DNA of 64,000 nt from contig NZ_JASVDS010000003.1 of assembly GCF_030285365.1 (NCBI RefSeq), positions 620,001 through 684,000 on the forward strand, in the 5' to 3' direction. The notes beneath the pieces are model-generated. The model did no database searches. It saw nothing but the letters and a program-made list of their open reading frames with translations, and had not been told where the DNA came from. The position numbers and the translations under genes were made by a program. Source of the DNA: Roseateles subflavus (GTDB lineage Bacteria; Pseudomonadota; Gammaproteobacteria; Burkholderiales; Burkholderiaceae_C). This document shows, piece by piece, positions 1 through 64,000 of the stretch (positions within the stretch are counted from its first letter, which is position 1; each line of letters begins with the position of its first letter).

Positions 1-1644
<1,644 letters not shown>

Positions 1645-1684
1645 GGATCTGGCGGATGCCCGGCGCATCCGCCGCGCACCAAGA

Positions 1685-1707
1685 GGGCAGCTTCGGCTGC
1701 CCTTTTT
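1685..1707 (+). terminator. Rho-independent terminator after aspS
   Basis: Perfect 7-bp stem GGGCAGC/GCTGCCC closed by a TTCG tetraloop and followed by five T. It lies 41 bp past the aspS stop and separates aspS from the accessory genes that follow. Confidence 0.88.
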
Positions 1708-1872
1708 CATGGCCGCATGCATCCTGCGGTTTGTGGGCCGCCTGACACGCTGGGAGACATGGGCCCGGCAAGCTCCGTCGTGGGGGATTCGTGGACGTCG
1801 ATGGGCGCTGTCTCGGCACGTTACCCAGCCTGAACTTTGGTACGCTGCACGGTCGAAATTACGTTAGGCCCC

Positions 1873-2280
1873 ATGAAGAGTCTCGCAAAGATGGTCGCGC
1901 TTCTTCCGCTTGCGGTAGCGCTCTTCCTTGGGAACGCTTATGGGTCCATGTCGTTTGCAGGCCTTCTGTTTCCTCGGGTCACGCCTCGGCCCTACATGGA
2001 AATGGTCAGTTCTGCCGCGGTGGGCGCCATCGTCGGCGGCATGCTGGTCGCCTATCCCCTCGTCAGGTTGTTCCCGTCGCGGTACTTGGCCGCCGCGCTC
2101 CTCGTGTCATCGCCCCTTATGGCTCTTCGCCTCAGCGACCTTCTTGCCTACGCCGCGACGACCCAGACCGCCACGGTCATCATGTCTGCCGTCGAACTCA
2201 CGCTGGTCCCGGCCGGTGCCGTCCTGGCCACTGGCTTGCTCGCCAGGTTCTTTCCGCCCGCGCTGCCAGATATGGCCTAA
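1873..2280 (+). CDS. Small hypothetical membrane protein
   Basis: 135 residues starting at the ATG that begins MKSLAKMVALLPL. An in-frame GTG at 1837 is possible, but it would put a charged extension before the first membrane segment. About four hydrophobic segments are visible (roughly residues 5-24, 42-60, 68-88 and 100-125), so it is probably a polytopic inner-membrane protein. No family is recognised and no catalytic motif is seen. It stands alone after the aspS terminator and is the first gene of an accessory block that separates aspS from nudB. Its preceding sequence (around 1840-1870) is less GC-rich than its surroundings. Confidence 0.6.
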   Translation: MKSLAKMVALLPLAVALFLGNAYGSMSFAGLLFPRVTPRPYMEMVSSAAVGAIVGGMLVAYPLVRLFPSRYLAAALLVSSPLMALRLSDLLAYAATTQTATVIMSAVELTLVPAGAVLATGLLARFFPPALPDMA

Positions 2281-2339
2281 GTCGTCAGCTCAAGCCGACT
2301 CACGCCGGCCAACCGCCGCTCGCCGCTCCGCTTCAACGT

Positions 2340-2353
2340 CAAGACCTGACCCC
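2340..2353 (+). repeat. Dispersed REP-like repeat copy 1 (intergenic)
   Basis: CAAGACCTGACCCC, one base short of the 15-base consensus GCAAGACCTGACCCC seen elsewhere in the window. It lies in the gap between the membrane protein and the next secreted protein. Confidence 0.6.
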
Positions 2354-2429
2354 GCGATTCCAGATGCGCAACGGCGCCACCCCCACTCAACGCGATCCGC
2401 AACTGCACTTCAAGCTCACGCCCCACCCC

Positions 2430-2786
2430 ATGCGATCCCTCCTCCTCACGCTGCCCCTGCTTCTCGCCACCGGCTCCGCGTTCGCGCAAGGCGACGCCGA
2501 CGCGCGGGCGTACACGCGCCAGGACCTGTTCGTGGCCTGTCTTGCCGGCTATGTCGGCGCCGCGGTGCCCCGTGGTGACACGCCGGACTACGACGAGTCC
2601 CTGCGGCTCGCGACGCAGATCCTCGCGGAGGTGTACCAGTTCTGCCCGGCACCGGCGCCGCAGGTCACGGCCCGGCACTTCACGGACCCGGATGCGCCGC
2701 TGCATCGCTGGATGCTCTCGGTGACCCGCGAGCTGGTCGTGCTGGCCCGGCAAGGGGCGTCTGCGCAGATGCTGGGCAAGTGGTAG
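2430..2786 (+). CDS. Small secreted protein of unknown function
   Basis: 118 residues beginning MRSLLLTLPLLLATGSAFAQ, a clear Sec signal peptide with cleavage expected after AFA. The same frame is open upstream to 1791, but that part overlaps the membrane-protein gene and has no signal-peptide logic, so the start at the signal peptide is preferred. The mature part is about 98 residues, mildly acidic, with two cysteines (in VACLAG and QFCPA) that could form a disulphide in the periplasm. No family is recognised. It belongs to the accessory block between aspS and nudB. Confidence 0.62.
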   Translation: MRSLLLTLPLLLATGSAFAQGDADARAYTRQDLFVACLAGYVGAAVPRGDTPDYDESLRLATQILAEVYQFCPAPAPQVTARHFTDPDAPLHRWMLSVTRELVVLARQGASAQMLGKW

Positions 2787-2832
2787 GGGTGTCGGCGGGA
2801 TCCCGTCGGCCTGCCAGCGCATACTGCCGCCC

Positions 2833-3429
2833 ATGCACCGCTACCTCCATGCCAGCCCCGTCATCGATTTCCATCACGCCGAGGTCATGGCCGTCGCGCA
2901 GTCCCTGACCGAGGGGGCCGACTCCGCGCTTGAGCGGGTCCGGCGGTGTTTCGAGTTTGTCCGGGACGAGATCCGCCACAGCTCGGACTTCCAGCTCAAC
3001 CCGGTGACCTGCAAGGCCTCGGACGTGCTGCGCCACAAGACCGGCTTCTGCTACGCCAAGAGCCACCTGCTGGCCGCGCTGCTGCGGGCCAATGGCATCC
3101 CGGCCGGGCTCTGCTATCAACGGCTGTCGGCCGATGACAGCGGGTCCCGGTTCTGCCTCCACGGCCTGAACGCGGTGCATCTGCCCGACATCGGCTGGTA
3201 CCGCATCGACCCCCGTGGCGACAAGCCCGGCATCGCCACGCGCTTCTGCCCGCCCGAGGAGGTGCTGGCCTACGTGCCCAGCGGTCCGCAGGAGCGCGAC
3301 TTTCCCGAGATCTGGGCGGAGCCCCTGCCGCTCATCACCGAGCTGCTGGGGCGATGCCAGACCTACGAGCAGGTGCTGGCCGCGCTGCCGGATGTCGAGG
3401 TCGTGCAGACCGGGCATGGCAAGACCTGA
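2833..3429 (+). CDS. Transglutaminase-like cysteine protease/amidase family protein
   Basis: 198 residues with a transglutaminase-core fold signature: Cys73 in KTGFCYAKS, His110 in CLHGLN and Asp126 in YRIDPRG give the expected Cys-His-Asp order. Members of this compact bacterial group hydrolyse or transfer amide bonds; the substrate is unknown. No signal peptide, so probably cytoplasmic. The last residues are GHGKT and the stop codon comes from a copy of the dispersed repeat GCAAGACCTGACCCC, so the C-terminal tail may have been altered by arrival of the repeat. The lipoprotein gene ending at 4905 ends in nearly the same way. Confidence 0.85.
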   Translation: MHRYLHASPVIDFHHAEVMAVAQSLTEGADSALERVRRCFEFVRDEIRHSSDFQLNPVTCKASDVLRHKTGFCYAKSHLLAALLRANGIPAGLCYQRLSADDSGSRFCLHGLNAVHLPDIGWYRIDPRGDKPGIATRFCPPEEVLAYVPSGPQERDFPEIWAEPLPLITELLGRCQTYEQVLAALPDVEVVQTGHGKT

Positions 3430-3433
3430 CCCC
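3418..3433 (+). repeat. Dispersed REP-like repeat copy 2 (supplies a stop codon)
   Basis: GGCAAGACCTGACCCC, an exact consensus copy. The internal TGA (3427-3429) is the stop codon of the transglutaminase-like gene, and the preceding codons read Gly-Lys-Thr. Confidence 0.75.
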
Positions 3434-3474
3434 AGCAAGCACCTCGACGCCCCTGACCCCTTCCGGAGCTGCCC

Positions 3475-3966
3475 ATGCCCATCCCCGCCCACCTGCGCGA
3501 CTACTGGCAAGCCTTCTCCGCCTCCGTGGGCGGCGTGGACGACGCGCGCTTCTTCGAGGCCTGCACCTTCGGCGACAGCCAGGCGCTCGCCGACGAGCTG
3601 GCGGCGCTCGTGCTGAAGGGCGTCAAGCGCGGGACGGCCGCCTCGGTCGGATCGTTCGAGGCGCAAGGCTTGCCGCTGCCGAAACCGGGCGACCTCAGCG
3701 TGATGCTGGATGGGTCCGGCGCGCCGGTGGGCGTGATCGAGACCCGCTCGATCGAGGTGCTGCCCTTCAAGGACGTCACGGCGGCCTTCGCGGCTGTGGA
3801 AGGGGAGGGCGACGGCTCGCTGGCGTACTGGCGGGAAGCGCATCGCGCCTACTTCACCCGGGAGGCCGATGCCGCGGGGCGAACGTTCTCCGAGGACCTG
3901 CTGGTGTGCTGCGAGTGCTTTGACCTGGTGTATCCGCACAGCGCCGGCCAGGCGGCGGGGCGCTGA
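3475..3966 (+). CDS. ASCH domain protein (YqfB/DUF984-like)
   Basis: 163 residues beginning MPIPAHLRDYW, with the ASCH pattern of a beta-barrel RNA/nucleoside-binding fold: an N-terminal helix, a conserved GD segment (KPGDLSVML near residue 80), the ETRSIEVLPF strand, and an acidic end with CCECF. ASCH proteins act on RNA or modified nucleosides; some are amidohydrolases of N4-acetylcytidine. The substrate here cannot be read from sequence. It follows the transglutaminase-like gene by 45 bp and may be cotranscribed with it. Confidence 0.8.
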   Translation: MPIPAHLRDYWQAFSASVGGVDDARFFEACTFGDSQALADELAALVLKGVKRGTAASVGSFEAQGLPLPKPGDLSVMLDGSGAPVGVIETRSIEVLPFKDVTAAFAAVEGEGDGSLAYWREAHRAYFTREADAAGRTFSEDLLVCCECFDLVYPHSAGQAAGR

Positions 3967-4110
3967 ACCCGGCGCCGCGTCGGGCGTCCCTGCGGCCTCG
4001 CCGGCCCCCGATCCCCGGGGGGCAAACATACATTTGGTAAAGATTTCCGCAGTTCGCCTACCGGAGAATGCGGACCCTGATCCACAAGAGATTCAACCGG
4101 GGAGCTCCAC

Positions 4111-4905
4111 ATGATCCATCGACACCTGCCCACGCTGGCCTTCGTGCTGCTGCTGGCCGCTTGCGGCAAGCAGGGCGCCAAGCTGGGAGAGGGCAGCTCC
4201 GAGATCACCGGCTCCGCCGGCGCGGCCGGCGCCCACCAGGCCAGCAAGGAGCTGGTGAAGTGCGATGCGCCGGTGGCCACGCTGGCCCTGGTCGAGAACC
4301 CCAACGGCTACACCGTCTCCGGCAGCTACGGCCTGCCCAGCTCCCCGGTGCCTTTGATCCGCCTGCTGGCGCAGCAAAGCGGCTGCTTCCGCGTGGTGGA
4401 CCGCTCAGCCGGCCTCAAGGCCACGATCAAGGAGCAGGAGCTCAAGGACGCCGGCATCCTGCGCAAGGAAGGCAATACCGTGCACAAGGGCCGCGGCTAC
4501 GAGGCGCAGTACAGCCTGACGCCCAGCCTGACCTTCAGCGAGCAGAACGCCGGCCGCGAGGTGGGGGGCCTCATGGCGCAGATCCCCGTGCTGAACAAGT
4601 TCGTGGCCGCCGCCGAGCAGGTCAAGCTCAAGGAAGCGCAGGTCGCCCTGCTGCTGACGGACAACGAGACCACCGAGCAGCTGGCCGCCGCCACCGGCTC
4701 CGTCCGCGTGACGGACCTGGGCATGGGCGGCCTCGTGGTCGGCAAGCTGGGCGGCGCCGGCGGCGCCGGCTGGGCCAACAGCAACGAGGGCAAGGTGATC
4801 GCCGCGGCCTTCCTGGACGCCCACAACAAGCTGGTCGTGCAGGTGCGCGAGCTGGCCGCCAAGGACCTCCCGCCGCCCGTGGCCACCAAGCACGGCAAGA
4901 CCTGA
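4111..4905 (+). CDS. CsgG/HfaB-like outer-membrane-associated lipoprotein
   Basis: 264 residues. The signal sequence ends in a lipobox, LLAAC with Cys18. The body resembles CsgG-type proteins: a core that begins with VATLALVENP, then SSPVPLIRLLAQQSGCFRVVDR and a glycine-rich segment near residue 215. In curli systems CsgG forms the export pore, but no curli subunit genes are nearby, so a secretion role is not established. A good ribosome-binding site (GGGGAG) lies 7-8 bases before the ATG. The final residues KHGKT and the stop come from a copy of the dispersed repeat, as in the transglutaminase-like gene upstream. Confidence 0.75.
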   Translation: MIHRHLPTLAFVLLLAACGKQGAKLGEGSSEITGSAGAAGAHQASKELVKCDAPVATLALVENPNGYTVSGSYGLPSSPVPLIRLLAQQSGCFRVVDRSAGLKATIKEQELKDAGILRKEGNTVHKGRGYEAQYSLTPSLTFSEQNAGREVGGLMAQIPVLNKFVAAAEQVKLKEAQVALLLTDNETTEQLAAATGSVRVTDLGMGGLVVGKLGGAGGAGWANSNEGKVIAAAFLDAHNKLVVQVRELAAKDLPPPVATKHGKT

Positions 4906-4909
4906 CCCC
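4894..4909 (+). repeat. Dispersed REP-like repeat copy 3 (supplies a stop codon)
   Basis: GGCAAGACCTGACCCC, exact consensus. Its TGA at 4903-4905 ends the CsgG-like lipoprotein gene. Sequence identity with copy 2 extends upstream as CAYGGC. Confidence 0.75.
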
Positions 4910-5002
4910 GCTGTCGGGCTTGGCGGGCGGTCGGCCGGCCCGGGCGCCGGGCTCGCACAATCGAGGCTCGGTCGCCCTCCTGGCGGCTGCAGGAGCCGCG
5001 CC

Positions 5003-5383
5003 ATGCCTCTCGTGACGATCACCGTCCAAGCCCCGAAGTCCCCCGAATTCAAGCGCCAGGTGCTGGACGCCGTGCACGGCGCGCTCGTGTCCGTGGGCGT
5101 GCCGGAAGCCGACCGCTTCCAGCGCGTGCTGGAGCTCGGCCCCGACGACTTCCGCTTCGACGCCCACTACCCCGACACCGCCCGGCCGCGCGGCGAGGAC
5201 TTCGTGCTGGTCGAGCTGCTGTGGTCCGTGGGGCGCAGCGTCAAGGTCAAGCGGCAGCTGCTGGCCGGGCTGGTGGCGCGCTGGGAGGCGCTGGGCCTGG
5301 ATCCCGAGCAGCTGATGCTCGTGATCCAGGAGACGCAGTGGGAGAACTGGTCCTTCGCGGGCGGCCGGCAAATCCACATCTGA
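5003..5383 (+). CDS. Tautomerase family protein
   Basis: 126 residues beginning MPLVTITVQAPKS. Removal of Met exposes Pro as residue 1, the catalytic base of the 4-oxalocrotonate tautomerase/MIF superfamily. The length is that of fused-subunit (MSAD/cis-CaaD-like) members and not the 60-residue single-subunit form. It ends IQETQWENWSFAGGRQIHI, typical of the group. Natural substrate unknown; members isomerise keto-enol dienoates or hydrolyse small acids. A stand-alone gene at the right end of the accessory block, just before nudB. Confidence 0.85.
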   Translation: MPLVTITVQAPKSPEFKRQVLDAVHGALVSVGVPEADRFQRVLELGPDDFRFDAHYPDTARPRGEDFVLVELLWSVGRSVKVKRQLLAGLVARWEALGLDPEQLMLVIQETQWENWSFAGGRQIHI

Positions 5384-5443
5384 ACGGCCGGTGTGCGGCC
5401 CCCGGCGGGACAGCCGCGCCGGGGCTGGGCTATGCTTTCGGGC

Positions 5444-6007
5444 ATGTCTGCCAGTCCCGCCGTTTCCCCTGCACCCGACCCGGCCACTGCCCCGGTGACC
5501 GAGGCCGGGCCCCGACCGTTCAAGATCCCTGAATCCGTGCTCGTGGTGATCCACACGCCGGACCTGCAGGTGCTGATGCTGGAACGCGCCGACCGCCCTG
5601 GCTTCTGGCAGTGCGTGACCGGCTCCAAGGACCGGCCGGACGAAGCCCTGGACGCCACCGCCCGGCGCGAGGTGCAGGAGGAGACGGGCATCGAGGTCGG
5701 CACCCCCGCCGTGCCCCTGGCCGCGCTGCGTGACTGGGCGCTGGCCAATGTCTACGAGATCTATCCCGTCTGGCGCCACCGCTATGCGCCCGGCGTGACC
5801 CGCAACACCGAGCACGTCTTCGGCCTCACGGTGCCGGCCGGCACGGCGGTGCGCCTCGCGCCGCGCGAGCACCTGCAGTACCGCTGGCTGCCCTGGCGCG
5901 AGGCGGCCGACCTGTGCTTCTCGCCGTCCAACGCCGAGGCCATCCTGCATCTGGCCCGCTTCCATGAGGCCGGCGCGCAGACCTGCCCTGACGAGGAGAC
6001 CCGCTGA
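5444..6007 (+). CDS. nudB: Dihydroneopterin triphosphate diphosphatase (Nudix)
   Basis: 187 residues. NudB removes pyrophosphate from dihydroneopterin triphosphate in folate synthesis. The Nudix box is readable as GSKDRPDE...REVQEETGI, with one more residue between the Gly and the first Glu than in the E. coli enzyme. The ATG at 5444 (MSASPAVSP) is preferred over a start at 5393, whose extension is arginine-rich. The stop overlaps the ATG of the next gene (TGATG), so nudB, the phosphohydrolase and clsB form one transcription unit. This trio commonly follows aspS directly in related genomes. Confidence 0.88.
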   Translation: MSASPAVSPAPDPATAPVTEAGPRPFKIPESVLVVIHTPDLQVLMLERADRPGFWQCVTGSKDRPDEALDATARREVQEETGIEVGTPAVPLAALRDWALANVYEIYPVWRHRYAPGVTRNTEHVFGLTVPAGTAVRLAPREHLQYRWLPWREAADLCFSPSNAEAILHLARFHEAGAQTCPDEETR

Positions 6008-6831
6008 TGCGCCCCGGGGGCTTTCGCCATTCCAGCTTCGAGGCCCCGCCCGGCGCGCCCGCGGGCGATGCCGGCCCGGCCCGGCTGAAGGTCGCGACCT
6101 ACAACATCCACAAGGGCGTGCGCGGCGTCGGGCCGGCCAAGCGCCTGGAGATCCACAACCTCGGCCTGGGCGTCGAGGCCCTGGATGCGGACCTCGTCTT
6201 CCTGCAGGAGGTGCGGCACTTCCACCACCGCGAGGCGCGGCAGTTCGACCACACCTTCTTCGGCTGGCCGGACGAGGGGCAGGCGGAGTTCCTCGCCCCG
6301 ACGGGCTACCAGGTGGCCTACCGCACCAATGCCGTGACGCGCCATGGCGAGCACGGCAACGCGCTGCTGTCCCGCTTTCCGCTGGGGGACATCGGCCACC
6401 ACGACGTCTCCGATCACCGCTTCGAGCAGCGCGGCCTCCTGCATGTGCCCGTGCGCTGGCAGGGGCAGGAGCTGCACGCCGTCGTCGCGCACCTGGGTCT
6501 GATGCACAGCAGCCGTGTGCGCCAGGTGCAGCGGCTGGCCGAGTTCATCGACGCCCACGTGCCGGCCGGCGCGCGGCTGATCGTGGCGGGGGACTTCAAC
6601 GACTGGGGCGAGCGCCTCGACCCCGCCATGCGCGAGTGCGGTCTGCAGCGCGCGGAGGACCCGGCGGGGCGCCCGCGCCCGGCCACCTTCCCCTCGCGCG
6701 TGCCCGTGTTCGCGCTGGACCGCGTCTACACCCGCGGCCTCAGCTGCACCCGGCTGAAGGTGCCGCGGGGCAGCAGCTGGGCCCGCATGTCGGACCACCT
6801 GCCGCTGCTGGCCGAACTGGCCCTGGCCTGA
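6007..6831 (+). CDS. Endonuclease/exonuclease/phosphatase (EEP) family protein
   Basis: 274 residues with the EEP metal-dependent phosphohydrolase motifs in order: YNIHKG near residue 31, FLQEVR with the metal-binding Glu near residue 63, VAGDFNDW near residue 196 and SDHLPL near the C-terminus. No signal peptide is visible. It overlaps nudB by one base and precedes clsB by 3 bp, a fixed arrangement in Burkholderiales. That suggests a phospholipid- or nucleic-acid-directed phosphodiesterase role, but the substrate is not known. Confidence 0.85.
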   Translation: MRPGGFRHSSFEAPPGAPAGDAGPARLKVATYNIHKGVRGVGPAKRLEIHNLGLGVEALDADLVFLQEVRHFHHREARQFDHTFFGWPDEGQAEFLAPTGYQVAYRTNAVTRHGEHGNALLSRFPLGDIGHHDVSDHRFEQRGLLHVPVRWQGQELHAVVAHLGLMHSSRVRQVQRLAEFIDAHVPAGARLIVAGDFNDWGERLDPAMRECGLQRAEDPAGRPRPATFPSRVPVFALDRVYTRGLSCTRLKVPRGSSWARMSDHLPLLAELALA

Positions 6832-6834
6832 GCC

Positions 6835-8118
6835 ATGCCGGCCCCGGGGGACTTCGGCCACCAGCTCACCTGGCACGCGGTGCTCAGGCCGCAGTTCAGC
6901 GGCGGCAACGAGGTGCGCCTGCTGCAGGGCGGTGACGCGCTCTTCCCCGCGCAGGAGGCGGCCATCGCAGTGGCGCGGCACGAGGTCTGGCTGGCGACCT
7001 ACATCTTCCATCACGACGAGGCCGGCGCGTCCCTCGTGGCGGCGCTGCGCGGGGCCGCGGCGCGTGGCGTGCGCGTGCGGGTGGTGGTGGACGGCTTCGG
7101 CTCCAAGGCGAGCCTCGGTTGGCTGAAGGAGCAGCTGGACGGCAGCGGCGTGGCGCTGGCCATCTTCCGCCCGATGGACCGCTGGTGGCGCTGGCTGCAG
7201 CCCGGTCAGCTGCGGCGGCTGCACCAGAAGCTGTGCGTCGTCGACGGCGAGCAGGCCTTCGTGGGCGGCATCAACATCATCGGCGACCGCATGGACCTGA
7301 ACCACGGCGCGCTGGACGAGCCCCGCCTGGACTTCGCCTTCGGCCTGCGCGGCCCCGTGGTCGAGCCGGTGCACCAGGCGGCGCGTGCGGTCTGGACGCG
7401 CGCCTGGCTGGGCCGTGACTTCGGCGAGGAGCTGCTGGCCCTGGTGCGCAGCCCCGAGCCCCTGCAGCGCGTGCGCCGGCTCTTCGGCCGCCTGCGCATG
7501 CCCGGGCGCGAGCCGGTGGTGGCCGAGCAGGCGCTGCCGCCCGTGGCCGCGGCCTTCGTGCTGCGGGACAACCTCCGCCAGCGCCGCACCATCGAGCGGG
7601 CCTACATCGAGGCCATCCGCGGCGCGGAGCAGGCGGTGGACCTCGTCACGCCCTACTTCTATCCCGGCCGCGCCTTCCGCCGCGCGCTGCTCGGGGCGGC
7701 CCGGCGCGGCGTGCGCGTGCGCCTGCTGCTGCAGGGCAAGGTGGACTACCGCATCGCCGCGATGGCCGCCCATGCGCTGTATGCCGAGCTGCTGAGCCGC
7801 GGCATCGAGATCCACGAGTACACGCAGGCCTTCCTGCATGCCAAGGTCGCCGTCGTGGACGGGCGCTGGGCGACCGTGGGCAGCTCCAACATCGACCCGC
7901 TCTCCCTGCTGCTGAACCTCGAGTCCAACGTCGTCGTCGAGGATGAGGCGGTGGCGGGCGAGGTGGAGGCGGCCTTCGAGACGGCGCTGGCGGGCTCGGT
8001 GCGCATCGCCGACGAGCGCGCCGTGGGCACCGGCCTGCAGGCCGTGCTGCGGCGCGGGCTGGTGGCCTGGGCGGCGTATGTCTACCTGCGCGTGGCGGGG
8101 GCGACGGGGCGGTACTGA
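6835..8118 (+). CDS. clsB: Cardiolipin synthase, ClsB type
   Basis: 427 residues, phospholipase D superfamily, with two HKD motifs: HQKLCVVDGEQAFVGG (His130) and HAKVAVVDGRWATVGSSN (His335). ClsB-type synthases condense phosphatidyl donors to cardiolipin at the inner membrane. Length and absence of N-terminal membrane helices fit ClsB and not ClsA. Starts 3 bp after the EEP gene, so it is the last gene of the nudB operon, and converges on the minus-strand gene at 8144. Confidence 0.88.
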   Translation: MPAPGDFGHQLTWHAVLRPQFSGGNEVRLLQGGDALFPAQEAAIAVARHEVWLATYIFHHDEAGASLVAALRGAAARGVRVRVVVDGFGSKASLGWLKEQLDGSGVALAIFRPMDRWWRWLQPGQLRRLHQKLCVVDGEQAFVGGINIIGDRMDLNHGALDEPRLDFAFGLRGPVVEPVHQAARAVWTRAWLGRDFGEELLALVRSPEPLQRVRRLFGRLRMPGREPVVAEQALPPVAAAFVLRDNLRQRRTIERAYIEAIRGAEQAVDLVTPYFYPGRAFRRALLGAARRGVRVRLLLQGKVDYRIAAMAAHALYAELLSRGIEIHEYTQAFLHAKVAVVDGRWATVGSSNIDPLSLLLNLESNVVVEDEAVAGEVEAAFETALAGSVRIADERAVGTGLQAVLRRGLVAWAAYVYLRVAGATGRY

Positions 8119-8143
8119 CACCCCCCGGGCCGCGCGGCGGCGC

Positions 8144-8371
8144 TCAGGACTTGCAGACGTCCTTGCACTTGAGGCGGATCTTCTCCTCGTCCTTCTCCGT
8201 GAGCGGCTTGCCGTCCTTGCCCTCGTCCTTGGCGCGGCGCGTCAGGACCTCGACGCAGCGTTCGTAGCAGGCCTGCGCGTCCCACTCGGCGCTGGCGCTC
8301 AGCGCAAAGCTCAGGCAGGCGGTCAGGAGGATGAGGTGCCGGAGGGCGGGGCGCAGGGGTGTCATGGGCAT
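8144..8371 (-). CDS. 75-residue secreted protein with a twin-CX3C motif
   Basis: A small protein with an N-terminal signal (hydrophobic to about residue 26; cleavage likely after SASA), then an almost entirely charged, helix-prone mature part. Four cysteines form two CX3C pairs: Cys35/Cys39 (CYERC) and Cys69/Cys73 (CKDVC), 29 residues apart. That is the pattern of a helical hairpin tied by two disulphides. An LTAC segment at residues 16-19 could be read as a lipobox, but hydrophobic residues continue past it. An alternative ATG is at 8365. It sits directly downstream of a membrane-anchored CPPC protein, suggesting a shared periplasmic redox or metal task. No family recognised. Confidence 0.68.
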   Translation of the reverse strand: MPMTPLRPALRHLILLTACLSFALSASAEWDAQACYERCVEVLTRRAKDEGKDGKPLTEKDEEKIRLKCKDVCKS

Positions 8372-8419
8372 GCGGTTCGTTGAGGGCAGGGCAGGGGGCG
8401 CACGAAGCTAGGCGCCGTG

Positions 8420-8857
8420 TCAGGGTGCGGGCCGCCGGGGGAGCGGCGCGATCAGCGTGTCGATGTCGGCCGGCCGGAATCCGACCAGGTGGCCGCGCCG
8501 CGTGACGAGCAGCGGCACGGCGCCGGCGGCCAGGCGCCGGTACTCGCCCAGCGCCTGCGCGTCCGTCGTGAGGTCCAGGTCATTGAAGGCGATGCCGGCC
8601 TCCTGCAGATGCCGGCGCGCCGCGGCGCAGGGCGGGCAGCTGCGGGTGCCGTAGAGCGAGACGGCCGCCGCCTTGTCGGCCAGGAGCGGGGCATGGTCGC
8701 CCGGGACCACGGCGGACACCGCGCGATTTGCGAGGCGTGCGGCGTACGTCCCGGCGTACTTCCCGGCGAGCCCTGCGAGCCCGAGGGCGGCGAGGCACAG
8801 CAGCACCGTCAGCGCCCCGCGGCGCCGCCGTGCGACGGTTGTGCCGGGGTCGCTCAC
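8420..8857 (-). CDS. Membrane-anchored glutaredoxin-like protein (CPPC)
   Basis: 145 residues from a GTG start that overlaps the TonB-receptor stop as GTGA, so translation is probably coupled. One transmembrane segment lies at about residues 14-34. The soluble part starts KAAAVSLYGTRSCPPCAAAR with redox motif Cys74-Pro-Pro-Cys77 and continues as a glutaredoxin-like fold (GIAFNDLDLTTD, then the cis-Pro strand AVPLLVTRRG). The short arginine-rich N-terminus before the helix suggests that the redox domain faces the periplasm. Probably a thiol-disulphide reductase or metallochaperone; the partner is unknown, but the twin-CX3C protein encoded 48 bp downstream is an obvious candidate. Confidence 0.8.
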   Translation of the reverse strand: MSDPGTTVARRRRGALTVLLCLAALGLAGLAGKYAGTYAARLANRAVSAVVPGDHAPLLADKAAAVSLYGTRSCPPCAAARRHLQEAGIAFNDLDLTTDAQALGEYRRLAAGAVPLLVTRRGHLVGFRPADIDTLIAPLPRRPAP

Positions 8858-11065
8858 GGCTTGAGCTCCAGCTGCAGGCCCAGACGCGCGAAGCCGGGGC
8901 GGCGCACCTGCCGGCGCAGCGACGCCGGCCCGTCCTCCTGCAGCCACTCTTCCGACCGGGCATCCCGCGGCCGCAGATTGCTGGCCTGCAGGCGCAGGCG
9001 CAGCTTCGGGCTGAAGGTCCACGCCAGGCTGGCGCCCAGCTCCTCCCGGCGTGAGACGAACAGTCGGCGGTTCTCGCCCGTCTGCGTCCACAGTCCCGGC
9101 GTCCAGCTGGCATCCACGCTCCACTCCAGCGGCTGCTGCTTGAGCTTCTGCCTGAGGCCCAGCTTGAGGCTCCAGGGCGACTGCTCGGCCAGATGGTTGT
9201 CCGGGCCGCTGAGCGTCTTCAGGCGCGAACGCGCCAGGTTCAGGACTCCGCGCCATTCCAACGGCTGCACGGCCGGTGACCCGGCCGCGAGCTTGCCGCG
9301 GGCCTCGATGCTGAGCCCATAGGTCCAGGCTTCGCCCAGGTTGATCGGCCGCTGCACGTAGCGCCCCTCGGGGGCCCAGGGCGTCTGCAGGAGCAGCAGC
9401 TCCTGGCCGATCACCTCGTGCAGGCGCCGGCCGAAGGCTTCGAGCGTCCACCGCTGATCGCCGTTCGTCGAGTCAAAGCTCAGGTTCGCACCCTCGGCGA
9501 CCTCCGGCCGCAACGCCGGATTGCCGACGTTGTCTGCAGTGTCCGGGCTGTTGGGACCGCAGGGCAAGTGCGCGGGGCAGGGGGCCAGCGGGTTCAGCTG
9601 CGGTCGCGCGGTGAGCTGGTGGGACTCCGGCGTATTGAAGCTGCGAGCCAGGGAGAGGCGCAGGCGCTGCGCCCCCTGGGCGTCGAGCTTCCACGCGAGG
9701 TGGGCGGACGGCGAGCTGATGGCGCTGCGGCTTTGCGAGGACAGCCGCCCGTCGAGCTGCTGCCAGCGGCGCTGTTCATGGCTCAGTCCCAGGTTCAGGG
9801 CCCAGCGCGGGCCCAGCGTCCATTCGTCCTGCACAAAGGCCGTCAGGCTCTGGTTGCGGACCTCCCGCTCGGGGCCGAAGAGCGCCAGCGTGGGATCGGT
9901 CTGCCCATCCTGCTCCTGGTCCAGCGCCTGGTGCTCCTGCCACTGGAACCACGTCGCGCCGGCCTTGAACTCATGGGCGTCCGTCCAGCTGCCGCTCCAA
10001 TCCAGCTTGGCGCGCAGCTGATGGCGCCGCGTCTGTTCGGTGCCTGTCCGCAGCATCGGGGGGGCATCGTCCCACGCGTCGGTGCGACGGCTGCGGCGCT
10101 CGGTCCGCATCCGGGTGGGGACGAGCTCGAGGTCCAGCTCCTGATCGGACGCCAGGGTGCGATGCCATTTGACGGGCATCTCCAGCATCTGCAGGCGGCC
10201 GGAGGCGTCGGTCCGGCTGGTGACGAGGCGGCTGCCAGGCCCAGGGTCGCCGAGCGTGGCGTCGCTGCGGCGATGGCGGGCCAAACCCGTCTGCATGAGG
10301 AAGATCGAGGGCGCGGCTTCCCACCGTTCGCTGTCGCTGCGAGGCCAGCTCCAGGTGCTGGCAGCGCTGAGCGAACCGCTGCTGTCCATGCCGCGTTCCT
10401 GCGTCTGCTGCAGGCGTTGCGAGGCGGCTGGTGATTCGCGAGACAGGGCCTCCGTCTGCATCACATCCGTCTGGCGCCGGCTCAGGGAGAGGCGGTTGGC
10501 GAGGCGCCACGTGGCGCCGTGCGGGCGGAGCGTCTGGCTCGCCGCCAGGTTCATGTCGGCCCCCACGCGGCTGCCGCCGGCGCCCACGCGCCAGCTCTCC
10601 TGGCCGCTGCTCAGACCCGAGCGGGTCACCACGTTGATCGTGCCCGCCACGCCATAAGGCCCGAACTCGGCCAGGCTGCCCTTGACGATCTCGATGCGCT
10701 CCACGTGCACCAGGTCCATCTCCAGCGGCGGCCGGCCGGCGGGCGGCGGGGCGCCGTTGATCAGGATCTGCGTGTAGCCCGGCAGGCCCAGCAGTCCCAC
10801 CCGGCCGCTCCCGGAGACGGTGACGCCCGGCTCCTGTTTCAGCAGCTCCTGCACCTGCGTCTGGCCGCTGGCCTCGATGGCCTTGCGCCCGATGACGCGC
10901 TTGCCCGCCAGGACATCGCGGCGCTCGGCAGCGTCCTCGGCACGGCCATTGACTTCAACCTTCGGGAGGTCCGGACGGGGGGCGCTCCTCTTGCGCTTGC
11001 GCCACGGCGGCCGCCATGAGCAGCCCGTACAGGGACTGCAGCCCTGCAGTGCTTCTAACGGACAC
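8854..11065 (-). CDS. TonB-dependent outer-membrane receptor, N-terminus apparently frameshifted
   Basis: The body (8854 to about 10980) is a typical TonB-dependent receptor: plug domain (VGLLGLPGYTQILINGAPPP, then IEIVKGSLAEFGPYGVAGTINVVTRSG) and a long beta-barrel ending FARLGLQLELKP. Ligand not deducible. The body frame runs upstream of 10854 without a credible start or signal peptide. A signal peptide does exist in the neighbouring frame: GTG at 11065, then VSVRSTAGLQSLYGLLMAAA ending AQAQEER. The frames meet at a run of six C on the coding strand (plus-strand G at 10977-10982); with five C the product would read QEERPRPDLPKVEVNGRA. So the copy as given is out of frame. Possibilities are slippage at the tract, a sequencing error, or a recent pseudogene. 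Confidence 0.8.
10977..10982 (-). other. C6 tract where signal-peptide and receptor frames fail to join
   Basis: Six G on the plus strand (C6 on the coding strand). Removing one base joins the signal peptide to the plug domain without any other change. A C7 run (10058-10064) lies further inside the same gene. Confidence 0.7.
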
Positions 11066-11172
11066 GGACTTGTGATGGTATTTTTTCCGGGGCGGCAGTA
11101 TAGAGCGGCACGCTGGCGCAGATGGGCGGCGCCGGTGCGCGATTGATAGGGGTTTGCACGAGGCTGCGCCCT

Positions 11173-11206
11173 CAGCGCATGTCAGCGCATCAGCGCATCA
11201 GCGCAT
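11173..11206. repeat. Four copies of an 8-bp unit CAGCGCAT
   Basis: Copies at 11173-11180, 11183-11190, 11191-11198 and 11199-11206; the last three are perfectly tandem. The stop codon of the binding-protein gene (11198-11200) lies inside the array, so changes in copy number would alter only the extreme C-terminus or the 3' flank. Confidence 0.8.
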
Positions 11207-12283
11207 CAGCACCTGGGCGTCGAAGCGGTACCGCGGCTGCGCAGGGTGGAGCACGCGGCTGTAGCGGCGGAAGTCCAGCTCGGCCAGCCCCTTGCCGTGC
11301 CGGGCCAGGTAGCGCCCGGCATCCTGCTTGGAGAAGAGCATGAACATGCCCTGCTGCTGCACCAGGCCGAGGTCCTTGAAGTCCCGGCCGCGGTAGTGAT
11401 CGTGGATCATCACCAGCGCCCAGGCCCCGCACAGGAAGTGGCCGCCGGCCAGGGCGCTGAGTTCGCCGCGGATGCGCGCCTGCATGGCCTCGGGCGAGGT
11501 GTTGATCGCGGAGAAGAGCAGCTGCCGTCCGGGCTCCCGCTGCAGCTGCCGTGCCGATGCCATGGCGCCGAAGGCCATCTGGTCAGAGCCCGTCCAGAGC
11601 AGGCGGGCGGTGGGGTAGGCGGACAGCAGCTCCGTCGCGACCTCGGCGGCCAGCTCTTTCCTGAAGTCCCCGAAGCCGACGCGGTCCAGCACGACGTCCG
11701 GCTGCTCCGCGACTGCACGCCGCATGCCCTCGGTCCGGGCGATGGAAACGGGCGTGGAGCGGTCCCCGGCAATGGCGATCAGGTGCAGCTTGCCGTCGGG
11801 CGCCTGCAGACGGCGGCGGCGTCCCTGCTCGATCAGTGAGCGGGCGGTGAGGTAGCCCGCCTCCTCGGCATGCGGCTCGAGGCTGCCGATCAGCAAGGGC
11901 AGCCCGTCGCGCGGGGCCCAGGCCTGGCGCTCCTGCGGCAGCAGGCCGCTGAAGGCCGCGAAGGTCTTGATGCCGGCGGCCGCCAGGATGCGGGCGCTCT
12001 CGACGAGCACGCCCTTCTCGTTGGCCACCACGACATAGTCCGGTCGCCGGGCCGGGGGGCGCGCCGCCAGCTCGCGGGCGAGCTGAAGGGCGCGGACGGG
12101 GTCGCGCTCGGCGAACTGCTGCTCGAAGGTCTGGCCCAGGCTGCGGGCGGCCTGCTGCATGGCCTCGCCGGCGCTCACCCAGTAGGTTTCGTCATGCAGG
12201 CCGGGGTTGATGAAGGCCACGCGCTGGGCATGGGCAGCCAGCGCCGTCAGGCTGCAGACGAACAGGGCAAACAGGGCACGCAT
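11198..12283 (-). CDS. Periplasmic substrate-binding protein, type 1 (sugar-binding-like)
   Basis: 361 residues with signal peptide MRALFALFVCSLTALAAHA, followed by the periplasmic-binding-protein type I fold: RVAFINPG, the hinge strand DYVVVANEKG, then GKLHLIAIAGDRSTPVSIARTEG and LLWTGSDQMAFGAM. Such proteins bind sugars, autoinducers or other small solutes. No permease or ATPase gene is adjacent, so it may feed a distant transporter or a sensor kinase. Downstream on the same strand is a TonB-dependent receptor. The gene ends inside an array of 8-bp repeats. Confidence 0.8.
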   Translation of the reverse strand: MRALFALFVCSLTALAAHAQRVAFINPGLHDETYWVSAGEAMQQAARSLGQTFEQQFAERDPVRALQLARELAARPPARRPDYVVVANEKGVLVESARILAAAGIKTFAAFSGLLPQERQAWAPRDGLPLLIGSLEPHAEEAGYLTARSLIEQGRRRRLQAPDGKLHLIAIAGDRSTPVSIARTEGMRRAVAEQPDVVLDRVGFGDFRKELAAEVATELLSAYPTARLLWTGSDQMAFGAMASARQLQREPGRQLLFSAINTSPEAMQARIRGELSALAGGHFLCGAWALVMIHDHYRGRDFKDLGLVQQQGMFMLFSKQDAGRYLARHGKGLAELDFRRYSRVLHPAQPRYRFDAQVLMR

Positions 12284-12381
12284 GGCATCGGGACAAGGGG
12301 AGTCCGGGATTGTCCGCCGCCTGCCGCCTTGAGTTGCATCAAGTTACAGATGCGCGCCCGAGGGGTGCGCCGCACTTCACG

Positions 12382-12420
12382 AAAAAAGGCCCCGCCCCCC
12401 TCAGGCGAGGGGGCGGGGCC
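12382..12420 (-). terminator. Rho-independent terminator of hutUH
   Basis: Very stable inverted repeat of GGCCCCGCCCCC and its complement, followed on the minus strand by six T (plus-strand A run at 12382-12387). It lies 23 bp past the hutH stop. Confidence 0.88.
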
Positions 12421-12442
12421 GGGGTCAGCCGTTCGGCCGGGT

Positions 12443-13990
12443 TCAGGGCAGGACGCGCAGCTGGCCGACGCGGCCGGCCAGGGCCGAGAGCTCGCCGCCC
12501 TCGACCAGGGCGAAGGCGCGCTCGATGTCCGGCGCCAGGTAGTGGTCCGTGGGCATGGCGCGGCAGTCGCGGCGCACCAGGGCGTGGGCCTGCTCCAGGG
12601 CGTCCGAGCTCTTCAGCGGGCGCAGGAACTCGATGCCCTGGGCCGCCGCCAGCAGCTCGATGCCGATGATGTGGGCGGTGTTGTCCAGCATCGGGCCGAG
12701 GCGGCGCGCGCCGAAGGTGGCCATCGAGACGTGGTCCTCCTGGTTCGCGCTGGTGGGCAGGGAGTCCACGCTGGCGGGGTGGGCGAGGCTCTTGTTCTCG
12801 CTGGCCAGGGCGGCGGCGGTCACGTGGGCGATCATGAAGCCCGAGTTCAGGCCGGCGTTGGCGGTCAGGAAGGGCGGCAGGCGCGAGACGCCGGCGTCGA
12901 TCAGCATGGCGATGCGACGCTCGGCGATGGCGCCCACCTCGGCGATGGCGCAGGCCAGGGCATCGGCGGCCAGGGCCACCGGCTCGGCGTGGAAGTTGCC
13001 GCCCGAGACCATGGTGCTGCTGCCGTCCTCGTTGGCGAAGACCAGCGGGTTGTCGGTCACGGCATTGGCCTCGCGCAGCAGCACGTCACGCACATAGCGG
13101 GACTGGTCCAGGCAGGCGCCCATGACCTGGGGCTGGCAGCGCAGGCAGTAGGGGTCCTGCACGCGCTCGTCGCCTTCCTGGTGCGACGCGCGGATGGCGC
13201 TGCCGGCCAGCAGCTGGCGATAGGCCTTCGCGGCCTCGATCTGGCCGGGCTGGCCGCGCACCTCGTGGATGCGCGGGTCGAAGGGGCCGTCGCTGCCGCG
13301 GGCGGCATCGAGGCTCAGCGCGCCCGACACGACGGCGGCGGCATAGACGGTCTCGAAGCGCAGCAGGCCTTCCAGCGCCAGGGCGGTGGAGGTCTGCGTG
13401 CCGTTGATCAGCGCCAGGCCTTCCTTGGCCTGCAGCACCAGCGGCTGCAGACCGGCGGCCAGCAGCGCCTCGCGGGCCGGGCGGCGCTCGCCGTCCACCA
13501 GCATCTCGCCTTCACCCAACAGGGCCAGCGTCATGTGCGACAGCGGGGCCAGGTCGCCTGAGGCGCCCACCGAGCCCTGGCTCGGCACATAGGGCACGAG
13601 GCCGGCGTTGAAGACATCGATCAGGCTCTGCACGACCTCCTCGCGCACGCCCGAGAAGCCGCGGGCCAGCGAGGCGGCCTTGGTGGCCAGCATCAGGCGC
13701 ACGACGCCGGGCGCCAGCGGCGCACCGACGCCCACGCAGTGCGAGCGGATCAGGTTGAACTGCAGCGTGGCGAGGTCGTCCTTGCTGATGCGCGTGGAGG
13801 CCAGCTTGCCGAAGCCGGTGTTCACGCCATACACGGCGGCATCGCCGGCGGCATGCGCCTGCACGATGGCGGCCGAGCGGCGGATGATCTCCTGTGCAGA
13901 GGCATGCAGGGCGATGCGCACGCCGCCCTGGCGGATCTGGCGCAGCTGGTCCAGCGTCAGCTGGCCGGGGGTCAATTCGAGAGTGGTCAT
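12443..13990 (-). CDS. hutH: Histidine ammonia-lyase
   Basis: 515 residues, first step of histidine catabolism: L-histidine to trans-urocanate plus ammonia. The MIO-forming Ala-Ser-Gly triad lies in [15 protein letters not shown], and [13 protein letters not shown] and [12 protein letters not shown] are also conserved. The start is [11 protein letters not shown] at 13990; the frame stays open to 14053, but that part contains the dispersed repeat. It follows hutU on the same strand with a 78-bp gap carrying a repeat copy, so hutU-hutH is likely one operon, ended by the strong terminator at 12382-12420. Length is normal for the family. Confidence 0.96.
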
Positions 13991-14023
13991 GGTTGAAGTG
14001 TTCTGTAGATCCGGAGGAAGCCC

Positions 14024-14039
14024 GGGGTCAGGTCTTGCC
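14024..14039 (-). repeat. Dispersed REP-like repeat copy 4 (between hutU and hutH)
   Basis: Minus-strand GGCAAGACCTGACCCC, exact consensus, in the intergenic part of the hutUH operon. Identity with the copy inside tamB extends upstream as CA (CAGGCAAGACC). Confidence 0.75.
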
Positions 14040-14068
14040 TGCCCCGGTCCCATGTGGCCATCGGCCAG

Positions 14069-15745
14069 TCAGAGCATCGGCATCTTCAGGCCGCGCTCCT
14101 TGGCCGCCTGCTTCGCGATGTCGTAGCCGGCGTCGGCATGACGCATCACGCCGGTGCCCGGGTCGTTGTAGAGCACGCGGGCCAGGCGCTGGTCGGCGGC
14201 TTCCGTGCCGTCGCAGACGATGACCACACCGCTGTGCTGGGAGAAGCCCATGCCCACGCCGCCGCCGTGGTGCAGCGACACCCAGGTCGCGCCGCCTGCC
14301 GTGTTCAGCAGGGCGTTGAGCAGCGGCCAGTCGGAGACGGCGTCGGAGCCGTCCATCATCGATTCCGTCTCGCGGTTGGGGCTGGCGACGGAGCCGCTGT
14401 CCAGGTGGTCGCGGCCGATGACGATGGGCGCCTTGAGCTCGCCCTTGCGGACCATCTCGTTGAAGGCCAGGCCGGCGATGTGGCGCTGGCCCAGGCCCAG
14501 CCAGCAGATGCGGGCGGGCAGGCCCTGGAAGGCGATGCGCTCGGCGGCCATGTCCAGCCAGCGGTGCACGCGGGTCTCCTCGGGGAAGAGCTCCTTGATC
14601 TTGGCGTCGGTCTTGGCGATGTCCTCCGGATCGCCCGAGAGCGCCACCCAGCGGAAGGGGCCGCGGCCCTCGCAGAACTGCGGGCGCACGTAGGCGGGCA
14701 CGAAGCCGGGGAAGTCGAAGGCGTTCTTCACGCCCTGGTCCAGGGCCACCTGGCGGATGTTGTTGCCGTAGTCGACGGTGGGCACGCCCATGGCCTGGAA
14801 GTCCAGCATGGCCTGCACGTGCACGGCGCAGCCGCGGGCGGCGGCGGCCTTCAGCGCGGCGTGCTGCGACGAGTCGGCCGCGGCGGCCTTCCACTGCTCC
14901 ACGGTCCAGCCGGCGGGCAGGTAGCCGTTGATGAGGTCGTGGGCCGAGGTCTGGTCGGTGACGATGTCGGGCTTGGGCGCGGTGCCGGCCTGCACGCGCT
15001 TCACGAGCTCGGGCAGGATCTCGGCGGCATTGCCCAGCAGGGCGATGGAGATGGCCTTCTTCTCGGCGGTGTACTGGCGGATGCGGGCGATGGCGTCGTC
15101 GAGGTCCTTGGCCTGCTCGTCCACGTAGCGGGTCTGCAGGCGGAAGTCGATGCGCGACTGCTGGCATTCGATATTCAGCGACACGGCGCCGGCAAAGGTC
15201 GCGGCCAGCGGCTGCGCGCCGCCCATGCCGCCCAGGCCGGCGGTGAGCACCCAGCGGCCTTCCAGCGAGCCGCCGTAGTGCTGGCGGCCGGCCTCGGCGA
15301 AGGTCTCGTAGGTGCCCTGCACGATGCCCTGCGTGCCGATGTAGATCCAGCTGCCGGCCGTCATCTGGCCGTACATCATCAGGCCCTTGCGGTCCAGCTC
15401 GTTGAAGTGCTCCCAGGTGGCCCAGTGCGGCACGAGATTGGAGTTGGCGATCAGCACGCGCGGGGCGTCGGCATGGGTCTTGAACACGCCCACGGGCTTG
15501 CCGGACTGCACCAGCAGCGTCTCGTCCTCGTTCAGCTCGCGCAGCGTGGCCAGGATGGCGTCGAAGCACTCCCAGTTGCGCGCGGCCTTGCCGATGCCGC
15601 CGTAGACGACGAGCTCCGCCGGGTTCTCGGCGACGACCGGGTCCAGGTTGTTCTGGATCATGCGGAAGGCGGCCTCGGTAAGCCAGCTCTTGCAGTGCAG
15701 GGTGGTGCCGGTGGGGGCGCGCACGACGCGTGCTTGTGAGGACAT
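14069..15745 (-). CDS. hutU: Urocanate hydratase
   Basis: 558 residues; converts urocanate to 4-imidazolone-5-propionate using tightly bound NAD+. Recognised from [31 protein letters not shown] (the nucleotide-binding glycine-rich region), NGYLPAGW and the C-terminal [15 protein letters not shown] with the conserved substrate-contacting region. The start is at [11 protein letters not shown], preceded by AGGAGA at a good distance; the frame extends further upstream but without support. It is transcribed divergently from hutC across a HutC-type operator and followed by hutH. Confidence 0.96.
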
Positions 15746-15816
15746 GGGAGTCTCCTGGGTGGGGTCGTTCGATGCCGGCACGCCCATGCGGCCGGGCCTG
15801 GAATGTGGCGGACTCT

Positions 15817-15832
15817 AGTTGTCTATACAAGT
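15817..15832. promoter_or_regulatory. Putative HutC operator between hutU and hutC
   Basis: AGTTGTCTATACAAGT, with arms TTGT and ACAA around a CTAT centre, resembles the TGTATA/TATACA-type sites bound by HutC repressors in other proteobacteria. It lies 72 bp upstream of hutU and 23 bp upstream of the hutC start, placed to repress both directions, with urocanate as the expected inducer. Binding is inferred and no footprint is known. Confidence 0.65.
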
Positions 15833-15854
15833 AAAGTCAACTACCATCCCGGCC

Positions 15855-16586
15855 ATGGCAAGTCCTGCAGTTCCTGCTTCCAGCGGCCCCGGGCCGCAGT
15901 ACCTCAAGGTCAAGAACCACCTGCGCGAGGGCATCGCCAGCGGCCGCTGGGTGCCGGGCGACCTGCTGCCGTCCGAGGCCGAGCTCTCGGGCCAGTTCGG
16001 CCTCTCCCGCATGACGGTCAACCGCGCGCTGCGCGAGCTGCACCAGGAGGGCCTCGTCGAGCGCGTGCAGGGGGTGGGCAGCTTCGTGGCGCAGATCCAC
16101 CGCATCTCGTCCACGCTCACGGTGCGTGACGTCCACGACGAGATTGCCGAGCGCGGCCATCGCCACGAGGCCCGCGTGGTGAGCCTCTCCCGCATCAAGG
16201 CGGACGAGGCGCAGGCCGCGCTGTTCGGCCTCAGGACCGGCGCCGCGCTGTTCCACAGCCTGATCGTCCATCTGGAGAACGGCGTGCCCATCCAGGTGGA
16301 GGACCGCCTCGTGAACCCGGCCTCGGCGCCGGGCTACCTCGAGGTCGACTTCACGCAGACCACGCCCACGCACTACCTGCTCGAGGCGGCGCCGCTGTCG
16401 GAGGCGCGCTACACCATCGAGTCCTTGCTGCCGGGCGAGCAGGACGCCAAACTCCTGGGCATCAGCCGGCGCGACCCCTGCCTGGTGGTCAAGCGGATCA
16501 CCTTCAGCCGCGGTCAGCCCGTCACCCATGTGCGCCTGACCCACCCGGGCTCGCGCTACCTGCTGCAAGGGAGGTTCGAGACATGA
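15855..16586 (+). CDS. hutC: Histidine utilisation repressor (GntR family)
   Basis: 243 residues. N-terminal winged-helix GntR domain (about residues 15-80; LPSEAELSGQFGLSRMTVNR is the recognition region), then a UTRA effector domain (about 95-235) ending RLTHPGSRYLLQGRF. HutC senses urocanate and derepresses the hut genes. The ATG at 15855 (MASPAVPASSG) is chosen; an in-frame upstream codon at 15819 lies inside the operator. It overlaps hutD by 4 bases (ATGA), so the repressor is first in the hutCDIGF operon and probably autoregulated. Confidence 0.93.
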   Translation: MASPAVPASSGPGPQYLKVKNHLREGIASGRWVPGDLLPSEAELSGQFGLSRMTVNRALRELHQEGLVERVQGVGSFVAQIHRISSTLTVRDVHDEIAERGHRHEARVVSLSRIKADEAQAALFGLRTGAALFHSLIVHLENGVPIQVEDRLVNPASAPGYLEVDFTQTTPTHYLLEAAPLSEARYTIESLLPGEQDAKLLGISRRDPCLVVKRITFSRGQPVTHVRLTHPGSRYLLQGRFET

Positions 16587-17140
16587 GCTGGAGCATCATC
16601 TGCGCCGAGGACGTCAGCCCGCAGCGCTGGAAGAACGACGGCGGCTGGACGCGCGAGCTGCTGGCCTGGCCGCGTGCGGCCGACTGGTCCGTGCGTGTCA
16701 GCGTGGCCGACATCGAGGCCGACGGCCCCTTCTCGAAGTTCGAGGGCGTGGATCGCTGGTTCGCGGTGCTTCGCGGCGATGGGGTCCGGCTCTACGAGTA
16801 CGAGCTCCGCACGCAGGACGAGCTGCTGCACTTCGACGGCGCGCTCGGCCCGGACTGCACGCTGATCGGCGGCACCACGCGCGACTTCAACCTGATGCAC
16901 CGGCGCCGCAGCGGGCGGCTCGTCGTGACGCCCGCGGCCACGGCGATCCGGCCTGAGGGGCGCTGGGTGGGGTTGTTCACCGGCCGCGGCGGGCTGCTCG
17001 AGCACGGCGCGCGCGCCATGCCGCTGCGGCCCATGAGCCTCGCCTGGTGCGAGAGCCCGGCCAGCCAGAGCTGCGTGTTCAACGGGGGCGAGGCCGGCGA
17101 GGGCCAGGCCTGGTGGATGCAATGGAGCGAGAACGCATGA
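16583..17140 (+). CDS. hutD: HutD family protein
   Basis: 185 residues, cupin-like HutD fold: begins [20 protein letters not shown] with the conserved [11 protein letters not shown], and [18 protein letters not shown]. The exact biochemical role is unsettled; in Pseudomonas HutD has been proposed to bind urocanate or formyl-glutamate and to limit hut expression. Start and stop overlap hutC and hutI by 4 bases each, so expression is tightly coupled with them. Confidence 0.9.
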
Positions 17141-18366
17141 GCAAGACGACGCTGTGGACCGGAGGCCGGCTGGCCACGATGGCCGACGCCGGCCCGGACG
17201 GCTGGGGCTGGATCGAGGACGGCGCGATGCTGTCCCAGGACGGCCGCCTGCTGTGGGTGGGCGCGCGCGCCGACCTGCCGGACGACCTCGCGGGCACGGC
17301 GGACCACGTGCAGGAGCTGGCCGGCGCTGTCATCACGCCCGGCCTCATCGACTGCCACACGCACCTGGTCTACGGCGGCCAGCGGGCGCATGAGTTCGAG
17401 CTGCGCCTCAAGGGCGTGAGCTACGAGGAGATCAGCCGGGCGGGCGGTGGCATCCGCTCGTCCGTCACGGCCACGCGCGAGGCCAGCGAGCACCAGCTCT
17501 ACGCACAGGCGGCGCACCGCGCGCTGGCGCTGATGGCGGAGGGCGTGACGACCCTCGAGGTGAAGTCCGGCTACGGCCTCTCCCTGGCGGCCGAGGCCAA
17601 GATGCTGCGCGTGGCGCGGCGCCTGGCCGAGCTGGGCCTGGACGTGCGCACGACCTACCTCGGCGCGCACGCCCTGCCGCCCGAGTACCAGGGGCGGGCG
17701 GACGACTACATCCAGGCCGTCTGCGACTGGCTGCCCCAGCTCAAGCGCGAGGGGCTGGTGGATGCGGTGGACGCCTTCTGCGAGGGCATCGGCTTCACGC
17801 CGGCCCAGACGCGCCGCGTCTTCGAGGCGGCGCAGGCGCTGGGGCTGCCGGTGAAGCTGCATGCCGAGCAGCTGTCGGACCAGGGCGGCACGCCGCTGGC
17901 CTGCGAGTTCGGCGCGCTGTCCTGCGATCACCTGGAGTACCTCTCGGCCGAGGGCATCGCCGCCATGAAGGCCAGCGGCACCGTGGCCGTGCTGCTGCCC
18001 GGCGCCTACTACTTCCTGCGCGAGACGAAGCTGCCGCCGGTGCAGGCGCTGCGCGAGGCGGGCGTGCCCCTCGCGATCGCCACCGACCACAACCCCGGCA
18101 CCTCGCCGACGCTGTCCCTGCTGCTGATGCTCAACATGGCCTGCACGCAGTTCCGCCTGACGCCCGAGGAGGCGCTGCGCGGCGTCACCGTGAACGCGGC
18201 GCGGGCGCTGGGCCTGCGGGACCGCGGCCAGCTCGTGGCCGGCCAGCGCGCCGACTTCTGCCTGTGGGACATCGAGCATCCCAACGAGCTCGCCTACTAC
18301 TTCGGCCGCAATCCGCTGCGCCAGGTCGTGCGGGGCGGCGCGCCGCGCGGCGTCGCGCGCCCCTGA
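17137..18366 (+). CDS. hutI: Imidazolonepropionase
   Basis: 409 residues, amidohydrolase superfamily; hydrolyses imidazolone-5-propionate to N-formimino-L-glutamate. Metal-site and substrate motifs are present: [38 protein letters not shown] and [13 protein letters not shown]. The start [10 protein letters not shown] overlaps the hutD stop as ATGA. It is followed 26 bp downstream by hutG. Confidence 0.95.
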
Positions 18367-18392
18367 TCCTCCGCCTTCCTCCGAGCCTCTCC

Positions 18393-19193
18393 ATGACCGC
18401 ACCCTTCCGACTGCGCCAGGGCCGCACGCCCCTGATCATCTCCATGCCGCATGTGGGCCACGAGATCCCCGAGGACCAGCAGGCGCGCTATGTGCCGCGC
18501 GCGCTCGACAGCGAGGACACGGACTGGCACCTCGAACGGCTCTACGGCGAGATCGCCGAGGCGCTCGGCGCCAGCCTGATCGTGCCGCGCTACTCGCGCT
18601 ACCTCATCGACCTGAACCGGCCGCCCGAGGACACGCCCATGTATCCCGGCGCGTCCAACACCGAGCTGTGCCCGACGCGCTTCTTCACCGGCGAGCCGCT
18701 CTACCAGGACGGGCAGGCGCCGGACGCGGCCGAGAAGGACCGCCGCCGCCAGCGCTACTGGCTGCCCTACCACCGCGCGCTCACGGCGGAGATGAACCGG
18801 GTGAAGCGCCTCCACGGCTTCGCGCTGCTCTTCGATGCGCACAGCATCCGCTCCGAGCTGCCCTGGCTCTTCGAGGGCCGGCTGCCGGACCTCAACCTCG
18901 GCACCGCCGAGGGCCGCAGCTGTGATGCCGCCATCACCGCCTCGCTCGGCGCCGTGCAGGCCGCGCAGCAGGACTACACGCAGGTCGTGAACGGCCGCTT
19001 CAAGGGCGGCTTCATCACCCGCCACTACGGCCAGCCGGCGCAAGGCTGGCACGCGGTGCAGCTGGAGATGTGCCAGTCCTGCTACATGGACGAAGCCCCG
19101 CCCTATGCCTACGACGAGGCACGGGCGGCGCGCGTGCAGCCGCTGCTGCGCACGCTGCTGTCGACCTACCTGCAGTGGAAGCCCGCGGCATGA
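18393..19193 (+). CDS. hutG: N-formylglutamate deformylase
   Basis: 266 residues, N-formylglutamate amidohydrolase family; makes formate plus L-glutamate, the last step of the five-enzyme route. Characteristic are YSRYLIDLNRPPEDTPMYPG, LFDAHSIRSELPW and FKGGFITRHYG. Start at MTAPFRLRQG, 26 bp after hutI. It overlaps hutF by 4 bases (ATGA). Together with hutF it shows that this organism deiminates formiminoglutamate before deformylation, not the single-step formimidase route. Confidence 0.93.
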   Translation: MTAPFRLRQGRTPLIISMPHVGHEIPEDQQARYVPRALDSEDTDWHLERLYGEIAEALGASLIVPRYSRYLIDLNRPPEDTPMYPGASNTELCPTRFFTGEPLYQDGQAPDAAEKDRRRQRYWLPYHRALTAEMNRVKRLHGFALLFDAHSIRSELPWLFEGRLPDLNLGTAEGRSCDAAITASLGAVQAAQQDYTQVVNGRFKGGFITRHYGQPAQGWHAVQLEMCQSCYMDEAPPYAYDEARAARVQPLLRTLLSTYLQWKPAA

Positions 19194-20572
19194 GCGCCGG
19201 CACCCTGTTCTTCGCCCCGCAGGCCTGGGTGGATGGCCGCTGGCAGTCCGACGTGCGGCTGCGCGTGGACGACCGCGGCCACTGGGCCGCCGTGGAGGCC
19301 GGCCCGCCGTGCCCGCCCGAGGCCGTTCGCCTGGCCGGGCCGGTGCTGCCCAGTCTCGTGGATGCCCACAGCCATGCCTTCCAGCGCGCCTTCGCCGGCC
19401 TCGCCGAGCAGCGGGACAGCGACAGCGACGACTTCTGGTCCTGGCGCGACCGCATGTACGGCGTGGCCCTGCGCACCACGCCGGCGCAGCTGCAGGCCAT
19501 CGCGGCACAGCTCTACCTGGAGCTGCTGCGGGGCGGCTACACGCAGGTCTGCGAGTTCCACTACCTGCAGCACACGCCCGACGGCAGCGCCTATCCGGAC
19601 GAGCTCGCCATGAGTTGGGCCCTGGCGGACGCCGCGGCCGAGACGGGGCTGGGCCTCACGATGCTGCCGGTGCTCTATGCCCATGCCGGCTTCGCACACC
19701 CCGCCCTGCGCGAGGACCAGCGCCGCTTCCGCACCGATGCCGCCTGGGTCTGGCACGCCAGCCAGCGCCTCCATGCGGCCGGGCGCCCGCTGCTCAATGC
19801 GGGCGTTGCACTGCATTCGCTGCGGGCCGCCCACGCCGAGGACCTCCGGGCGCTGCAGGCGCTGGTCGGTGACGAGGACCGGCCCATCCACATCCACATC
19901 AGCGAGCAGCAGGCCGAGGTGCGGGACTGCCTGGCCGCGACCGGGCGCCGGCCCATGGCCTACCTCTGTGAGGATTTCCGGCCCGACGCGCGCTGGCACC
20001 TGGTGCATGCGACCCACAGCACGCCTGAGGAAATCGCCGCCGTCGCCGCCAGCGGTGCGAGCGCGGTGATCTGCCCGACGACCGAGGCCAATCTGGGCGA
20101 CGGTCTCTGCGACCTGCGCGGCTGGCTCGCGGCGGGCGTGCCGCTGAGCCTGGGCTCGGACAGCCATGTCGGCCGCGGCTGGGTGGAGGAGCTGCGCTGG
20201 CTCGAGTACGGCCAGCGCCTGGGCCTGCAGCAGCGCAATGTCGCGGCGCAGCCCGGCGTGCAGCCGTCCACGGCGGCCCGCCTGTTCGAGGCCGTGCGCC
20301 GGGGCAGCGCGGCGCCTGCCGGCCTGCGCCAGTGGGGGCTGGAGGTGGGCGCCCGTGCCGACTTCCTCGTGCTCGACCCGGCCGCCTCCGGCCTGCGGGG
20401 TCTGCCCGCCGCGGCCACGCTCGATGGCCTGGTCTTCGCCAGCCAGGGCGAGGTGCTGCAGTCGGTCTATGTCGCCGGGCAGCGGCGCCTGCACCAGGGG
20501 CAGCATGAGCGCCAGGCCGTGATCGGCGAACGCTTTGAAGCGGCCATGGCGGAACTTTGGCGCAAGACGTGA
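19190..20572 (+). CDS. hutF: Formimidoylglutamate deiminase
   Basis: 460 residues, amidohydrolase superfamily; converts N-formimino-L-glutamate to N-formyl-L-glutamate and ammonia. Motifs: [41 protein letters not shown] and [16 protein letters not shown]. The start overlaps the hutG stop. It is the last gene of the plus-strand hut operon. The stop codon lies within a one-mismatch copy of the dispersed repeat (GCAAGACGTGACCCC), giving the C-terminal residues WRKT. No hairpin terminator is seen after it. Confidence 0.94.
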
Positions 20573-20577
20573 CCCCC
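20562..20577 (+). repeat. Dispersed REP-like repeat copy 5 (supplies the hutF stop)
   Basis: GCAAGACGTGACCCCC, one mismatch to the consensus. The TGA at 20570-20572 ends hutF. Confidence 0.6.
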
Positions 20578-20654
20578 TTGTCTGCGACAGCTCGCTTGTA
20601 AGCCGGCCCCGAGGCCGCTACGCTCGGGATTCCCATGATCGCCTAGGGGATTCC

Positions 20655-22211
20655 ATGCTGTCGCTCAGGAATTACACGATCCGCGTCCGCTTGTACGTGC
20701 TTGCCATCCTGGCCGTGGTGGCCATGCTGGTGATAGGAGGCAACGGCCTCTGGAGCCTCGCCAGCGCCAAGCAGCAGTTCCGGCACTACGTCGGCAACGA
20801 CGTCGAGACCCTCACGCAGCTGGCCAGCGTGCGCGCCGGCATCGGCAATCTGCGGCGCTACGAGAAGGACCTGCTGATCAACCTCCAGGACGCCAAGGCG
20901 GTGAGCAAGTACCGCGGCGAATGGGAGGAGACCTTCGGCAAGGTGGCGAAGGGTCTGGACGCCATCGAGCGGCTCGACATCGCCCCGGCGGTGAAGAAGA
21001 TGCCCGCGGAGATGCGCAAGTCGCTCGGCGACTACCGCAGCGGCTTCCAGGGCATCATCGAGCGCATCCAGAAGGGCGAGTTCCCCGACACCGCCACGGC
21101 CAACCGCGCCACCGAGCCCATCAAGGCGCCGGTCCGCGCCCTCGACCAGCAGTTGGGCGAGATGACGAAGCTGGTCGACCAGCACGGCGAGGAGGAGGTG
21201 GTCCGCCTCGACCGCGAGGAGCAGCACATCCGCATGGCACTGACCGGTGTGATGCTGGTGAGCATCCTCATCATCGGCACCTACACCCTCTTCAACATCC
21301 GCTCCATCCTCGAGCCCCTCAGCATCGCCGTGAGCACGACGGAGCGCATCGCCCGCCAGGACCTGAGCCAGTCCATCCGCGTGAACGGCGCCGACGAGAC
21401 CGCGCAGATGATGCAGGGCGTGAGCGGCATGCAGGAGGCGATCCGCGACGTGGTCTCGGGCGTGCGCAGCGCGACGGACAGCATCGCGACGGCGTCCAAG
21501 GAGGTGGCGGCCGGCAGCCATGACCTGAGCCATCGCACCGAGCAGGCGGCCTCGAACCTCGAGGAGACGGCCTCCGCGATGGAGGAGCTGACGGCCAGCG
21601 TGCGGCACAACGCGGACTCGGCCCGCCAGGCCAATGCGCTGGCGCAGGAGGCCTCGGCGGTGGCCGAGCGCGGCGGCACGGTGGTGGGCGAGGTGGTGGC
21701 GACGATGGACCGCATCAGCGCCTCCTCGCGCAAGATCAGCGACATCATCTCCGTGATCGACGGCATCGCCTTCCAGACCAACATCCTCGCGCTGAACGCG
21801 GCCGTCGAGGCGGCGCGCGCGGGCGAGCAGGGCCGGGGCTTCGCGGTGGTGGCGGCCGAGGTCCGCAACCTGGCGCAGCGCAGCGCCGAGGCGGCCAAGG
21901 AGATCAAGGGCCTCATCACCAGCAGCACCGAGAGCGTGGAATCAGGGGCGGCGCTGGTGGCGCATGCGGGCCAGACCATGCAGGAGATCACCGCCGCCAT
22001 CGGGCGCGTGAGCCACATCGTCAGCGAGATCAGCCACGCCACGTCCGAGCAGAGTTCGGGTATCAACCAGATCGGCACGGCCATCTCCCAGCTGGACCAG
22101 ATGACGCAGCAGAACGCGGCGCTGGTCGAGCAGTCCGCCGCCGCGGCGCAGAGCCTGCAGCACCAGGCGGACGAGCTGGCGCAGACGGTGTCGGTGTTCA
22201 AGCTGGCCTGA
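20655..22211 (+). CDS. Methyl-accepting chemotaxis protein
   Basis: 518 residues. Transmembrane helix 1 at about residues 12-33, a four-helix-bundle periplasmic sensor domain (about 35-195), helix 2 near residues 196-216 ([18 protein letters not shown]), a HAMP region, then the cytoplasmic signalling coiled coil. The hairpin tip is the canonical [20 protein letters not shown] followed by [18 protein letters not shown]. It signals to CheA through CheW; ligand unknown. Start at [10 protein letters not shown]. No che genes adjoin it. No C-terminal CheR-tethering pentapeptide is seen (ends VSVFKLA). Confidence 0.95.
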
Positions 22212-22239
22212 ACGCCGCGCGGCGGGTCCCCGCCGGCGC

Positions 22240-22255
22240 GGGGTCAGTCCTTGCC
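22240..22255 (-). repeat. Dispersed REP-like repeat copy 6 (supplies an S10 peptidase stop)
   Basis: Minus-strand GGCAAGGACTGACCCC, the variant form with GGAC in place of GACC. The TGA at 22246-22244 ends the S10 peptidase gene. Flanking bases CAG upstream match copies 4 and 7. Confidence 0.65.
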
Positions 22256-23743
22256 TGCCGCCCGCCGCACGAAGGCGCGCAGCTCCTGCGCCATGCGCTC
22301 GCGGCCGAGGCGCTCGATGTACATCATGTGGCCGGCCTCGTAGTAGCTGACCTGCACGCGGTCCTGCTGCGCCTCCCGCAGCCCGAGGTGGGACAGGCTG
22401 TAGTCGCCCGCGGCGTGGGGCGTCGCGAGATCGTAGTAGCCGCTGGCCACATAGACCTGCAGTGAAGGGTTCGCCTGCATGGTGCGGCGCAGGGCGTCGC
22501 CGGCGGCGACGTAGCGGTTCTCGTAGCCCTTCCAGCCCCAGGTCTTGTACAGCGGTGCGTGGACGAGGTAGGGCGCATCGCTCTGGTAGCCGAGCTGCTC
22601 GCGCAGCAGGCGGTTGATGCCCACCGCGTAGGCGCCGGTGAGGTTGTTCATGCTGGGGTCGTCCTGCGCGTGCTCGCCGGCATCGTCACGGTCCTGGCCC
22701 GTGAAGCGGGCATCGATGCGGCCGACGGTGAGACCGCGCTCGCGCAGCAGCTCCTTGAAGAAGCGGTTGTCCTCGATGCGCAGGCCGCAGCGCTGCACGA
22801 AGGCCGGGCTCAGGCCGGTGAGCCGTGCCAGCGCCGCGCCGATGCGCGTGCGGGCCGCGGCGTCCAGGCGGCTGCCCTGCATGAGGGCGCTCCAGTACGC
22901 CCCCATCGCGAAGCGCTCGGCCTCCGCGACGACCTCCTTCAGCGGGCGCTGCTGCAGCGCCGCGGGCAGGGCCTGGTGGTACCACGCGGTGGCGGCATAG
23001 CCCGGCACGAAGAGCGCGTAGGGCAGGTCGTTGCCGTGGTCGAAGGACAGCGTCTGGTAGTCCAGCGCCATGGAGACGAGCATCACGCCGTTGAGGTCGA
23101 CGTCATGGCGCTCCTGCAGCAGGCGCGCCAGGCCGGCGGCGCGCGTGGTGCCGTAGCTCTCGCCGATGAGGAACTTGGGGCTGGCCCAGCGGCCGTGGCG
23201 GCTGAGGTAGAGGCGGATGAACTCGGCGACGGCGTCCTGGTCCCGCTGGTAGTCGTGAAACTCGCTGCCCTTCTCGCCGGGGTTCATGCGGGAGTAGCCG
23301 GTGCCGACGGGGTCGATGAAGACGAGGTCCGACTCGAGCAGCAGGCTGGCGTCGTTGTCGCACAGGGCGTAGGGCGGGGCGCCGCAGTGGCCGAGGTCGT
23401 CACAGGCCACGCGCCGCGGGCCCAGCAGGCCCAGGTGCAGCCAGACGCTGCTGGAGCCGGGGCCGCCGTTGAAGCAGAAGGTGAGCGGGCGCTCGTGGGT
23501 CGGGGCGTCGCTGAGGGTGTAGGCGATGTAGAAGAGCTGGGCCTGGGCCTTGTCCTCCTGGACCTTGCCCTGCTCGTCGGTGCGCTGGGCCTCGCGCAGC
23601 GTGAGCGAGCCGACGGTGGCCTCGTAGCGCAGCGGGCGCCCCGCCAGCGTCGTCTCGTGCGGGGTCCGGACCAGGACTTCCGGGATGTCCGTGGCCGCCG
23701 CCATGGGTCGTGCCTCTGGGGCCGCAGCTTGGGAACTGACCAT
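22244..23743 (-). CDS. S10 family serine carboxypeptidase-like protein
   Basis: 499 residues with the alpha/beta-hydrolase S10 pattern: oxyanion region TFCFNGGPGSSSVWLH, nucleophile Ser in FLIGESYGTTRA, Asp in YYDLATPHA and His in EAGHMMY. Carboxypeptidases of this family remove C-terminal residues. No Sec signal is obvious in the N-terminus (MVSSQAAAPEARPMAAATD), unlike most family members, so location is uncertain. Start supported by GGGAGAG before the ATG. It converges with the chemotaxis receptor (32-bp gap) and its stop lies in a dispersed repeat. Divergent from the DUF429 gene with a 38-bp gap. Confidence 0.88.
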   Translation of the reverse strand: MVSSQAAAPEARPMAAATDIPEVLVRTPHETTLAGRPLRYEATVGSLTLREAQRTDEQGKVQEDKAQAQLFYIAYTLSDAPTHERPLTFCFNGGPGSSSVWLHLGLLGPRRVACDDLGHCGAPPYALCDNDASLLLESDLVFIDPVGTGYSRMNPGEKGSEFHDYQRDQDAVAEFIRLYLSRHGRWASPKFLIGESYGTTRAAGLARLLQERHDVDLNGVMLVSMALDYQTLSFDHGNDLPYALFVPGYAATAWYHQALPAALQQRPLKEVVAEAERFAMGAYWSALMQGSRLDAAARTRIGAALARLTGLSPAFVQRCGLRIEDNRFFKELLRERGLTVGRIDARFTGQDRDDAGEHAQDDPSMNNLTGAYAVGINRLLREQLGYQSDAPYLVHAPLYKTWGWKGYENRYVAAGDALRRTMQANPSLQVYVASGYYDLATPHAAGDYSLSHLGLREAQQDRVQVSYYEAGHMMYIERLGRERMAQELRAFVRRAAGKD

Positions 23744-23781
23744 GCGCTCTCCCTCTACGCAATGCCGATAAAGTCGCGAGC

Positions 23782-24612
23782 ATGCCGACTTCCGCGACCC
23801 CTGAAATCCCGCTCTTGCTGGGGCTTGACTTCTCATCCACCCCCAGCCGCCGCAAGCCCGTGGTGCTGGCCTGCGGGGAACGGCGCGGCGCCATTGTGCG
23901 CCTGCACGGCCTTGAACGATTCGCCGAGCTGGCGGCACTGCGTGAGCGTCTGTGTCAGGAGCCCGCCTGGCTCGGCGGCTTCGACCTGCCTTTCGGCCTG
24001 CCCCGCGAACTTGTGCAGAGCCTGGGCTGGCCGCAGCAGTGGCCGGCGCTGATGGACCATTTCTGCGCCCAGCCGCGCAGCGAGCTGAAGGCGCAGTTCA
24101 AGGCCTTCATGGCGCCCCGGCCCGCGGGCGGCAAGTTCGCCCATCGCGCCTGCGACGGACCGGCCGGCGCCTCGCCCAGCATGAAGTGGGTCAACCCGCC
24201 GGTGGCCTGGATGATGCATGCCGGCGTGCCCGTGCTGCGCGCCGCCGAGGCCACGTTTCCGGGGCTGTGCGCCGGGCAGCCGGCGCGGGTGGCGCTGGAG
24301 GCCTATCCGGGCTTGCTGGCTCGCGAGCTGATCCAGCGGCGCTCCTACAAGAGCGACGACACGGCCCGGCAGACGCCCGAGCGCCTGATCGCGCGCAAGG
24401 ACCTCGTGGAGGCGCTGGAGCAGGGCAGGAGCCGCCTGGGCCTGCGGCTGAAGCTGAGCCATGCGCAGCGGGACGCGCTCGTCGACGACGCCAGCGGCGA
24501 TGCGCTGGACGCTGTCCTGTGTCTCGTGCAGGCGGCGTGGGCGAGTGGGCAGCCGGGCTACGGCCTGCCCAAGGAGATCGATCCGGTGGAGGGCTGGATC
24601 GTCAGTGCCTGA
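23782..24612 (+). CDS. DUF429 domain protein (predicted RNase H-like nuclease fold)
   Basis: 276 residues with the DUF429 features: an N-terminal LLLGLDFSSTPSRRKPVV strand-loop with an acidic residue, GGFDLPFGLPREL near residue 72, VALEAYPGLLAREL near residue 172, and DASGDALDAVLCLVQAAWA near the C-terminus, where acidic residues would complete an RNase H-type metal site. Biological role unknown. It shares a short divergent promoter region with the S10 peptidase gene. Confidence 0.8.
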   Translation: MPTSATPEIPLLLGLDFSSTPSRRKPVVLACGERRGAIVRLHGLERFAELAALRERLCQEPAWLGGFDLPFGLPRELVQSLGWPQQWPALMDHFCAQPRSELKAQFKAFMAPRPAGGKFAHRACDGPAGASPSMKWVNPPVAWMMHAGVPVLRAAEATFPGLCAGQPARVALEAYPGLLARELIQRRSYKSDDTARQTPERLIARKDLVEALEQGRSRLGLRLKLSHAQRDALVDDASGDALDAVLCLVQAAWASGQPGYGLPKEIDPVEGWIVSA

Positions 24613-24669
24613 ACCGGCGAGCGTCCGGCGTGGTGCGGGCATGAGGCCGCGGCGCCACGCCTGCTCGCA

Positions 24670-25599
24670 TCACTTGCGCATCAGCGTGGACTTGCCGAAC
24701 AGCGATTCGATCAGGTCCACCGCCAGCGTGGCGGTCCGGTTCTTCTCGTCCAGGGCGGGGTTGAGCTCCATCACGTCGAGGGAGCTGAGACGGCCGGTGT
24801 CGGCAATCATCTCCATGCACAGCTGGGCCTCGCGGTAGGTCGGGCCGCCGGGCACGGTGGTGCCGACGCCCGGGGCGATCGAGGGGTCGAGGAAGTCGAC
24901 GTCGAAGCTCACGTGCAGGTGGGTGTTGGCGTCCAGCGTGGCCAGGGCCAGCTCCATGGTGTGGCGCATGCCCATCTCGTCGATGTAGCGCATGTCGAAG
25001 ACCTCGAGCTCCTGCTCATGCACGAAGCGCTTCTCGCCCGCGTCCACGCTGCGGATGCCGATCTGGCGCACCCATTTCGGGCTGATGGCCGGGTGCTCCT
25101 TGCTGAAGCCGCCGATCTCGATCAGCTCCTTGGGGCCGAAGCCCGCCAGACAGGCGACGGGCATGCCGTGGATGTTGCCGCTGGGGGTGAGCTCGCTGGT
25201 GTTGAAGTCGGCATGCGCGTCCAGCCACAGCACGCGCAGCTTCTTGCCCTGCTCCTTGCAGTGGCGGGCCACGGCGCTGATCGAGCCCAGGCCCAGGCAG
25301 TGGTCGCCGCCGAGCAGGATGGGCATGCGGCCGGTCTTCAGCTCCGCGTACACGGCGTCGTGCACCGCGCGGTTCCAGGCCGCGACCTCCTGCAGGTGGC
25401 GGTAGCCGTCCACCGGCGGCAGCCAGGGGTTGTAGGGGCCGGTGAGGTTGCCACGGTCCACCACCTGCACGCCATGGCTCTCGAGCGTGGGGCCGATATT
25501 GGCCACGCGCAGGGCTTCGGGGCCCATGCTGGCGCCGCGGGCGCCGGCGCCGATGTCGGTGGGCGCGCCGATGAGGGAGACGTTGCGCAGAGTGGTCAT
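24670..25599 (-). CDS. rocF: Arginase
   Basis: 309 residues, ureohydrolase family; hydrolyses arginine to ornithine and urea. Binuclear manganese motifs are present: LLGGDHCLGLGS, LWLDAHADFNT, HGMPVACLAG and VSFDVDFLDPSIAPG. GARGASMGPEALR at the N-terminus is typical of arginase and not agmatinase. It is followed upstream on the same strand by the LOG gene with only 19 bp between, so the two may be cotranscribed. No ornithine aminotransferase gene is near. Confidence 0.93.
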   Translation of the reverse strand: MTTLRNVSLIGAPTDIGAGARGASMGPEALRVANIGPTLESHGVQVVDRGNLTGPYNPWLPPVDGYRHLQEVAAWNRAVHDAVYAELKTGRMPILLGGDHCLGLGSISAVARHCKEQGKKLRVLWLDAHADFNTSELTPSGNIHGMPVACLAGFGPKELIEIGGFSKEHPAISPKWVRQIGIRSVDAGEKRFVHEQELEVFDMRYIDEMGMRHTMELALATLDANTHLHVSFDVDFLDPSIAPGVGTTVPGGPTYREAQLCMEMIADTGRLSSLDVMELNPALDEKNRTATLAVDLIESLFGKSTLMRK

Positions 25600-25618
25600 G
25601 GCATCCTCTTCTGGGGGG

Positions 25619-26500
25619 TCAGTCGTGGGGGGTGAGGTCGTACTCCGACTCGAGCAAGGCCCAGGCCTCCTCGGCGGAGTCGACGAAATGGAAGAGCTGC
25701 TCGTCGCCGAGGCTGATCATGCCGGTCTCGATCAGCAGCTCGAAGTTGATCAGGCGGGACCAGAAGTCGCGCCCGAACATCAGGATGGGGCGGCGGCGGC
25801 ACTTGCCGGTCTGGATGAGGGTAAGCGCCTCGAAAAGCTCGTCCAGCGTGCCGAAGCCGCCGGGGAAGCACACCAGCGCCACGGAGCGCATCAGGAAGTG
25901 CATCTTGCGCAGCGCGAAATAGTGGAAGCGGAAGCACAGCTCCGGCGTGATGTAGGGGTTGGGGTGCTGCTCGTGCGGCAGCACGATGTTCAGGCCGATG
26001 CTCTTGCCGCCGACTTCATGCGCCCCGCGGTTGCCCGCTTCCATGATGCCCGGGCCGCCGCCCGTCACCACGTAGATCGGATTGCCGCGCGTCATGCTCT
26101 CGCGCGTCACGATGCTGGCAAAGCGGCGGGCTTCCTCGTAGTAGCGGCTCATCTGCAGCTGCATCTGCGCCTTGCCGAGTGTGGCGGCATCGCCCAGGGC
26201 CTGCGCCTCGCTCAGGCGGAGCTCGGCCGTGGCCTGATCCGGGATGCGGGCGCTGCCGAACATGACGATGGTGGCCTTGATGCCTTGCTCCTGCTGCACC
26301 AGCTCGGGCTTGAGCAGCTCCAGCTGCATGCGCACCGGGCGCAGCTCGTCGCGGAGCATGAAATCGTCGTCGGTGAAGGCGAGGCGGTAGGCGCTGCCGG
26401 GGCCGTCGTAGTCCGGTGCCGGGCGTGCCTGGACCTGTCGGGCTTCGTCCTTGGCCGAGGGGAAATTGCGGGCGGTGAGTTTGTTCTTGTGCTTGCTCAT
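25619..26500 (-). CDS. LOG family protein (nucleoside 5'-monophosphate phosphoribohydrolase-like)
   Basis: 293 residues with the Rossmann-like LOG signature: TIVMFGSARIP, GGGPGIMEAGNRGAHEVGG and CFPGGFGTLDELFEALT (PGGxGTxxE). LOG proteins cleave the N-glycosidic bond of AMP or cytokinin ribotides; many are wrongly named lysine decarboxylase. The ATG at 26500 (MSKHKNKLTAR) is preceded by GGGAG; an in-frame TTG at 26512 is less likely. It has an N-terminal extension of about 85 residues, as in the longer group-II forms. It lies 19 bp upstream of arginase. Confidence 0.88.
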   Translation of the reverse strand: MSKHKNKLTARNFPSAKDEARQVQARPAPDYDGPGSAYRLAFTDDDFMLRDELRPVRMQLELLKPELVQQEQGIKATIVMFGSARIPDQATAELRLSEAQALGDAATLGKAQMQLQMSRYYEEARRFASIVTRESMTRGNPIYVVTGGGPGIMEAGNRGAHEVGGKSIGLNIVLPHEQHPNPYITPELCFRFHYFALRKMHFLMRSVALVCFPGGFGTLDELFEALTLIQTGKCRRRPILMFGRDFWSRLINFELLIETGMISLGDEQLFHFVDSAEEAWALLESEYDLTPHD

Positions 26501-26605
26501 GCGGTCTCCCAAGGGGGCGGCGCGGGCTGAACTGTAGTGCAGCCGGGTGGAAATTTTGTTTCCTGTATTGCCGCGATTGAATGGATTTGTTGTGTGAGAA
26601 GTGGT

Positions 26606-27355
26606 TTATGCAGACTTGCAGCACGCACATTCGGGGTCGCGCTGCAAGAGAATCTCGCTCCAGCGCATCTGGCGGGCGTCCAGCATCTGCAGGCGGCCCG
26701 CCAGGGAGCCGGGCAGGCCGGCCAGCAGCTTCAGGCCTTCCGCCGCCTGCTGGCTGCCGATGATGCCCACCAGGGGCGCGAAGACGCCCATCAGCGCGCA
26801 GCGCACCTCCTCGAACTGCGCATCCGGCGGGAACACGCAGGCATAGCAGGGCGTCTGCCCGGAGCGGCTGTCGTAGACGCTGATCTGCCCGTCGAAGCCC
26901 ACCGCGGCCCCGGAGACGAGCGGCTTGCGGTGCTTCACGCAGGCCGCGTTGACGGCGTGGCGCGTGGCGAAGTTGTCGGAGCAGTCCAGCACCACGTCGG
27001 CCGATTGCACGAGGGCGTCCAGCCGCGCCTCGTCCACCTTTTCCTGCAGGGCCTGGACATTCAGTTCGGGGTTGATCGCCTTCAGCGTGAGCGCCGCCGA
27101 CGCGACCTTGGGCTGCCCGATGCGGTCCTGCCGGTGCACGATCTGGCGCTGCAGGTTCGTGAGGTCCACGGTGTCGTGGTCCACCAGGGTCAGGGTGCCG
27201 ACGCCGGCCGTGGCCAGGTACAGGGCGACCGGGGAGCCCAGGCCGCCGGCGCCGATCACCAGCGCATGCCCGGCCAGGATCCGGGCCTGCCCCTCGACGC
27301 CGATCTCGTCGAGCAGGATGTGCCGCGAGTAGCGCAGCAGCTGTTCGTCATTCAT
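26606..27355 (-). CDS. moeB: HesA/MoeB/ThiF family adenylyltransferase
   Basis: 249 residues, E1-like enzyme that adenylates the C-terminal glycine of a sulphur-carrier protein (MoaD or ThiS). The nucleotide-binding motif VIGAGGLGSPVALYLATAGV is near residue 32, DHDTVDLTNLQRQ and the arginine-finger region follow, then SADVVLDCSDNFATR. Two cysteine pairs, CYAC and CACC, would bind structural zinc. Whether it serves molybdopterin or thiamine cannot be told, and the symbol is provisional. It lies downstream of ctpA on the same strand; a terminator stands between them, so it may have its own promoter. Confidence 0.88.
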   Translation of the reverse strand: MNDEQLLRYSRHILLDEIGVEGQARILAGHALVIGAGGLGSPVALYLATAGVGTLTLVDHDTVDLTNLQRQIVHRQDRIGQPKVASAALTLKAINPELNVQALQEKVDEARLDALVQSADVVLDCSDNFATRHAVNAACVKHRKPLVSGAAVGFDGQISVYDSRSGQTPCYACVFPPDAQFEEVRCALMGVFAPLVGIIGSQQAAEGLKLLAGLPGSLAGRLQMLDARQMRWSEILLQRDPECACCKSA

Positions 27356-27394
27356 GGGGCAAGCATAGCGCCCTGCCCGGGCCGCCTTGCAAAG

Positions 27395-27425
27395 AAAAAG
27401 ACCCGCCGGCAGGGCCAGGCGGGTC
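27395..27425 (-). terminator. Rho-independent terminator of ctpA
   Basis: 8-bp stem GACCCGCC/GGCGGGTC followed on the minus strand by five T, 28 bp past the ctpA stop. Confidence 0.85.
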
Positions 27426-27452
27426 GTGCGGGGCGCGGGCCCTGCGAGCGGC

Positions 27453-28889
27453 TTATTCGCCGGTCTTGGCCTCGGCCTTGCGCTCGGTGGCCGTCTTGGA
27501 CGCGATCACGGGCTTGCCCTTGAGCTGGTTGAGGGCCTGCTGCAGCGGGAAGTCCTCGGCCGAGCCGAACTCGGGCAGCGGCTTGATCGAGTCCTTGTTC
27601 TTGGCGTACTCGGCTTCCAGCTTGGCGCGGGCTTCCTCGCGGGCCTTGGCGCGGGCGTCGTCCTTGTCCTCGGGGCCGTTCTGCAGATGCTTCTCCAGAT
27701 CGGCCTCGCGCATGCGCAGGGCGGCGAAGACATTGCCCTCGGCGGTCTCGTCCAGCATGACGTCGGGCACGATGCCCTTGGCCTGGATCGAGCGGCCGCT
27801 CGGGGTGTAGTAGCGCGCGGTCGTGATCTTCAGTGCCGTTTCCGGGCTGAGCTGGCGCACGGTCTGCACCGAACCCTTGCCGAAGGTCTGGGCGCCCATG
27901 ATGACGGCCCGCTTGTGGTCCTGCAGCGCGCCGGCCACGATCTCGCTGGCCGAGGCCGAGCCTTCGTTGACCAGCACCACCAGCGGGATGTTCTTGAGCG
28001 AATCGGGCAGCTTCTTCAGCGGGTCGGAGCCGCCGCGGCGCAGGTAGTACTCCGGATTGGCCTTGAAGCTGGCCTTGGACTCGGCGATCTGGCCGTTGGT
28101 CGAGACCACCTCGACGTCCTTGGGCAGGAAGGCGGAGGACACCGCCACGGCGCCTTCCAGCAGGCCGCCCGGGTCGTTGCGCAGGTCGAGCACCAGGCCC
28201 TTGAGCTTGGGATCCTGCTTGTAGATCTCCTCGACCTTCTTGACGAAGTCGTCGACCGTGCGGTCCTGGAACTGGCTCAGGCGCACCCAGGCGTAGCCGG
28301 GCTCGACGACCTTGCCGCGCACGCTCACCACCTTGATCTCCTCGCGGGTGATCGTCACGGGGAAGGAGCGGTTCTCCAGCTTGCGGAAGATGGTCAGCTG
28401 CACCTTGGTGGCGGGCTCGCCGCGCATGCGCTTCACGGCCTGGTCGAGGGTCAGGCCCTTGACGGCGGTGTCGTCGATGCGGGTGATGAGGTCGCCGCTC
28501 TTGAGGCCGGCGCGGAAGGCAGGCGAGCCCTCGATCGGCGAGACGATCTTGACCAGGCCGTCTTCCATGCCGATCTCGATGCCCACGCCGACGAACTTGC
28601 CGGAGGTGCCTTCACGGAATTCCTTGAAGCTCTTCTTGTCGAAGAACTGCGAATGCGGGTCCAGGCCGGAGACCATGCCGGCGATGGCGTCGTTGATCAG
28701 CTTCTTCTCGTCGACGGGCTCGACGTAGTCGGACTTGACCATGCCGAACACGGCGGCCAGCTGCTGCATCTCTTCCAGGGGCAGCGGCGAGAGGCTGCTC
28801 CTGGCGTTCGCCTGCAATTGCATGGTGGTCAGGGCCCCTGCCACGGCCCCGAGGGCCACCCATCCGGCGACTTTCAGTTTGGCACTCAT
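27453..28889 (-). CDS. ctpA: S41 family carboxyl-terminal processing protease
   Basis: 478 residues. N-terminal membrane anchor or signal (LKVAGWVALGAVAGALTTM), a PDZ domain at about residues 95-175 (VGVGIEIGMEDGL...GSPAFRAGLKSGD), and the S41 protease domain with Ser in LVNEGSASASEIV and Lys in AQTFGKGSVQT. These enzymes cleave periplasmic proteins near the C-terminus and often work with a lipoprotein adaptor, which is not encoded nearby. The C-terminal 100 residues are charged and helix-prone. In related genomes a phosphoglycerate mutase gene often lies upstream; here the upstream 0.6 kb is empty. Confidence 0.95.
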   Translation of the reverse strand: MSAKLKVAGWVALGAVAGALTTMQLQANARSSLSPLPLEEMQQLAAVFGMVKSDYVEPVDEKKLINDAIAGMVSGLDPHSQFFDKKSFKEFREGTSGKFVGVGIEIGMEDGLVKIVSPIEGSPAFRAGLKSGDLITRIDDTAVKGLTLDQAVKRMRGEPATKVQLTIFRKLENRSFPVTITREEIKVVSVRGKVVEPGYAWVRLSQFQDRTVDDFVKKVEEIYKQDPKLKGLVLDLRNDPGGLLEGAVAVSSAFLPKDVEVVSTNGQIAESKASFKANPEYYLRRGGSDPLKKLPDSLKNIPLVVLVNEGSASASEIVAGALQDHKRAVIMGAQTFGKGSVQTVRQLSPETALKITTARYYTPSGRSIQAKGIVPDVMLDETAEGNVFAALRMREADLEKHLQNGPEDKDDARAKAREEARAKLEAEYAKNKDSIKPLPEFGSAEDFPLQQALNQLKGKPVIASKTATERKAEAKTGE

Positions 28890-29475
28890 GATGCGAGTGT
28901 TTCCTATCAGTGAGATCCAGTCAGTTCACCGCGCCTTGCGGGCGCAGCGCCCCATGAGGGGACGTTTCAAGTATAGGTCCCGCCCTGCATGCGACCGCAG
29001 GATGAGTCCGCTCCGAAACGCCTGTTTCAGGGGTTTACGCCGCCTGTGACGTGGGCTGCGCGCGACGGAGGCCTCCTGCCGACCGTCCTTCGACCGGCGG
29101 ACTGCTGACTTGCCAGCAGCCATGGGGCTTTGCGCGCGCCGTCCGCGACCGGCTCGACGGCTTGGGACCCATGGTGCGCCCGGCCCGGGCGCTGTGCGGA
29201 AAGTCAGGGGAGGGCGAGCGTTGAAAACCGCACGCGCCGGGCGCGCTCAGCGCGGTCCGAGGGTGCCCACCGGGCCGGGCGGGCAGGCGCCGGCAGGATG
29301 CGTCCCAGCGCCGGTGACAGGAGGGGCCCTCGTCCTTCAGCTCCCGCATCGGGCGGCGGACGCGCCGGCCGCGCCGCTCCAGCAGCGCCCGCCGTGTGTC
29401 TCGCGCCGCCGTGCCTACCCAGCGAAGCCCGGCCAGGCCTGCGAGCGGCCGGTGGTCCGGCCGCGGGGCGGTGCC
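28890..29475. other. 586-bp gap without a convincing gene
   Basis: Open frames here are short, arginine/proline-rich and lack ribosome-binding sites or recognisable domains. The left end must hold the ctpA promoter. A short inverted repeat, CCCC TCAT GGGG (around 28950-28965 on the plus strand), preceded on the minus strand by CTTGAAA, is the only structured element noticed. No tRNA or repeat copy was found. Confidence 0.6.
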
Positions 29476-29865
29476 TCACCGGGAGCCGTACTTGAAGCGC
29501 CCGTGGAGCTTGTGGGTTGCCTCGACGCCCCGGGCCGCCACAAGAACGACCAGCGTGGACAGCAGGATGTTGCCGCCGCCGAGGTCGTCGCCCAGGCGGT
29601 TCATGACCGTCGTGATGAAGCCGAGGCAGGCGCAGATCATCGCGATGACCGCGGCCGAGCGGCTCCAGGTGCTGCGGATGAAGTGGGCGCACAGCGCAAA
29701 GATCACGGCGTCCACCAGGATCCAGGGCGTCAGCAGCAGGCCGGCCACCGTCTGGAGGGCTGCCACCACGAAGAAGGCCCGCGCGCAGTCGCGCGCCGCC
29801 TGTTCTGCATCCTCGCGCGTGCGCATGGGGGCCAGCAGGCCGCCTCTTCTTGTGTCTCCGGCCAT
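29476..29865 (-). CDS. Small hypothetical membrane protein
   Basis: 129 residues. The start at MAGDTRRGGLL is supported by GAGGGAGA upstream; an internal ATG at 29826 is possible. About three hydrophobic segments (roughly residues 28-50, 55-75 and 98-112) with charged ends suggest an inner-membrane protein. It ends HGRFKYGSR. No family recognised. An isolated minus-strand gene between the empty gap and tRNA-Arg. A perfect 6-bp inverted repeat (CTCGCG/CGCGAG) lies about 30 bp upstream of the start and may be an operator. Confidence 0.6.
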   Translation of the reverse strand: MAGDTRRGGLLAPMRTREDAEQAARDCARAFFVVAALQTVAGLLLTPWILVDAVIFALCAHFIRSTWSRSAAVIAMICACLGFITTVMNRLGDDLGGGNILLSTLVVLVAARGVEATHKLHGRFKYGSR

Positions 29866-29893
29866 GCCGGTCTCCCTCGATCTTCTGGCAAAG

Positions 29894-29910
29894 CTCGCGT
29901 TGTACGCGAG
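29894..29910. promoter_or_regulatory. Short perfect inverted repeat upstream of the membrane-protein gene
   Basis: CTCGCG-TTGTA-CGCGAG, 29-45 bp upstream of the start at 29865. No T run follows, so it is more like an operator than a terminator. Function not known. Confidence 0.3.
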
Positions 29911-30083
29911 TGTGAGGGCGGGATCATCCGGGAAACCGAGTGCCGGCGGGAACGCGCCGTCACGGGCCTGGCCGGCGCGCCGAAGGGCGCCCCCGCCGGG
30001 GCCACCGCGCCGGACGGCCGCTCGCTTGGCGGCGTGCGTCAGGGTCGGTTGACGGATGTCTGTGGGGCTGCGGCGGGAGAGAC

Positions 30084-30158
30084 TGGTCCCTCCGACAGGA
30101 ATCGAACCTGTATTTGCCGCTTAGGAGGCGGCCGTTCTATCCATTGAACTACGGAGAG
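30084..30158 (-). tRNA. tRNA-Arg (anticodon CCT)
   Basis: Minus-strand cloverleaf: acceptor CTCTCCG paired with CGGAGGG, D arm from TAGTTCAATGG, anticodon stem GCCGC/GCGGC with loop CT-CCT-AA, T arm ACAGG-TTCGATT-CCTGT, and an encoded CCA end (30086-30084). The acceptor contains one T-G wobble pair. It reads AGG codons. Confidence 0.93.
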
Positions 30159-30243
30159 CACCGGCTTCACCGGGGGAAGCCCTGGGAAGCGGCGCGGATT
30201 GTCGCACGACTGGCTGCGGGGGCCGGCCGCTCGCAGGGGGCCG

Positions 30244-33200
30244 TCACTGCCAGCGCCACTGCCAGATCAGGTCCAGCGCGCTGTCCTCGCCGCTCTGGGC
30301 ACGCAGGGTGAAGCGCTGGGCGATGCGGTAGATGAGCTGCCAGTTGCCGGTCGTCGCATTCAGGCCGCGTTCGTAGCCCACGTAGACGCGCTTGGAGAGC
30401 TGCTTGCCCACGCGCACGATGGCGCCGCGGGCGTCGTCCTGTGCACCTTGCGACACGGACAGCTCGTCCAGCCCCAGGTTCTTCATCAGCTTGCCCGACG
30501 TGGACTCACCCTCGCCGCTGAGCAGGGCCAGGGCGGCGCGCTGCAGCAGGGCGGTGTCGGCACGGCCGAGCTCGTCGGGGCCGCGGCCGAGCAGCAGCCA
30601 GGAGAGCTTGTCGGTCTCGGGCAGCTCGGGCTCGGAGAACAGCTTGATGCGCGGGTTCAGCGCCGTGCCGCCGACGGTCACGCCCACGCGCACATCGGTG
30701 TTCGGGCGCACGGCCAGGACGTCGAGGCGGGGGTTGTCGAGCACGCCGGTGAAGAGGATCTCGCCCTTCTCGACGGTCAGCTTCTGGCCGTAGGCGTCGT
30801 AGGTGCCGCCCTCGGTGCGCACCGTGCCCACCAGGCTCGGCTTGCCGTCCTTGTGCTGCAGCTTGAGCTGGCCCTGCAGCCGGGTGTCGAGGCCGCGGCC
30901 GCGCAGCTTCATCTGCTCGCCGAGATCGAGGTCCAGCTGCACGGCCACCTTCATCGGCGGGGCGTCGCGCCGCGCGGCCTGCTGGGCGCTCACCGGGCGG
31001 CGCACGACCACGTCCTCGTCGAGCGTGGGCGCATCGCCCTTGCTGAAGTCGAACAGGCCCTCGTCGATGCGGAAGGCGCCCTGCACGTCCACGCTGCCGG
31101 GCGTCAGGTGCACCTGGCCCTGACCGCTGGTGATGATGCGGCGGTCCAGGCGCGTGAGCAGGCCGAACTTCTCGGCCTGCAGGTCCAGGCGCAGGTCGGG
31201 CTGGGCACCGAGGCGGGCCTCGCCGCTCAGGCGCAGCTCGCCGTCGGCCGCGTGGGCGCTGAACTGCTGGAGCCGGGCGCGCGTGCCCTCGAGGGCGAGC
31301 AGGAACCGGGTGTCCCGCACGTCCACGCCCATCAGCGGATTGCGCACGGCCAGGCCTTCGCCCTGGGCTTGCCCACGCAGCTGCGGGTCGCGCAGCGTGC
31401 CGCCCAGCATGAAGCCGGCGGTCATGGCGCCGCTCACGCGCCAGCCGGCCGGGATCCAGCCGCCCCAGGTGGCGAGGTTGGCGACATTGGCCTGCACCGT
31501 GCCCTCGATCGGCGCGTCCATCGGCGGCATGAGCGCACGCGGGTCCGTGCGGGCGACGACGATGCCGCCGAATCCGCCGAGATTGCTCCCCGCCAGCGCC
31601 TGTGTCAGCGACCACACGCCCTGGCGCGCCTGCAGCCGCAGGCCGAAGTCGCTCAGGCCGAGACGCTGCACGCCGCGGTCTTCCGTGACGCTGAGGTCCC
31701 CGCTGAGCCGCTGCAGCTCAAAGGTGAGGTTCGTGCCCTGGCGGGTGTCCAGGTGCAGACGGCCGTCGACCAGCAGATCCCCGCCCCAGCCGAAGTCCGG
31801 CTGGGCCTTGGCCAGCAGCGGGGCCAGGGCCAGGGGCTCCAGCAGGGCGTCGAGCTGGAGGGTGGGCAGGGCGCTGCTGTTCTGCGGCGCCTGGTAGCGG
31901 GCCTGGCTCCAGCGGATGCGGGCCTGGCCGCCGGCGATGCTGGCGTGCCCCTCCTGCAGCTCGGCGCTGAGCAGCTCGGCGCCGGGACTCAGGGTGAGGC
32001 GGGCCTGCACGGGCTCGATCTGCAGCCACGGGTCATTGGCCGTCGTGGGCTGCGGTCGCAGGCGGGCCTGCTGCAGGCTCAGGCGCCAGTCGAGGGCCTC
32101 CTGCTGGCCGGACAGGCCGAAGGGCAGGGCATTGAGCTGGCCTTCCAGCGCCAGCTGCAGGGCGGCGCCGGGCAGCGGCGGGTCGCCCGCCGAGGTGGGC
32201 AGCGGCCGGGCCTGGCCCTGCAGCTGCAGCTGGTGTCGCGACCAGGTGCCGGACAGCTTCGCGAGCAGCCCCTCGACCTGCACACTGCGCTGCGCCTGGG
32301 TCAGGACGAGGGGGCCGGCATCGAGCGTGACGCCCAGTGGTTCGGCGGCATCCGTGCCCAGCTGCCAGCTCAGACGGCCCTGCTGCAGCTTCGCCTGCCG
32401 GCCGGGCTGTCGCATCACCAGCTGCTGCAGCGCGAGCTGACCCTGCGTGGACCAGCTCCAGCGCGAGCTCGCCCGGGCCTTGGACGGCGCAGGCAAGACC
32501 TGACCCCGCACCAGGGCATCGCCCTGCAGCCCGCCCTCGAGCGTCAGCCCTGGGGCGAGTGCTTCGAGCACCGGCGTCAGGGCGGTCAGGCGCGGCCACT
32601 GGACCTTGAGGCGGGCCTCCGGGCGCATGGCCTCCAGGCCCTGCACCTCGCCCTGCAGCTGGTTGCGCTCCTGCTCGAGGTTCAGGACCAGACGCGCCGG
32701 CTGTGCATCCCGCAGGTACTGCAGCTGGCCCTGCAGTGGCTGGCCGGCCCATTGGCTCGGCAGCAGGCGCAGGCTGGCCTCGCCCTGCGGCCACAGGCTG
32801 CCGGCGCTGCGGTGCAGCTGCGCGGAGAGCTGCAGATTGAGGCTGTGCGGGGCGCCGCTGCCGGCCGCCGGCTTCCACAGCAGGCCGGGGTCGAGCTGCT
32901 GGCTCTGGGCCTGCAGTCGGGCCTGCCAGTCACCCTGCTCCTGACGGATCCATTCGCCCTGCACGCTGGCGGAGGCCTTGCCGGCGCTCAGCTCGGCACG
33001 GTGCACGCGCACGCCCTGCTCGCCCAGCTGGGCCTTGATCTGCAGCTGGGGCGTCGCCACGGCCGGGTGCCCGGACGAGGCCAGGCGGGTGCTGATCTGG
33101 CCCTCCAGGTCGAGCCACGCGGGTGGGGCGGCGGGGGCCGGCTTCTGGCCCGGCCTGGGGGGGGACTTGGGATCCGGCGCCCGCACGGTGGCGGCCTCGC

Positions 33201-34443
33201 GGCGAAGGCGCAGCTGGCCGTCCAGCGCGAGCGCCAGCAGCTGGCTGTGCAAGGCGTCCAGGCGCAGGCCGTTGAGCCGCAGCTGGAGATCGGAGGCCTG
33301 CGTCGGGTTCAGCTGCCCCTGGGCCTGGAGCTGGCCGGCCGGCTGGCCGCGCGCATCGGCGACGTCCAGGGCCAGGCTGCGGATCTGCAGGGACTGCCAG
33401 TGGGCGGGCGCGAACTGCAGGTCGGCCTGGAGCTTCGCGAGCGGCAGGCGCTGGAGGTCCCAGGGGCCGCCGAGCGCGTTGCTGATCTGGACCTTGAGCG
33501 CGGCGGGTCGCTCCCAGTCCTGGGCATCCAGGTCGAGCTGGCCGCTCAGCGCCGTGCGCGGCCAGTCCGCATTCAGGGCGGCGAGGTCGAACTGCTTCAG
33601 GCTCGCCTGCAGGCCGGCCAGCGGCCAGGCCGCCTCCGGCCGCGCGCGGGCCTGAGCCTGCAGCGACTGGCCTGCGGTCTTGAAGTCGAGCTGCAGCGGG
33701 AGGTCCAGCAGCGGCCCCTGGGCCTGCAGGCGCGCCTGCCAGTCCGGGCCCTGCGGGAGCCGGCCCGTGGCGTCGAGCTGAGCCTGCAGCGGCATGCGGC
33801 CGTCGGCCTCGGCGCGCAGCGAGCCCTTGAGCTGCACGTCCTGCCAGCGCAGCGACTGCAGCTGAAGCGTGTGCACCTGCTGGCCGTGCTCGTCCGGCTG
33901 GGCCAGGGCGACGCGGGCCTGCAGCTGGCTCAGCTGCGTGCCGGCGCTGGGCAGGTCCAGCTGGCCCACGGCGAGCTCGTCGATCTTCACGGCGACGGGC
34001 AGGCGTAGATCGGTAAGCGGGGCGCTGGGGGTGTCGGAGGAGGTCCAGCGGATCTGGATGCGGTCCGCCTGCAGCCGCTCGGCGTCGATCCGGGCCCACA
34101 GCTGCGGGGAACGGTCCCAGCCCAGGCGCAGGCCCTGCCAGCGCAGGCCGTCGAACTGCAGGTGCGTGTCCCCCGGCAGGTTCAGGCGCAGCTGGCGGGC
34201 GGAGAAGTCGCCGAGCAGGCGGCCCTGGGGCGCGTCGGCGCTGATCACGTCCGGCGCCTGGCGCAGCAGCCAGGCCGTGCCGGCTTCCGTGCCCATCAGC
34301 CAGACGGTGCCCATGGCCGCCGTGCCCAGCAGGCCGCCCAGCGCCAGGCTCCAGGCGAACCAGCGTCCGAGATGGCGGCGCGGGCGCGGCGCCGGCGTCG
34401 GGGCCTCGGGGGTGGTCGGGGTCGTCGGTGCCTGCTCGCTCAC
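30244..34443 (-). CDS. tamB: Translocation and assembly module subunit TamB
   Basis: 1399 residues. A single N-terminal membrane anchor (WFAWSLALGGLLGTAAMGTVWL, about residues 26-47) is followed by a very long repetitive beta-taco of amphipathic strands spanning the periplasm. The C-terminal DUF490/TamB domain is the conserved end (GTVRTEGGTYDAYGQKLTVE, ALNPRIKLFSEPELPETDKL, SWLLLGRGP, ending LIWQWRWQ). It works with TamA in outer-membrane protein assembly and in phospholipid transport. The GTG start at 34443 overlaps the tamA stop as GTGA. Two oddities: a dispersed repeat copy is translated in frame as RGQVLP (32492-32507), and a C8 run (33157-33164) lies in a proline-rich linker. Confidence 0.93.
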   Translation of the reverse strand: MSEQAPTTPTTPEAPTPAPRPRRHLGRWFAWSLALGGLLGTAAMGTVWLMGTEAGTAWLLRQAPDVISADAPQGRLLGDFSARQLRLNLPGDTHLQFDGLRWQGLRLGWDRSPQLWARIDAERLQADRIQIRWTSSDTPSAPLTDLRLPVAVKIDELAVGQLDLPSAGTQLSQLQARVALAQPDEHGQQVHTLQLQSLRWQDVQLKGSLRAEADGRMPLQAQLDATGRLPQGPDWQARLQAQGPLLDLPLQLDFKTAGQSLQAQARARPEAAWPLAGLQASLKQFDLAALNADWPRTALSGQLDLDAQDWERPAALKVQISNALGGPWDLQRLPLAKLQADLQFAPAHWQSLQIRSLALDVADARGQPAGQLQAQGQLNPTQASDLQLRLNGLRLDALHSQLLALALDGQLRLRREAATVRAPDPKSPPRPGQKPAPAAPPAWLDLEGQISTRLASSGHPAVATPQLQIKAQLGEQGVRVHRAELSAGKASASVQGEWIRQEQGDWQARLQAQSQQLDPGLLWKPAAGSGAPHSLNLQLSAQLHRSAGSLWPQGEASLRLLPSQWAGQPLQGQLQYLRDAQPARLVLNLEQERNQLQGEVQGLEAMRPEARLKVQWPRLTALTPVLEALAPGLTLEGGLQGDALVRGQVLPAPSKARASSRWSWSTQGQLALQQLVMRQPGRQAKLQQGRLSWQLGTDAAEPLGVTLDAGPLVLTQAQRSVQVEGLLAKLSGTWSRHQLQLQGQARPLPTSAGDPPLPGAALQLALEGQLNALPFGLSGQQEALDWRLSLQQARLRPQPTTANDPWLQIEPVQARLTLSPGAELLSAELQEGHASIAGGQARIRWSQARYQAPQNSSALPTLQLDALLEPLALAPLLAKAQPDFGWGGDLLVDGRLHLDTRQGTNLTFELQRLSGDLSVTEDRGVQRLGLSDFGLRLQARQGVWSLTQALAGSNLGGFGGIVVARTDPRALMPPMDAPIEGTVQANVANLATWGGWIPAGWRVSGAMTAGFMLGGTLRDPQLRGQAQGEGLAVRNPLMGVDVRDTRFLLALEGTRARLQQFSAHAADGELRLSGEARLGAQPDLRLDLQAEKFGLLTRLDRRIITSGQGQVHLTPGSVDVQGAFRIDEGLFDFSKGDAPTLDEDVVVRRPVSAQQAARRDAPPMKVAVQLDLDLGEQMKLRGRGLDTRLQGQLKLQHKDGKPSLVGTVRTEGGTYDAYGQKLTVEKGEILFTGVLDNPRLDVLAVRPNTDVRVGVTVGGTALNPRIKLFSEPELPETDKLSWLLLGRGPDELGRADTALLQRAALALLSGEGESTSGKLMKNLGLDELSVSQGAQDDARGAIVRVGKQLSKRVYVGYERGLNATTGNWQLIYRIAQRFTLRAQSGEDSALDLIWQWRWQ
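32492..32507 (+). repeat. Dispersed REP-like repeat copy 7 (inside tamB)
   Basis: GGCAAGACCTGACCCC, exact consensus, antisense to tamB. The tamB reading through it is Gly-Gln-Val-Leu-Pro with a TTG leucine codon, unusual for this GC-rich gene, which suggests an in-frame insertion. Confidence 0.7.
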
Positions 34444-36325
34444 AGGGCGATCCCCACGCTGAAGTGAATGCGCCACTTGCCGGTCTCGTGCGCGCGGGCG
34501 AGGTCCAGGCGCAGCGCGCCGACGGGGCTGCGCAGACGGGCACCGACGCCGTAGCCCACCACCGGCCGCAGCGCCTGCCAGCGGTCGGCGACCTGGCCGG
34601 CGTCGATGAAGGCGGCGCCCCACAGCATGGGCACGCTCTCCATCACCGGGCGGGCGATCTCGAGGCTGCCCGTCCAGAGCTTGCGGCCGCCGCTGACGGT
34701 GCCGCTGTCGTCCTTGACCAGGCCGAGGCTCTGGTAGGCGTAGCCGCGCACCGAATCGTCGCCGCCGGCCAGGTAGAGCATCTTGGACGGCAGGCCGAGG
34801 CGGTCCGCCCCCAGGATCTGGGCGAGGTCCGTGCGGGCGCTGAGGTACCAGCCGGAGGGCAGGGGGCGGAAGTACTCGATCTTGAACCGGGCCCGGGCGA
34901 AGGGGCCGCTGTCCTGGTCGGGCGCGTTGTTGTCGGCCCGGCCGGCGCCGAGCAGCAGCTGGGCGGTGTAGCCGTCGGTGGGCAGCAGCAGGCTGTCCAG
35001 GCGGCGGCGCGTCCATTGCACATTGCCGCTCCAGGCGCCGGAGCGCAGGGCCTCGCCCGGGCCGGTGCGCTCCACCGAGCGCAGCATCTCGGCGTAGGCG
35101 AGCCGCTCGTCATGCCCCGCCTCGCGCAGGCGCCCCACGCGGGCGCTCAGCGTGCGGATGTCCTTGTCGTTGTTGAGGTCCTGCTCCCATTGCAGCGAGC
35201 CGAGGTTGCGCTGCATGTCGGGCTGGGGGTGCGAGCTGAGCTCGAGCTCGGCCTTGCGCAGGAGCTGGCCCAGCTGCACCTTGCTGCGCGCGCGCATCGG
35301 CAGCCCGGCGGGCAGGCGGTGCAGGTGCTCGACGCTGGCGTTGTAGCCGTTGTTCGCGCTGTAGCCGATGCCGGTGGTGGCCTGCTGGCGCGGCGCCTCC
35401 TTCACGCGCACCCGCACCGGCACGGCCGCGGCCTGCGCGCTCTCGGGCTGGATGTCCACGGTGACGCCATCGAAGAGCTGCGTGCGCAGCAGCCGCTCCT
35501 GGAAGTCCAGCAGCGCCTGTTCGGTGTAGGGCTCTCCCGGTTCGTAGCCCGCGAGCCGCCGGACCGTGTCCTCGGACTGGTGCTGCAGGCCCTCGATCTG
35601 CAGCGCGCCCAGACGGAACAGCGGGCCGCTGTCGAGGCGCAGCGCGAGGCTGACCTGGCGGGACTCGGTGTCGACCTGCGCCTCCGTGCTGCTCCAGTGG
35701 GCCAGCGGGTAGCCCTGAGCGCGGGCGCGGCCGAGCACCGCCGACTTGGCGGAGGACCACGCCGCCTGCGTGAAGGCCCGCCCCTTCTGCAGGGGCCAGC
35801 GCTGCGCCAGGTCCGCCTGCATCGCCAGGGCGCGTGCGGCGTCCGGCTGCCCGGGCTCGGCGTGGATCTCGCCCTCGAACTGCAGGTCCAGGTCGCCCAC
35901 GACGCTGCGCGGGCCCGGGTCGACGATCAGGGTCAGGTCTTGCTGGCTGTGGTCGGCATTGGCCTGGCGCTGCACTTCGACATGCGCGTCGAAGTAGCCC
36001 AGCGTCTCCAGCAGTGCGCGGGCCTGCTCCGGGGCCACGGCGGCGAGGCGGTCCAGCTCGACGGGGCTCAGGCTGTCGCTCTCGGCAATCTGCTGGAAGC
36101 GGGCCAGGTCCAGGTGGCGCGCGAGCAGCTCCTGGACCTCGCCGCTGGCGCGGATGTCGAGGCGGTAGGCCGCCTTGAGCCGCGGCGCCGCGGCGCCCTG
36201 CGTGCGGGCCTTCGCGCCCATCGCCTCCTGCAGGCCCTGCAGCGAGCCGCAGCCGCCCAGCAGCCCGAGTCCCAGAGCCAGGCACAGGCCGAGAGCCAGG
36301 CGGCGGCAGCGTCCCGTCGGCGTCC

Positions 36326-36329
<4 letters not shown>
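34440..36329 (-). CDS. tamA: Translocation and assembly module outer-membrane subunit TamA
   Basis: 629 residues, BamA/Omp85 family. POTRA-like domains cover about residues 50-300 (DLTLIVDPGPRSVVGDL, FRLGALQIEGLQHQSEDTV, FDGVTVDIQPE). The 16-strand barrel follows and carries the Omp85 signature region LAGGDDSVRGYAYQSLG. It ends KWRIHFSVGIAL, with an aromatic-containing beta signal. The signal peptide ends LGLGLLGGC, which fits a lipobox, unusual for a barrel protein. The start overlaps the VWA gene stop by 4 bases and its own stop overlaps tamB, so all three are coupled. Confidence 0.92.
35930..35943 (-). repeat. Repeat-like 14-base match inside tamA
   Basis: Minus-strand GCAAGACCTGACCC, an exact 14-base match to the dispersed repeat core, read in tamA as Gln-Asp-Leu-Thr. 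It may be a repeat copy or a coding coincidence. Confidence 0.35.
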
Positions 36330-37513
<1,184 letters not shown>

Positions 37514-37633
37514 GGCAGGCAAGGGGAGTGTCGCGGTGATTATCCACAGAGCGGCGCTCCTTGCCGGACACGCCGCAAGCCTGACGCAAGGCAGGGGCTT
37601 AGCATCTACGGATCTTGTCGTGCTGAAGGCGCC

Positions 37634-38929
37634 ATGAACCAGGATGTGGATCGGACGATGCAGGCCCTCTTCGCCGCCATCCAGGAGGACGGCGGGCGGT
37701 GGTCGGCGCATCACCGGGGTCTGCGCCTGAGCAGCCAGTTCCAGCCGATCTACAGCCTGCCGCACCGCCGCCCGGTGGGCTATGAGGCGCTGGCGCGCTT
37801 CACGGACGCCGGCGGGGCAAGCGTCGATCCTGCGCTCGTCTTCGCGCAGGGCCCGGACCCCTTCGAGCAGCTGCAGCTGGACCGCCTGTGCAGGCTGCTA
37901 CATGTTCACAACTTTGTTACCCAGGCGGTCCCGGACTGCTGGCTCTTCCTGAACATCCATCCCGAGGTCTTCGTGCGTGCCGCGCTGGAGGCGCCGATGC
38001 TGGCGCGCGCGGTGCAGACGGTGGAGCAGCTGGGCCTGCCCATGCACCGGCTCGTGTTCGAGGTGACCGAGGAGGTGATGGCGCGCGGCGCCTACTTCGA
38101 GCAGGCGGTCGAGGCGGCCCGCGCGACGGGCTGCCTGCTGGCCCTGGACGACTTCGGCGCGGGGCATTCCAACTTCGACCGCGTGTGGCGCATGCGCCCG
38201 GAGATCGTGAAGCTGGACAAGAGCCTGCCCCAGCGCGCGCTGGCCGCGCCGCGCGTGGCCCGGATCATGTCGCAGATGGTGGCGCTGCTGCACGAGTGCG
38301 GGGCGCTGGTGCTGCAGGAGGGCATCGAAGGGCGGGACGAGATGCAGCTCGCGCTCGACGCCGACGTGGACCTGCTGCAGGGCTACGGCCTGGGCCGCCC
38401 CATGGACGATCTCCTGGAGCCCCAGACGAACCCGACCATCGACGGCTTCTGGGATCTCATCGATGTGCGCTCCCTGCAGGGGCGCGAGCGGGACGAGGAG
38501 CGCCTGCTGCCCTTCCGTGCCGCCGCGCAGGCGGCCGTCGTGCGCCTGAAGGCGGGCGAGCCGCTGGAGCAGGCCGGCCAGAGCTTTCTGTCGGTGCCGG
38601 GCGCGCAGCTGTGCTTCCTGCTCGACGAGCACGGGCTCGACCTCGGCATGCGCGTCCACCCCGATGCGCAGGACTCCTGCCCCGACCTGCGCTTCGCGCC
38701 GCTGGACGCCTCGCACCATGCGCGCTGGTCCCGCCGGCCCTATTTCCGCCGGGCCATGGCGGACATCGGCCAGCTGCAGGTCACGCGGCCCTACCTCAGC
38801 CTGCACGGCGCGCGCATGTGCGTGACGCTGTCCATCGCCTTCTGGCTCGGCCCGCACCTGCGGGTGCTCTGCGCCGATGTGGACTGGGGCGACGGCGACA
38901 TCCGCCGCCCGGCCGCGGCGCCGGCCTGA
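37634..38929 (+). CDS. EAL domain protein, probable c-di-GMP phosphodiesterase
   Basis: 431 residues. EAL domain at about residues 28-275 with the key residues present: YEALARF, LNIHPEVF (Asn), FEVTEEV (Glu), LALDDFGAGHSNFD (Asp-Asp), VKLDKSL (Lys), LQEGIEG (Glu) and LQGYGLGRP. It should hydrolyse c-di-GMP to pGpG. The C-terminal 120 residues (CFLLDEHGLDLGMRV ... YLSLHGARMCVTLSIAFWLG) look like a YkuI-C/Cache-type sensory fold with no membrane anchor. Start at MNQDVDRTMQAL, divergent from the VWA gene. It is one of three c-di-GMP genes within 10 kb. Confidence 0.9.
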   Translation: MNQDVDRTMQALFAAIQEDGGRWSAHHRGLRLSSQFQPIYSLPHRRPVGYEALARFTDAGGASVDPALVFAQGPDPFEQLQLDRLCRLLHVHNFVTQAVPDCWLFLNIHPEVFVRAALEAPMLARAVQTVEQLGLPMHRLVFEVTEEVMARGAYFEQAVEAARATGCLLALDDFGAGHSNFDRVWRMRPEIVKLDKSLPQRALAAPRVARIMSQMVALLHECGALVLQEGIEGRDEMQLALDADVDLLQGYGLGRPMDDLLEPQTNPTIDGFWDLIDVRSLQGRERDEERLLPFRAAAQAAVVRLKAGEPLEQAGQSFLSVPGAQLCFLLDEHGLDLGMRVHPDAQDSCPDLRFAPLDASHHARWSRRPYFRRAMADIGQLQVTRPYLSLHGARMCVTLSIAFWLGPHLRVLCADVDWGDGDIRRPAAAPA

Positions 38930-38958
38930 CCCCGCCGCGCCGCTCCTCTCGAAAGCGC

Positions 38959-41001
38959 TCAGCGCCCGGCGGTGCCCGCCCGGCGCGGCCGCTTCACGGC
39001 GCGACGGCCGGGATCGTGCGCCGCCAGCCACGCGAGGAACTCCTGGTACCAGAGGCGGCTGTTCTGCGGCTTCAGCACCCAGTGGTTCTCGTCGGGGAAC
39101 CACAGCAGCCGGGCGTCCACGCCGCGTGCCTTGAGCGTGTTGTAGTAGGCCAGGCCCTGGGCATCCGGCACGCGGTAGTCCTGCGCGCCATGGATCACCA
39201 GCGTGGGCGTCTTCATGTGCTGTGCGAAGGCGTGCGGGCTCTGCGCGGCCACGCGGGCCGGGTCGTTCCAGTAGTACGCCCCAAGCTCCTTCGAGTGCCA
39301 GGTGTAGGCGTCGTCCGCGAACATGGCCTGCCAGTCGTAGCAGCCCGCATGGCAGACGTAGGCCTGGTAGCGGCCGGTCTTCACGTGCCCGTTCATCCAC
39401 GCCACCATGTAGCCGCCGTAGCTGCCGCCGCTGGCGAAGACGCGGTCGCGCGCGATCCAGGGGTTCTTCAGCAGCCAGTCGGTGGCGGCCTCGACGTCCT
39501 GCAGCTCCAGCTCGCCCCAGCGGTGGGTGATGGCGTCCTTGAAGGCGAAGCCGAAGCCCGAGGAGCCGTGGTAGTTCACGCAGGCCACGACATAGCCCTC
39601 GGCCGCCAGCAGCTGCGCGTTCCAGCGGAAGTGCCAGCTGTCGCCGAAGGCCGCATGCGGCCCGCCGTGGATGAGGTGCAGCAGCGGGTACTTGCGCTTG
39701 GCGTCGAAGCCGGGCGGATACGTCAGCCACATCTGCACGTCGTCGCCCTGCGCGCCCCGCACCTGCACGGCCTCGACGCGCCCGATGCGCAGCGGCTGGA
39801 GCAGGGCGTCGTTGAAGGTCTCGATGCGCTGGGCGCGGGCGCTGTCCGTCACATCGTCGACGACGCTCAGGCGCGGCGGATGCGCGGCGCTGTCGTGCAG
39901 CACCACCAGCGTGCCGGCCTGCAGGTCGAAGGCCGTGGTGTTGCCGCCCTCGAACTGCGTGAAGGCTGCGCAGGTCTTGACGTCGAAGCGCCAGAGGTGG
40001 CGCCGGCCCTCGTCCTCACCGCAGAAGAGCACGCCGAGGTCGTCCTCGTCCCAGCGCAGCGGCGCCTGGACCTCGCGGTCCCAGTCTTCGGACAGCACGG
40101 CCCAGTTGCCGTGGGTGTCCAGCACCCCCAGCTGGTCCGGCATCGTGTGCTTGTGCCCGCGGTGGCAGGCCAGGAAGGCCAGGTGGTGCCCGGCGTGGCT
40201 GTAGACCGGGGCATGCAGATGCCAGCCTTCCTCCTGCAGCAGCAGGCGCACCGCGCGGCTGCGCACCTCGACCTCGGCCAGCGCGAAGCAGTGGTCGAGC
40301 TGCTTGTGCGGTGCCGGATCGCAGGCGAAGACGATGCGCCGGCCGTCGGGCGAGATGTCGAAGGCGTCGGCGTCGGGCTCGGAGCGGCTCAGCTCCCAGG
40401 CGCTGCCCTCGAAGAGGTCGCGGACCTTGCCCGTGCGCGTGTCCAGCACGTGCAGACGGGGCACGCGGTCCATGGGGATGTGGTGGTCCCAGTAGCGGTA
40501 CAGGGCTTCGGAGGTCACGTAGCCGCTGGTCTTGCGCGCCAGGTGCGCCGCCCATGCCTTGGCCTGTGCGGCAGCGCCCTTGAGCTGCGGCCAGACCCAG
40601 GCGACGAAGGCGATGTGGCGGCCGTCCGGGAACCACTTGAAGGCCTCGATGCCCATGGGCACGTCGCTGACGCGGCGGGCCTCGCCGCCGTCGGGCGGGA
40701 TCAGGTAGAGCTGGGCCGTCTCGTCCTTGCGACCGTCCTGCTCGCGTCGGGCCAGGAAGGCGATCTGGTCGCCCTGCGGGCTCCAGCGCGGGCTGGCGTC
40801 CTTGTCACCGGCCTGCGTCAGGCGCCGGGGATCGCCGCCCAGCGTGGAGAGCAGCCACAGGCTCGTGCGGCTGCTGTTGTCCTCCATCGCATAGCGGGTG
40901 AGGCTGGCGACGGCCTGGGCGCCGTCGGGCGACAGGCTGGGGGGGCCCAGGCGCTCGATCGCCCAGAGGGTGTCAATGCTGAAAGTCTTGCTCGCGGGCA
41001 T
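38959..41001 (-). CDS. S9 family (prolyl oligopeptidase-type) peptidase
   Basis: 680 residues. An N-terminal seven-bladed beta-propeller (TolB/WD40-like repeats, about residues 20-400) is followed by the alpha/beta-hydrolase domain with Ser in ASGGSYGGYMVAWM, Asp in VIHGAQDYRVP and His in FPDENHWVL. Members are acylaminoacyl peptidases or dipeptidyl peptidases. No signal peptide in the N-terminus (MPASKTFSIDTLW), so probably cytoplasmic. GAGGAG precedes the ATG at a proper distance. It lies between the EAL and MoxR genes and converges with the former. Confidence 0.92.
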   Translation of the reverse strand: MPASKTFSIDTLWAIERLGPPSLSPDGAQAVASLTRYAMEDNSSRTSLWLLSTLGGDPRRLTQAGDKDASPRWSPQGDQIAFLARREQDGRKDETAQLYLIPPDGGEARRVSDVPMGIEAFKWFPDGRHIAFVAWVWPQLKGAAAQAKAWAAHLARKTSGYVTSEALYRYWDHHIPMDRVPRLHVLDTRTGKVRDLFEGSAWELSRSEPDADAFDISPDGRRIVFACDPAPHKQLDHCFALAEVEVRSRAVRLLLQEEGWHLHAPVYSHAGHHLAFLACHRGHKHTMPDQLGVLDTHGNWAVLSEDWDREVQAPLRWDEDDLGVLFCGEDEGRRHLWRFDVKTCAAFTQFEGGNTTAFDLQAGTLVVLHDSAAHPPRLSVVDDVTDSARAQRIETFNDALLQPLRIGRVEAVQVRGAQGDDVQMWLTYPPGFDAKRKYPLLHLIHGGPHAAFGDSWHFRWNAQLLAAEGYVVACVNYHGSSGFGFAFKDAITHRWGELELQDVEAATDWLLKNPWIARDRVFASGGSYGGYMVAWMNGHVKTGRYQAYVCHAGCYDWQAMFADDAYTWHSKELGAYYWNDPARVAAQSPHAFAQHMKTPTLVIHGAQDYRVPDAQGLAYYNTLKARGVDARLLWFPDENHWVLKPQNSRLWYQEFLAWLAAHDPGRRAVKRPRRAGTAGR

Positions 41002-41109
41002 GCGCCAGGCTCCTCGTCAGGCGGCGCGCAGGAAGGCACGCCGGCGAGCAGTGTAGGGGCGGGGAGGCGGCGCGTGCGGCGCCGCAGCCTGTACGGCGCG
41101 CCGTGGCGT

Positions 41110-41952
<843 letters not shown>

Positions 41953-42001
41953 GCTGTGGATCAATGCGGGTAAGCCTGCAAACCAGTATAAGGTCCGTCC
42001 C

Positions 42002-42007
42002 TATAAT
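42002..42007 (+). promoter_or_regulatory. -10 element of the cytochrome c gene
   Basis: Perfect TATAAT, 33 bp upstream of the ATG. The -35 region is weak (CTGCAA near 41976, spacing longer than usual), so an activator may contribute. Confidence 0.55.
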
Positions 42008-42040
42008 GCGCCCCGGTGTCAGATCAAGAACTTCGGGACC

Positions 42041-42682
42041 ATGAAAAAACTGTTGAAGCTCACCGTCGCCGTTCTCGCTGGCCTCACCGCTGTCGGCGCC
42101 TCGGCGCAGGACGTCAAGGCGGGTGAGAAGAAGATCGCCATGTGCATCGGCTGCCACGGCATCCCCGGCTACCAGGCCACCTTCCCCGAAGTTCACAAGG
42201 TGCCGATGATCGCCGGCCAGAACGCCAAGTACATCGCCGCCGCGCTGACCGCCTACGCCAAGGGCGAGCGCAAGCACCCGACGATGCGCGGCATCGCGCA
42301 GACGCTGAGCGAGAAGGACATCGCGGACGTCTCGGCCTTCTACGAGCAGCAGGCCCAGGCGCCCGCCGCCGGTGACGCCCCGGCCGCCCCGGCCGCCGTG
42401 GCCGAGCTGCTGAACAAGGGCGCGTGCGCTTCCTGCCACGGAGCCAACTTCAGCAAGCCCATCGACGGCGCCTACCCCAAGCTGGCCGGCCAGCACGCCG
42501 ACTACCTCTACGCCGCGCTGAAGTCCTACCAGACCGAAGGCAATGCCTACGTCGGCCGCGGCAACGCGATCATGGCCGGCCAGGTGAAGCAGTTCAGCCA
42601 CGCGGAGCTGAAGGCCATCGCCAAGTACCTGGGTTCGCTGGGCGGCGAGCTGCGCACGGTGCCCCAGAGCAAGATGCGCTGA
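42041..42682 (+). CDS. Diheme cytochrome c, c4 type
   Basis: 213 residues with a Sec signal (MKKLLKLTVAVLAGLTAVGASA) and two class I cytochrome c domains joined by an Ala/Pro-rich linker. Haem motifs are CIGCH (near residue 35) and CASCH (near residue 129); axial methionines are likely in KHPTMRG and NAIMAGQ. Soluble periplasmic c4 cytochromes pass electrons from the bc1 complex to terminal oxidases or denitrification enzymes. It has its own TATAAT promoter and a terminator. Confidence 0.95.
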   Translation: MKKLLKLTVAVLAGLTAVGASAQDVKAGEKKIAMCIGCHGIPGYQATFPEVHKVPMIAGQNAKYIAAALTAYAKGERKHPTMRGIAQTLSEKDIADVSAFYEQQAQAPAAGDAPAAPAAVAELLNKGACASCHGANFSKPIDGAYPKLAGQHADYLYAALKSYQTEGNAYVGRGNAIMAGQVKQFSHAELKAIAKYLGSLGGELRTVPQSKMR

Positions 42683-42714
42683 GGCCCGGCGCCCGCGCCG
42701 TCTCCTTCACGCCA

Positions 42715-42739
42715 AAGCCGCCGACCAAGGCGGCTTTTT
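42715..42739 (+). terminator. Rho-independent terminator after cytochrome c
   Basis: 8-bp stem AAGCCGCC/GGCGGCTT, loop GACCAA, followed by T residues; 32 bp after the stop. Confidence 0.88.
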
Positions 42740-42821
42740 CGTGTCCGATTTGGCTTTTCATCGGCAGGGGCACCATCGATACTGGGCGGCAGTTCCCCGG
42801 TCCGCTCCCTACCTTCCACAC

Positions 42822-44087
42822 ATGCTCAAAAGAATACCGACCCAGCAAGTCCGGCTCGGCATGTTCTTGCAGTCCATGGAGGGTTCCTGGCTGTCCCATC
42901 CCTTCTGGAAGACCAAGTTCGTGCTGCGCGAGCAGAGCGAGGTCGATGCCCTGCGCAAGAGCGGGGTGGTGGCGGTGTGGATCGATGACGAGAAGGGCCT
43001 GGACGTCGAGGGGGCCGACACCCTGAGCATGCCCTCGATGCCGGACCTGCCGCCGCAGGAGCCGCAGCCGGCCCCGGCGCCCGCGCCTGCCGCGGATCCT
43101 TCGCCCGCACCCGTGGCGCCCGCGCCGGGCGCCCGTGCGAGCCTGCATGACGAGATGGGGCGCGCCGCCCAGATCGTCGGCCGCTCGCGCGCCGCCGTCA
43201 TCAACCTCTTCGGCGAGGCGCGCCTGGGCAAGGCGATCGACGCCGAGCAGTGCCTGCCGCTGGTCGAGGAGGTCGCGAACTCGGTGAGCCGCAATCCCTC
43301 GGCCCTCATCAGTCTCGCCCGGCTCAAGACCAAGGACGACTACACCTACATGCACTCGGTCGCCGTGTGCGCGCTGATGGTGTCGCTGGCCCGCCAGCTC
43401 GGATTCGGCGAGGCCCAGATGCGCGAGGCCGGTCTCGCCGGGCTCCTGCATGACGTCGGCAAGATGGCCATGCCCATCGACGTGCTCAACAAGCCCGGGC
43501 AGCTCACCGACGACGAGTTCGCCGTGATGCGCTCGCACCCGGTGCGCGGCTACGAGATGCTCATGGAGGGCGAGGCCGTGCCCGCCGCCGCGCTGGACGT
43601 CTGCCTGCACCACCACGAGAAGATGGACGGCTCGGGCTACCCCAAGAAGCTCAAGGGCGAGGAGATCTCGCTGCTCTCGCGCATGGGCGCCGTCTGCGAT
43701 GTCTACGACGCCATCACCTCGACCCGGCCCTACAAGAACGCCTGGGACCCGGCCGGCTCCATCCAGCGCATGGCGCAGTGGACGGGCCACTTCGACCCCG
43801 CCGTCTTCCAGGCCTTCGTGAAGAGCGTCGGCATCTATCCCGTGGGCACGCTGGTCAAGCTGCATTCGGGGCGCCTGGCCGTGGTGATCGAGCAGAGCCC
43901 GGTGCGGCTGACGGCGCCACTGGTGCGCGTGTTCTTCTCCACCAAGTCCCAGCTGCCCATCCCGACGGAGCTGGTCAACCTCGACTTGCCGACGGCGACG
44001 GACCGCATCGTCTCCCGCGAGAACCCCGCCGACTGGGGCTTCAAGCACCTGGACGACCTCTGGATGAAGGCGCCCGGGCAGGCCTGA
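42822..44087 (+). CDS. HD-GYP domain protein, probable c-di-GMP phosphodiesterase
   Basis: 421 residues. N-terminal DUF3391-like region (LKRIPTQQVRLGMFLQSMEG, residues 2-85), a Pro/Ala-rich linker (about 92-128), then an HD-GYP domain with HSVAVCALM, GLLHDVGKMAMP and HHHEKMDGSGYP, so the metal site and GYP are intact. It degrades c-di-GMP to GMP. The tail (about 340-421) holds a small beta domain (PVGTLVKLHSGRLAVVIEQ). Start at MLKRIPTQQ, upstream of which the frame has no support. Confidence 0.93.
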   Translation: MLKRIPTQQVRLGMFLQSMEGSWLSHPFWKTKFVLREQSEVDALRKSGVVAVWIDDEKGLDVEGADTLSMPSMPDLPPQEPQPAPAPAPAADPSPAPVAPAPGARASLHDEMGRAAQIVGRSRAAVINLFGEARLGKAIDAEQCLPLVEEVANSVSRNPSALISLARLKTKDDYTYMHSVAVCALMVSLARQLGFGEAQMREAGLAGLLHDVGKMAMPIDVLNKPGQLTDDEFAVMRSHPVRGYEMLMEGEAVPAAALDVCLHHHEKMDGSGYPKKLKGEEISLLSRMGAVCDVYDAITSTRPYKNAWDPAGSIQRMAQWTGHFDPAVFQAFVKSVGIYPVGTLVKLHSGRLAVVIEQSPVRLTAPLVRVFFSTKSQLPIPTELVNLDLPTATDRIVSRENPADWGFKHLDDLWMKAPGQA

Positions 44088-44230
44088 GGCCGTCCGCCAC
44101 GCCCCGGCGGCGGTCGGTGCATCGCGCGGTTCAGGGCCATTTCGCGGCGCTTTTGAGTCCTTCGGCGGCGCCGGCCTGCCGGGATACTGGCACCCTCTGC
44201 CTTCTCCCGAGGGCCCAGCCCCTGCCGACC

Positions 44231-46210
44231 ATGACCCGCCTTCATTCCACGTCCCCGTCCGTCGCCGCTGGCGGCCCCCGTGTTGCGCGCCTGGCGGGCG
44301 GCCTGTGGCGCTGCGCCCTGGTGCTGTCGCTGACGGCCTGCGGCAGCGGCGGCGGTGGTGGCAGCAGCAGCGACGGCGGCAGCAGCACCCCCACGCCGCC
44401 GGTGCTCAGCGGCGTCGCCGCCACCGGTGCACCGCTGGGTGGTGCGAGCGTGACGGTGCTCGATGCCAGTGGCGCCACGGTGGGCACGGGCACCACCCAT
44501 CCCACCGACGGCAGCTACAAGATCACCCTCAGCGCGCAGAGCCCGCAGGCGCCGCTGCTGATCGAGGTGCGCGGCCTCAGCGCCCTCGGGGACCTGGTGC
44601 TGCTGCACTCCACCGTGCCCAAGACGGCCGGGACCATGGTGGCCAATGTGTCGCCGCTCACCGAGGGCCTGCTGGCCATGACGATGGGCGCGATGCCCGC
44701 GGCGGTGTTCAAGGACATCCCCGGCAACAGCGCCGCCGTGGGGCTGATCCCCACCCAGCTCACCGCGGCCAGCGACTTCCTCAAGACCCTCGTCAAGACC
44801 AATATCAGCGACGCCAAGATCACGGATGCCACCACGCTGGACCTGGTGGGCGACGCCACGTTCGCGGCCAACAAGGGCCCGCAGGACCTGCTGATCGAGG
44901 CGCTCCGTGCGGACCTCGGCATCAGCACGAGCGGCGTGCCGCAGCTGGTGCTCGCCAACAAGCTCAATCCAGGTGCGCCCGCGGAGGTGGTGGTGGACCT
45001 TGCGGTCCTGAAGACGGAGCTGGCCAAGGGCACGCTCGCCACGCCGCTCAACGCCGTCACCAGCACGCTCAAGGCCACCAGCGGCGCCAGCACCGTCCTG
45101 CCCAATGCCGCCCTGCTGGACGAGCTCGGGGCCGCATTGAACAAGATGCTGGCCCAGGGCCTGTCGGCGAGCGCGATCAGCACCCACAGCCTGCTCACGG
45201 CCTTCACGATCAACGACAGCCGCGACAAGGTCTCGATGGCGCTGTACTTCGCGGATCTGGCCGCGAAGAACTACCAGCTCGGCCGCTTCCAGATCGTGGC
45301 CTGCCTGGACGACGTGCTGAGCTCCGGCAACTGCACGCGCCTGCAGGTCAGCGCGCCGGTGACCGACTCCACGGGCAAGGTGCTGGACATTTTCCAGACC
45401 ACGGTCAACTACCTGAAGTCGACGACGGCCGGCGTGCCCTCGTGGCGCCTCTATGGCAACGGACGCAACCTGGAGTTCAACGTCCACCCGATGGCCGTCG
45501 CGACCTTCGGCGGCGACGGCGCCCTGCAAAGCGGCAGCACCGTGAACCCGCGCGCCGGCGTGCAGCTGGACCTGCAGGCCCAGACCCTCGATGCGCCCAT
45601 CACCGGCGCCCTGGAGAGCGGCGTGGTGCAGACGCCCAACGGTTTCGCCATCGCGATGGCCTATTGCGCCCGCCCCCGCATGTGCATCACGTCGGTGCCC
45701 GGCTCCACCAGCACCACCGCGACCGGGCAGGCGTCGGACTTCGCGCTGCTGCAGGACAGCGTGGGCTGGATCGGCGGCGCCGACGCGCAGCGCTCGGCCA
45801 AGTACAGCACCACCTTCACGCAGACCGGCGGCACGGCGAAGACGCAGCCGGCCTATCTGCGCGCGGCCGTCCCCATCAATCCCGCCACCAGCCGCTTCCC
45901 GATGATCGACGACCTGGCCACCACGCCGCTGCTGGGCCGCAACCTGGTCACGGGGCGCAAGTACAGCTGGGCGAAGTGGGCCGCCGCCAATCCCGACATG
46001 CGCATGCTGGGCATCCGCCTCGTGCAGGGGACGAACCCGGCCACGCCCTCGCTGCGCGAGCTCAAGCTGGCGCTGCCGGTGAGCACGGAGCAGACCCTCG
46101 GCGCCAGCATCCTGCCCGGCGGCGTCACGCCCACGGTCAGCGAGCTGTGGCTGACGGCTGCGGATTCGCAGGGGCGGCGCTACTACAGCCGCTTCGCCCT
46201 GAGCTATTGA
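44231..46210 (+). CDS. Large surface/periplasmic lipoprotein of unknown function
   Basis: 659 residues. The signal peptide ends LVLSLTAC, a good lipobox, followed by a flexible tether GSGGGGGSSSDGGSSTPTPP. Next is a carboxypeptidase-regulatory-like beta-sandwich (GVAATGAPLGGASVTVLDAS ... DGSYKITL, about residues 57-110). The rest is an Ala/Thr-rich region and a C-terminal beta-rich part ending RYYSRFALSY. Lack of Asp at position +2 suggests outer-membrane targeting. Function unknown. It sits between the HD-GYP and GGDEF genes on the same strand, suggesting c-di-GMP-linked envelope or adhesion biology (inference). Confidence 0.75.
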   Translation: MTRLHSTSPSVAAGGPRVARLAGGLWRCALVLSLTACGSGGGGGSSSDGGSSTPTPPVLSGVAATGAPLGGASVTVLDASGATVGTGTTHPTDGSYKITLSAQSPQAPLLIEVRGLSALGDLVLLHSTVPKTAGTMVANVSPLTEGLLAMTMGAMPAAVFKDIPGNSAAVGLIPTQLTAASDFLKTLVKTNISDAKITDATTLDLVGDATFAANKGPQDLLIEALRADLGISTSGVPQLVLANKLNPGAPAEVVVDLAVLKTELAKGTLATPLNAVTSTLKATSGASTVLPNAALLDELGAALNKMLAQGLSASAISTHSLLTAFTINDSRDKVSMALYFADLAAKNYQLGRFQIVACLDDVLSSGNCTRLQVSAPVTDSTGKVLDIFQTTVNYLKSTTAGVPSWRLYGNGRNLEFNVHPMAVATFGGDGALQSGSTVNPRAGVQLDLQAQTLDAPITGALESGVVQTPNGFAIAMAYCARPRMCITSVPGSTSTTATGQASDFALLQDSVGWIGGADAQRSAKYSTTFTQTGGTAKTQPAYLRAAVPINPATSRFPMIDDLATTPLLGRNLVTGRKYSWAKWAAANPDMRMLGIRLVQGTNPATPSLRELKLALPVSTEQTLGASILPGGVTPTVSELWLTAADSQGRRYYSRFALSY

Positions 46211-46327
46211 CCGGCATGCTCGCGGCGTCCGTGCGGCATCTTCACGCCGCGCGGCCCGCGGCGCAGGCGCGGGCCGCTACAGTTGGCGGATCGGCTGCCG
46301 CCGCTTCCCTCCACGGTTTCCACACGC

Positions 46328-47449
46328 ATGCTTGAGGCGCTCCAGGCCCAGAACGACCACCTCCGCCGCCGGCTGGAGAGCCTGCTCCGGCAGGCTCGCA
46401 GCAACGAGGAGAAGCTGCGCCGTTTCGAACGGCTCGAGCACGCGCTGATCGGCGCGGGCTCGCTGCCCGACCTGCTGCGCGTGATCCTGCTGGACTACCG
46501 CGAGACCTTCGAGCTGGATGCCGTCGGCCTGTGTCTGCTGGACGCGGGCGGCGATCTCCAGCGCTGCCTCGACGAGGCCGGCGTGGACCGGGCCGCCGCC
46601 TTCCCGGGCCTTCAGCTGCTGGGCACGGCCTCCGAGCAGCCCCTGCTGCTGCAGCTGGGGCTGCGGCCGGTGCTGGGGCAGTTCCAGGCCTGGCGGCATG
46701 CCTGCCTCTTCGGACCGGATCGTGGCGCGGGGCTGGCGTCCTGCGCCGTGCTGCCGCTGGTGCGCCAGGGGCAGCTGATCGGCAGCCTGCAGTTCGCCAG
46801 CCGCGACAGTGGCCGCTACGAGGCGGATGCCGGCACGGAGTTCCTCGAACGCCTGGCCGCCATCGTGGCGATCTGCCTGGACAACGTGCTCAACCAGGAG
46901 CGCCTGCGCCAGGCCGGCATCACCGACGCACTGACCGGCCTGCACAACCGCCGCTACTTCGAGCAGCGCTGCCCGATCGAGGTCGGCGAGGCGCAGCGCC
47001 ACGGCCATGGCCTGGCCTGCCTCTTCCTCGACGTGGATCATTTCAAGCGCATCAACGACACCCACGGGCACCCGGTGGGGGACGAGGTGCTGCGCCAGGT
47101 GGGCCAGCGCATCCGGCAGCAGCTGCGTGCCGGCGACACGATGGCCCGCTACGGCGGCGAGGAGTTCGTGGTCCTGCTGCCGCGCTGCCCCGATGAACAC
47201 GCCCTGGAGACGGCGGAGCGCATCCGGCGGGCCCTGTGCGAGACCTGCGTCGAGCTGCCGGATGGCACGCAGCTGCCGGTGACGTTGTCGGCAGGTCTCT
47301 CGCTGCTGTCGCACCTGCTGACGAGCTCGCAGCTGCCGCTGCTGGCGGGCAGCCTCGTCGCCGCCGCGGATGCGGCGCTCTACGCCGCCAAGGCGCAGGG
47401 GCGCAACCGGATCGTGATGGGCGGGCAGGGCGCGGGGCCGGGCGCCTGA
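46328..47449 (+). CDS. GAF-GGDEF diguanylate cyclase
   Basis: 373 residues. Short N-terminal coiled coil (LQAQNDHLRRRLESLLRQAR), a GAF-type (DUF484-like) sensor domain (about 45-195), then GGDEF (about 205-360) with RYGGEEFVVLLPR, the active-site GGEEF form. Five residues before it is RAGD, an RxxD inhibitory site, so product feedback is expected. It makes c-di-GMP and opposes the EAL and HD-GYP proteins encoded nearby. The ATG at 46328 is chosen; an in-frame TTG at 46283 is less likely. Cytoplasmic, no membrane helices. Confidence 0.93.
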   Translation: MLEALQAQNDHLRRRLESLLRQARSNEEKLRRFERLEHALIGAGSLPDLLRVILLDYRETFELDAVGLCLLDAGGDLQRCLDEAGVDRAAAFPGLQLLGTASEQPLLLQLGLRPVLGQFQAWRHACLFGPDRGAGLASCAVLPLVRQGQLIGSLQFASRDSGRYEADAGTEFLERLAAIVAICLDNVLNQERLRQAGITDALTGLHNRRYFEQRCPIEVGEAQRHGHGLACLFLDVDHFKRINDTHGHPVGDEVLRQVGQRIRQQLRAGDTMARYGGEEFVVLLPRCPDEHALETAERIRRALCETCVELPDGTQLPVTLSAGLSLLSHLLTSSQLPLLAGSLVAAADAALYAAKAQGRNRIVMGGQGAGPGA

Positions 47450-47483
47450 GCAGGCCACCGCCTTATCGAGGCGGGCCGGCGTG

Positions 47484-47990
47484 TCAGTCCATCCGGCTGA
47501 GGCCGGCTTCCCATTCCTCGACGTGCGTGCCGTGCGGGTGGACGCGCTGCCGGGCCGGCAGCAGCCGGTGGCCGAGCCAGGCGCCGAGCAGGATGGCGAG
47601 GCTGTTCTGCAGGCCCCAGAACGGCGGCATGCGGGCGGAAGTCAGCAGCGTGAAGGGCGACCACACCTTGGTGGCGTCCAGTTGCGCGAGGGCGAAGAAG
47701 CCGCCCGTGAACGTGACCACCATCGCCAGGCCCATGCCGATGCGGTACCAGAGCCAGGTCTGCCGCCGGCTGCGCTGGCGTGAGCGCAGGCTGAAGTAGG
47801 TCCAGGCCAGCGCCATCAGCAGCGAGGGCAGGGCGAGCGCGGACAGGCGCAGCACCAGCGCGAGGAGGTCGGTGCGACCGACCAGCAGCCAGCTCAGCGG
47901 GGCGGCGGCGGCGGCCATGGCGGCGGCGAGGCCACCGACGTAGACAGCGAATCCGGAAAGAAAGGCGAGGGGCCTGCGGTGGCTTTGCAT
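47484..47990 (-). CDS. Hypothetical membrane protein
   Basis: 168 residues starting MQSHRRPLAFLSGFAVYVG. Four hydrophobic stretches are visible (about 8-32, 38-62, 80-104 and 118-142), followed by a charged tail with HPHGTHVEEWEAGLSRMD. An upstream extension of the frame to 48065 lacks support. It converges with the GGDEF gene (34-bp gap). No family recognised. Confidence 0.65.
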   Translation of the reverse strand: MQSHRRPLAFLSGFAVYVGGLAAAMAAAAAPLSWLLVGRTDLLALVLRLSALALPSLLMALAWTYFSLRSRQRSRRQTWLWYRIGMGLAMVVTFTGGFFALAQLDATKVWSPFTLLTSARMPPFWGLQNSLAILLGAWLGHRLLPARQRVHPHGTHVEEWEAGLSRMD

Positions 47991-48074
47991 GCGGGGACTG
48001 CGGCAATGCGAAGGCCGCAGGATGCGGCCTTGAGCCATGCTAGCGCCGCAGGTGCCGGGCGCCACGTGAAAACT

Positions 48075-48164
48075 TGGCGGAGACGGTGAGATTCGAACTC
48101 ACGGAGGGGGTAAGCCCTCGGCGGTTTTCAAGACCGCTGCCTTAAACCACTCGGCCACGTCTCC
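48075..48164 (-). tRNA. tRNA-Ser (anticodon TGA)
   Basis: 90-nt class II tRNA on the minus strand: acceptor GGAGACG/CGTCTCC, discriminator G, encoded CCA, anticodon stem CGGT/ACCG with loop CT-TGA-AA, the long variable arm typical of serine tRNAs, and T arm GTGAG-TTCGAAT-CTCAC. It reads UCA codons. Confidence 0.95.
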
Positions 48165-48237
48165 TGGGGGAGGAGGCGGATTCTAGCGCCCAATCCACCC
48201 GCCGCCGCCGGCCGGGCTGCCGGGGCCGGGGCTGCAC

Positions 48238-49065
48238 TCAGCCGGGCTTCTGCGCCTGCTCGCAGGGCACCTGCACGATCTCGCGCACGCCGCCATGGTC
48301 GTCCAGCACGGCCGCGCTCAGCGAGCCGCCCCAGACGCAGCCGGTGTCCAGCGCCAGCAGGTCCGGACGCTGCTGCAGGCCCAGCGTCGACCAGTGGCCG
48401 AAGGCGACGGGCTGGCCGGCGGTGCGGCGGTGCGGGACCTCGAACCAGGGCATGAAGCCCGCCGGCGCCTCGCCCGCGCCGTCCTTGCTCTTGAACTCGA
48501 GCTGCCCCTGCGCGGAGCAAAAGCGCAGCCGGGTCAGCACGTTCACGATGAAGCGCAGGCGCGCGGTGCCGGTCAGGCCCGGGTCCCAGCGGTCGGGTTC
48601 GTTGCCGTACATCTCGTGCAGGAAGCCCGGCAGATCGGGTCCGCGCAGCACGGCCTCGACCTCGCGGGCCCGGGCGAGGGTGTCGTCGCGATCCCATTGC
48701 GGCACGACGCCGGCATGCACCAGCAGCCAGCCTTGCGCCTCGCCGGCCAGGCGCTGGTGGCGCAGCCAGTCCAGCAGCGCCTCGCGGTCGGGGGCGTCGA
48801 GGATCTCGCGCAGGGTGTCGCTCTTGCCGGGCTTGCGGGCACCGTGCGCCGCGGCCAGCAGGTGCAGGTCATGATTGCCAAGCAGGCACGGCGCGGCATC
48901 GCCCAGGCGCTGCAGGCGGCGCAAGGTGCTCAGCGAGGCCGGGCCGCGGTTGACGAGGTCGCCCAGGCAGTGGAGGCGGTCGCGCGAGGGGGAGAAGTCC
49001 AGGGCCAGCAGGAGGCGCTCCAGCGCGTCGCAGCAGCCCTGCAGGTCACCGATGAGGTAGTTCAT
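48238..49065 (-). CDS. apaH: Symmetrical diadenosine tetraphosphate hydrolase
   Basis: 275 residues, metallophosphoesterase; splits Ap4A into two ADP. Motifs in order: YLIGDLQGCCDALE, CLGDLVNRGPAS, LLGNHDLHLL, WLLVHAGVVPQWD and VAFGHWSTLGLQ. The ATG at 49065 is preferred over the GTG one codon earlier. It diverges from the CNNM transporter gene and follows tRNA-Ser on the same strand. Confidence 0.95.
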   Translation of the reverse strand: MNYLIGDLQGCCDALERLLLALDFSPSRDRLHCLGDLVNRGPASLSTLRRLQRLGDAAPCLLGNHDLHLLAAAHGARKPGKSDTLREILDAPDREALLDWLRHQRLAGEAQGWLLVHAGVVPQWDRDDTLARAREVEAVLRGPDLPGFLHEMYGNEPDRWDPGLTGTARLRFIVNVLTRLRFCSAQGQLEFKSKDGAGEAPAGFMPWFEVPHRRTAGQPVAFGHWSTLGLQQRPDLLALDTGCVWGGSLSAAVLDDHGGVREIVQVPCEQAQKPG

Positions 49066-49179
49066 CACCGGGATTGTGCGGTCGGATTCGACGCGGGCAT
49101 CTGCTACGCTTGCGCGCTTCGACTGGATTTATCGCGTCCGGCCCGGGTTTCCCCTTGGTCTCGGCCCGGGACGCTCTCA

Positions 49180-50481
49180 ATGGATACCGCCCTTCTTCTC
49201 TTTCTGCTGCTGCTCAACGGGTTCTTCGCGATGTCGGAAATGGCCCTGTCGGCCAGTCGCAAGGCACGGCTGCAGGTGCTGGTGGAAGCAGGCGAATCCG
49301 GGGCGCAGGCCGCCATGGACCTGCACGACGACCCCACGAAGTTCCTCTCCACCGTCCAAATCGGCATCACCTCGATCGGGGTGCTGAACGGCATCGTCGG
49401 CGATGCCGCGTTCTCGGCGCCGCTGGCCGACTGGCTGAAGACCGTCACGCCGCTGCATGACCGCCCGGTGGAGATCACCGCCACGGCGCTGGTGGTGCTG
49501 ATCATCACGGTGGTCACCATCATCTTCGGCGAGCTGGTGCCCAAGCGCCTCGGGCAGATCTACCCGGAGACGGTGGCCCGCATGGTGGCGCCGCCGATGG
49601 AGTTCCTCTCGCTGGTGGCGCGCCCGCTGGTGCGCTTCCTGAGCTTCTGCACGGAGGCCACGCTCGGCCTGATGGGTCTGCGCGGCAAGGCGCAGCGCAG
49701 CGTGACCGAGGAAGAGATCGCCGCCAGCCTGGAAGAGGGCTTGGACGCCGGCGTCATCGAGCAGCACGAGCACCAGATGGTGCGCAACGTCTTCCGCCTG
49801 GACGAGCGGCAGATCGGCTCGATGATGATTCCGCGCGCCGAGATCGCCTGGCTGGACGTGGGGGATACGCCCGAGGCCGTGCTCAAGATGCTGCAGGCGC
49901 ATGGCTACAGCCGCTACCCGGTCTGCCGCGGCGGGCTGGACGACGTGCTGGGCATCGCCAGCGCCCAGGGCCTGCTCGCCCGCGTGCTGGCCGGCCAGGA
50001 CCTGGCGCTGGGCGAGGAGCTGGAGCAGCCGGTCTTCGTGCCCGAGACCCTGTCCGGCATGGAGCTGCTGGAGCACTTCCGCGCCTCCAATGCGCCGCTG
50101 GTCTTCGTGGTGGACGAGTATGGCGAAGTGCAGGGCGTGATCTCTGTGCGTGATGTCTTGGAAGCCATTGCCGGGGAGTTCAACGCCCCGGGGGATGGCG
50201 ATGCCTGGGCGGTGCAGCGCGAGGACGGCAGCTGGCTGATGGACGGCCTGATTCCCGTGCCCGAGCTCAAGGACCGCCTGGGCCTGAAGGAACTGCCCGA
50301 AGAGGACCGTGGGCGCTACAACACCCTGGCCGGCATGGTGATGCTGCTGCTGGGGCGACTGCCGCGCACGGCCGATGTGGTGGAGTGGAACGCCTGGAGA
50401 TTCGAGGTCGTGGACCTCGATGGCAAGCGTGTGGACAAAGTGCTGGTCAGCCGACTGGCGGAAGACGGAGAGAAAGAATGA
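49180..50481 (+). CDS. CNNM/CorC-HlyC family transporter (hemolysin family)
   Basis: 433 residues with the standard order: DUF21/CNNM membrane domain (residues 1 to about 190; MDTALLLFLLLLNGFFAMSE, then the PTKFLSTVQIGITSIGVLNG region and IITVVTIIFGELVPKRL), a paired CBS domain (about 205-330) and a C-terminal CorC/HlyC FAD-like domain (about 345-430). Members mediate magnesium or sodium/cobalt export. The stop overlaps the SapC gene start as ATGA. Confidence 0.92.
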   Translation: MDTALLLFLLLLNGFFAMSEMALSASRKARLQVLVEAGESGAQAAMDLHDDPTKFLSTVQIGITSIGVLNGIVGDAAFSAPLADWLKTVTPLHDRPVEITATALVVLIITVVTIIFGELVPKRLGQIYPETVARMVAPPMEFLSLVARPLVRFLSFCTEATLGLMGLRGKAQRSVTEEEIAASLEEGLDAGVIEQHEHQMVRNVFRLDERQIGSMMIPRAEIAWLDVGDTPEAVLKMLQAHGYSRYPVCRGGLDDVLGIASAQGLLARVLAGQDLALGEELEQPVFVPETLSGMELLEHFRASNAPLVFVVDEYGEVQGVISVRDVLEAIAGEFNAPGDGDAWAVQREDGSWLMDGLIPVPELKDRLGLKELPEEDRGRYNTLAGMVMLLLGRLPRTADVVEWNAWRFEVVDLDGKRVDKVLVSRLAEDGEKE

Positions 50482-51224
50482 GCAACCCCCCGATGTTTGG
50501 CAGTGTCGTCCCCCTGGATCGCGAGCTGCACAAGAAGCTGCACCTGCGCACGGACCTGTCCACGGTGGACAAGATCAAGGAACTGAACTCGCTGTTCCTG
50601 ACGACCGTGGAGTTCTCCGAGGCCTGCAAGGAATTCCCGATCGTCTTCGTGCGCGTCGGCGAGGCGCCCAAGGACGGCGGCAAGCAGGCCGTCGCGCCGC
50701 TGGTCGTGCTGGGTCTGAAGCCCGGCCACAACCTGTTCATCAAGGATGGCGTCTGGACGGCCGACTACGCGCCCGCCTACGTGCGCCGCTATCCCTTCAT
50801 GATGGCCCACATCGATGACCAGGGGAACATGGCCCTGTGCTTCGACGACCAGTGGGCGGGCTTCTCCGAGACCGAGGGCTCGGCGCTGTTCGCCGAGGAC
50901 GGCCAGGCGACCGAGTTCCTGGTCAATGCCAAGAACTTCGTCGAGAGCTACGAGCGCGAGACCGAGCGCACCCGTGCCGCCTGCCACGAGCTGGTCCAGC
51001 TGGGCATCCTGCAGGACATGCGCTTCGAGTCGAGCGACGAGGCCGGCCACAAGGTCGACGTCGACGGCTTCATGACCATCGACGAGAAGAAGCTGGCCGA
51101 GCTGGACGACGCCACCATCGTGCGCCTGCACCGCAACGGCCTGCTGGCGCTGCTGGAGATGCACCGCATCTCCCTGGGCAACATGGCCAAGCTGGCCCAG
51201 CTGCAACTGGCCCGCAAGGACTGA
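50478..51224 (+). CDS. SapC family protein
   Basis: 248 residues, similar to the SapC family defined by a Campylobacter S-layer-associated protein: MFGSVVPLDRELHKKL at the start, TVEFSEACKEFPIVFV, DYAPAYVRRYPFM and the C-terminal ALLEMHRISLGNMAKL. No signal peptide. Molecular role is unproven. It is translationally coupled to the CNNM transporter gene and followed by a strong terminator, so the two form a bicistronic unit. Confidence 0.85.
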   Translation: MSNPPMFGSVVPLDRELHKKLHLRTDLSTVDKIKELNSLFLTTVEFSEACKEFPIVFVRVGEAPKDGGKQAVAPLVVLGLKPGHNLFIKDGVWTADYAPAYVRRYPFMMAHIDDQGNMALCFDDQWAGFSETEGSALFAEDGQATEFLVNAKNFVESYERETERTRAACHELVQLGILQDMRFESSDEAGHKVDVDGFMTIDEKKLAELDDATIVRLHRNGLLALLEMHRISLGNMAKLAQLQLARKD

Positions 51225-51253
51225 AACAGCATCTGACCGGATCCGGTCGGCAA

Positions 51254-51279
51254 GGGGCAGGGTGACCTGCCCCTTTTTT
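51254..51279 (+). terminator. Rho-independent terminator after the SapC gene
   Basis: 8-bp stem GGGGCAGG/CCTGCCCC with a GTGA loop and six T, 30 bp after the stop. Confidence 0.9.
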
Positions 51280-51424
51280 CATGGGAGGGTGGGGTCGCGC
51301 CGCCCCGGTCGGCGGGGTCGCACGTCTGTGCGACCTTGTTGCATTCGTCGGGCTTGTACCGAGGCTGCTGTCATACGCCGCTGTCAGAATCTGCCGTCCC
51401 TTATCGTTGGGGGTTGACAGGCAC

Positions 51425-53047
51425 ATGAACAACATCCTGAGCCGCCGCGGCTTCGTCGCGGGTTCCCTGCCCTTGAGCGCTGCGCTGACAGCCGCCCTGG
51501 GCGACGCCACGGCATCGCCGGCGCCCAAGCCCGCGGCCCAGTCGCCGGGCCTGAACGCGCCCTGGGACCAGATGGACGTGCGCGAGCTGCAGGCCGCCAT
51601 GCGCGAGGGCAAGCTCAGCTGCGAGCGCCTGACCCGCCACTACCTGCACCGCATCGAGATGCTGGACCGCCGCGGCCCGCAGCTGCGCTCGGTCATCGAG
51701 CTGAATCCGGACGCCCTCTCGCAGGCCCGCCTGCTGGACGCCGAGCGGCACAAGGCCGAGCGGGGGCCGCTCTACGGCATCCCGGTGCTCCTCAAGGACA
51801 ACATCGCCACTGCCGACCGCATGGCCACGACGGCCGGCTCGCTGGCGCTGGCCGGCCTCCATGCGAAGCGGGACGCCTTCCTCGTGAAGCGCCTGCGCGA
51901 GGCGGGCGCCCTGATCCTTGGCAAGACCAACCTCAGCGAGTGGGCCAACATCCGCTCGAGCCGCTCCACCAGCGGCTGGAGCAGCCGCGGCGGCCAGACC
52001 CGCCATCCCTACCTGCTGAACCGCAACCCGAGCGGCTCCAGCTCCGGCTCCGCCGTGGCGATGGCCGCCGGCCTGTGCGCCCTGGCCGTCGGCACCGAGA
52101 CCGACGGCTCCATCACCTCGCCGGCCAGCATCTGCGGGGTCGTCGGCCTCAAACCCACGCTCGGGCTGATCAGCCGCGACGGCGTCATCCCCATCGCGGC
52201 CTCGCAGGACACCGCCGGGCCCATGACCCGCTCCGTGCGCGACGCCGCACTGCTGCTCCAGGGCATGGCCGGCGTCGACACCCGCGACGCTGTCACGCAA
52301 GGCCTGCCCCCCGGCACCGCCCTGAACTTCGAGGCCGCCCTGCGCAAGGATGCGCTCAAGGGAGCCCGCATCGGCGTCATCCGTGCGGCGATGCCGCCGC
52401 AGCCCCAGGTCATGGCCCTGTTCGAGCAGGCGCTCAACGTGCTGCGCGAGCAGGGCGCCGTGCTGGTCGACAAGCTGGAGATTCCCCACCAGGCCAAGTA
52501 CGCCGAGACCGAGCTGACCGTGCTGATGCACGAGCTCAAGGCCGGCCTCAAGGACTACCTGGCGGACTTCCAGCCCGATGCGCCCGTGAAGAACCTGGGT
52601 GAGCTGATCGCCTGGAACCGCCAGCATGCCGGCACCGTGATGCCCTTCTTCGACCAGGAGCTCTTCGAGCAGGCCGAGGCCACGGACGGGCTGCAGTCGA
52701 CCGTCTATCAGGAGGCCCTGGCCACGAACCGTCGCTACAGCCGGGCCGAGGGCCTGGACGCGCTGTTCGCCGAGCACCAGCTGGACGCCATCGTGGCGCC
52801 GACCGGCAACGTGGCCTGGCTGACGGACCCGGTGCTGGGCGACCACTTCACGGCGGGGGGCTTCACCACGCCCTTCGCGGTGGCAGGCTATCCGCACATC
52901 ACGGTCCCGATGGGCATGGTGGCGCGCCTGCCGGCGGCCCTGTCCTTCGGCGGGCTGGCCTGGCAGGACGCCAAGCTGCTGGGTCTGGCCCACGCCTACG
53001 AGCAGGCCAGCCGCCGCCGCGTGCTGCCCGCCTTTCTGAAAGACTGA
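51425..53047 (+). CDS. Tat-exported amidase (amidase signature family)
   Basis: 540 residues. Twin-arginine signal SRRGFVAGSLPLSAALTAAL near the N-terminus predicts folded export to the periplasm. The amidase-signature domain has the Ser-cis-Ser-Lys triad: Lys in GIPVLLKDNIATAD, cis-Ser in NPSGSSSGSAVAMA and nucleophile Ser in TETDGSITSPASICG. Family members hydrolyse a wide range of amides; substrate not assignable. It has its own region after the SapC terminator. A dispersed-repeat inverted pair follows 30 bp after the stop. Confidence 0.92.
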   Translation: MNNILSRRGFVAGSLPLSAALTAALGDATASPAPKPAAQSPGLNAPWDQMDVRELQAAMREGKLSCERLTRHYLHRIEMLDRRGPQLRSVIELNPDALSQARLLDAERHKAERGPLYGIPVLLKDNIATADRMATTAGSLALAGLHAKRDAFLVKRLREAGALILGKTNLSEWANIRSSRSTSGWSSRGGQTRHPYLLNRNPSGSSSGSAVAMAAGLCALAVGTETDGSITSPASICGVVGLKPTLGLISRDGVIPIAASQDTAGPMTRSVRDAALLLQGMAGVDTRDAVTQGLPPGTALNFEAALRKDALKGARIGVIRAAMPPQPQVMALFEQALNVLREQGAVLVDKLEIPHQAKYAETELTVLMHELKAGLKDYLADFQPDAPVKNLGELIAWNRQHAGTVMPFFDQELFEQAEATDGLQSTVYQEALATNRRYSRAEGLDALFAEHQLDAIVAPTGNVAWLTDPVLGDHFTAGGFTTPFAVAGYPHITVPMGMVARLPAALSFGGLAWQDAKLLGLAHAYEQASRRRVLPAFLKD

Positions 53048-53076
53048 TAACCTGATGGATGGTGGGGTTTCGCCAA

Positions 53077-53105
53077 GGGTCAGTCCTTGCCTTCAGACCT
53101 GACCC
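53077..53105. repeat. Dispersed REP-like repeat copies 8-9, inverted pair
   Basis: A minus-strand variant copy (GGCAAGGACTGACCC) next to a plus-strand partial copy (AGACCTGACCC). The outer arms GGGTCAG and CTGACCC are complementary, so transcripts could form a hairpin, the paired arrangement known for REP/BIME elements. It lies in the gap after the amidase gene. Confidence 0.65.
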
Positions 53106-53297
53106 GTGGCGTTTGGATCACACCGTCTGTCCGCGAAACCCCTGGGAAAACCGTGTTAACCCTGTCTCGATTTGGTCCAGATCAGAAGGGTGGGTGTAAG
53201 ACTTTGTGTATGTTGTACGCGGCGTTGCATTTCACGTTTTTGATCCGGATTCGTCGCTAGACTGCGTCGACCTTGAATGAATTGAGGGAGTCGTTGG
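53106..53297. other. Relatively AT-rich leader upstream of the FeeM-like gene
   Basis: This stretch is less GC-rich than its surroundings (for example the segment around 53195-53215), lacks a gene and presumably carries the promoter and 5' untranslated region of the acyltransferase gene. No confident -35/-10 pair was identified. Confidence 0.4.
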
Positions 53298-54053
53298 ATG
53301 TTTACTGACAATGCAGGTTTCCTAGCCGCCGGGGCCGTTGACGCCCTGCGCGCGACCCTGCTGTCCGGGGGCGCCAACAGCATTGCTCCCGTGCGGGCAT
53401 TCCGTATCAGTGCCGCCATGTCGGCCAGCCAGCGCCTGCAGGCCCGCGAGCTCGTGGGCCGCAAGTACGCCGCCCGTGGCTACGCCTTTGCCGCCAAGGC
53501 AGGGCAGGCCGCCGCGGCCCGCGACGGGCAGGAGGCCGACCTCCTGACGCTCACGGCCGCCCGCGAGGGGGCCGTGCTGGGCACGCTGAGCGTCCGTTTC
53601 GACGGCAGCCAGGGCCTGGCTGCAGACCAGATCTTCAAGACCGAGATGCGCCAGCTGCGCGCCGGCGGCCGCCGCCTGTGCGAGTTCACCCAGCTCGCCA
53701 TGGACATCGACGAAGCCTCCAAGCGTGTCCTGGCCTGTCTCTTCCACATGGCCTATCTGCAGGCCTATCGCCAGCGTGGCGCGGAGCTGCTGGTGGTCGA
53801 GGTCAATCCCCGCCACGTCGGCTACTACCAGCGCATGCTGGGCTTCCGCGTCTGCAGCGAGGAGCGCATGAATCCCCGCGTCAACGCGCCGGCCGTGCTG
53901 ATGTGCCTGGATTTCCACCACGCCCAGCAGCAGATCCTGCGCTACGGCGGCCAGCCGCATCTGGGTCCGGTGGCACGCTCGCTGTACCCGTTCGGCTACT
54001 CGCCGTCCGAAGAGGCCGTGCTGCTGGAAGAGATGGCGGCCTCCCGTCAGTAA
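53298..54053 (+). CDS. N-acyl amino acid synthase FeeM-like acyltransferase (GNAT fold)
   Basis: 251 residues. The core (about residues 35-210) matches the FeeM/autoinducer-synthase-like GNAT branch: YAARGYAF, GTLSVRFDGSQGL, FKTEMRQLRAGGRRLCEFTQ, LFHMAYLQAYRQRGAELLVV and NPRHVGYYQRMLGF. FeeM transfers an acyl chain from acyl-carrier protein to an amino acid, giving long-chain N-acyl amino acids with signalling or surfactant properties. No acyl-carrier protein gene (feeL) is nearby. The start has GGGAG 8 bases upstream. The product is inferred from family only. Confidence 0.78.
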   Translation: MFTDNAGFLAAGAVDALRATLLSGGANSIAPVRAFRISAAMSASQRLQARELVGRKYAARGYAFAAKAGQAAAARDGQEADLLTLTAAREGAVLGTLSVRFDGSQGLAADQIFKTEMRQLRAGGRRLCEFTQLAMDIDEASKRVLACLFHMAYLQAYRQRGAELLVVEVNPRHVGYYQRMLGFRVCSEERMNPRVNAPAVLMCLDFHHAQQQILRYGGQPHLGPVARSLYPFGYSPSEEAVLLEEMAASRQ

Positions 54054-54167
54054 GCGCCTCCGGCGCTCGTCCGGCCTGCGTGGCCAAGGCCGGCATCCCC
54101 CCCCGCGGCCAACGTCCCGCGCAGAGGACCATGCGCTGATGTCTGCGCGGTGATGCGGCGCGGTGAC

Positions 54168-54219
54168 GCAGCGCCCTGATGCAGCGCCCTGATGCAGCGC
54201 CCTGATGCAGCGCCCTGAC
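54168..54219. repeat. Tandem array of four 13-bp units
   Basis: Unit GCAGCGCCCTGAT at 54168-54180, 54181-54193, 54194-54206 and 54207-54219; the last differs at its final base. Degenerate copies appear just upstream. It lies between the FeeM-like gene and the terminator. Confidence 0.88.
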
Positions 54220-54264
54220 GCGCCCGATACGGGCCGGTGCGCGCCAGTCGCCCTCCAGGATCAA

Positions 54265-54285
54265 GTCGGCCGAGGCCGGCTTTTT
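54265..54285 (+). terminator. Probable Rho-independent terminator
   Basis: GC-rich inverted repeat GTCGGCC/GGCCGGC with a very short loop and five T. It ends transcription from the FeeM-like gene after the 13-bp array and lies in the convergent region with the IclR gene. Confidence 0.7.
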
Positions 54286-54346
54286 CGGCCCGTCCCTGGT
54301 CGGCGCCTTGCCAGCGTCCAGTGCCTGGAACCGACCGCGCCGAGGC

Positions 54347-55198
54347 TCAGGCCGCCGGCGTCATGGTCTCGGGCTCTCGCCAGCCGAGCTGGCGGGACAG
54401 CTCGCGTGCGACGCGACGCAGCTCGCGGGCCGGCGTGTGGTGCTCGTCCAGCTCGAAATGGCCGCTGGGGCCGATGGCGGTGAGGCTCAGCACCATGCGT
54501 CCGCCGTCGTCGAACACGGGCGCCGCCAACGCGGAGACGCCCGCCACGACGCCGTCCCGCGACTGGGCCAGGCCCGTCGCACGCGTCTGGGCCAGGATGG
54601 CCTCGAAGGTCGGCGTGAAGCGGGCGGGCTCGGCGTCAGCGGTCTCGTTCAGGCGCAGGGCCTCCAGCACCTGGGCGGGCGGCAGATAGGCCGCGAAGAG
54701 CCGGCCTGAGGCCGTGCCCCGCAGGCTCATCACCGTGCCGTGACGCATGCTGATGTGGACGGGCGAGGGCGCCTCCGCGACCCGCACGATGGTCGGCCCC
54801 CGGTTGCCCCAGACCGCGATCGCCACCGTGTGCCCCAGGCTCAGCGCCAGTTCCTCGATGCGCGGCGTCGCCAGGCGCACGGGGTCGTACTGCTGCAGGC
54901 TGATCAGCCCGAGCTGCAGGGCCAGCGGCCCCAGCCCGTAGCGTCCGCCGCCGTTTTCCTGCTCCACGAGACCCAGCTTGATGTAGCTCACGAGGTAGGG
55001 GTGTGCCTTCGCGGGCGTCATGCCGGCCTCGCGGGCGAGGTCCTTCAGCGCCAGCGGCCGCCCGTGATGAGCCAGGGCCACCAGCAGCTGGCCGCCCACC
55101 TCCACGCTCTGGATGCCGCGCGGGCCACGGGTGTCGCTGTCTTTGCCGGGGAGGTCGAGGTCGTCAGGCATGGTGTCCGGGAAGGGGTGGCGGCGCAT
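54347..55198 (-). CDS. IclR family transcriptional regulator
   Basis: 283 residues. Winged-helix DNA-binding domain at about residues 28-88 (ALKDLAREAGMTPAKAHPYLVS) and IclR effector domain at about 100-275 (HTVAIAVWGNRGPTIVRV, SALAAPVFDDGGRMVLSLTAIG). A second ATG at 55171 (MPDDLDLPG) is equally plausible as start. It diverges from the MBL-fasted operon with 70 bp between, so it most likely controls that aromatic-acid operon, with an aromatic intermediate as the effector (inference). Confidence 0.9.
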   Translation of the reverse strand: MRRHPFPDTMPDDLDLPGKDSDTRGPRGIQSVEVGGQLLVALAHHGRPLALKDLAREAGMTPAKAHPYLVSYIKLGLVEQENGGGRYGLGPLALQLGLISLQQYDPVRLATPRIEELALSLGHTVAIAVWGNRGPTIVRVAEAPSPVHISMRHGTVMSLRGTASGRLFAAYLPPAQVLEALRLNETADAEPARFTPTFEAILAQTRATGLAQSRDGVVAGVSALAAPVFDDGGRMVLSLTAIGPSGHFELDEHHTPARELRRVARELSRQLGWREPETMTPAA

Positions 55199-55210
55199 TA
55201 TCTGCTGCGC

Positions 55211-55239
55211 TGGTCAGATGATTGCAAATTAGATATAGT
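55211..55239 (+). promoter_or_regulatory. Sigma-70-like promoter of the MBL-fumarylacetoacetase operon
   Basis: -35 TGGTCA and -10 TATAGT separated by 17 bp, about 30 bp upstream of the ATG, in the IclR-operon divergent region. An IclR operator would be expected here but no clear palindrome was recognised. Confidence 0.45.
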
Positions 55240-55268
55240 CAAACGCATTCGCAAGGATTGAATTGACC

Positions 55269-56225
55269 ATGAGCAAGACCTTCGCCTCGCAAGCCGACCT
55301 GGAAGAGAAGCGCGTCAGTTTCGACAAGCTCTCCGAGCACGCCTATGCCTACACCGCGGAGGGCGATCCGAACACCGGCATCGTGATCGGCGACGACGCG
55401 GTCATGGTCATCGACACGCAGGCCACGCCCGTGATGGCCGAGGACGTGATCCGCCGCATCCGCGAGGTGACGGACAAGCCCATCAAGTACGTCCTGCTGT
55501 CGCACTACCACGCCGTGCGCGTGCTGGGCGCCTCGGCCTACGAGCCGGAGCACATCATCGCGAGCCAGGACACCTACGACCTCATCGTCGAGCGTGGCGA
55601 GCAGGACAAGGCCAGCGAGATCGGCCGCTTCCCGCGCCTGTTCCGCAATGTCGAGTCCGTGCCGCCCGGCCTGACCTGGCCCACGATGACCTTCACCGGC
55701 AAGATGACCCTGTGGCTTGGCAAGCTCGAGGTGCAGATCCTCCAGCTGGGCCGTGGCCACACCAAGGGCGACACGGTGGTGTGGCTGCCGCAGGACCGCG
55801 TGCTGTTCTCGGGCGACCTGGTCGAGTTCGACGCCACCCCGTATGCCGGCGACGCCTACTTCCAGGACTGGCCGCAGACGCTGGGCAACCTGGCGGCACT
55901 GAATCCCGCCAAGCTGGTGCCCGGCCGGGGCGCCGCGCTGCAGACGCCCGAGCAGGTGCAGGCGGGCCTCGAAGGCACGCGCGCCTTCGTGTCCGAGCTC
56001 TATGCCGCCGTGAAGGCCGGCGTGGCGGCGGGCCGCGACCTCAACACCGTCTACCGCGAGGCCTACGCCGCGCTGGAGCCCACGTACGGCCGCTGGGTGA
56101 TCTTCGCCCATTGCATGCCCTTCGACGTGACCCGCGCCTATGACGAGGCCAGCGGCCATACCCATCCCCGCATCTGGACCGCCGAGCGCGACGTCGAGAT
56201 GTGGCGCGCCCTGGAAGGGCAGTGA
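55269..56225 (+). CDS. Metallo-beta-lactamase-fold protein with a degenerate second metal site
   Basis: 318 residues, MBL fold. The usual HxHxDH loop reads HYHAVR: His79 and His81 are kept, but the Asp and His of metal site 2 are Val83 and Arg84. His164 (GRGHTKGD) and the bridging Asp183 (FSGDLVEFD) are present, while the final His of the fold (PGHG) is Arg220 (PGRG). So site 1 is intact and site 2 is lost. First gene of an operon with a VOC protein, flavin hydroxylase, DUF2783 protein and fumarylacetoacetase. The ATG at 55269 is chosen over a TTG at 55263. Reaction unknown; a ring or thioester hydrolase step is possible. Confidence 0.85.
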   Translation: MSKTFASQADLEEKRVSFDKLSEHAYAYTAEGDPNTGIVIGDDAVMVIDTQATPVMAEDVIRRIREVTDKPIKYVLLSHYHAVRVLGASAYEPEHIIASQDTYDLIVERGEQDKASEIGRFPRLFRNVESVPPGLTWPTMTFTGKMTLWLGKLEVQILQLGRGHTKGDTVVWLPQDRVLFSGDLVEFDATPYAGDAYFQDWPQTLGNLAALNPAKLVPGRGAALQTPEQVQAGLEGTRAFVSELYAAVKAGVAAGRDLNTVYREAYAALEPTYGRWVIFAHCMPFDVTRAYDEASGHTHPRIWTAERDVEMWRALEGQ

Positions 56226-56245
56226 GCTCGCCGCCTGCCCCTTCT

Positions 56246-56284
56246 GCAAGACCTGACCCCACCCGGCGCAAGACCTGACACCCC
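56246..56284 (+). repeat. Dispersed REP-like repeat copies 10-11, tandem pair
   Basis: GCAAGACCTGACCCC (56246-56260, exact) and GCAAGACCTGACACCCC (56268-56284), 7 bp apart in the same orientation. They fill most of the 81-bp gap between the MBL-fold and VOC genes, inside a presumed operon. Confidence 0.75.
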
Positions 56285-56306
56285 AACGAGGACCCGAGGA
56301 GAAGCC

Positions 56307-56849
56307 ATGAAGATCGAACGCATCCACCACGTCGCCTACCGCTGCAAGGACGCCAAGACCACCGTCGAGTGGTACGTGAAGCATCTGAACATGGACTTCG
56401 TGCTGGCCATCGCCGAGGACAAGGTGCCCTCCACCCAGGCGCCGGACCCCTACATGCACCTGTTCCTGGACGCCGGCAACGGCAACATCCTGGCCTTCTT
56501 CGAGCTGCCCAACTCGCCCGACATGGGCCGTGACACCAACACGCCGGAATGGGTCCAGCACATCGCCTTCAAGGTGGACAGCGTGCAGACGCTGGAAGAC
56601 ACCAAGGCCCGCCTGCAGGCCGCCGGCATCGACGTCATCGGCGTGACCGACCACACCATCTTCAAGAGCATCTACTTCTTCGACCCGAACGGGCACCGCG
56701 TCGAGCTGGCCGCGGACGTGGGCACGCCCCAGATGTACAAGGCGCTGGACGCCTGCAAGTGGGAGATGCTGGAAGAGTGGAACCAGACCAAGCGCGCGCC
56801 CAAGCAGGCCGCGTGGATGCACGACAAGTCCCTGGCCGCGCCGCAGTAA
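56307..56849 (+). CDS. VOC family protein (glyoxalase/dioxygenase superfamily)
   Basis: 180 residues, single vicinal-oxygen-chelate module pair: IERIHHVAYRCKDAKTTVEW at the N-terminus, HIAFKVDSV near residue 91 and FDPNGHRVELAA near residue 130. Two His and a Glu could form a metal site, so it may be a dioxygenase, isomerase or a lyase. It is the second gene of the operon with the flavin hydroxylase and fumarylacetoacetase, so it could act on a ring-cleavage substrate or product. GAGGAG-like sequence lies before the ATG. Confidence 0.85.
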   Translation: MKIERIHHVAYRCKDAKTTVEWYVKHLNMDFVLAIAEDKVPSTQAPDPYMHLFLDAGNGNILAFFELPNSPDMGRDTNTPEWVQHIAFKVDSVQTLEDTKARLQAAGIDVIGVTDHTIFKSIYFFDPNGHRVELAADVGTPQMYKALDACKWEMLEEWNQTKRAPKQAAWMHDKSLAAPQ

Positions 56850-56901
56850 GCGCCGCCCCTGTCCGGACGTTCCGCCGCCGCCGCCATCGCCCCGAACGAC
56901 C

Positions 56902-58584
56902 ATGCTCAGCACCTACCAGTACCCCAGCTTCGACTACCGACAGAGCGACGAGCAGCGCACGGGTCACCCCGAGCGGCACACCGTGGTCGTGGTGGGAGCC
57001 GGCCCCATCGGGCTGAGCCTGGCGCTGGACTGCGCGTCACGCGGCCTGCGGGTGGTGGTGCTGGATGACAACAACAGCGTCAGCATCGGCTCGCGGGCCG
57101 TCTGCTATGCCAAGCGCACGCTGGAGGTCTGGGACCGCCTGGGCGTCGCGGAACCGCTGGTGCAGCAGGGCGTGAAGTGGAAGGTCGGCAAGGTCTTCCA
57201 CGGCGAAGGTCTGGCCTACCAGTTCGACCTGCTGCCGCAGGACCGGCACAAGCTGCCGGCGATGATCAATCTCCAGCAGTACTACCTGGAGGAGCGCCTC
57301 GTCGAGGCCTGCGAGGCCTCGCCGCTCGTCGAGCTGCGCTGGAAGCACCGGATGACGGCGCTGGCGCAGGACACGGCCGGCGTGCGCCTGCAGGTGGAGA
57401 CGCCCGACGGCAGCTTCGAGATGCAGACGCAGTGGCTGCTGGCCTGTGACGGCGCCGGCAGCGACACCCGCCGCATGCTGGGGGCCGAGTTCCGCGGCCA
57501 GGCCTTCCAGGACCGCTTCCTGATTGCCGACGTCGTGGTGGAGCCGCAGGCGGCCGATGCGGCGGACACGGCCATCCGGGGCCACGGCGCCACGCTGCGC
57601 CGCCTGGGCGCCGAGCCGGAGCGCTGGTTCTGGTTTGATCCGCCTTTCCATCCCGGGCAGTCGGTGCTGCTGCACAAGCAGTGTGCCAATGTCTGGCGCA
57701 TCGACTTCCAGCTCGGCTGGGACGCCGATCCGCAGGTCGAGAAGCAGCCCGAGCGCGTGATGCCCCGCATCCAGGCCATGCTCGGGCCGGACGTGCCCTT
57801 CGAGCTGGAGTGGGTCTCGATCTACCAGTTCGCCTGCCGCCGCATGGAGCGCTTCCGCCACGGCCGGGTGCTCTTCGCCGGCGATGCGGCGCACCAGGTG
57901 TCGCCCTTCGGCGCGCGCGGCGCGAACACCGGCGTGCAGGACGCCGAGAACCTGGCCTGGAAGCTCGCGGCCGTCGTGCACGGCGACGCTCCGGAGCGGC
58001 TGCTCGACAGCTACGACGAAGAGCGCATCTTCGCGGCCGACGACAACCTCCTGAACTCCACCCGCTCCACCGACTTCATCACGCCCAAGAGCCGCGCCTC
58101 GCGGCGCCTGCGCAATGCCGTGCTGGAGCTGGCGCGCACCGAGCCCTTCGCCCGGCCGCTGGTCAACAGCGGCCGGCTCTCCACGCCCACGCCCTATCTG
58201 GCCAGCCGCCTCAACACGGCCGATGCCGGCGATGCCGCCTTCGCACCCGCGGCCCCGCGCCCCGGCTGCCCGCTGCTGGATGCGCCCGTGCGTAGCGGTG
58301 ACGCGCCCGGCTGGCTCAGCGAGCAGCTGGGCCTGGGCTTCCAGCTGCTGAGCTTCGGCCCGGCGCACACGCTGCAGGTCGACCGTCTCGCCGTGGAAGT
58401 GCTGGAGGTGGGGCGCGACCTCGTCGACACCGAAGGCCTGCTCGCGCAGCGCTACGACGCCCGTCCCGGCACCGTCTATCTCTTCCGCCCCGACCAGTAC
58501 GTGGCCGCGCGCTGGCGGCAGTTCGACCCGGCCGCCGTCGAGGCCGCCGTCCGCCGGGCCCTGGCCCAGGAGCAACAGGCATGA
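56902..58584 (+). CDS. FAD-dependent aromatic hydroxylase (PHBH/MhpA type)
   Basis: 560 residues, group A flavoprotein monooxygenase. FAD Rossmann motif VVVVGAGPIGLSLALDCASR near residue 28, the DG fingerprint LLACDGAGSDTRRMLG near residue 176, and the GD motif VLFAGDAAHQVSPFGARGAN near residue 325. A C-terminal thioredoxin-like extension (about residues 440-555) is as in MhpA/resorcinol hydroxylases. It probably ortho- or para-hydroxylates a phenolic acid, giving the diol opened before fumarylacetoacetase. The stop overlaps the DUF2783 start as ATGA. Confidence 0.9.
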   Translation: MLSTYQYPSFDYRQSDEQRTGHPERHTVVVVGAGPIGLSLALDCASRGLRVVVLDDNNSVSIGSRAVCYAKRTLEVWDRLGVAEPLVQQGVKWKVGKVFHGEGLAYQFDLLPQDRHKLPAMINLQQYYLEERLVEACEASPLVELRWKHRMTALAQDTAGVRLQVETPDGSFEMQTQWLLACDGAGSDTRRMLGAEFRGQAFQDRFLIADVVVEPQAADAADTAIRGHGATLRRLGAEPERWFWFDPPFHPGQSVLLHKQCANVWRIDFQLGWDADPQVEKQPERVMPRIQAMLGPDVPFELEWVSIYQFACRRMERFRHGRVLFAGDAAHQVSPFGARGANTGVQDAENLAWKLAAVVHGDAPERLLDSYDEERIFAADDNLLNSTRSTDFITPKSRASRRLRNAVLELARTEPFARPLVNSGRLSTPTPYLASRLNTADAGDAAFAPAAPRPGCPLLDAPVRSGDAPGWLSEQLGLGFQLLSFGPAHTLQVDRLAVEVLEVGRDLVDTEGLLAQRYDARPGTVYLFRPDQYVAARWRQFDPAAVEAAVRRALAQEQQA

Positions 58585-58790
58585 GCGACGCCCTTCTCAT
58601 CCGCGAGCCGAACCTGCCCGATCCGGACGGCTTCTACGAGCAGCTGATCGACGCCCAGCGCGAGCTCTCCGACGAACAGGCCGACCTGCTGCTCGCCAAG
58701 CTGGTGCTGATCCTGTCCAATCACATCGGCGACCGCCGAGTGCTGGCCGAGGCCCTGCAGCTCGCGCGCACCAACACGCTGGAGTCCTGA
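58581..58790 (+). CDS. DUF2783 domain protein
   Basis: 69 residues, almost entirely helical, acidic: LPDPDGFYEQLIDAQRELS and ADLLLAKLVLILSNHIGD. This small family occurs with flavin hydroxylases of aromatic-acid clusters. It starts within the hydroxylase stop (ATGA), suggesting a stoichiometric partner or stabiliser of that enzyme (inference). No catalytic residues are apparent. Confidence 0.82.
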   Translation: MSDALLIREPNLPDPDGFYEQLIDAQRELSDEQADLLLAKLVLILSNHIGDRRVLAEALQLARTNTLES

Positions 58791-58879
58791 GCCCCGGCAC
58801 CCGTCTCCCCGCTGCCGGACCGAGGGCCGGCGCACATGAAACCGGGCTGGGTCTCCAGCCCCATAGAACCAAGACCGAC

Positions 58880-60199
58880 ATGAGCCACATCGACCACACC
58901 CACGACCCGGCCGCCCTGAGCTGGGTGGCCAGCGCCAATGCGCCCGACACCGACTTCCCCCTGCAGAACCTGCCCTACGGCCTGTTCCGCCGCGCTGGCA
59001 GCAACGACGGCGCCCGCGTGGGCGTGGCCATCGGGGACCAGATCCTTGACCTGCGCCTGGCCGCTGCCGCTGGCAAGTGGAGCGCCGCGGACACCGTGCT
59101 GCTGCACCACCTCGCTCAGGGCGACCTGAACGCCGTGATGGCCAAGCCTGCCGCCCAGCGCCGCGCGCTGCGCCAGGCGCTCTTCGCGGCGCTGCAGGCC
59201 GGCTCGAAGCAGGAAGCCGCGCTGACGGCCTGCCTGGTGCCCCAGGCCGATGCCCAGATGGCCGTGCCGTGCCGCATTGGCGACTACACGGACTTCTACA
59301 CCGGCATCCACCACGCCACCACGGTGGGCAAGCTCTTCCGCCCGGACAACCCCCTGCTGCCCAACTACAAGTGGGTGCCCATCGGCTACCACGGCCGCGT
59401 CTCCTCTATCGGCGTCAGCGGCCAGGCCGTGCGCCGCCCGCTGGGCCAGCTGAAGGCGCCCGACGCTGCCGTGCCCGTGCAAGCGGCCTGCAAGCGCCTG
59501 GACTACGAGCTGGAACTCGGCCTCTTCGTCGGCCCGGGCAACGCGTTGGGCGAGCCCATCCCGATGGCGGATTCGGAATCGCACCTCTTCGGCGTCACGT
59601 TGCTGAACGATTGGTCCGCCCGGGACGTGCAGGCCTGGGAGTACCAGCCGCTCGGTCCCTTCCTGGCCAAGAACTTCGCCACCACGATCTCCCCGTGGAT
59701 CGTCACGATGGAGGCGCTCGAGCCCTTCCGCTGCGCCTTTGCCCACCCGGCCGAGGACCCGCAGCCGCTGCCCTACATCGACAGCGAGCAGAACCGCCGC
59801 GAGGGCGGCTATGACATCGAGCTGGAGGTCTGGCTGCAGACCGCGACCATGCGCGCCGCCGGCCAGCCCGCGACGCGCCTGATGCGGTCCAACTTCAAGC
59901 ATGCCTACTGGACCCTGTCCCAGATGCTGACCCACCACGCCAGCAACGGCTGCAACCTGCAGCCGGGCGACCTGCTGGGCACGGGCACGCAGTCCGGCCC
60001 GAATCCGGAGGAGGGCGGCTCGCTGCTGGAGCTGAGCCTCGGCGGGAAGCAGGCACTGACCCTGCCCAACGGCGAGACGCGCACTTTCCTGCTGGATGGC
60101 GACACGGTCATCCTGCGCGGCCATGCCGTGAAGGACGGCGCCCGCCGCATCGGCTTCGGCGACTGCGCAGCGACGATCACGCCGGCGCCGGTGCTTTGA
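58880..60199 (+). CDS. fahA: Fumarylacetoacetase
   Basis: 439 residues; hydrolyses fumarylacetoacetate to fumarate and acetoacetate. Motifs: DYTDFYTGIHHATTVGKLFR (metal and substrate site), PIGYHGRVSSI, LDYELELGLFVGPGN, VTLLNDWSARDVQAWEYQPL and LLGTGTQSGPNP. Two-domain length is normal. In tyrosine or 3-hydroxyphenylacetate degradation it follows homogentisate 1,2-dioxygenase and maleylacetoacetate isomerase; neither gene is in the window. Confidence 0.95.
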   Translation: MSHIDHTHDPAALSWVASANAPDTDFPLQNLPYGLFRRAGSNDGARVGVAIGDQILDLRLAAAAGKWSAADTVLLHHLAQGDLNAVMAKPAAQRRALRQALFAALQAGSKQEAALTACLVPQADAQMAVPCRIGDYTDFYTGIHHATTVGKLFRPDNPLLPNYKWVPIGYHGRVSSIGVSGQAVRRPLGQLKAPDAAVPVQAACKRLDYELELGLFVGPGNALGEPIPMADSESHLFGVTLLNDWSARDVQAWEYQPLGPFLAKNFATTISPWIVTMEALEPFRCAFAHPAEDPQPLPYIDSEQNRREGGYDIELEVWLQTATMRAAGQPATRLMRSNFKHAYWTLSQMLTHHASNGCNLQPGDLLGTGTQSGPNPEEGGSLLELSLGGKQALTLPNGETRTFLLDGDTVILRGHAVKDGARRIGFGDCAATITPAPVL

Positions 60200-60747
60200 T
60201 CGGATCGCCCGCACGCGCGCCAGCCCGGCGATGGCGGGCCCTGGTGCTCGGGGCGGGCGTGGCGGCCTCGGTGGCGACCCCGGCCACCCCCGCGAACCCC
60301 GTCCACGCGTCCGGCACCTGCACAGCGCCCGTCGCGTTCGCGCGCCGCGTGTTTGAGCGGCACCGCGACTTCTACGGGGATGAGGCCCCTCACGACCCCG
60401 CCCTGCTGACGCCCCGTCTCGACGCCGCACTGCGGCACGAATGGGCGGGCACGACGGGCGAGCTGGGCCCACTGGACGTCGACCCCTGGATGGGCGCGCA
60501 GGACGGGGAGATCGGCACGCCTGTCACGTTCCGGCTCCTGGCGGCGAAGGGTGGGGCGGCGACCGTGCGGATGGACTATCCCTTCCTGAGCGAACCGGGC
60601 GCCCGGCCGCAACGGCGCACGGTACGCCTGCTGCTGCGTCGTGAGATGGGCGGCTGCTGGCGGCTCGATGACCTGATCACGCCGGCCGGGCAGTCGCTGC
60701 GAACGCTCGACGCGCTCCGCCGGGGGGCTGAGCCCGCAATCCCGTGA
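60196..60747 (+). CDS. Secreted hypothetical protein, TTG start overlapping fahA
   Basis: 183 residues from a TTG that overlaps the fahA stop (TTGA). A hydrophobic signal-like segment (RWRALVLGAGVAASVATPAT) is followed by a soluble domain with VFERHRDFYGDEAPHDPALL, then a beta-rich part ending CWRLDDLITPAGQSLRTLDA. It resembles DUF3828-type periplasmic proteins, but the assignment is weak. The start is uncertain, since the overlap favours TTG but internal GTG codons exist. It might be cotranscribed with fahA by chance rather than function. Confidence 0.55.
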   Translation: MIGSPARAPARRWRALVLGAGVAASVATPATPANPVHASGTCTAPVAFARRVFERHRDFYGDEAPHDPALLTPRLDAALRHEWAGTTGELGPLDVDPWMGAQDGEIGTPVTFRLLAAKGGAATVRMDYPFLSEPGARPQRRTVRLLLRREMGGCWRLDDLITPAGQSLRTLDALRRGAEPAIP

Positions 60748-60921
60748 GCCCGTGAGCTCATGCCGTCACGCCCCAGCGGAGGCAGGGCCATCGACAGCCC
60801 GGACCGGGTGGTGTCCAGACGAGCCCCTGCGCCCCAGCGCAGGGGGCCGGTGCGTCAGTCTTTGGGGGGAGTCCTGACGAAGCAGGGGCACGGCAGAATG
60901 GCGTCGCTCTGAGGAGGAACC

Positions 60922-61611
60922 ATGAACGACGCAGCGGCCGCGGGGGCCGACGATTTTGTGCGCGTGGCCCGATGCGCCACGCCGACGGAGGCGCACCTCC
61001 TGAAGGGCGTGCTGGAGTCGGCAGGCCTGGCCCCCGTGGTGGCGGATGCCCATGTCGTCCAGGCCAATGCCTGGATGACGCAGGCCGTGGGCGGCGTCCG
61101 GGTGATGGTGCCTGCGCGCCAGAGGGAGACGGCGCTGGAGGCCATCGCCGCCTACGAGGCGGGCGCCTATGCGCTGTCCGACGAGCCGGCGGCGGCGCCC
61201 CGGTTCTCGGAGCAGCCCTGGCGGCTGTTCAGCCCCGACCGTGCGGTGGTGCTGAGCCTGGCACTCACGCCCGCCTTCGGCGCGGCGGTGCAGATCGCGA
61301 ACGCCCACCGGATGGGCGACCGCGCCCATCCGGTGGGCCTGTGGGCCTGGTTCGTGGTGCTCCTGGCGGCCAGCGTGGCCGGCGTCGCGCTGATCCATGC
61401 CATCAGTCCCGGACCCACGGTGGTCTTCCGGGCGAGCTGGGGCCTGCTGTTCATCACGGCGCTCTGGTACTTCGCCTATGGGAAGGACCAGAGCAGCCGG
61501 CTGCTGGGCACCTTCGGCCCGCACTATCGCAAGCGCAGCCTCGCCCCGGCCGCCCTGCTGACCGGCCTGGGCCAGCTGGCGATCGGCTGGATCCTGAGCG
61601 AGCTGGCCTGA
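60922..61611 (+). CDS. DUF2007-type membrane protein
   Basis: 229 residues. The N-terminal 85 residues are a DUF2007/PII-like signal fold: VRVARCATPTEAHLLKGVLE and SAGLAPVVADAHVVQANAW, GVRVMVPARQRETAL. The rest has about four membrane segments (roughly 108-128, 140-162, 165-190 and 205-225). No enzymatic motif. GAGGAGG precedes the ATG. Function unknown. Confidence 0.75.
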   Translation: MNDAAAAGADDFVRVARCATPTEAHLLKGVLESAGLAPVVADAHVVQANAWMTQAVGGVRVMVPARQRETALEAIAAYEAGAYALSDEPAAAPRFSEQPWRLFSPDRAVVLSLALTPAFGAAVQIANAHRMGDRAHPVGLWAWFVVLLAASVAGVALIHAISPGPTVVFRASWGLLFITALWYFAYGKDQSSRLLGTFGPHYRKRSLAPAALLTGLGQLAIGWILSELA

Positions 61612-61669
61612 ACCAGCGGTGGCGGTCCGGCCGGCTGCCAGTCGAGTGGCGACATCCTGAAAGATCCCG

Positions 61670-62134
61670 ATGACTTCGAATTTCATGAGCAAGGACCCGG
61701 CAGCCGATCCGTCCGAGGGCAACGCCGTGCACGACACACCCCAGTTGTTCCGCTACCTGGGCTGGATGACGCTGGCGCAGGCCCTCGTGACGGCCTGGCT
61801 GGCACCGGTCTTCCTGGAACTGGTGCGGCTGGGCGCGGTGAACGTGCTGACCCTGCTGGCGGCGGTGCTGGGATGCGCCACGCTGTACGCGACCGTTCTT
61901 CGTGCCGTCATGAGCGGCACGTCCGGCAAGAAGGCCTTCGGGGCAGCGGCCGTCCTGTTGGGCCTGTCCTGCTGGAAATGGGGGGTGCCCTTTCTGATGG
62001 CCCTCATGGGCTATGGCGCCTTGCTGGCGGTCGGGGGCCTGCGGCTGAGTGTCCTGCGTGAGGAGCACCTGTCCGCGCCGAGTGCGTCGGATGTGCGGGC
62101 GGCAGGCCTGGACGGCGCGCCGCTGCAGGAGTGA
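61670..62134 (+). CDS. Hypothetical membrane protein
   Basis: 154 residues; an alternative ATG is at 61685. About three to four hydrophobic stretches (roughly 36-52, 55-78, 90-106 and 108-124), then a hydrophilic tail with EEHLSAPSASD. No family recognised. Downstream of the DUF2007-type gene on the same strand and possibly cotranscribed; 58-bp gap. Confidence 0.55.
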   Translation: MTSNFMSKDPAADPSEGNAVHDTPQLFRYLGWMTLAQALVTAWLAPVFLELVRLGAVNVLTLLAAVLGCATLYATVLRAVMSGTSGKKAFGAAAVLLGLSCWKWGVPFLMALMGYGALLAVGGLRLSVLREEHLSAPSASDVRAAGLDGAPLQE

Positions 62135-62172
62135 AGGCGGACGCCCGCGGCGTCGGTCCACCTGGGGCCTGC

Positions 62173-62211
62173 AAAAGAAGACGCCCGATCCGCGGGGCCG
62201 CGGTCGGGCGT
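62173..62211 (-). terminator. Rho-independent terminator (minus strand)
   Basis: 8-bp stem ACGCCCGA/TCGGGCGT with an inner GC hairpin, followed on the minus strand by CTTCTTTT. It lies about 100 bp past the stop of the 137-residue gene. Confidence 0.75.
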
Positions 62212-62309
62212 TGGACAGCGGGTGTTGCGGCCCTCATGTCCTGCCCTTCATGTCCTGCCATGTGAGGGCCTGGATCCGGCCTCGGGTGCTAGGCATCTGA
62301 CAGACCGCC

Positions 62310-62723
62310 TTACATCGTGGCCACGGCCCGCATCGTGCCGTCGTTGGTCGGCTCGAACTCGCCAAAGGCGGTGGAGCCGTCCGCGAACAGGACGAGCAGG
62401 CGCGAGCCCTGGAAGTCGCCGACCCGAACGCCGGAGGAGACGTCGCCCTGGAAGTCGGGGTCGATGCCCGAGAACATGACGGTGTCGTTCGGCGAGAAGT
62501 TGGAGAAGCGAGCCGTCACCACTTCGGTGTCGACGCCGTCCGTGCCGAGCAGGACGGCCGGGCCCGAGAAGCCGCCGAACGAGTCGAACAGGATGGGGAA
62601 CTTCGCCGTCCGTGCGCTGACGCCCACCTCTCGAACGTCCGAGCTGCTGGCGTTCTGCAGGGTCAGATTGATGCTGAAGCTGTTGAGCGGCCCGCTGAAG
62701 GTCGCGACAAGTTCTTGTGCCAT
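62310..62723 (-). CDS. 137-residue beta-rich protein of unknown function
   Basis: Starts MAQELVATFSGPLNSFSINL with no signal peptide and consists of alternating short hydrophobic strands (VVTARFSNFSPNDTVMFSGI, DPDFQGDVSSGVRVGDFQGS, RLLVLFADGSTAFGEF). It looks like a single compact beta domain, possibly carbohydrate- or surface-related given the neighbouring LPMO, but no family is recognised. A frame extension to 62807 contains no start support. A nine-C run lies about 45-50 bp upstream. Confidence 0.6.
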   Translation of the reverse strand: MAQELVATFSGPLNSFSINLTLQNASSSDVREVGVSARTAKFPILFDSFGGFSGPAVLLGTDGVDTEVVTARFSNFSPNDTVMFSGIDPDFQGDVSSGVRVGDFQGSRLLVLFADGSTAFGEFEPTNDGTMRAVATM

Positions 62724-63030
62724 GGTAGGTGCCTCACTGAGTTGAACAGTCGGGGCGGGGCGACCGCCCCCCCCCACCTTGCAAACAGCGCACCGTGCGC
62801 TGCGCACCCTAACTATTCAGTTCCTGTCCCTCGATGACATCCCCAAACATGCGTAGGGGGTGCAGGTTTTGACCCGCATGTGAGGGGGCGTCTGGCGGTG
62901 AACTGCGCCGGGGTGCCCGGTGTGCGAACAGGCGGCGCAGGGGGCCAAGACCCGAGGCGCGATGCCGTGCATGCGGCGCCCACGAAAAAGGGCCCCGCAG
63001 GGCCCTGTGAGGGGAGTCTGGGCTCGGCGC
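62724..63030. other. Gap with a C9 tract and the LPMO terminator
   Basis: No convincing gene. It holds a run of nine C (62767-62775; G9 on the strand of the 137-residue gene, upstream of its start) and the terminator at 62985-63005. It should also carry the promoter of the 137-residue gene. Confidence 0.6.
62985..63005 (-). terminator. Rho-independent terminator of the LPMO gene
   Basis: Perfect stem GGGCCC/GGGCCC with loop CGCA, followed on the minus strand by TTTTT; about 26 bp past the stop. Confidence 0.85.
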
Positions 63031-64000
63031 TCAGCGCGCGATCCATGCATCGGCCCAGGCCGCGCCCACGCCCGGTTCGTAGGCATTCGCGGAACTCGTC
63101 CAGATGTTGCACCAGCCGCTGTACGGCGCCGGGCGGCATTCGTAGACCTTGCCGTTCTTGCTCTGCAGGACGCGGGTGCCGGCCTTGTAGCTGCCGATGC
63201 CGTTGGGGAAGACGTAGTCGTAGGTCGTGCCGCCAGCGGATTTCAGCGTGAAGCCGTAGGTCTTCTGCACCACGGCGCCACCGCTTCGGGGCGTGCCCTT
63301 CACCACCAGCTGGTAGACGCCGGCGGCAGGCTTGCTCAAGGGCAGGGCGAGGGTCTGGCCGCTGTTGTTCAGCGAGGCGTTGGCGCTGGCCTTGGCGACG
63401 CCGCCGGCATCGAAGACGGTGGCATTGACGTCGAGCTGACCGACCGCCGTGACATTGACGCTCAGTGCCACATTGCCGTCGCTGCCGACGGTGTACTCGC
63501 TGGCGAGGCCGCTCACCAGCACGTCGTTGGCCGGCGGCGGGGCCTTGTCGATCTGGATCTCGACGCGCGCAAGGCCGCTGTCATCGCGCACGAAGACCTC
63601 GTTCTGGCCGTAGGCCGGGTGGATGCTCCCGTCCGCGGCCTTCTGGCCCGCCTTCAGCAGGGTCTGCTCGGCATTGACGCGGGTGGCGAGCAGGTAGGGC
63701 CAGGTGGTCTTGGCGCCGTCCCCGGCGCTGCCGATCGTGACCTTGGTGGCGAACTCCGGGCGCTCGCCCTTGGCATCGAAGACGCGCGTCGAGGCGCGGT
63801 CGCCCACGGCGAGGTCCACGCTCGGGTAGATGGTGCCCTTGGCGCTCCAGCTGTAGGTGGGCGGCGTGCCGTCGAACTGCAGGTCCAGCAGGTTGTAGAA
63901 GCTGTTGGTCGTGTCGGCCACTTCCCAGACGGCCAGCACGATCTGGTAGCCCGAGCGCGCCGGCACATGGCAGCTGTGGGTGACGGTCGAGGGCGGCTGC
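63031..64000 (-). CDS. Lytic polysaccharide monooxygenase (AA10), GbpA-like, C-terminal part
   Basis: 323 residues visible; the start lies beyond the right edge. The first visible residues are the end of an AA10 copper oxygenase domain (THSCHVPARSGYQIVLAVWE, VADTTNSFYNLLDL with the active-site-proximal Phe). Two beta domains of the GbpA type follow (about visible residues 55-150 and 165-265). A C-terminal CBM5/12-type chitin-binding module, KVYECRPAPYSGWCNIW and AYEPGVGAAWADAW, ends the protein. It is secreted and oxidatively cleaves chitin. The organism therefore likely degrades chitin or colonises chitinous surfaces. The GTG at 63966 is internal. Confidence 0.9.
   Translation of the reverse strand, partial: QPPSTVTHSCHVPARSGYQIVLAVWEVADTTNSFYNLLDLQFDGTPPTYSWSAKGTIYPSVDLAVGDRASTRVFDAKGERPEFATKVTIGSAGDGAKTTWPYLLATRVNAEQTLLKAGQKAADGSIHPAYGQNEVFVRDDSGLARVEIQIDKAPPPANDVLVSGLASEYTVGSDGNVALSVNVTAVGQLDVNATVFDAGGVAKASANASLNNSGQTLALPLSKPAAGVYQLVVKGTPRSGGAVVQKTYGFTLKSAGGTTYDYVFPNGIGSYKAGTRVLQSKNGKVYECRPAPYSGWCNIWTSSANAYEPGVGAAWADAWIAR

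Follow-up and report, generated by a model that had tools for sequence, protein, structure and literature searches.

Metallo-beta-lactamase-fold proteins with an arginine pair at the second metal site, encoded alongside MhaAB-type hydroxylase genes

In the 64,000-nucleotide stretch of Roseateles subflavus DNA analysed here (the window), we identified a metallo-beta-lactamase (MBL)-fold protein that keeps the residues of metal site 1 and carries a valine and two arginines at site-2 positions, and whose gene, together with those of its relatives, tracks an MhaAB-type hydroxylase more closely than it does the ring-cleavage and fumarylacetoacetase (FAH) enzymes. We tentatively propose that the family comprises single-metal, arginine-clamped enzymes, perhaps lactone, ester or thioester hydrolases, whose reaction lies close to homogentisate or a comparable 2,5-dihydroxyaryl acid. 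The protein is apparently an uncharacterised variant of a known fold, for which the PDB already contains a solved structure. In the window an IclR-family gene is divergent from the MBL gene, which is followed by genes for a VOC protein, an FAD hydroxylase, a DUF2783 protein and FAH:

54347 to 55198, minus strand: divergent IclR-family regulator (PF01614 and PF09339)
55269 to 56225, plus strand: MBL-fold protein of 318 aa, with His79, His81 and His164 of site 1 plus Asp183 present, and Val83, Arg84 and Arg220 at site-2 positions
55503 to 55520, plus strand: codons of the HYHAVR motif, residues 79-84, placed from the sequence and the residue numbering
55920 to 55931, plus strand: codons of the PGRG motif, residues 218-221, with Arg220 where the site-2 His is expected
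56307 to 56849, plus strand: single-domain VOC/glyoxalase-dioxygenase protein, a possible ring-cleavage enzyme (PF00903, 64.2 bits; solved relative 9u42, 'Glyoxalase', 249.6 bits)
56902 to 58584, plus strand: FAD hydroxylase, probably an MhaA-like large component (NCBIfam NF006002, PRK08132, 790.9 bits, cut-off 416)
58581 to 58790, plus strand: DUF2783 protein of 69 aa, probably an MhaB-like small component (PF10932, 91.4 bits, cut-off 25)
58880 to 60199, plus strand: FAH (TIGR01266, 549.9 bits, cut-off 375.3)

Translation of the MBL reading frame (318 aa plus stop) gave H79, Y80, H81, A82, V83, R84, H164, D183, P218, G219, R220 and G221, the numbering being computed from that translation, and PF00753 (Lactamase_B) matched residues 32-219 with 51.4 bits against a gathering cut-off of 22.7, which places the protein in the MBL-fold superfamily. 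The canonical motifs of the two-metal MBL hydrolases were both absent: HxHxDH is replaced by HYHAVR, and PGHG, which holds the last site-2 His, by PGRG. The gene is present in a single copy in its own genome (search at E 1e-5). On the opposite strand an open frame of 557 aa covers it (55239-56912 of the window, minus strand), and other long antisense open frames are likewise present in the same stretch.

To describe the family we used 163 rows aligned above 200 bits, window protein included, of which 160 are distinct (a 147-residue second ORF of locus L149 was left out); the lowest pairwise identity among the distinct sequences is 39%. Arg84, Arg220, His81 and His164 occur in 163 of 163 rows, and Val83, His79 and Asp183 in 162, the corresponding figures for distinct sequences being 160/160 and 159/160. 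Both arginines were still invariant after clustering (85 clusters at 90% and 23 at 70%), and their presence in every distinct sequence rules out chance or a sequencing slip as the source of the motif, so that, as judged from the sequences, the valine and two arginines are a family trait. The preliminary description of this DNA, made from the letters of the window, had site 1 kept and these three residues at site-2 positions, as both the translation and the 163-row alignment confirm, and its reading would have fallen had the arginines varied among orthologues. The sole exception to the motif is the protein of L110 (1477-2544, minus strand; genome G400), which has N79, L83 and A183 and keeps both arginines. 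Relatives are numerous: 505 stretches of a species-level genome collection encode one, the neighbourhood set taken from it being the best 80 of these 505, all at least 79% identical and leaning to Burkholderiales, and 52 records of a plasmid collection match the window protein at E 1e-30, one of them actinobacterial (Nonomuraea).

More distant homologues carry the ordinary ligands. In 23 such rows we found Asp at position 83 in 21, His at 84 in 21 and His at 220 in 22, the two odd rows being L086b, a contig-edge piece with a gap at 83/84 and Arg at 220, and L180, which is seemingly mis-aligned at 79-84. Three further polar residues are specific to the family, as E117, R120 and T136 occur in 160/160 of its distinct sequences and in 0/23 of the distant rows. 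In a tree of 90 rows the family formed one clade against six distant rows, which sit on very long branches, with support of 100/100, and a survey of 398 genomes returned no match between 38% and 46% identity, a gap by which the family is well set off.

The B1 and B2 metallo-beta-lactamases share the fold, over alignments that stop near residue 250 of 318, and those aligned, a B1 enzyme of B. cereus (HAHADR) and a B2 enzyme of Serratia (NYHTDR), both have an arginine where the window protein has Arg84; the aligned B1 enzyme differs from the window family in having Asp and His in place of Val83 and Arg220. Because Arg84 thus also occurs in B1/B2 enzymes, the case for the loss of site 2 rests on Val83 and Arg220, which are the true losses (Asp to Val83, His to Arg220); Arg84 by itself says nothing about whether the site is lost. 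The preliminary description had counted all three replacements as losses, which stands for Val83 and Arg220 and fails for Arg84. A PDB title describes zinc bound by Arg NH2 in a CphA mutant; the arginine concerned is presumably at the same position as Arg84, so an arginine here can sit very near the second site. These comparisons also bear on a reading of the protein as a normal two-metal MBL hydrolase, with Arg84 no more than the arginine of B1/B2 enzymes, as the aligned enzymes and the title of PDB 2nxa (the B. cereus enzyme with both R121H and C221D) would allow. Val83 and Arg220, however, are not expected as metal ligands in place of Asp and His and are fixed or nearly fixed in the family, and we regard this reading as very improbable; with two site-2 ligands gone, the family is unlikely to bind a second metal.

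Searches with named models gave no closer identity. Among the best 25 of 52 matches, the NCBIfam models for B1/B2 lactamases scored 79.8 bits (cut-off 200) and 60.6 bits (cut-off 240), ruling out membership of those classes, and the best-scoring named models were those of SoxH-related quinoprotein relay metallohydrolases, far under their cut-offs. The SoxH-related PQQ metallohydrolases 1 and 2 (TIGR04558 and TIGR04559) were rejected, with 107.4 bits against a cut-off of 300 and 112.2 bits against one of 280. For seven further family members, including that of L110, no NCBIfam match reached its cut-off (E limit 1e-10).

An AlphaFold model of the window protein built from 36 alignment rows had a mean pLDDT of 78.9 and a pTM of 0.82, with pLDDT below 50 at residues 1-9, 122-124, 126-136 and 189-191. 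Around two metal-site stretches the block means were 55 (residues 81-90) and 64 (161-170). The best fold match of the model was PDB 8d2z (VIA Z 35.2, rmsd 2.3, 292 aligned), a Burkholderia cenocepacia protein entitled Metallo-beta-lactamase superfamily protein, which is a full-length relative (433 bits, E 4.6e-129 over residues 1-316; 60% identity by Foldseek and 55% by VIA) and belongs to the same family, carrying the same HYHAVR and PGRG; a literature search with its PDB code returned no paper on this structure. The second-best match was a chlorothalonil hydrolytic dehalogenase (Z 26.7, rmsd 3.1, 278 aligned), of which 6uxu is 23% identical to the window protein, a likeness of fold that leaves the site residues aside. 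Alkylsulfatases, B1/B2 lactamases and PqsE, the MBL protein of quinolone signalling, matched at Z 18 to 21 (CphA 1x8g at 20.4), confirming that the fold is shared with solved MBL structures. PqsE (Z about 19, 13-18% identity) matched to about residue 297 and thus partly covers the C-terminal helices; we take it to be a thioesterase in an aromatic-acid pathway, and its metal motif to be canonical.

From these residues we infer a site in which His79, His81 and His164, with Asp183 close by, would hold one metal. Val83 would close the second-metal pocket, removing the site-2 Asp, while Arg84 and Arg220 would fill that pocket, where their positive charge would take the place of the absent metal's and hold the anionic group of a small aromatic acid. 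The same conservation, with His164 in 160/160 and His79 and Asp183 in 159/160 distinct sequences, could by analogy describe a non-hydrolytic mono-iron enzyme in which His79, His164 and Asp183 form a two-His/one-carboxylate site, resembling that of the ETHE1 persulfide dioxygenase, and whose step, on a hydroquinone or quinone, would either depend on oxygen or be an isomerisation. Oxygenases are often found in the neighbourhood, as this would predict; His81, however, is invariant too (160/160), giving an ordinary site 1, and we consider such an enzyme rather unlikely.

The neighbouring genes point to where an arginine-clamped, single-metal enzyme might work. MhaAB is a two-component 3-hydroxyphenylacetate 6-hydroxylase consisting of a flavoprotein and a small protein (as given in portions of PMC3053370 and PMC10983741), and it makes homogentisate from 3-hydroxyphenylacetate (PMC3053370, in part). 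The window encodes a flavoprotein of PRK08132 type (790.9 bits) with an adjacent DUF2783 protein (91.4 bits), a module of MhaAB type that matches the layout described in those portions of PMC3053370, the likeness being one of layout and size and not to the P. putida U sequences. By family, size and position we take the two products to be relatives of MhaA and MhaB. The DUF2783 reading frame (58581-58790) overlaps the end of the hydroxylase gene by four bases. The word 'lactamase' has no occurrence in the main texts of PMC3053370 and PMC10983741.

The genome from which the window comes encodes FAH and, elsewhere, one maleylacetoacetate isomerase (MaiA) over its cut-off, and gave no match to the homogentisate-pathway enzyme HmgA (TIGR01015) at E 0.001; HmgA was likewise found genome-wide in 0/21 relatives picked for lacking it locally, 17 of the 19 tried among these having FAH over cut-off. 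The VOC protein could be an alternative homogentisate dioxygenase. It occurs at E 1e-15 in 36 of 38 hand-picked MBL genomes (at least 58% identical in 20 of them and 40-48% in the other 16), and VOC and HmgA are found together in several loci, so the two are not mutually exclusive. On the conjugative IncP plasmid p2-T1 of Acidovorax sp. T1 (L174) the order IclR-MBL-VOC-MhaA stands beside phn and chrA genes. Clusters of MBL, MhaA and MhaB are also present in Comamonas testosteroni (L045) and in Dinoroseobacter shibae, the latter having hmgA and fahA as well, and Acidovorax sp. GW101-3H11 contributes a further locus of the family (L061).

To see which partner the MBL gene follows, we counted neighbours, assigned by phmmer with score limits of our own setting, in 132 distinct loci with at least 6 kb on both sides (L204, a duplicate of L025, was removed). 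Within 6 kb of the MBL gene MhaA was present in 115 loci, MhaB in 110, FAH in 73, HmgA and IclR in 66 each, VOC in 35 and MaiA in 23; MhaA was missing from this distance in 17 loci, and both HmgA and FAH in 49, of which 39 had MhaA. We then compared whole genomes in a phylum sample of 398, at E 1e-75 or better for MBL, E 1e-120 for MhaA and over the family cut-off for HmgA, taking the three surveys as the same draw (same size, same handles). They scored at most 5, 3 and 4 first-look candidates in each genome, so that absences in the following counts are soft. MBL was found in 60 genomes and close MhaA in 51, and all 51 MhaA genomes were among the 60, a count that covers MhaA as far as the E 1e-120 limit, with more distant types such as that of P. 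putida lying beyond it. HmgA was over cut-off in 105 genomes, 47 with MBL and 58 without, leaving 13 of the 60 MBL genomes showing no HmgA over cut-off. Fisher p values for co-occurrence with MBL, uncorrected for relatedness, were 1.7e-55 for MhaA and 2.5e-20 for HmgA.

When the limit for MhaA was loosened to E 1e-60, 59 of the 60 MBL genomes had it, G400 being the one without. Eight of the nine MBL genomes with no close MhaA thus have one at this limit: the homologue is only 37-43% identical in G107, G597 and G625, with a DUF2783 gene adjoining it in G107 and G625, and in G149, G301, G420, G641 and G645 the MhaA missed at E 1e-120 was later found as split or partial matches. In six genomes with MBL (G149, G286, G586, G625, G675 and G676, the last two from the 21 chosen for having no HmgA near MBL) HmgA and FAH were both below cut-off genome-wide.

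These counts weigh upon the view, put forward in the preliminary description, that the active site is suited to a dicarboxylic ring-cleavage product, the arginines binding maleyl- or fumarylacetoacetate in an enzyme placed between ring cleavage and FAH. Much agrees with it: FAH is in the window operon, HmgA is over cut-off in 47/60 MBL genomes and FAH in 30 of the 38 hand-picked ones, the MBL gene directly precedes FAH in L014 and L055, and L004, L009 and L016 keep MBL-HmgA-FAH without MhaAB, which speaks for the claim. Yet the gene follows MhaA (51/51 genomes) more closely than HmgA (47/105), 58 of the 105 HmgA genomes show no MBL, the 39 loci above pair MBL with MhaA and have no HmgA or FAH within 6 kb, and the six MBL genomes in which neither enzyme was over cut-off are difficult to reconcile with a role at this point of the pathway. 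MaiA, moreover, lies in the same cluster in 23/132 loci, and with one MaiA elsewhere in the window genome a simple replacement of maleylacetoacetate isomerase by the MBL protein is ruled out. We therefore do not favour a dicarboxylic ring-cleavage product as substrate and think it unlikely.

Several loci depart from the usual arrangement. In L004, L009 and L016 (MBL-HmgA-FAH) no MhaA (E 1e-60) or DUF2783 was found genome-wide; their proteins nest among the MhaA-linked ones in the tree and have every residue of the motif, so these loci have probably lost the hydroxylase and retained the MBL gene. L110, whose protein alone among the members seen has altered metal ligands, comes from G400, the sole sampled MBL genome with no MhaA at E 1e-60, a link that may be coincidence because L004, L009 and L016, which are outside that sample, lack MhaA and yet keep the ligands. 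Such loci allow some judgement of a further possibility, namely that the protein is a non-catalytic partner stabilising or regulating the hydroxylase, its metal site a relic. The close company with MhaA fits this, as does the L110 protein, which lost H79 and D183 with both arginines kept; against it, 159-160 of 160 distinct sequences have each of the metal ligands, G400, where L110 lies, is the single MBL genome of the sample to lack MhaA, and the gene is kept without MhaA in L004, L009 and L016, so that a purely non-catalytic role seems improbable to us. In L069 (Variovorax) the MBL gene has a downstream MFS transporter, FMN oxidoreductase and EthD/MmlI-type protein, a different catabolic setting, and in this genome no DUF2783 and an MhaA homologue of only 40% were found. 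A sub-branch of 55-57% identity from the same bacterial family as the window (L126, L127, L128 and L134) lies away from MhaAB, with L126 and L127 adjoining a TetR gene and L128 near another FAD hydroxylase.

For the single-metal, arginine-clamped enzyme that we tentatively prefer, settings with MhaAB only and with HmgA only both exist, and their common point is homogentisate or a derivative. Its place of work would be the node of the MhaAB-type two-component hydroxylase, where the compound would be homogentisate or another 2,5-dihydroxyaryl acid like it; in genomes without HmgA this dihydroxy acid is not necessarily homogentisate, and since the window genome gave no HmgA match it may be another acid there. 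The exact reaction is a guess. The likeliest chemistry would be a hydrolysis, activated by the metal, in which the hydroxylase substrate or product is released from a lactone, ester or thioester form (e.g., homogentisate gamma-lactone); it fits the usual chemistry of the MBL fold and would keep material in the pathway. The site-2 Asp normally assists water activation in MBL enzymes, and its loss weakens the hydrolysis idea. A broader proposal, which we put forward with considerable reserve as something less than probable, is that the protein is a third, unnamed partner of the homogentisate-forming hydroxylase, with an arginine pair for the second metal, taking a step outside the textbook pathway, in which a single iron may act on a hydroquinone or quinone acid by a non-hydrolytic route.

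Our literature searches found nothing joining the MBL fold, homogentisate and a monooxygenase, and nothing on a mono-metal MBL protein with an arginine replacement. As the 8d2z structure exists, the metal number and the arginine geometry are checkable at once. That an MBL protein usually travels with an aromatic-degradation hydroxylase points to a real reaction there, and if our proposal is true, a well-studied catabolic pathway would have a widespread enzyme not mentioned in the portions of PMC3053370 and PMC10983741 that describe it, and the MBL fold would gain a clear case of two arginines standing for the second metal.
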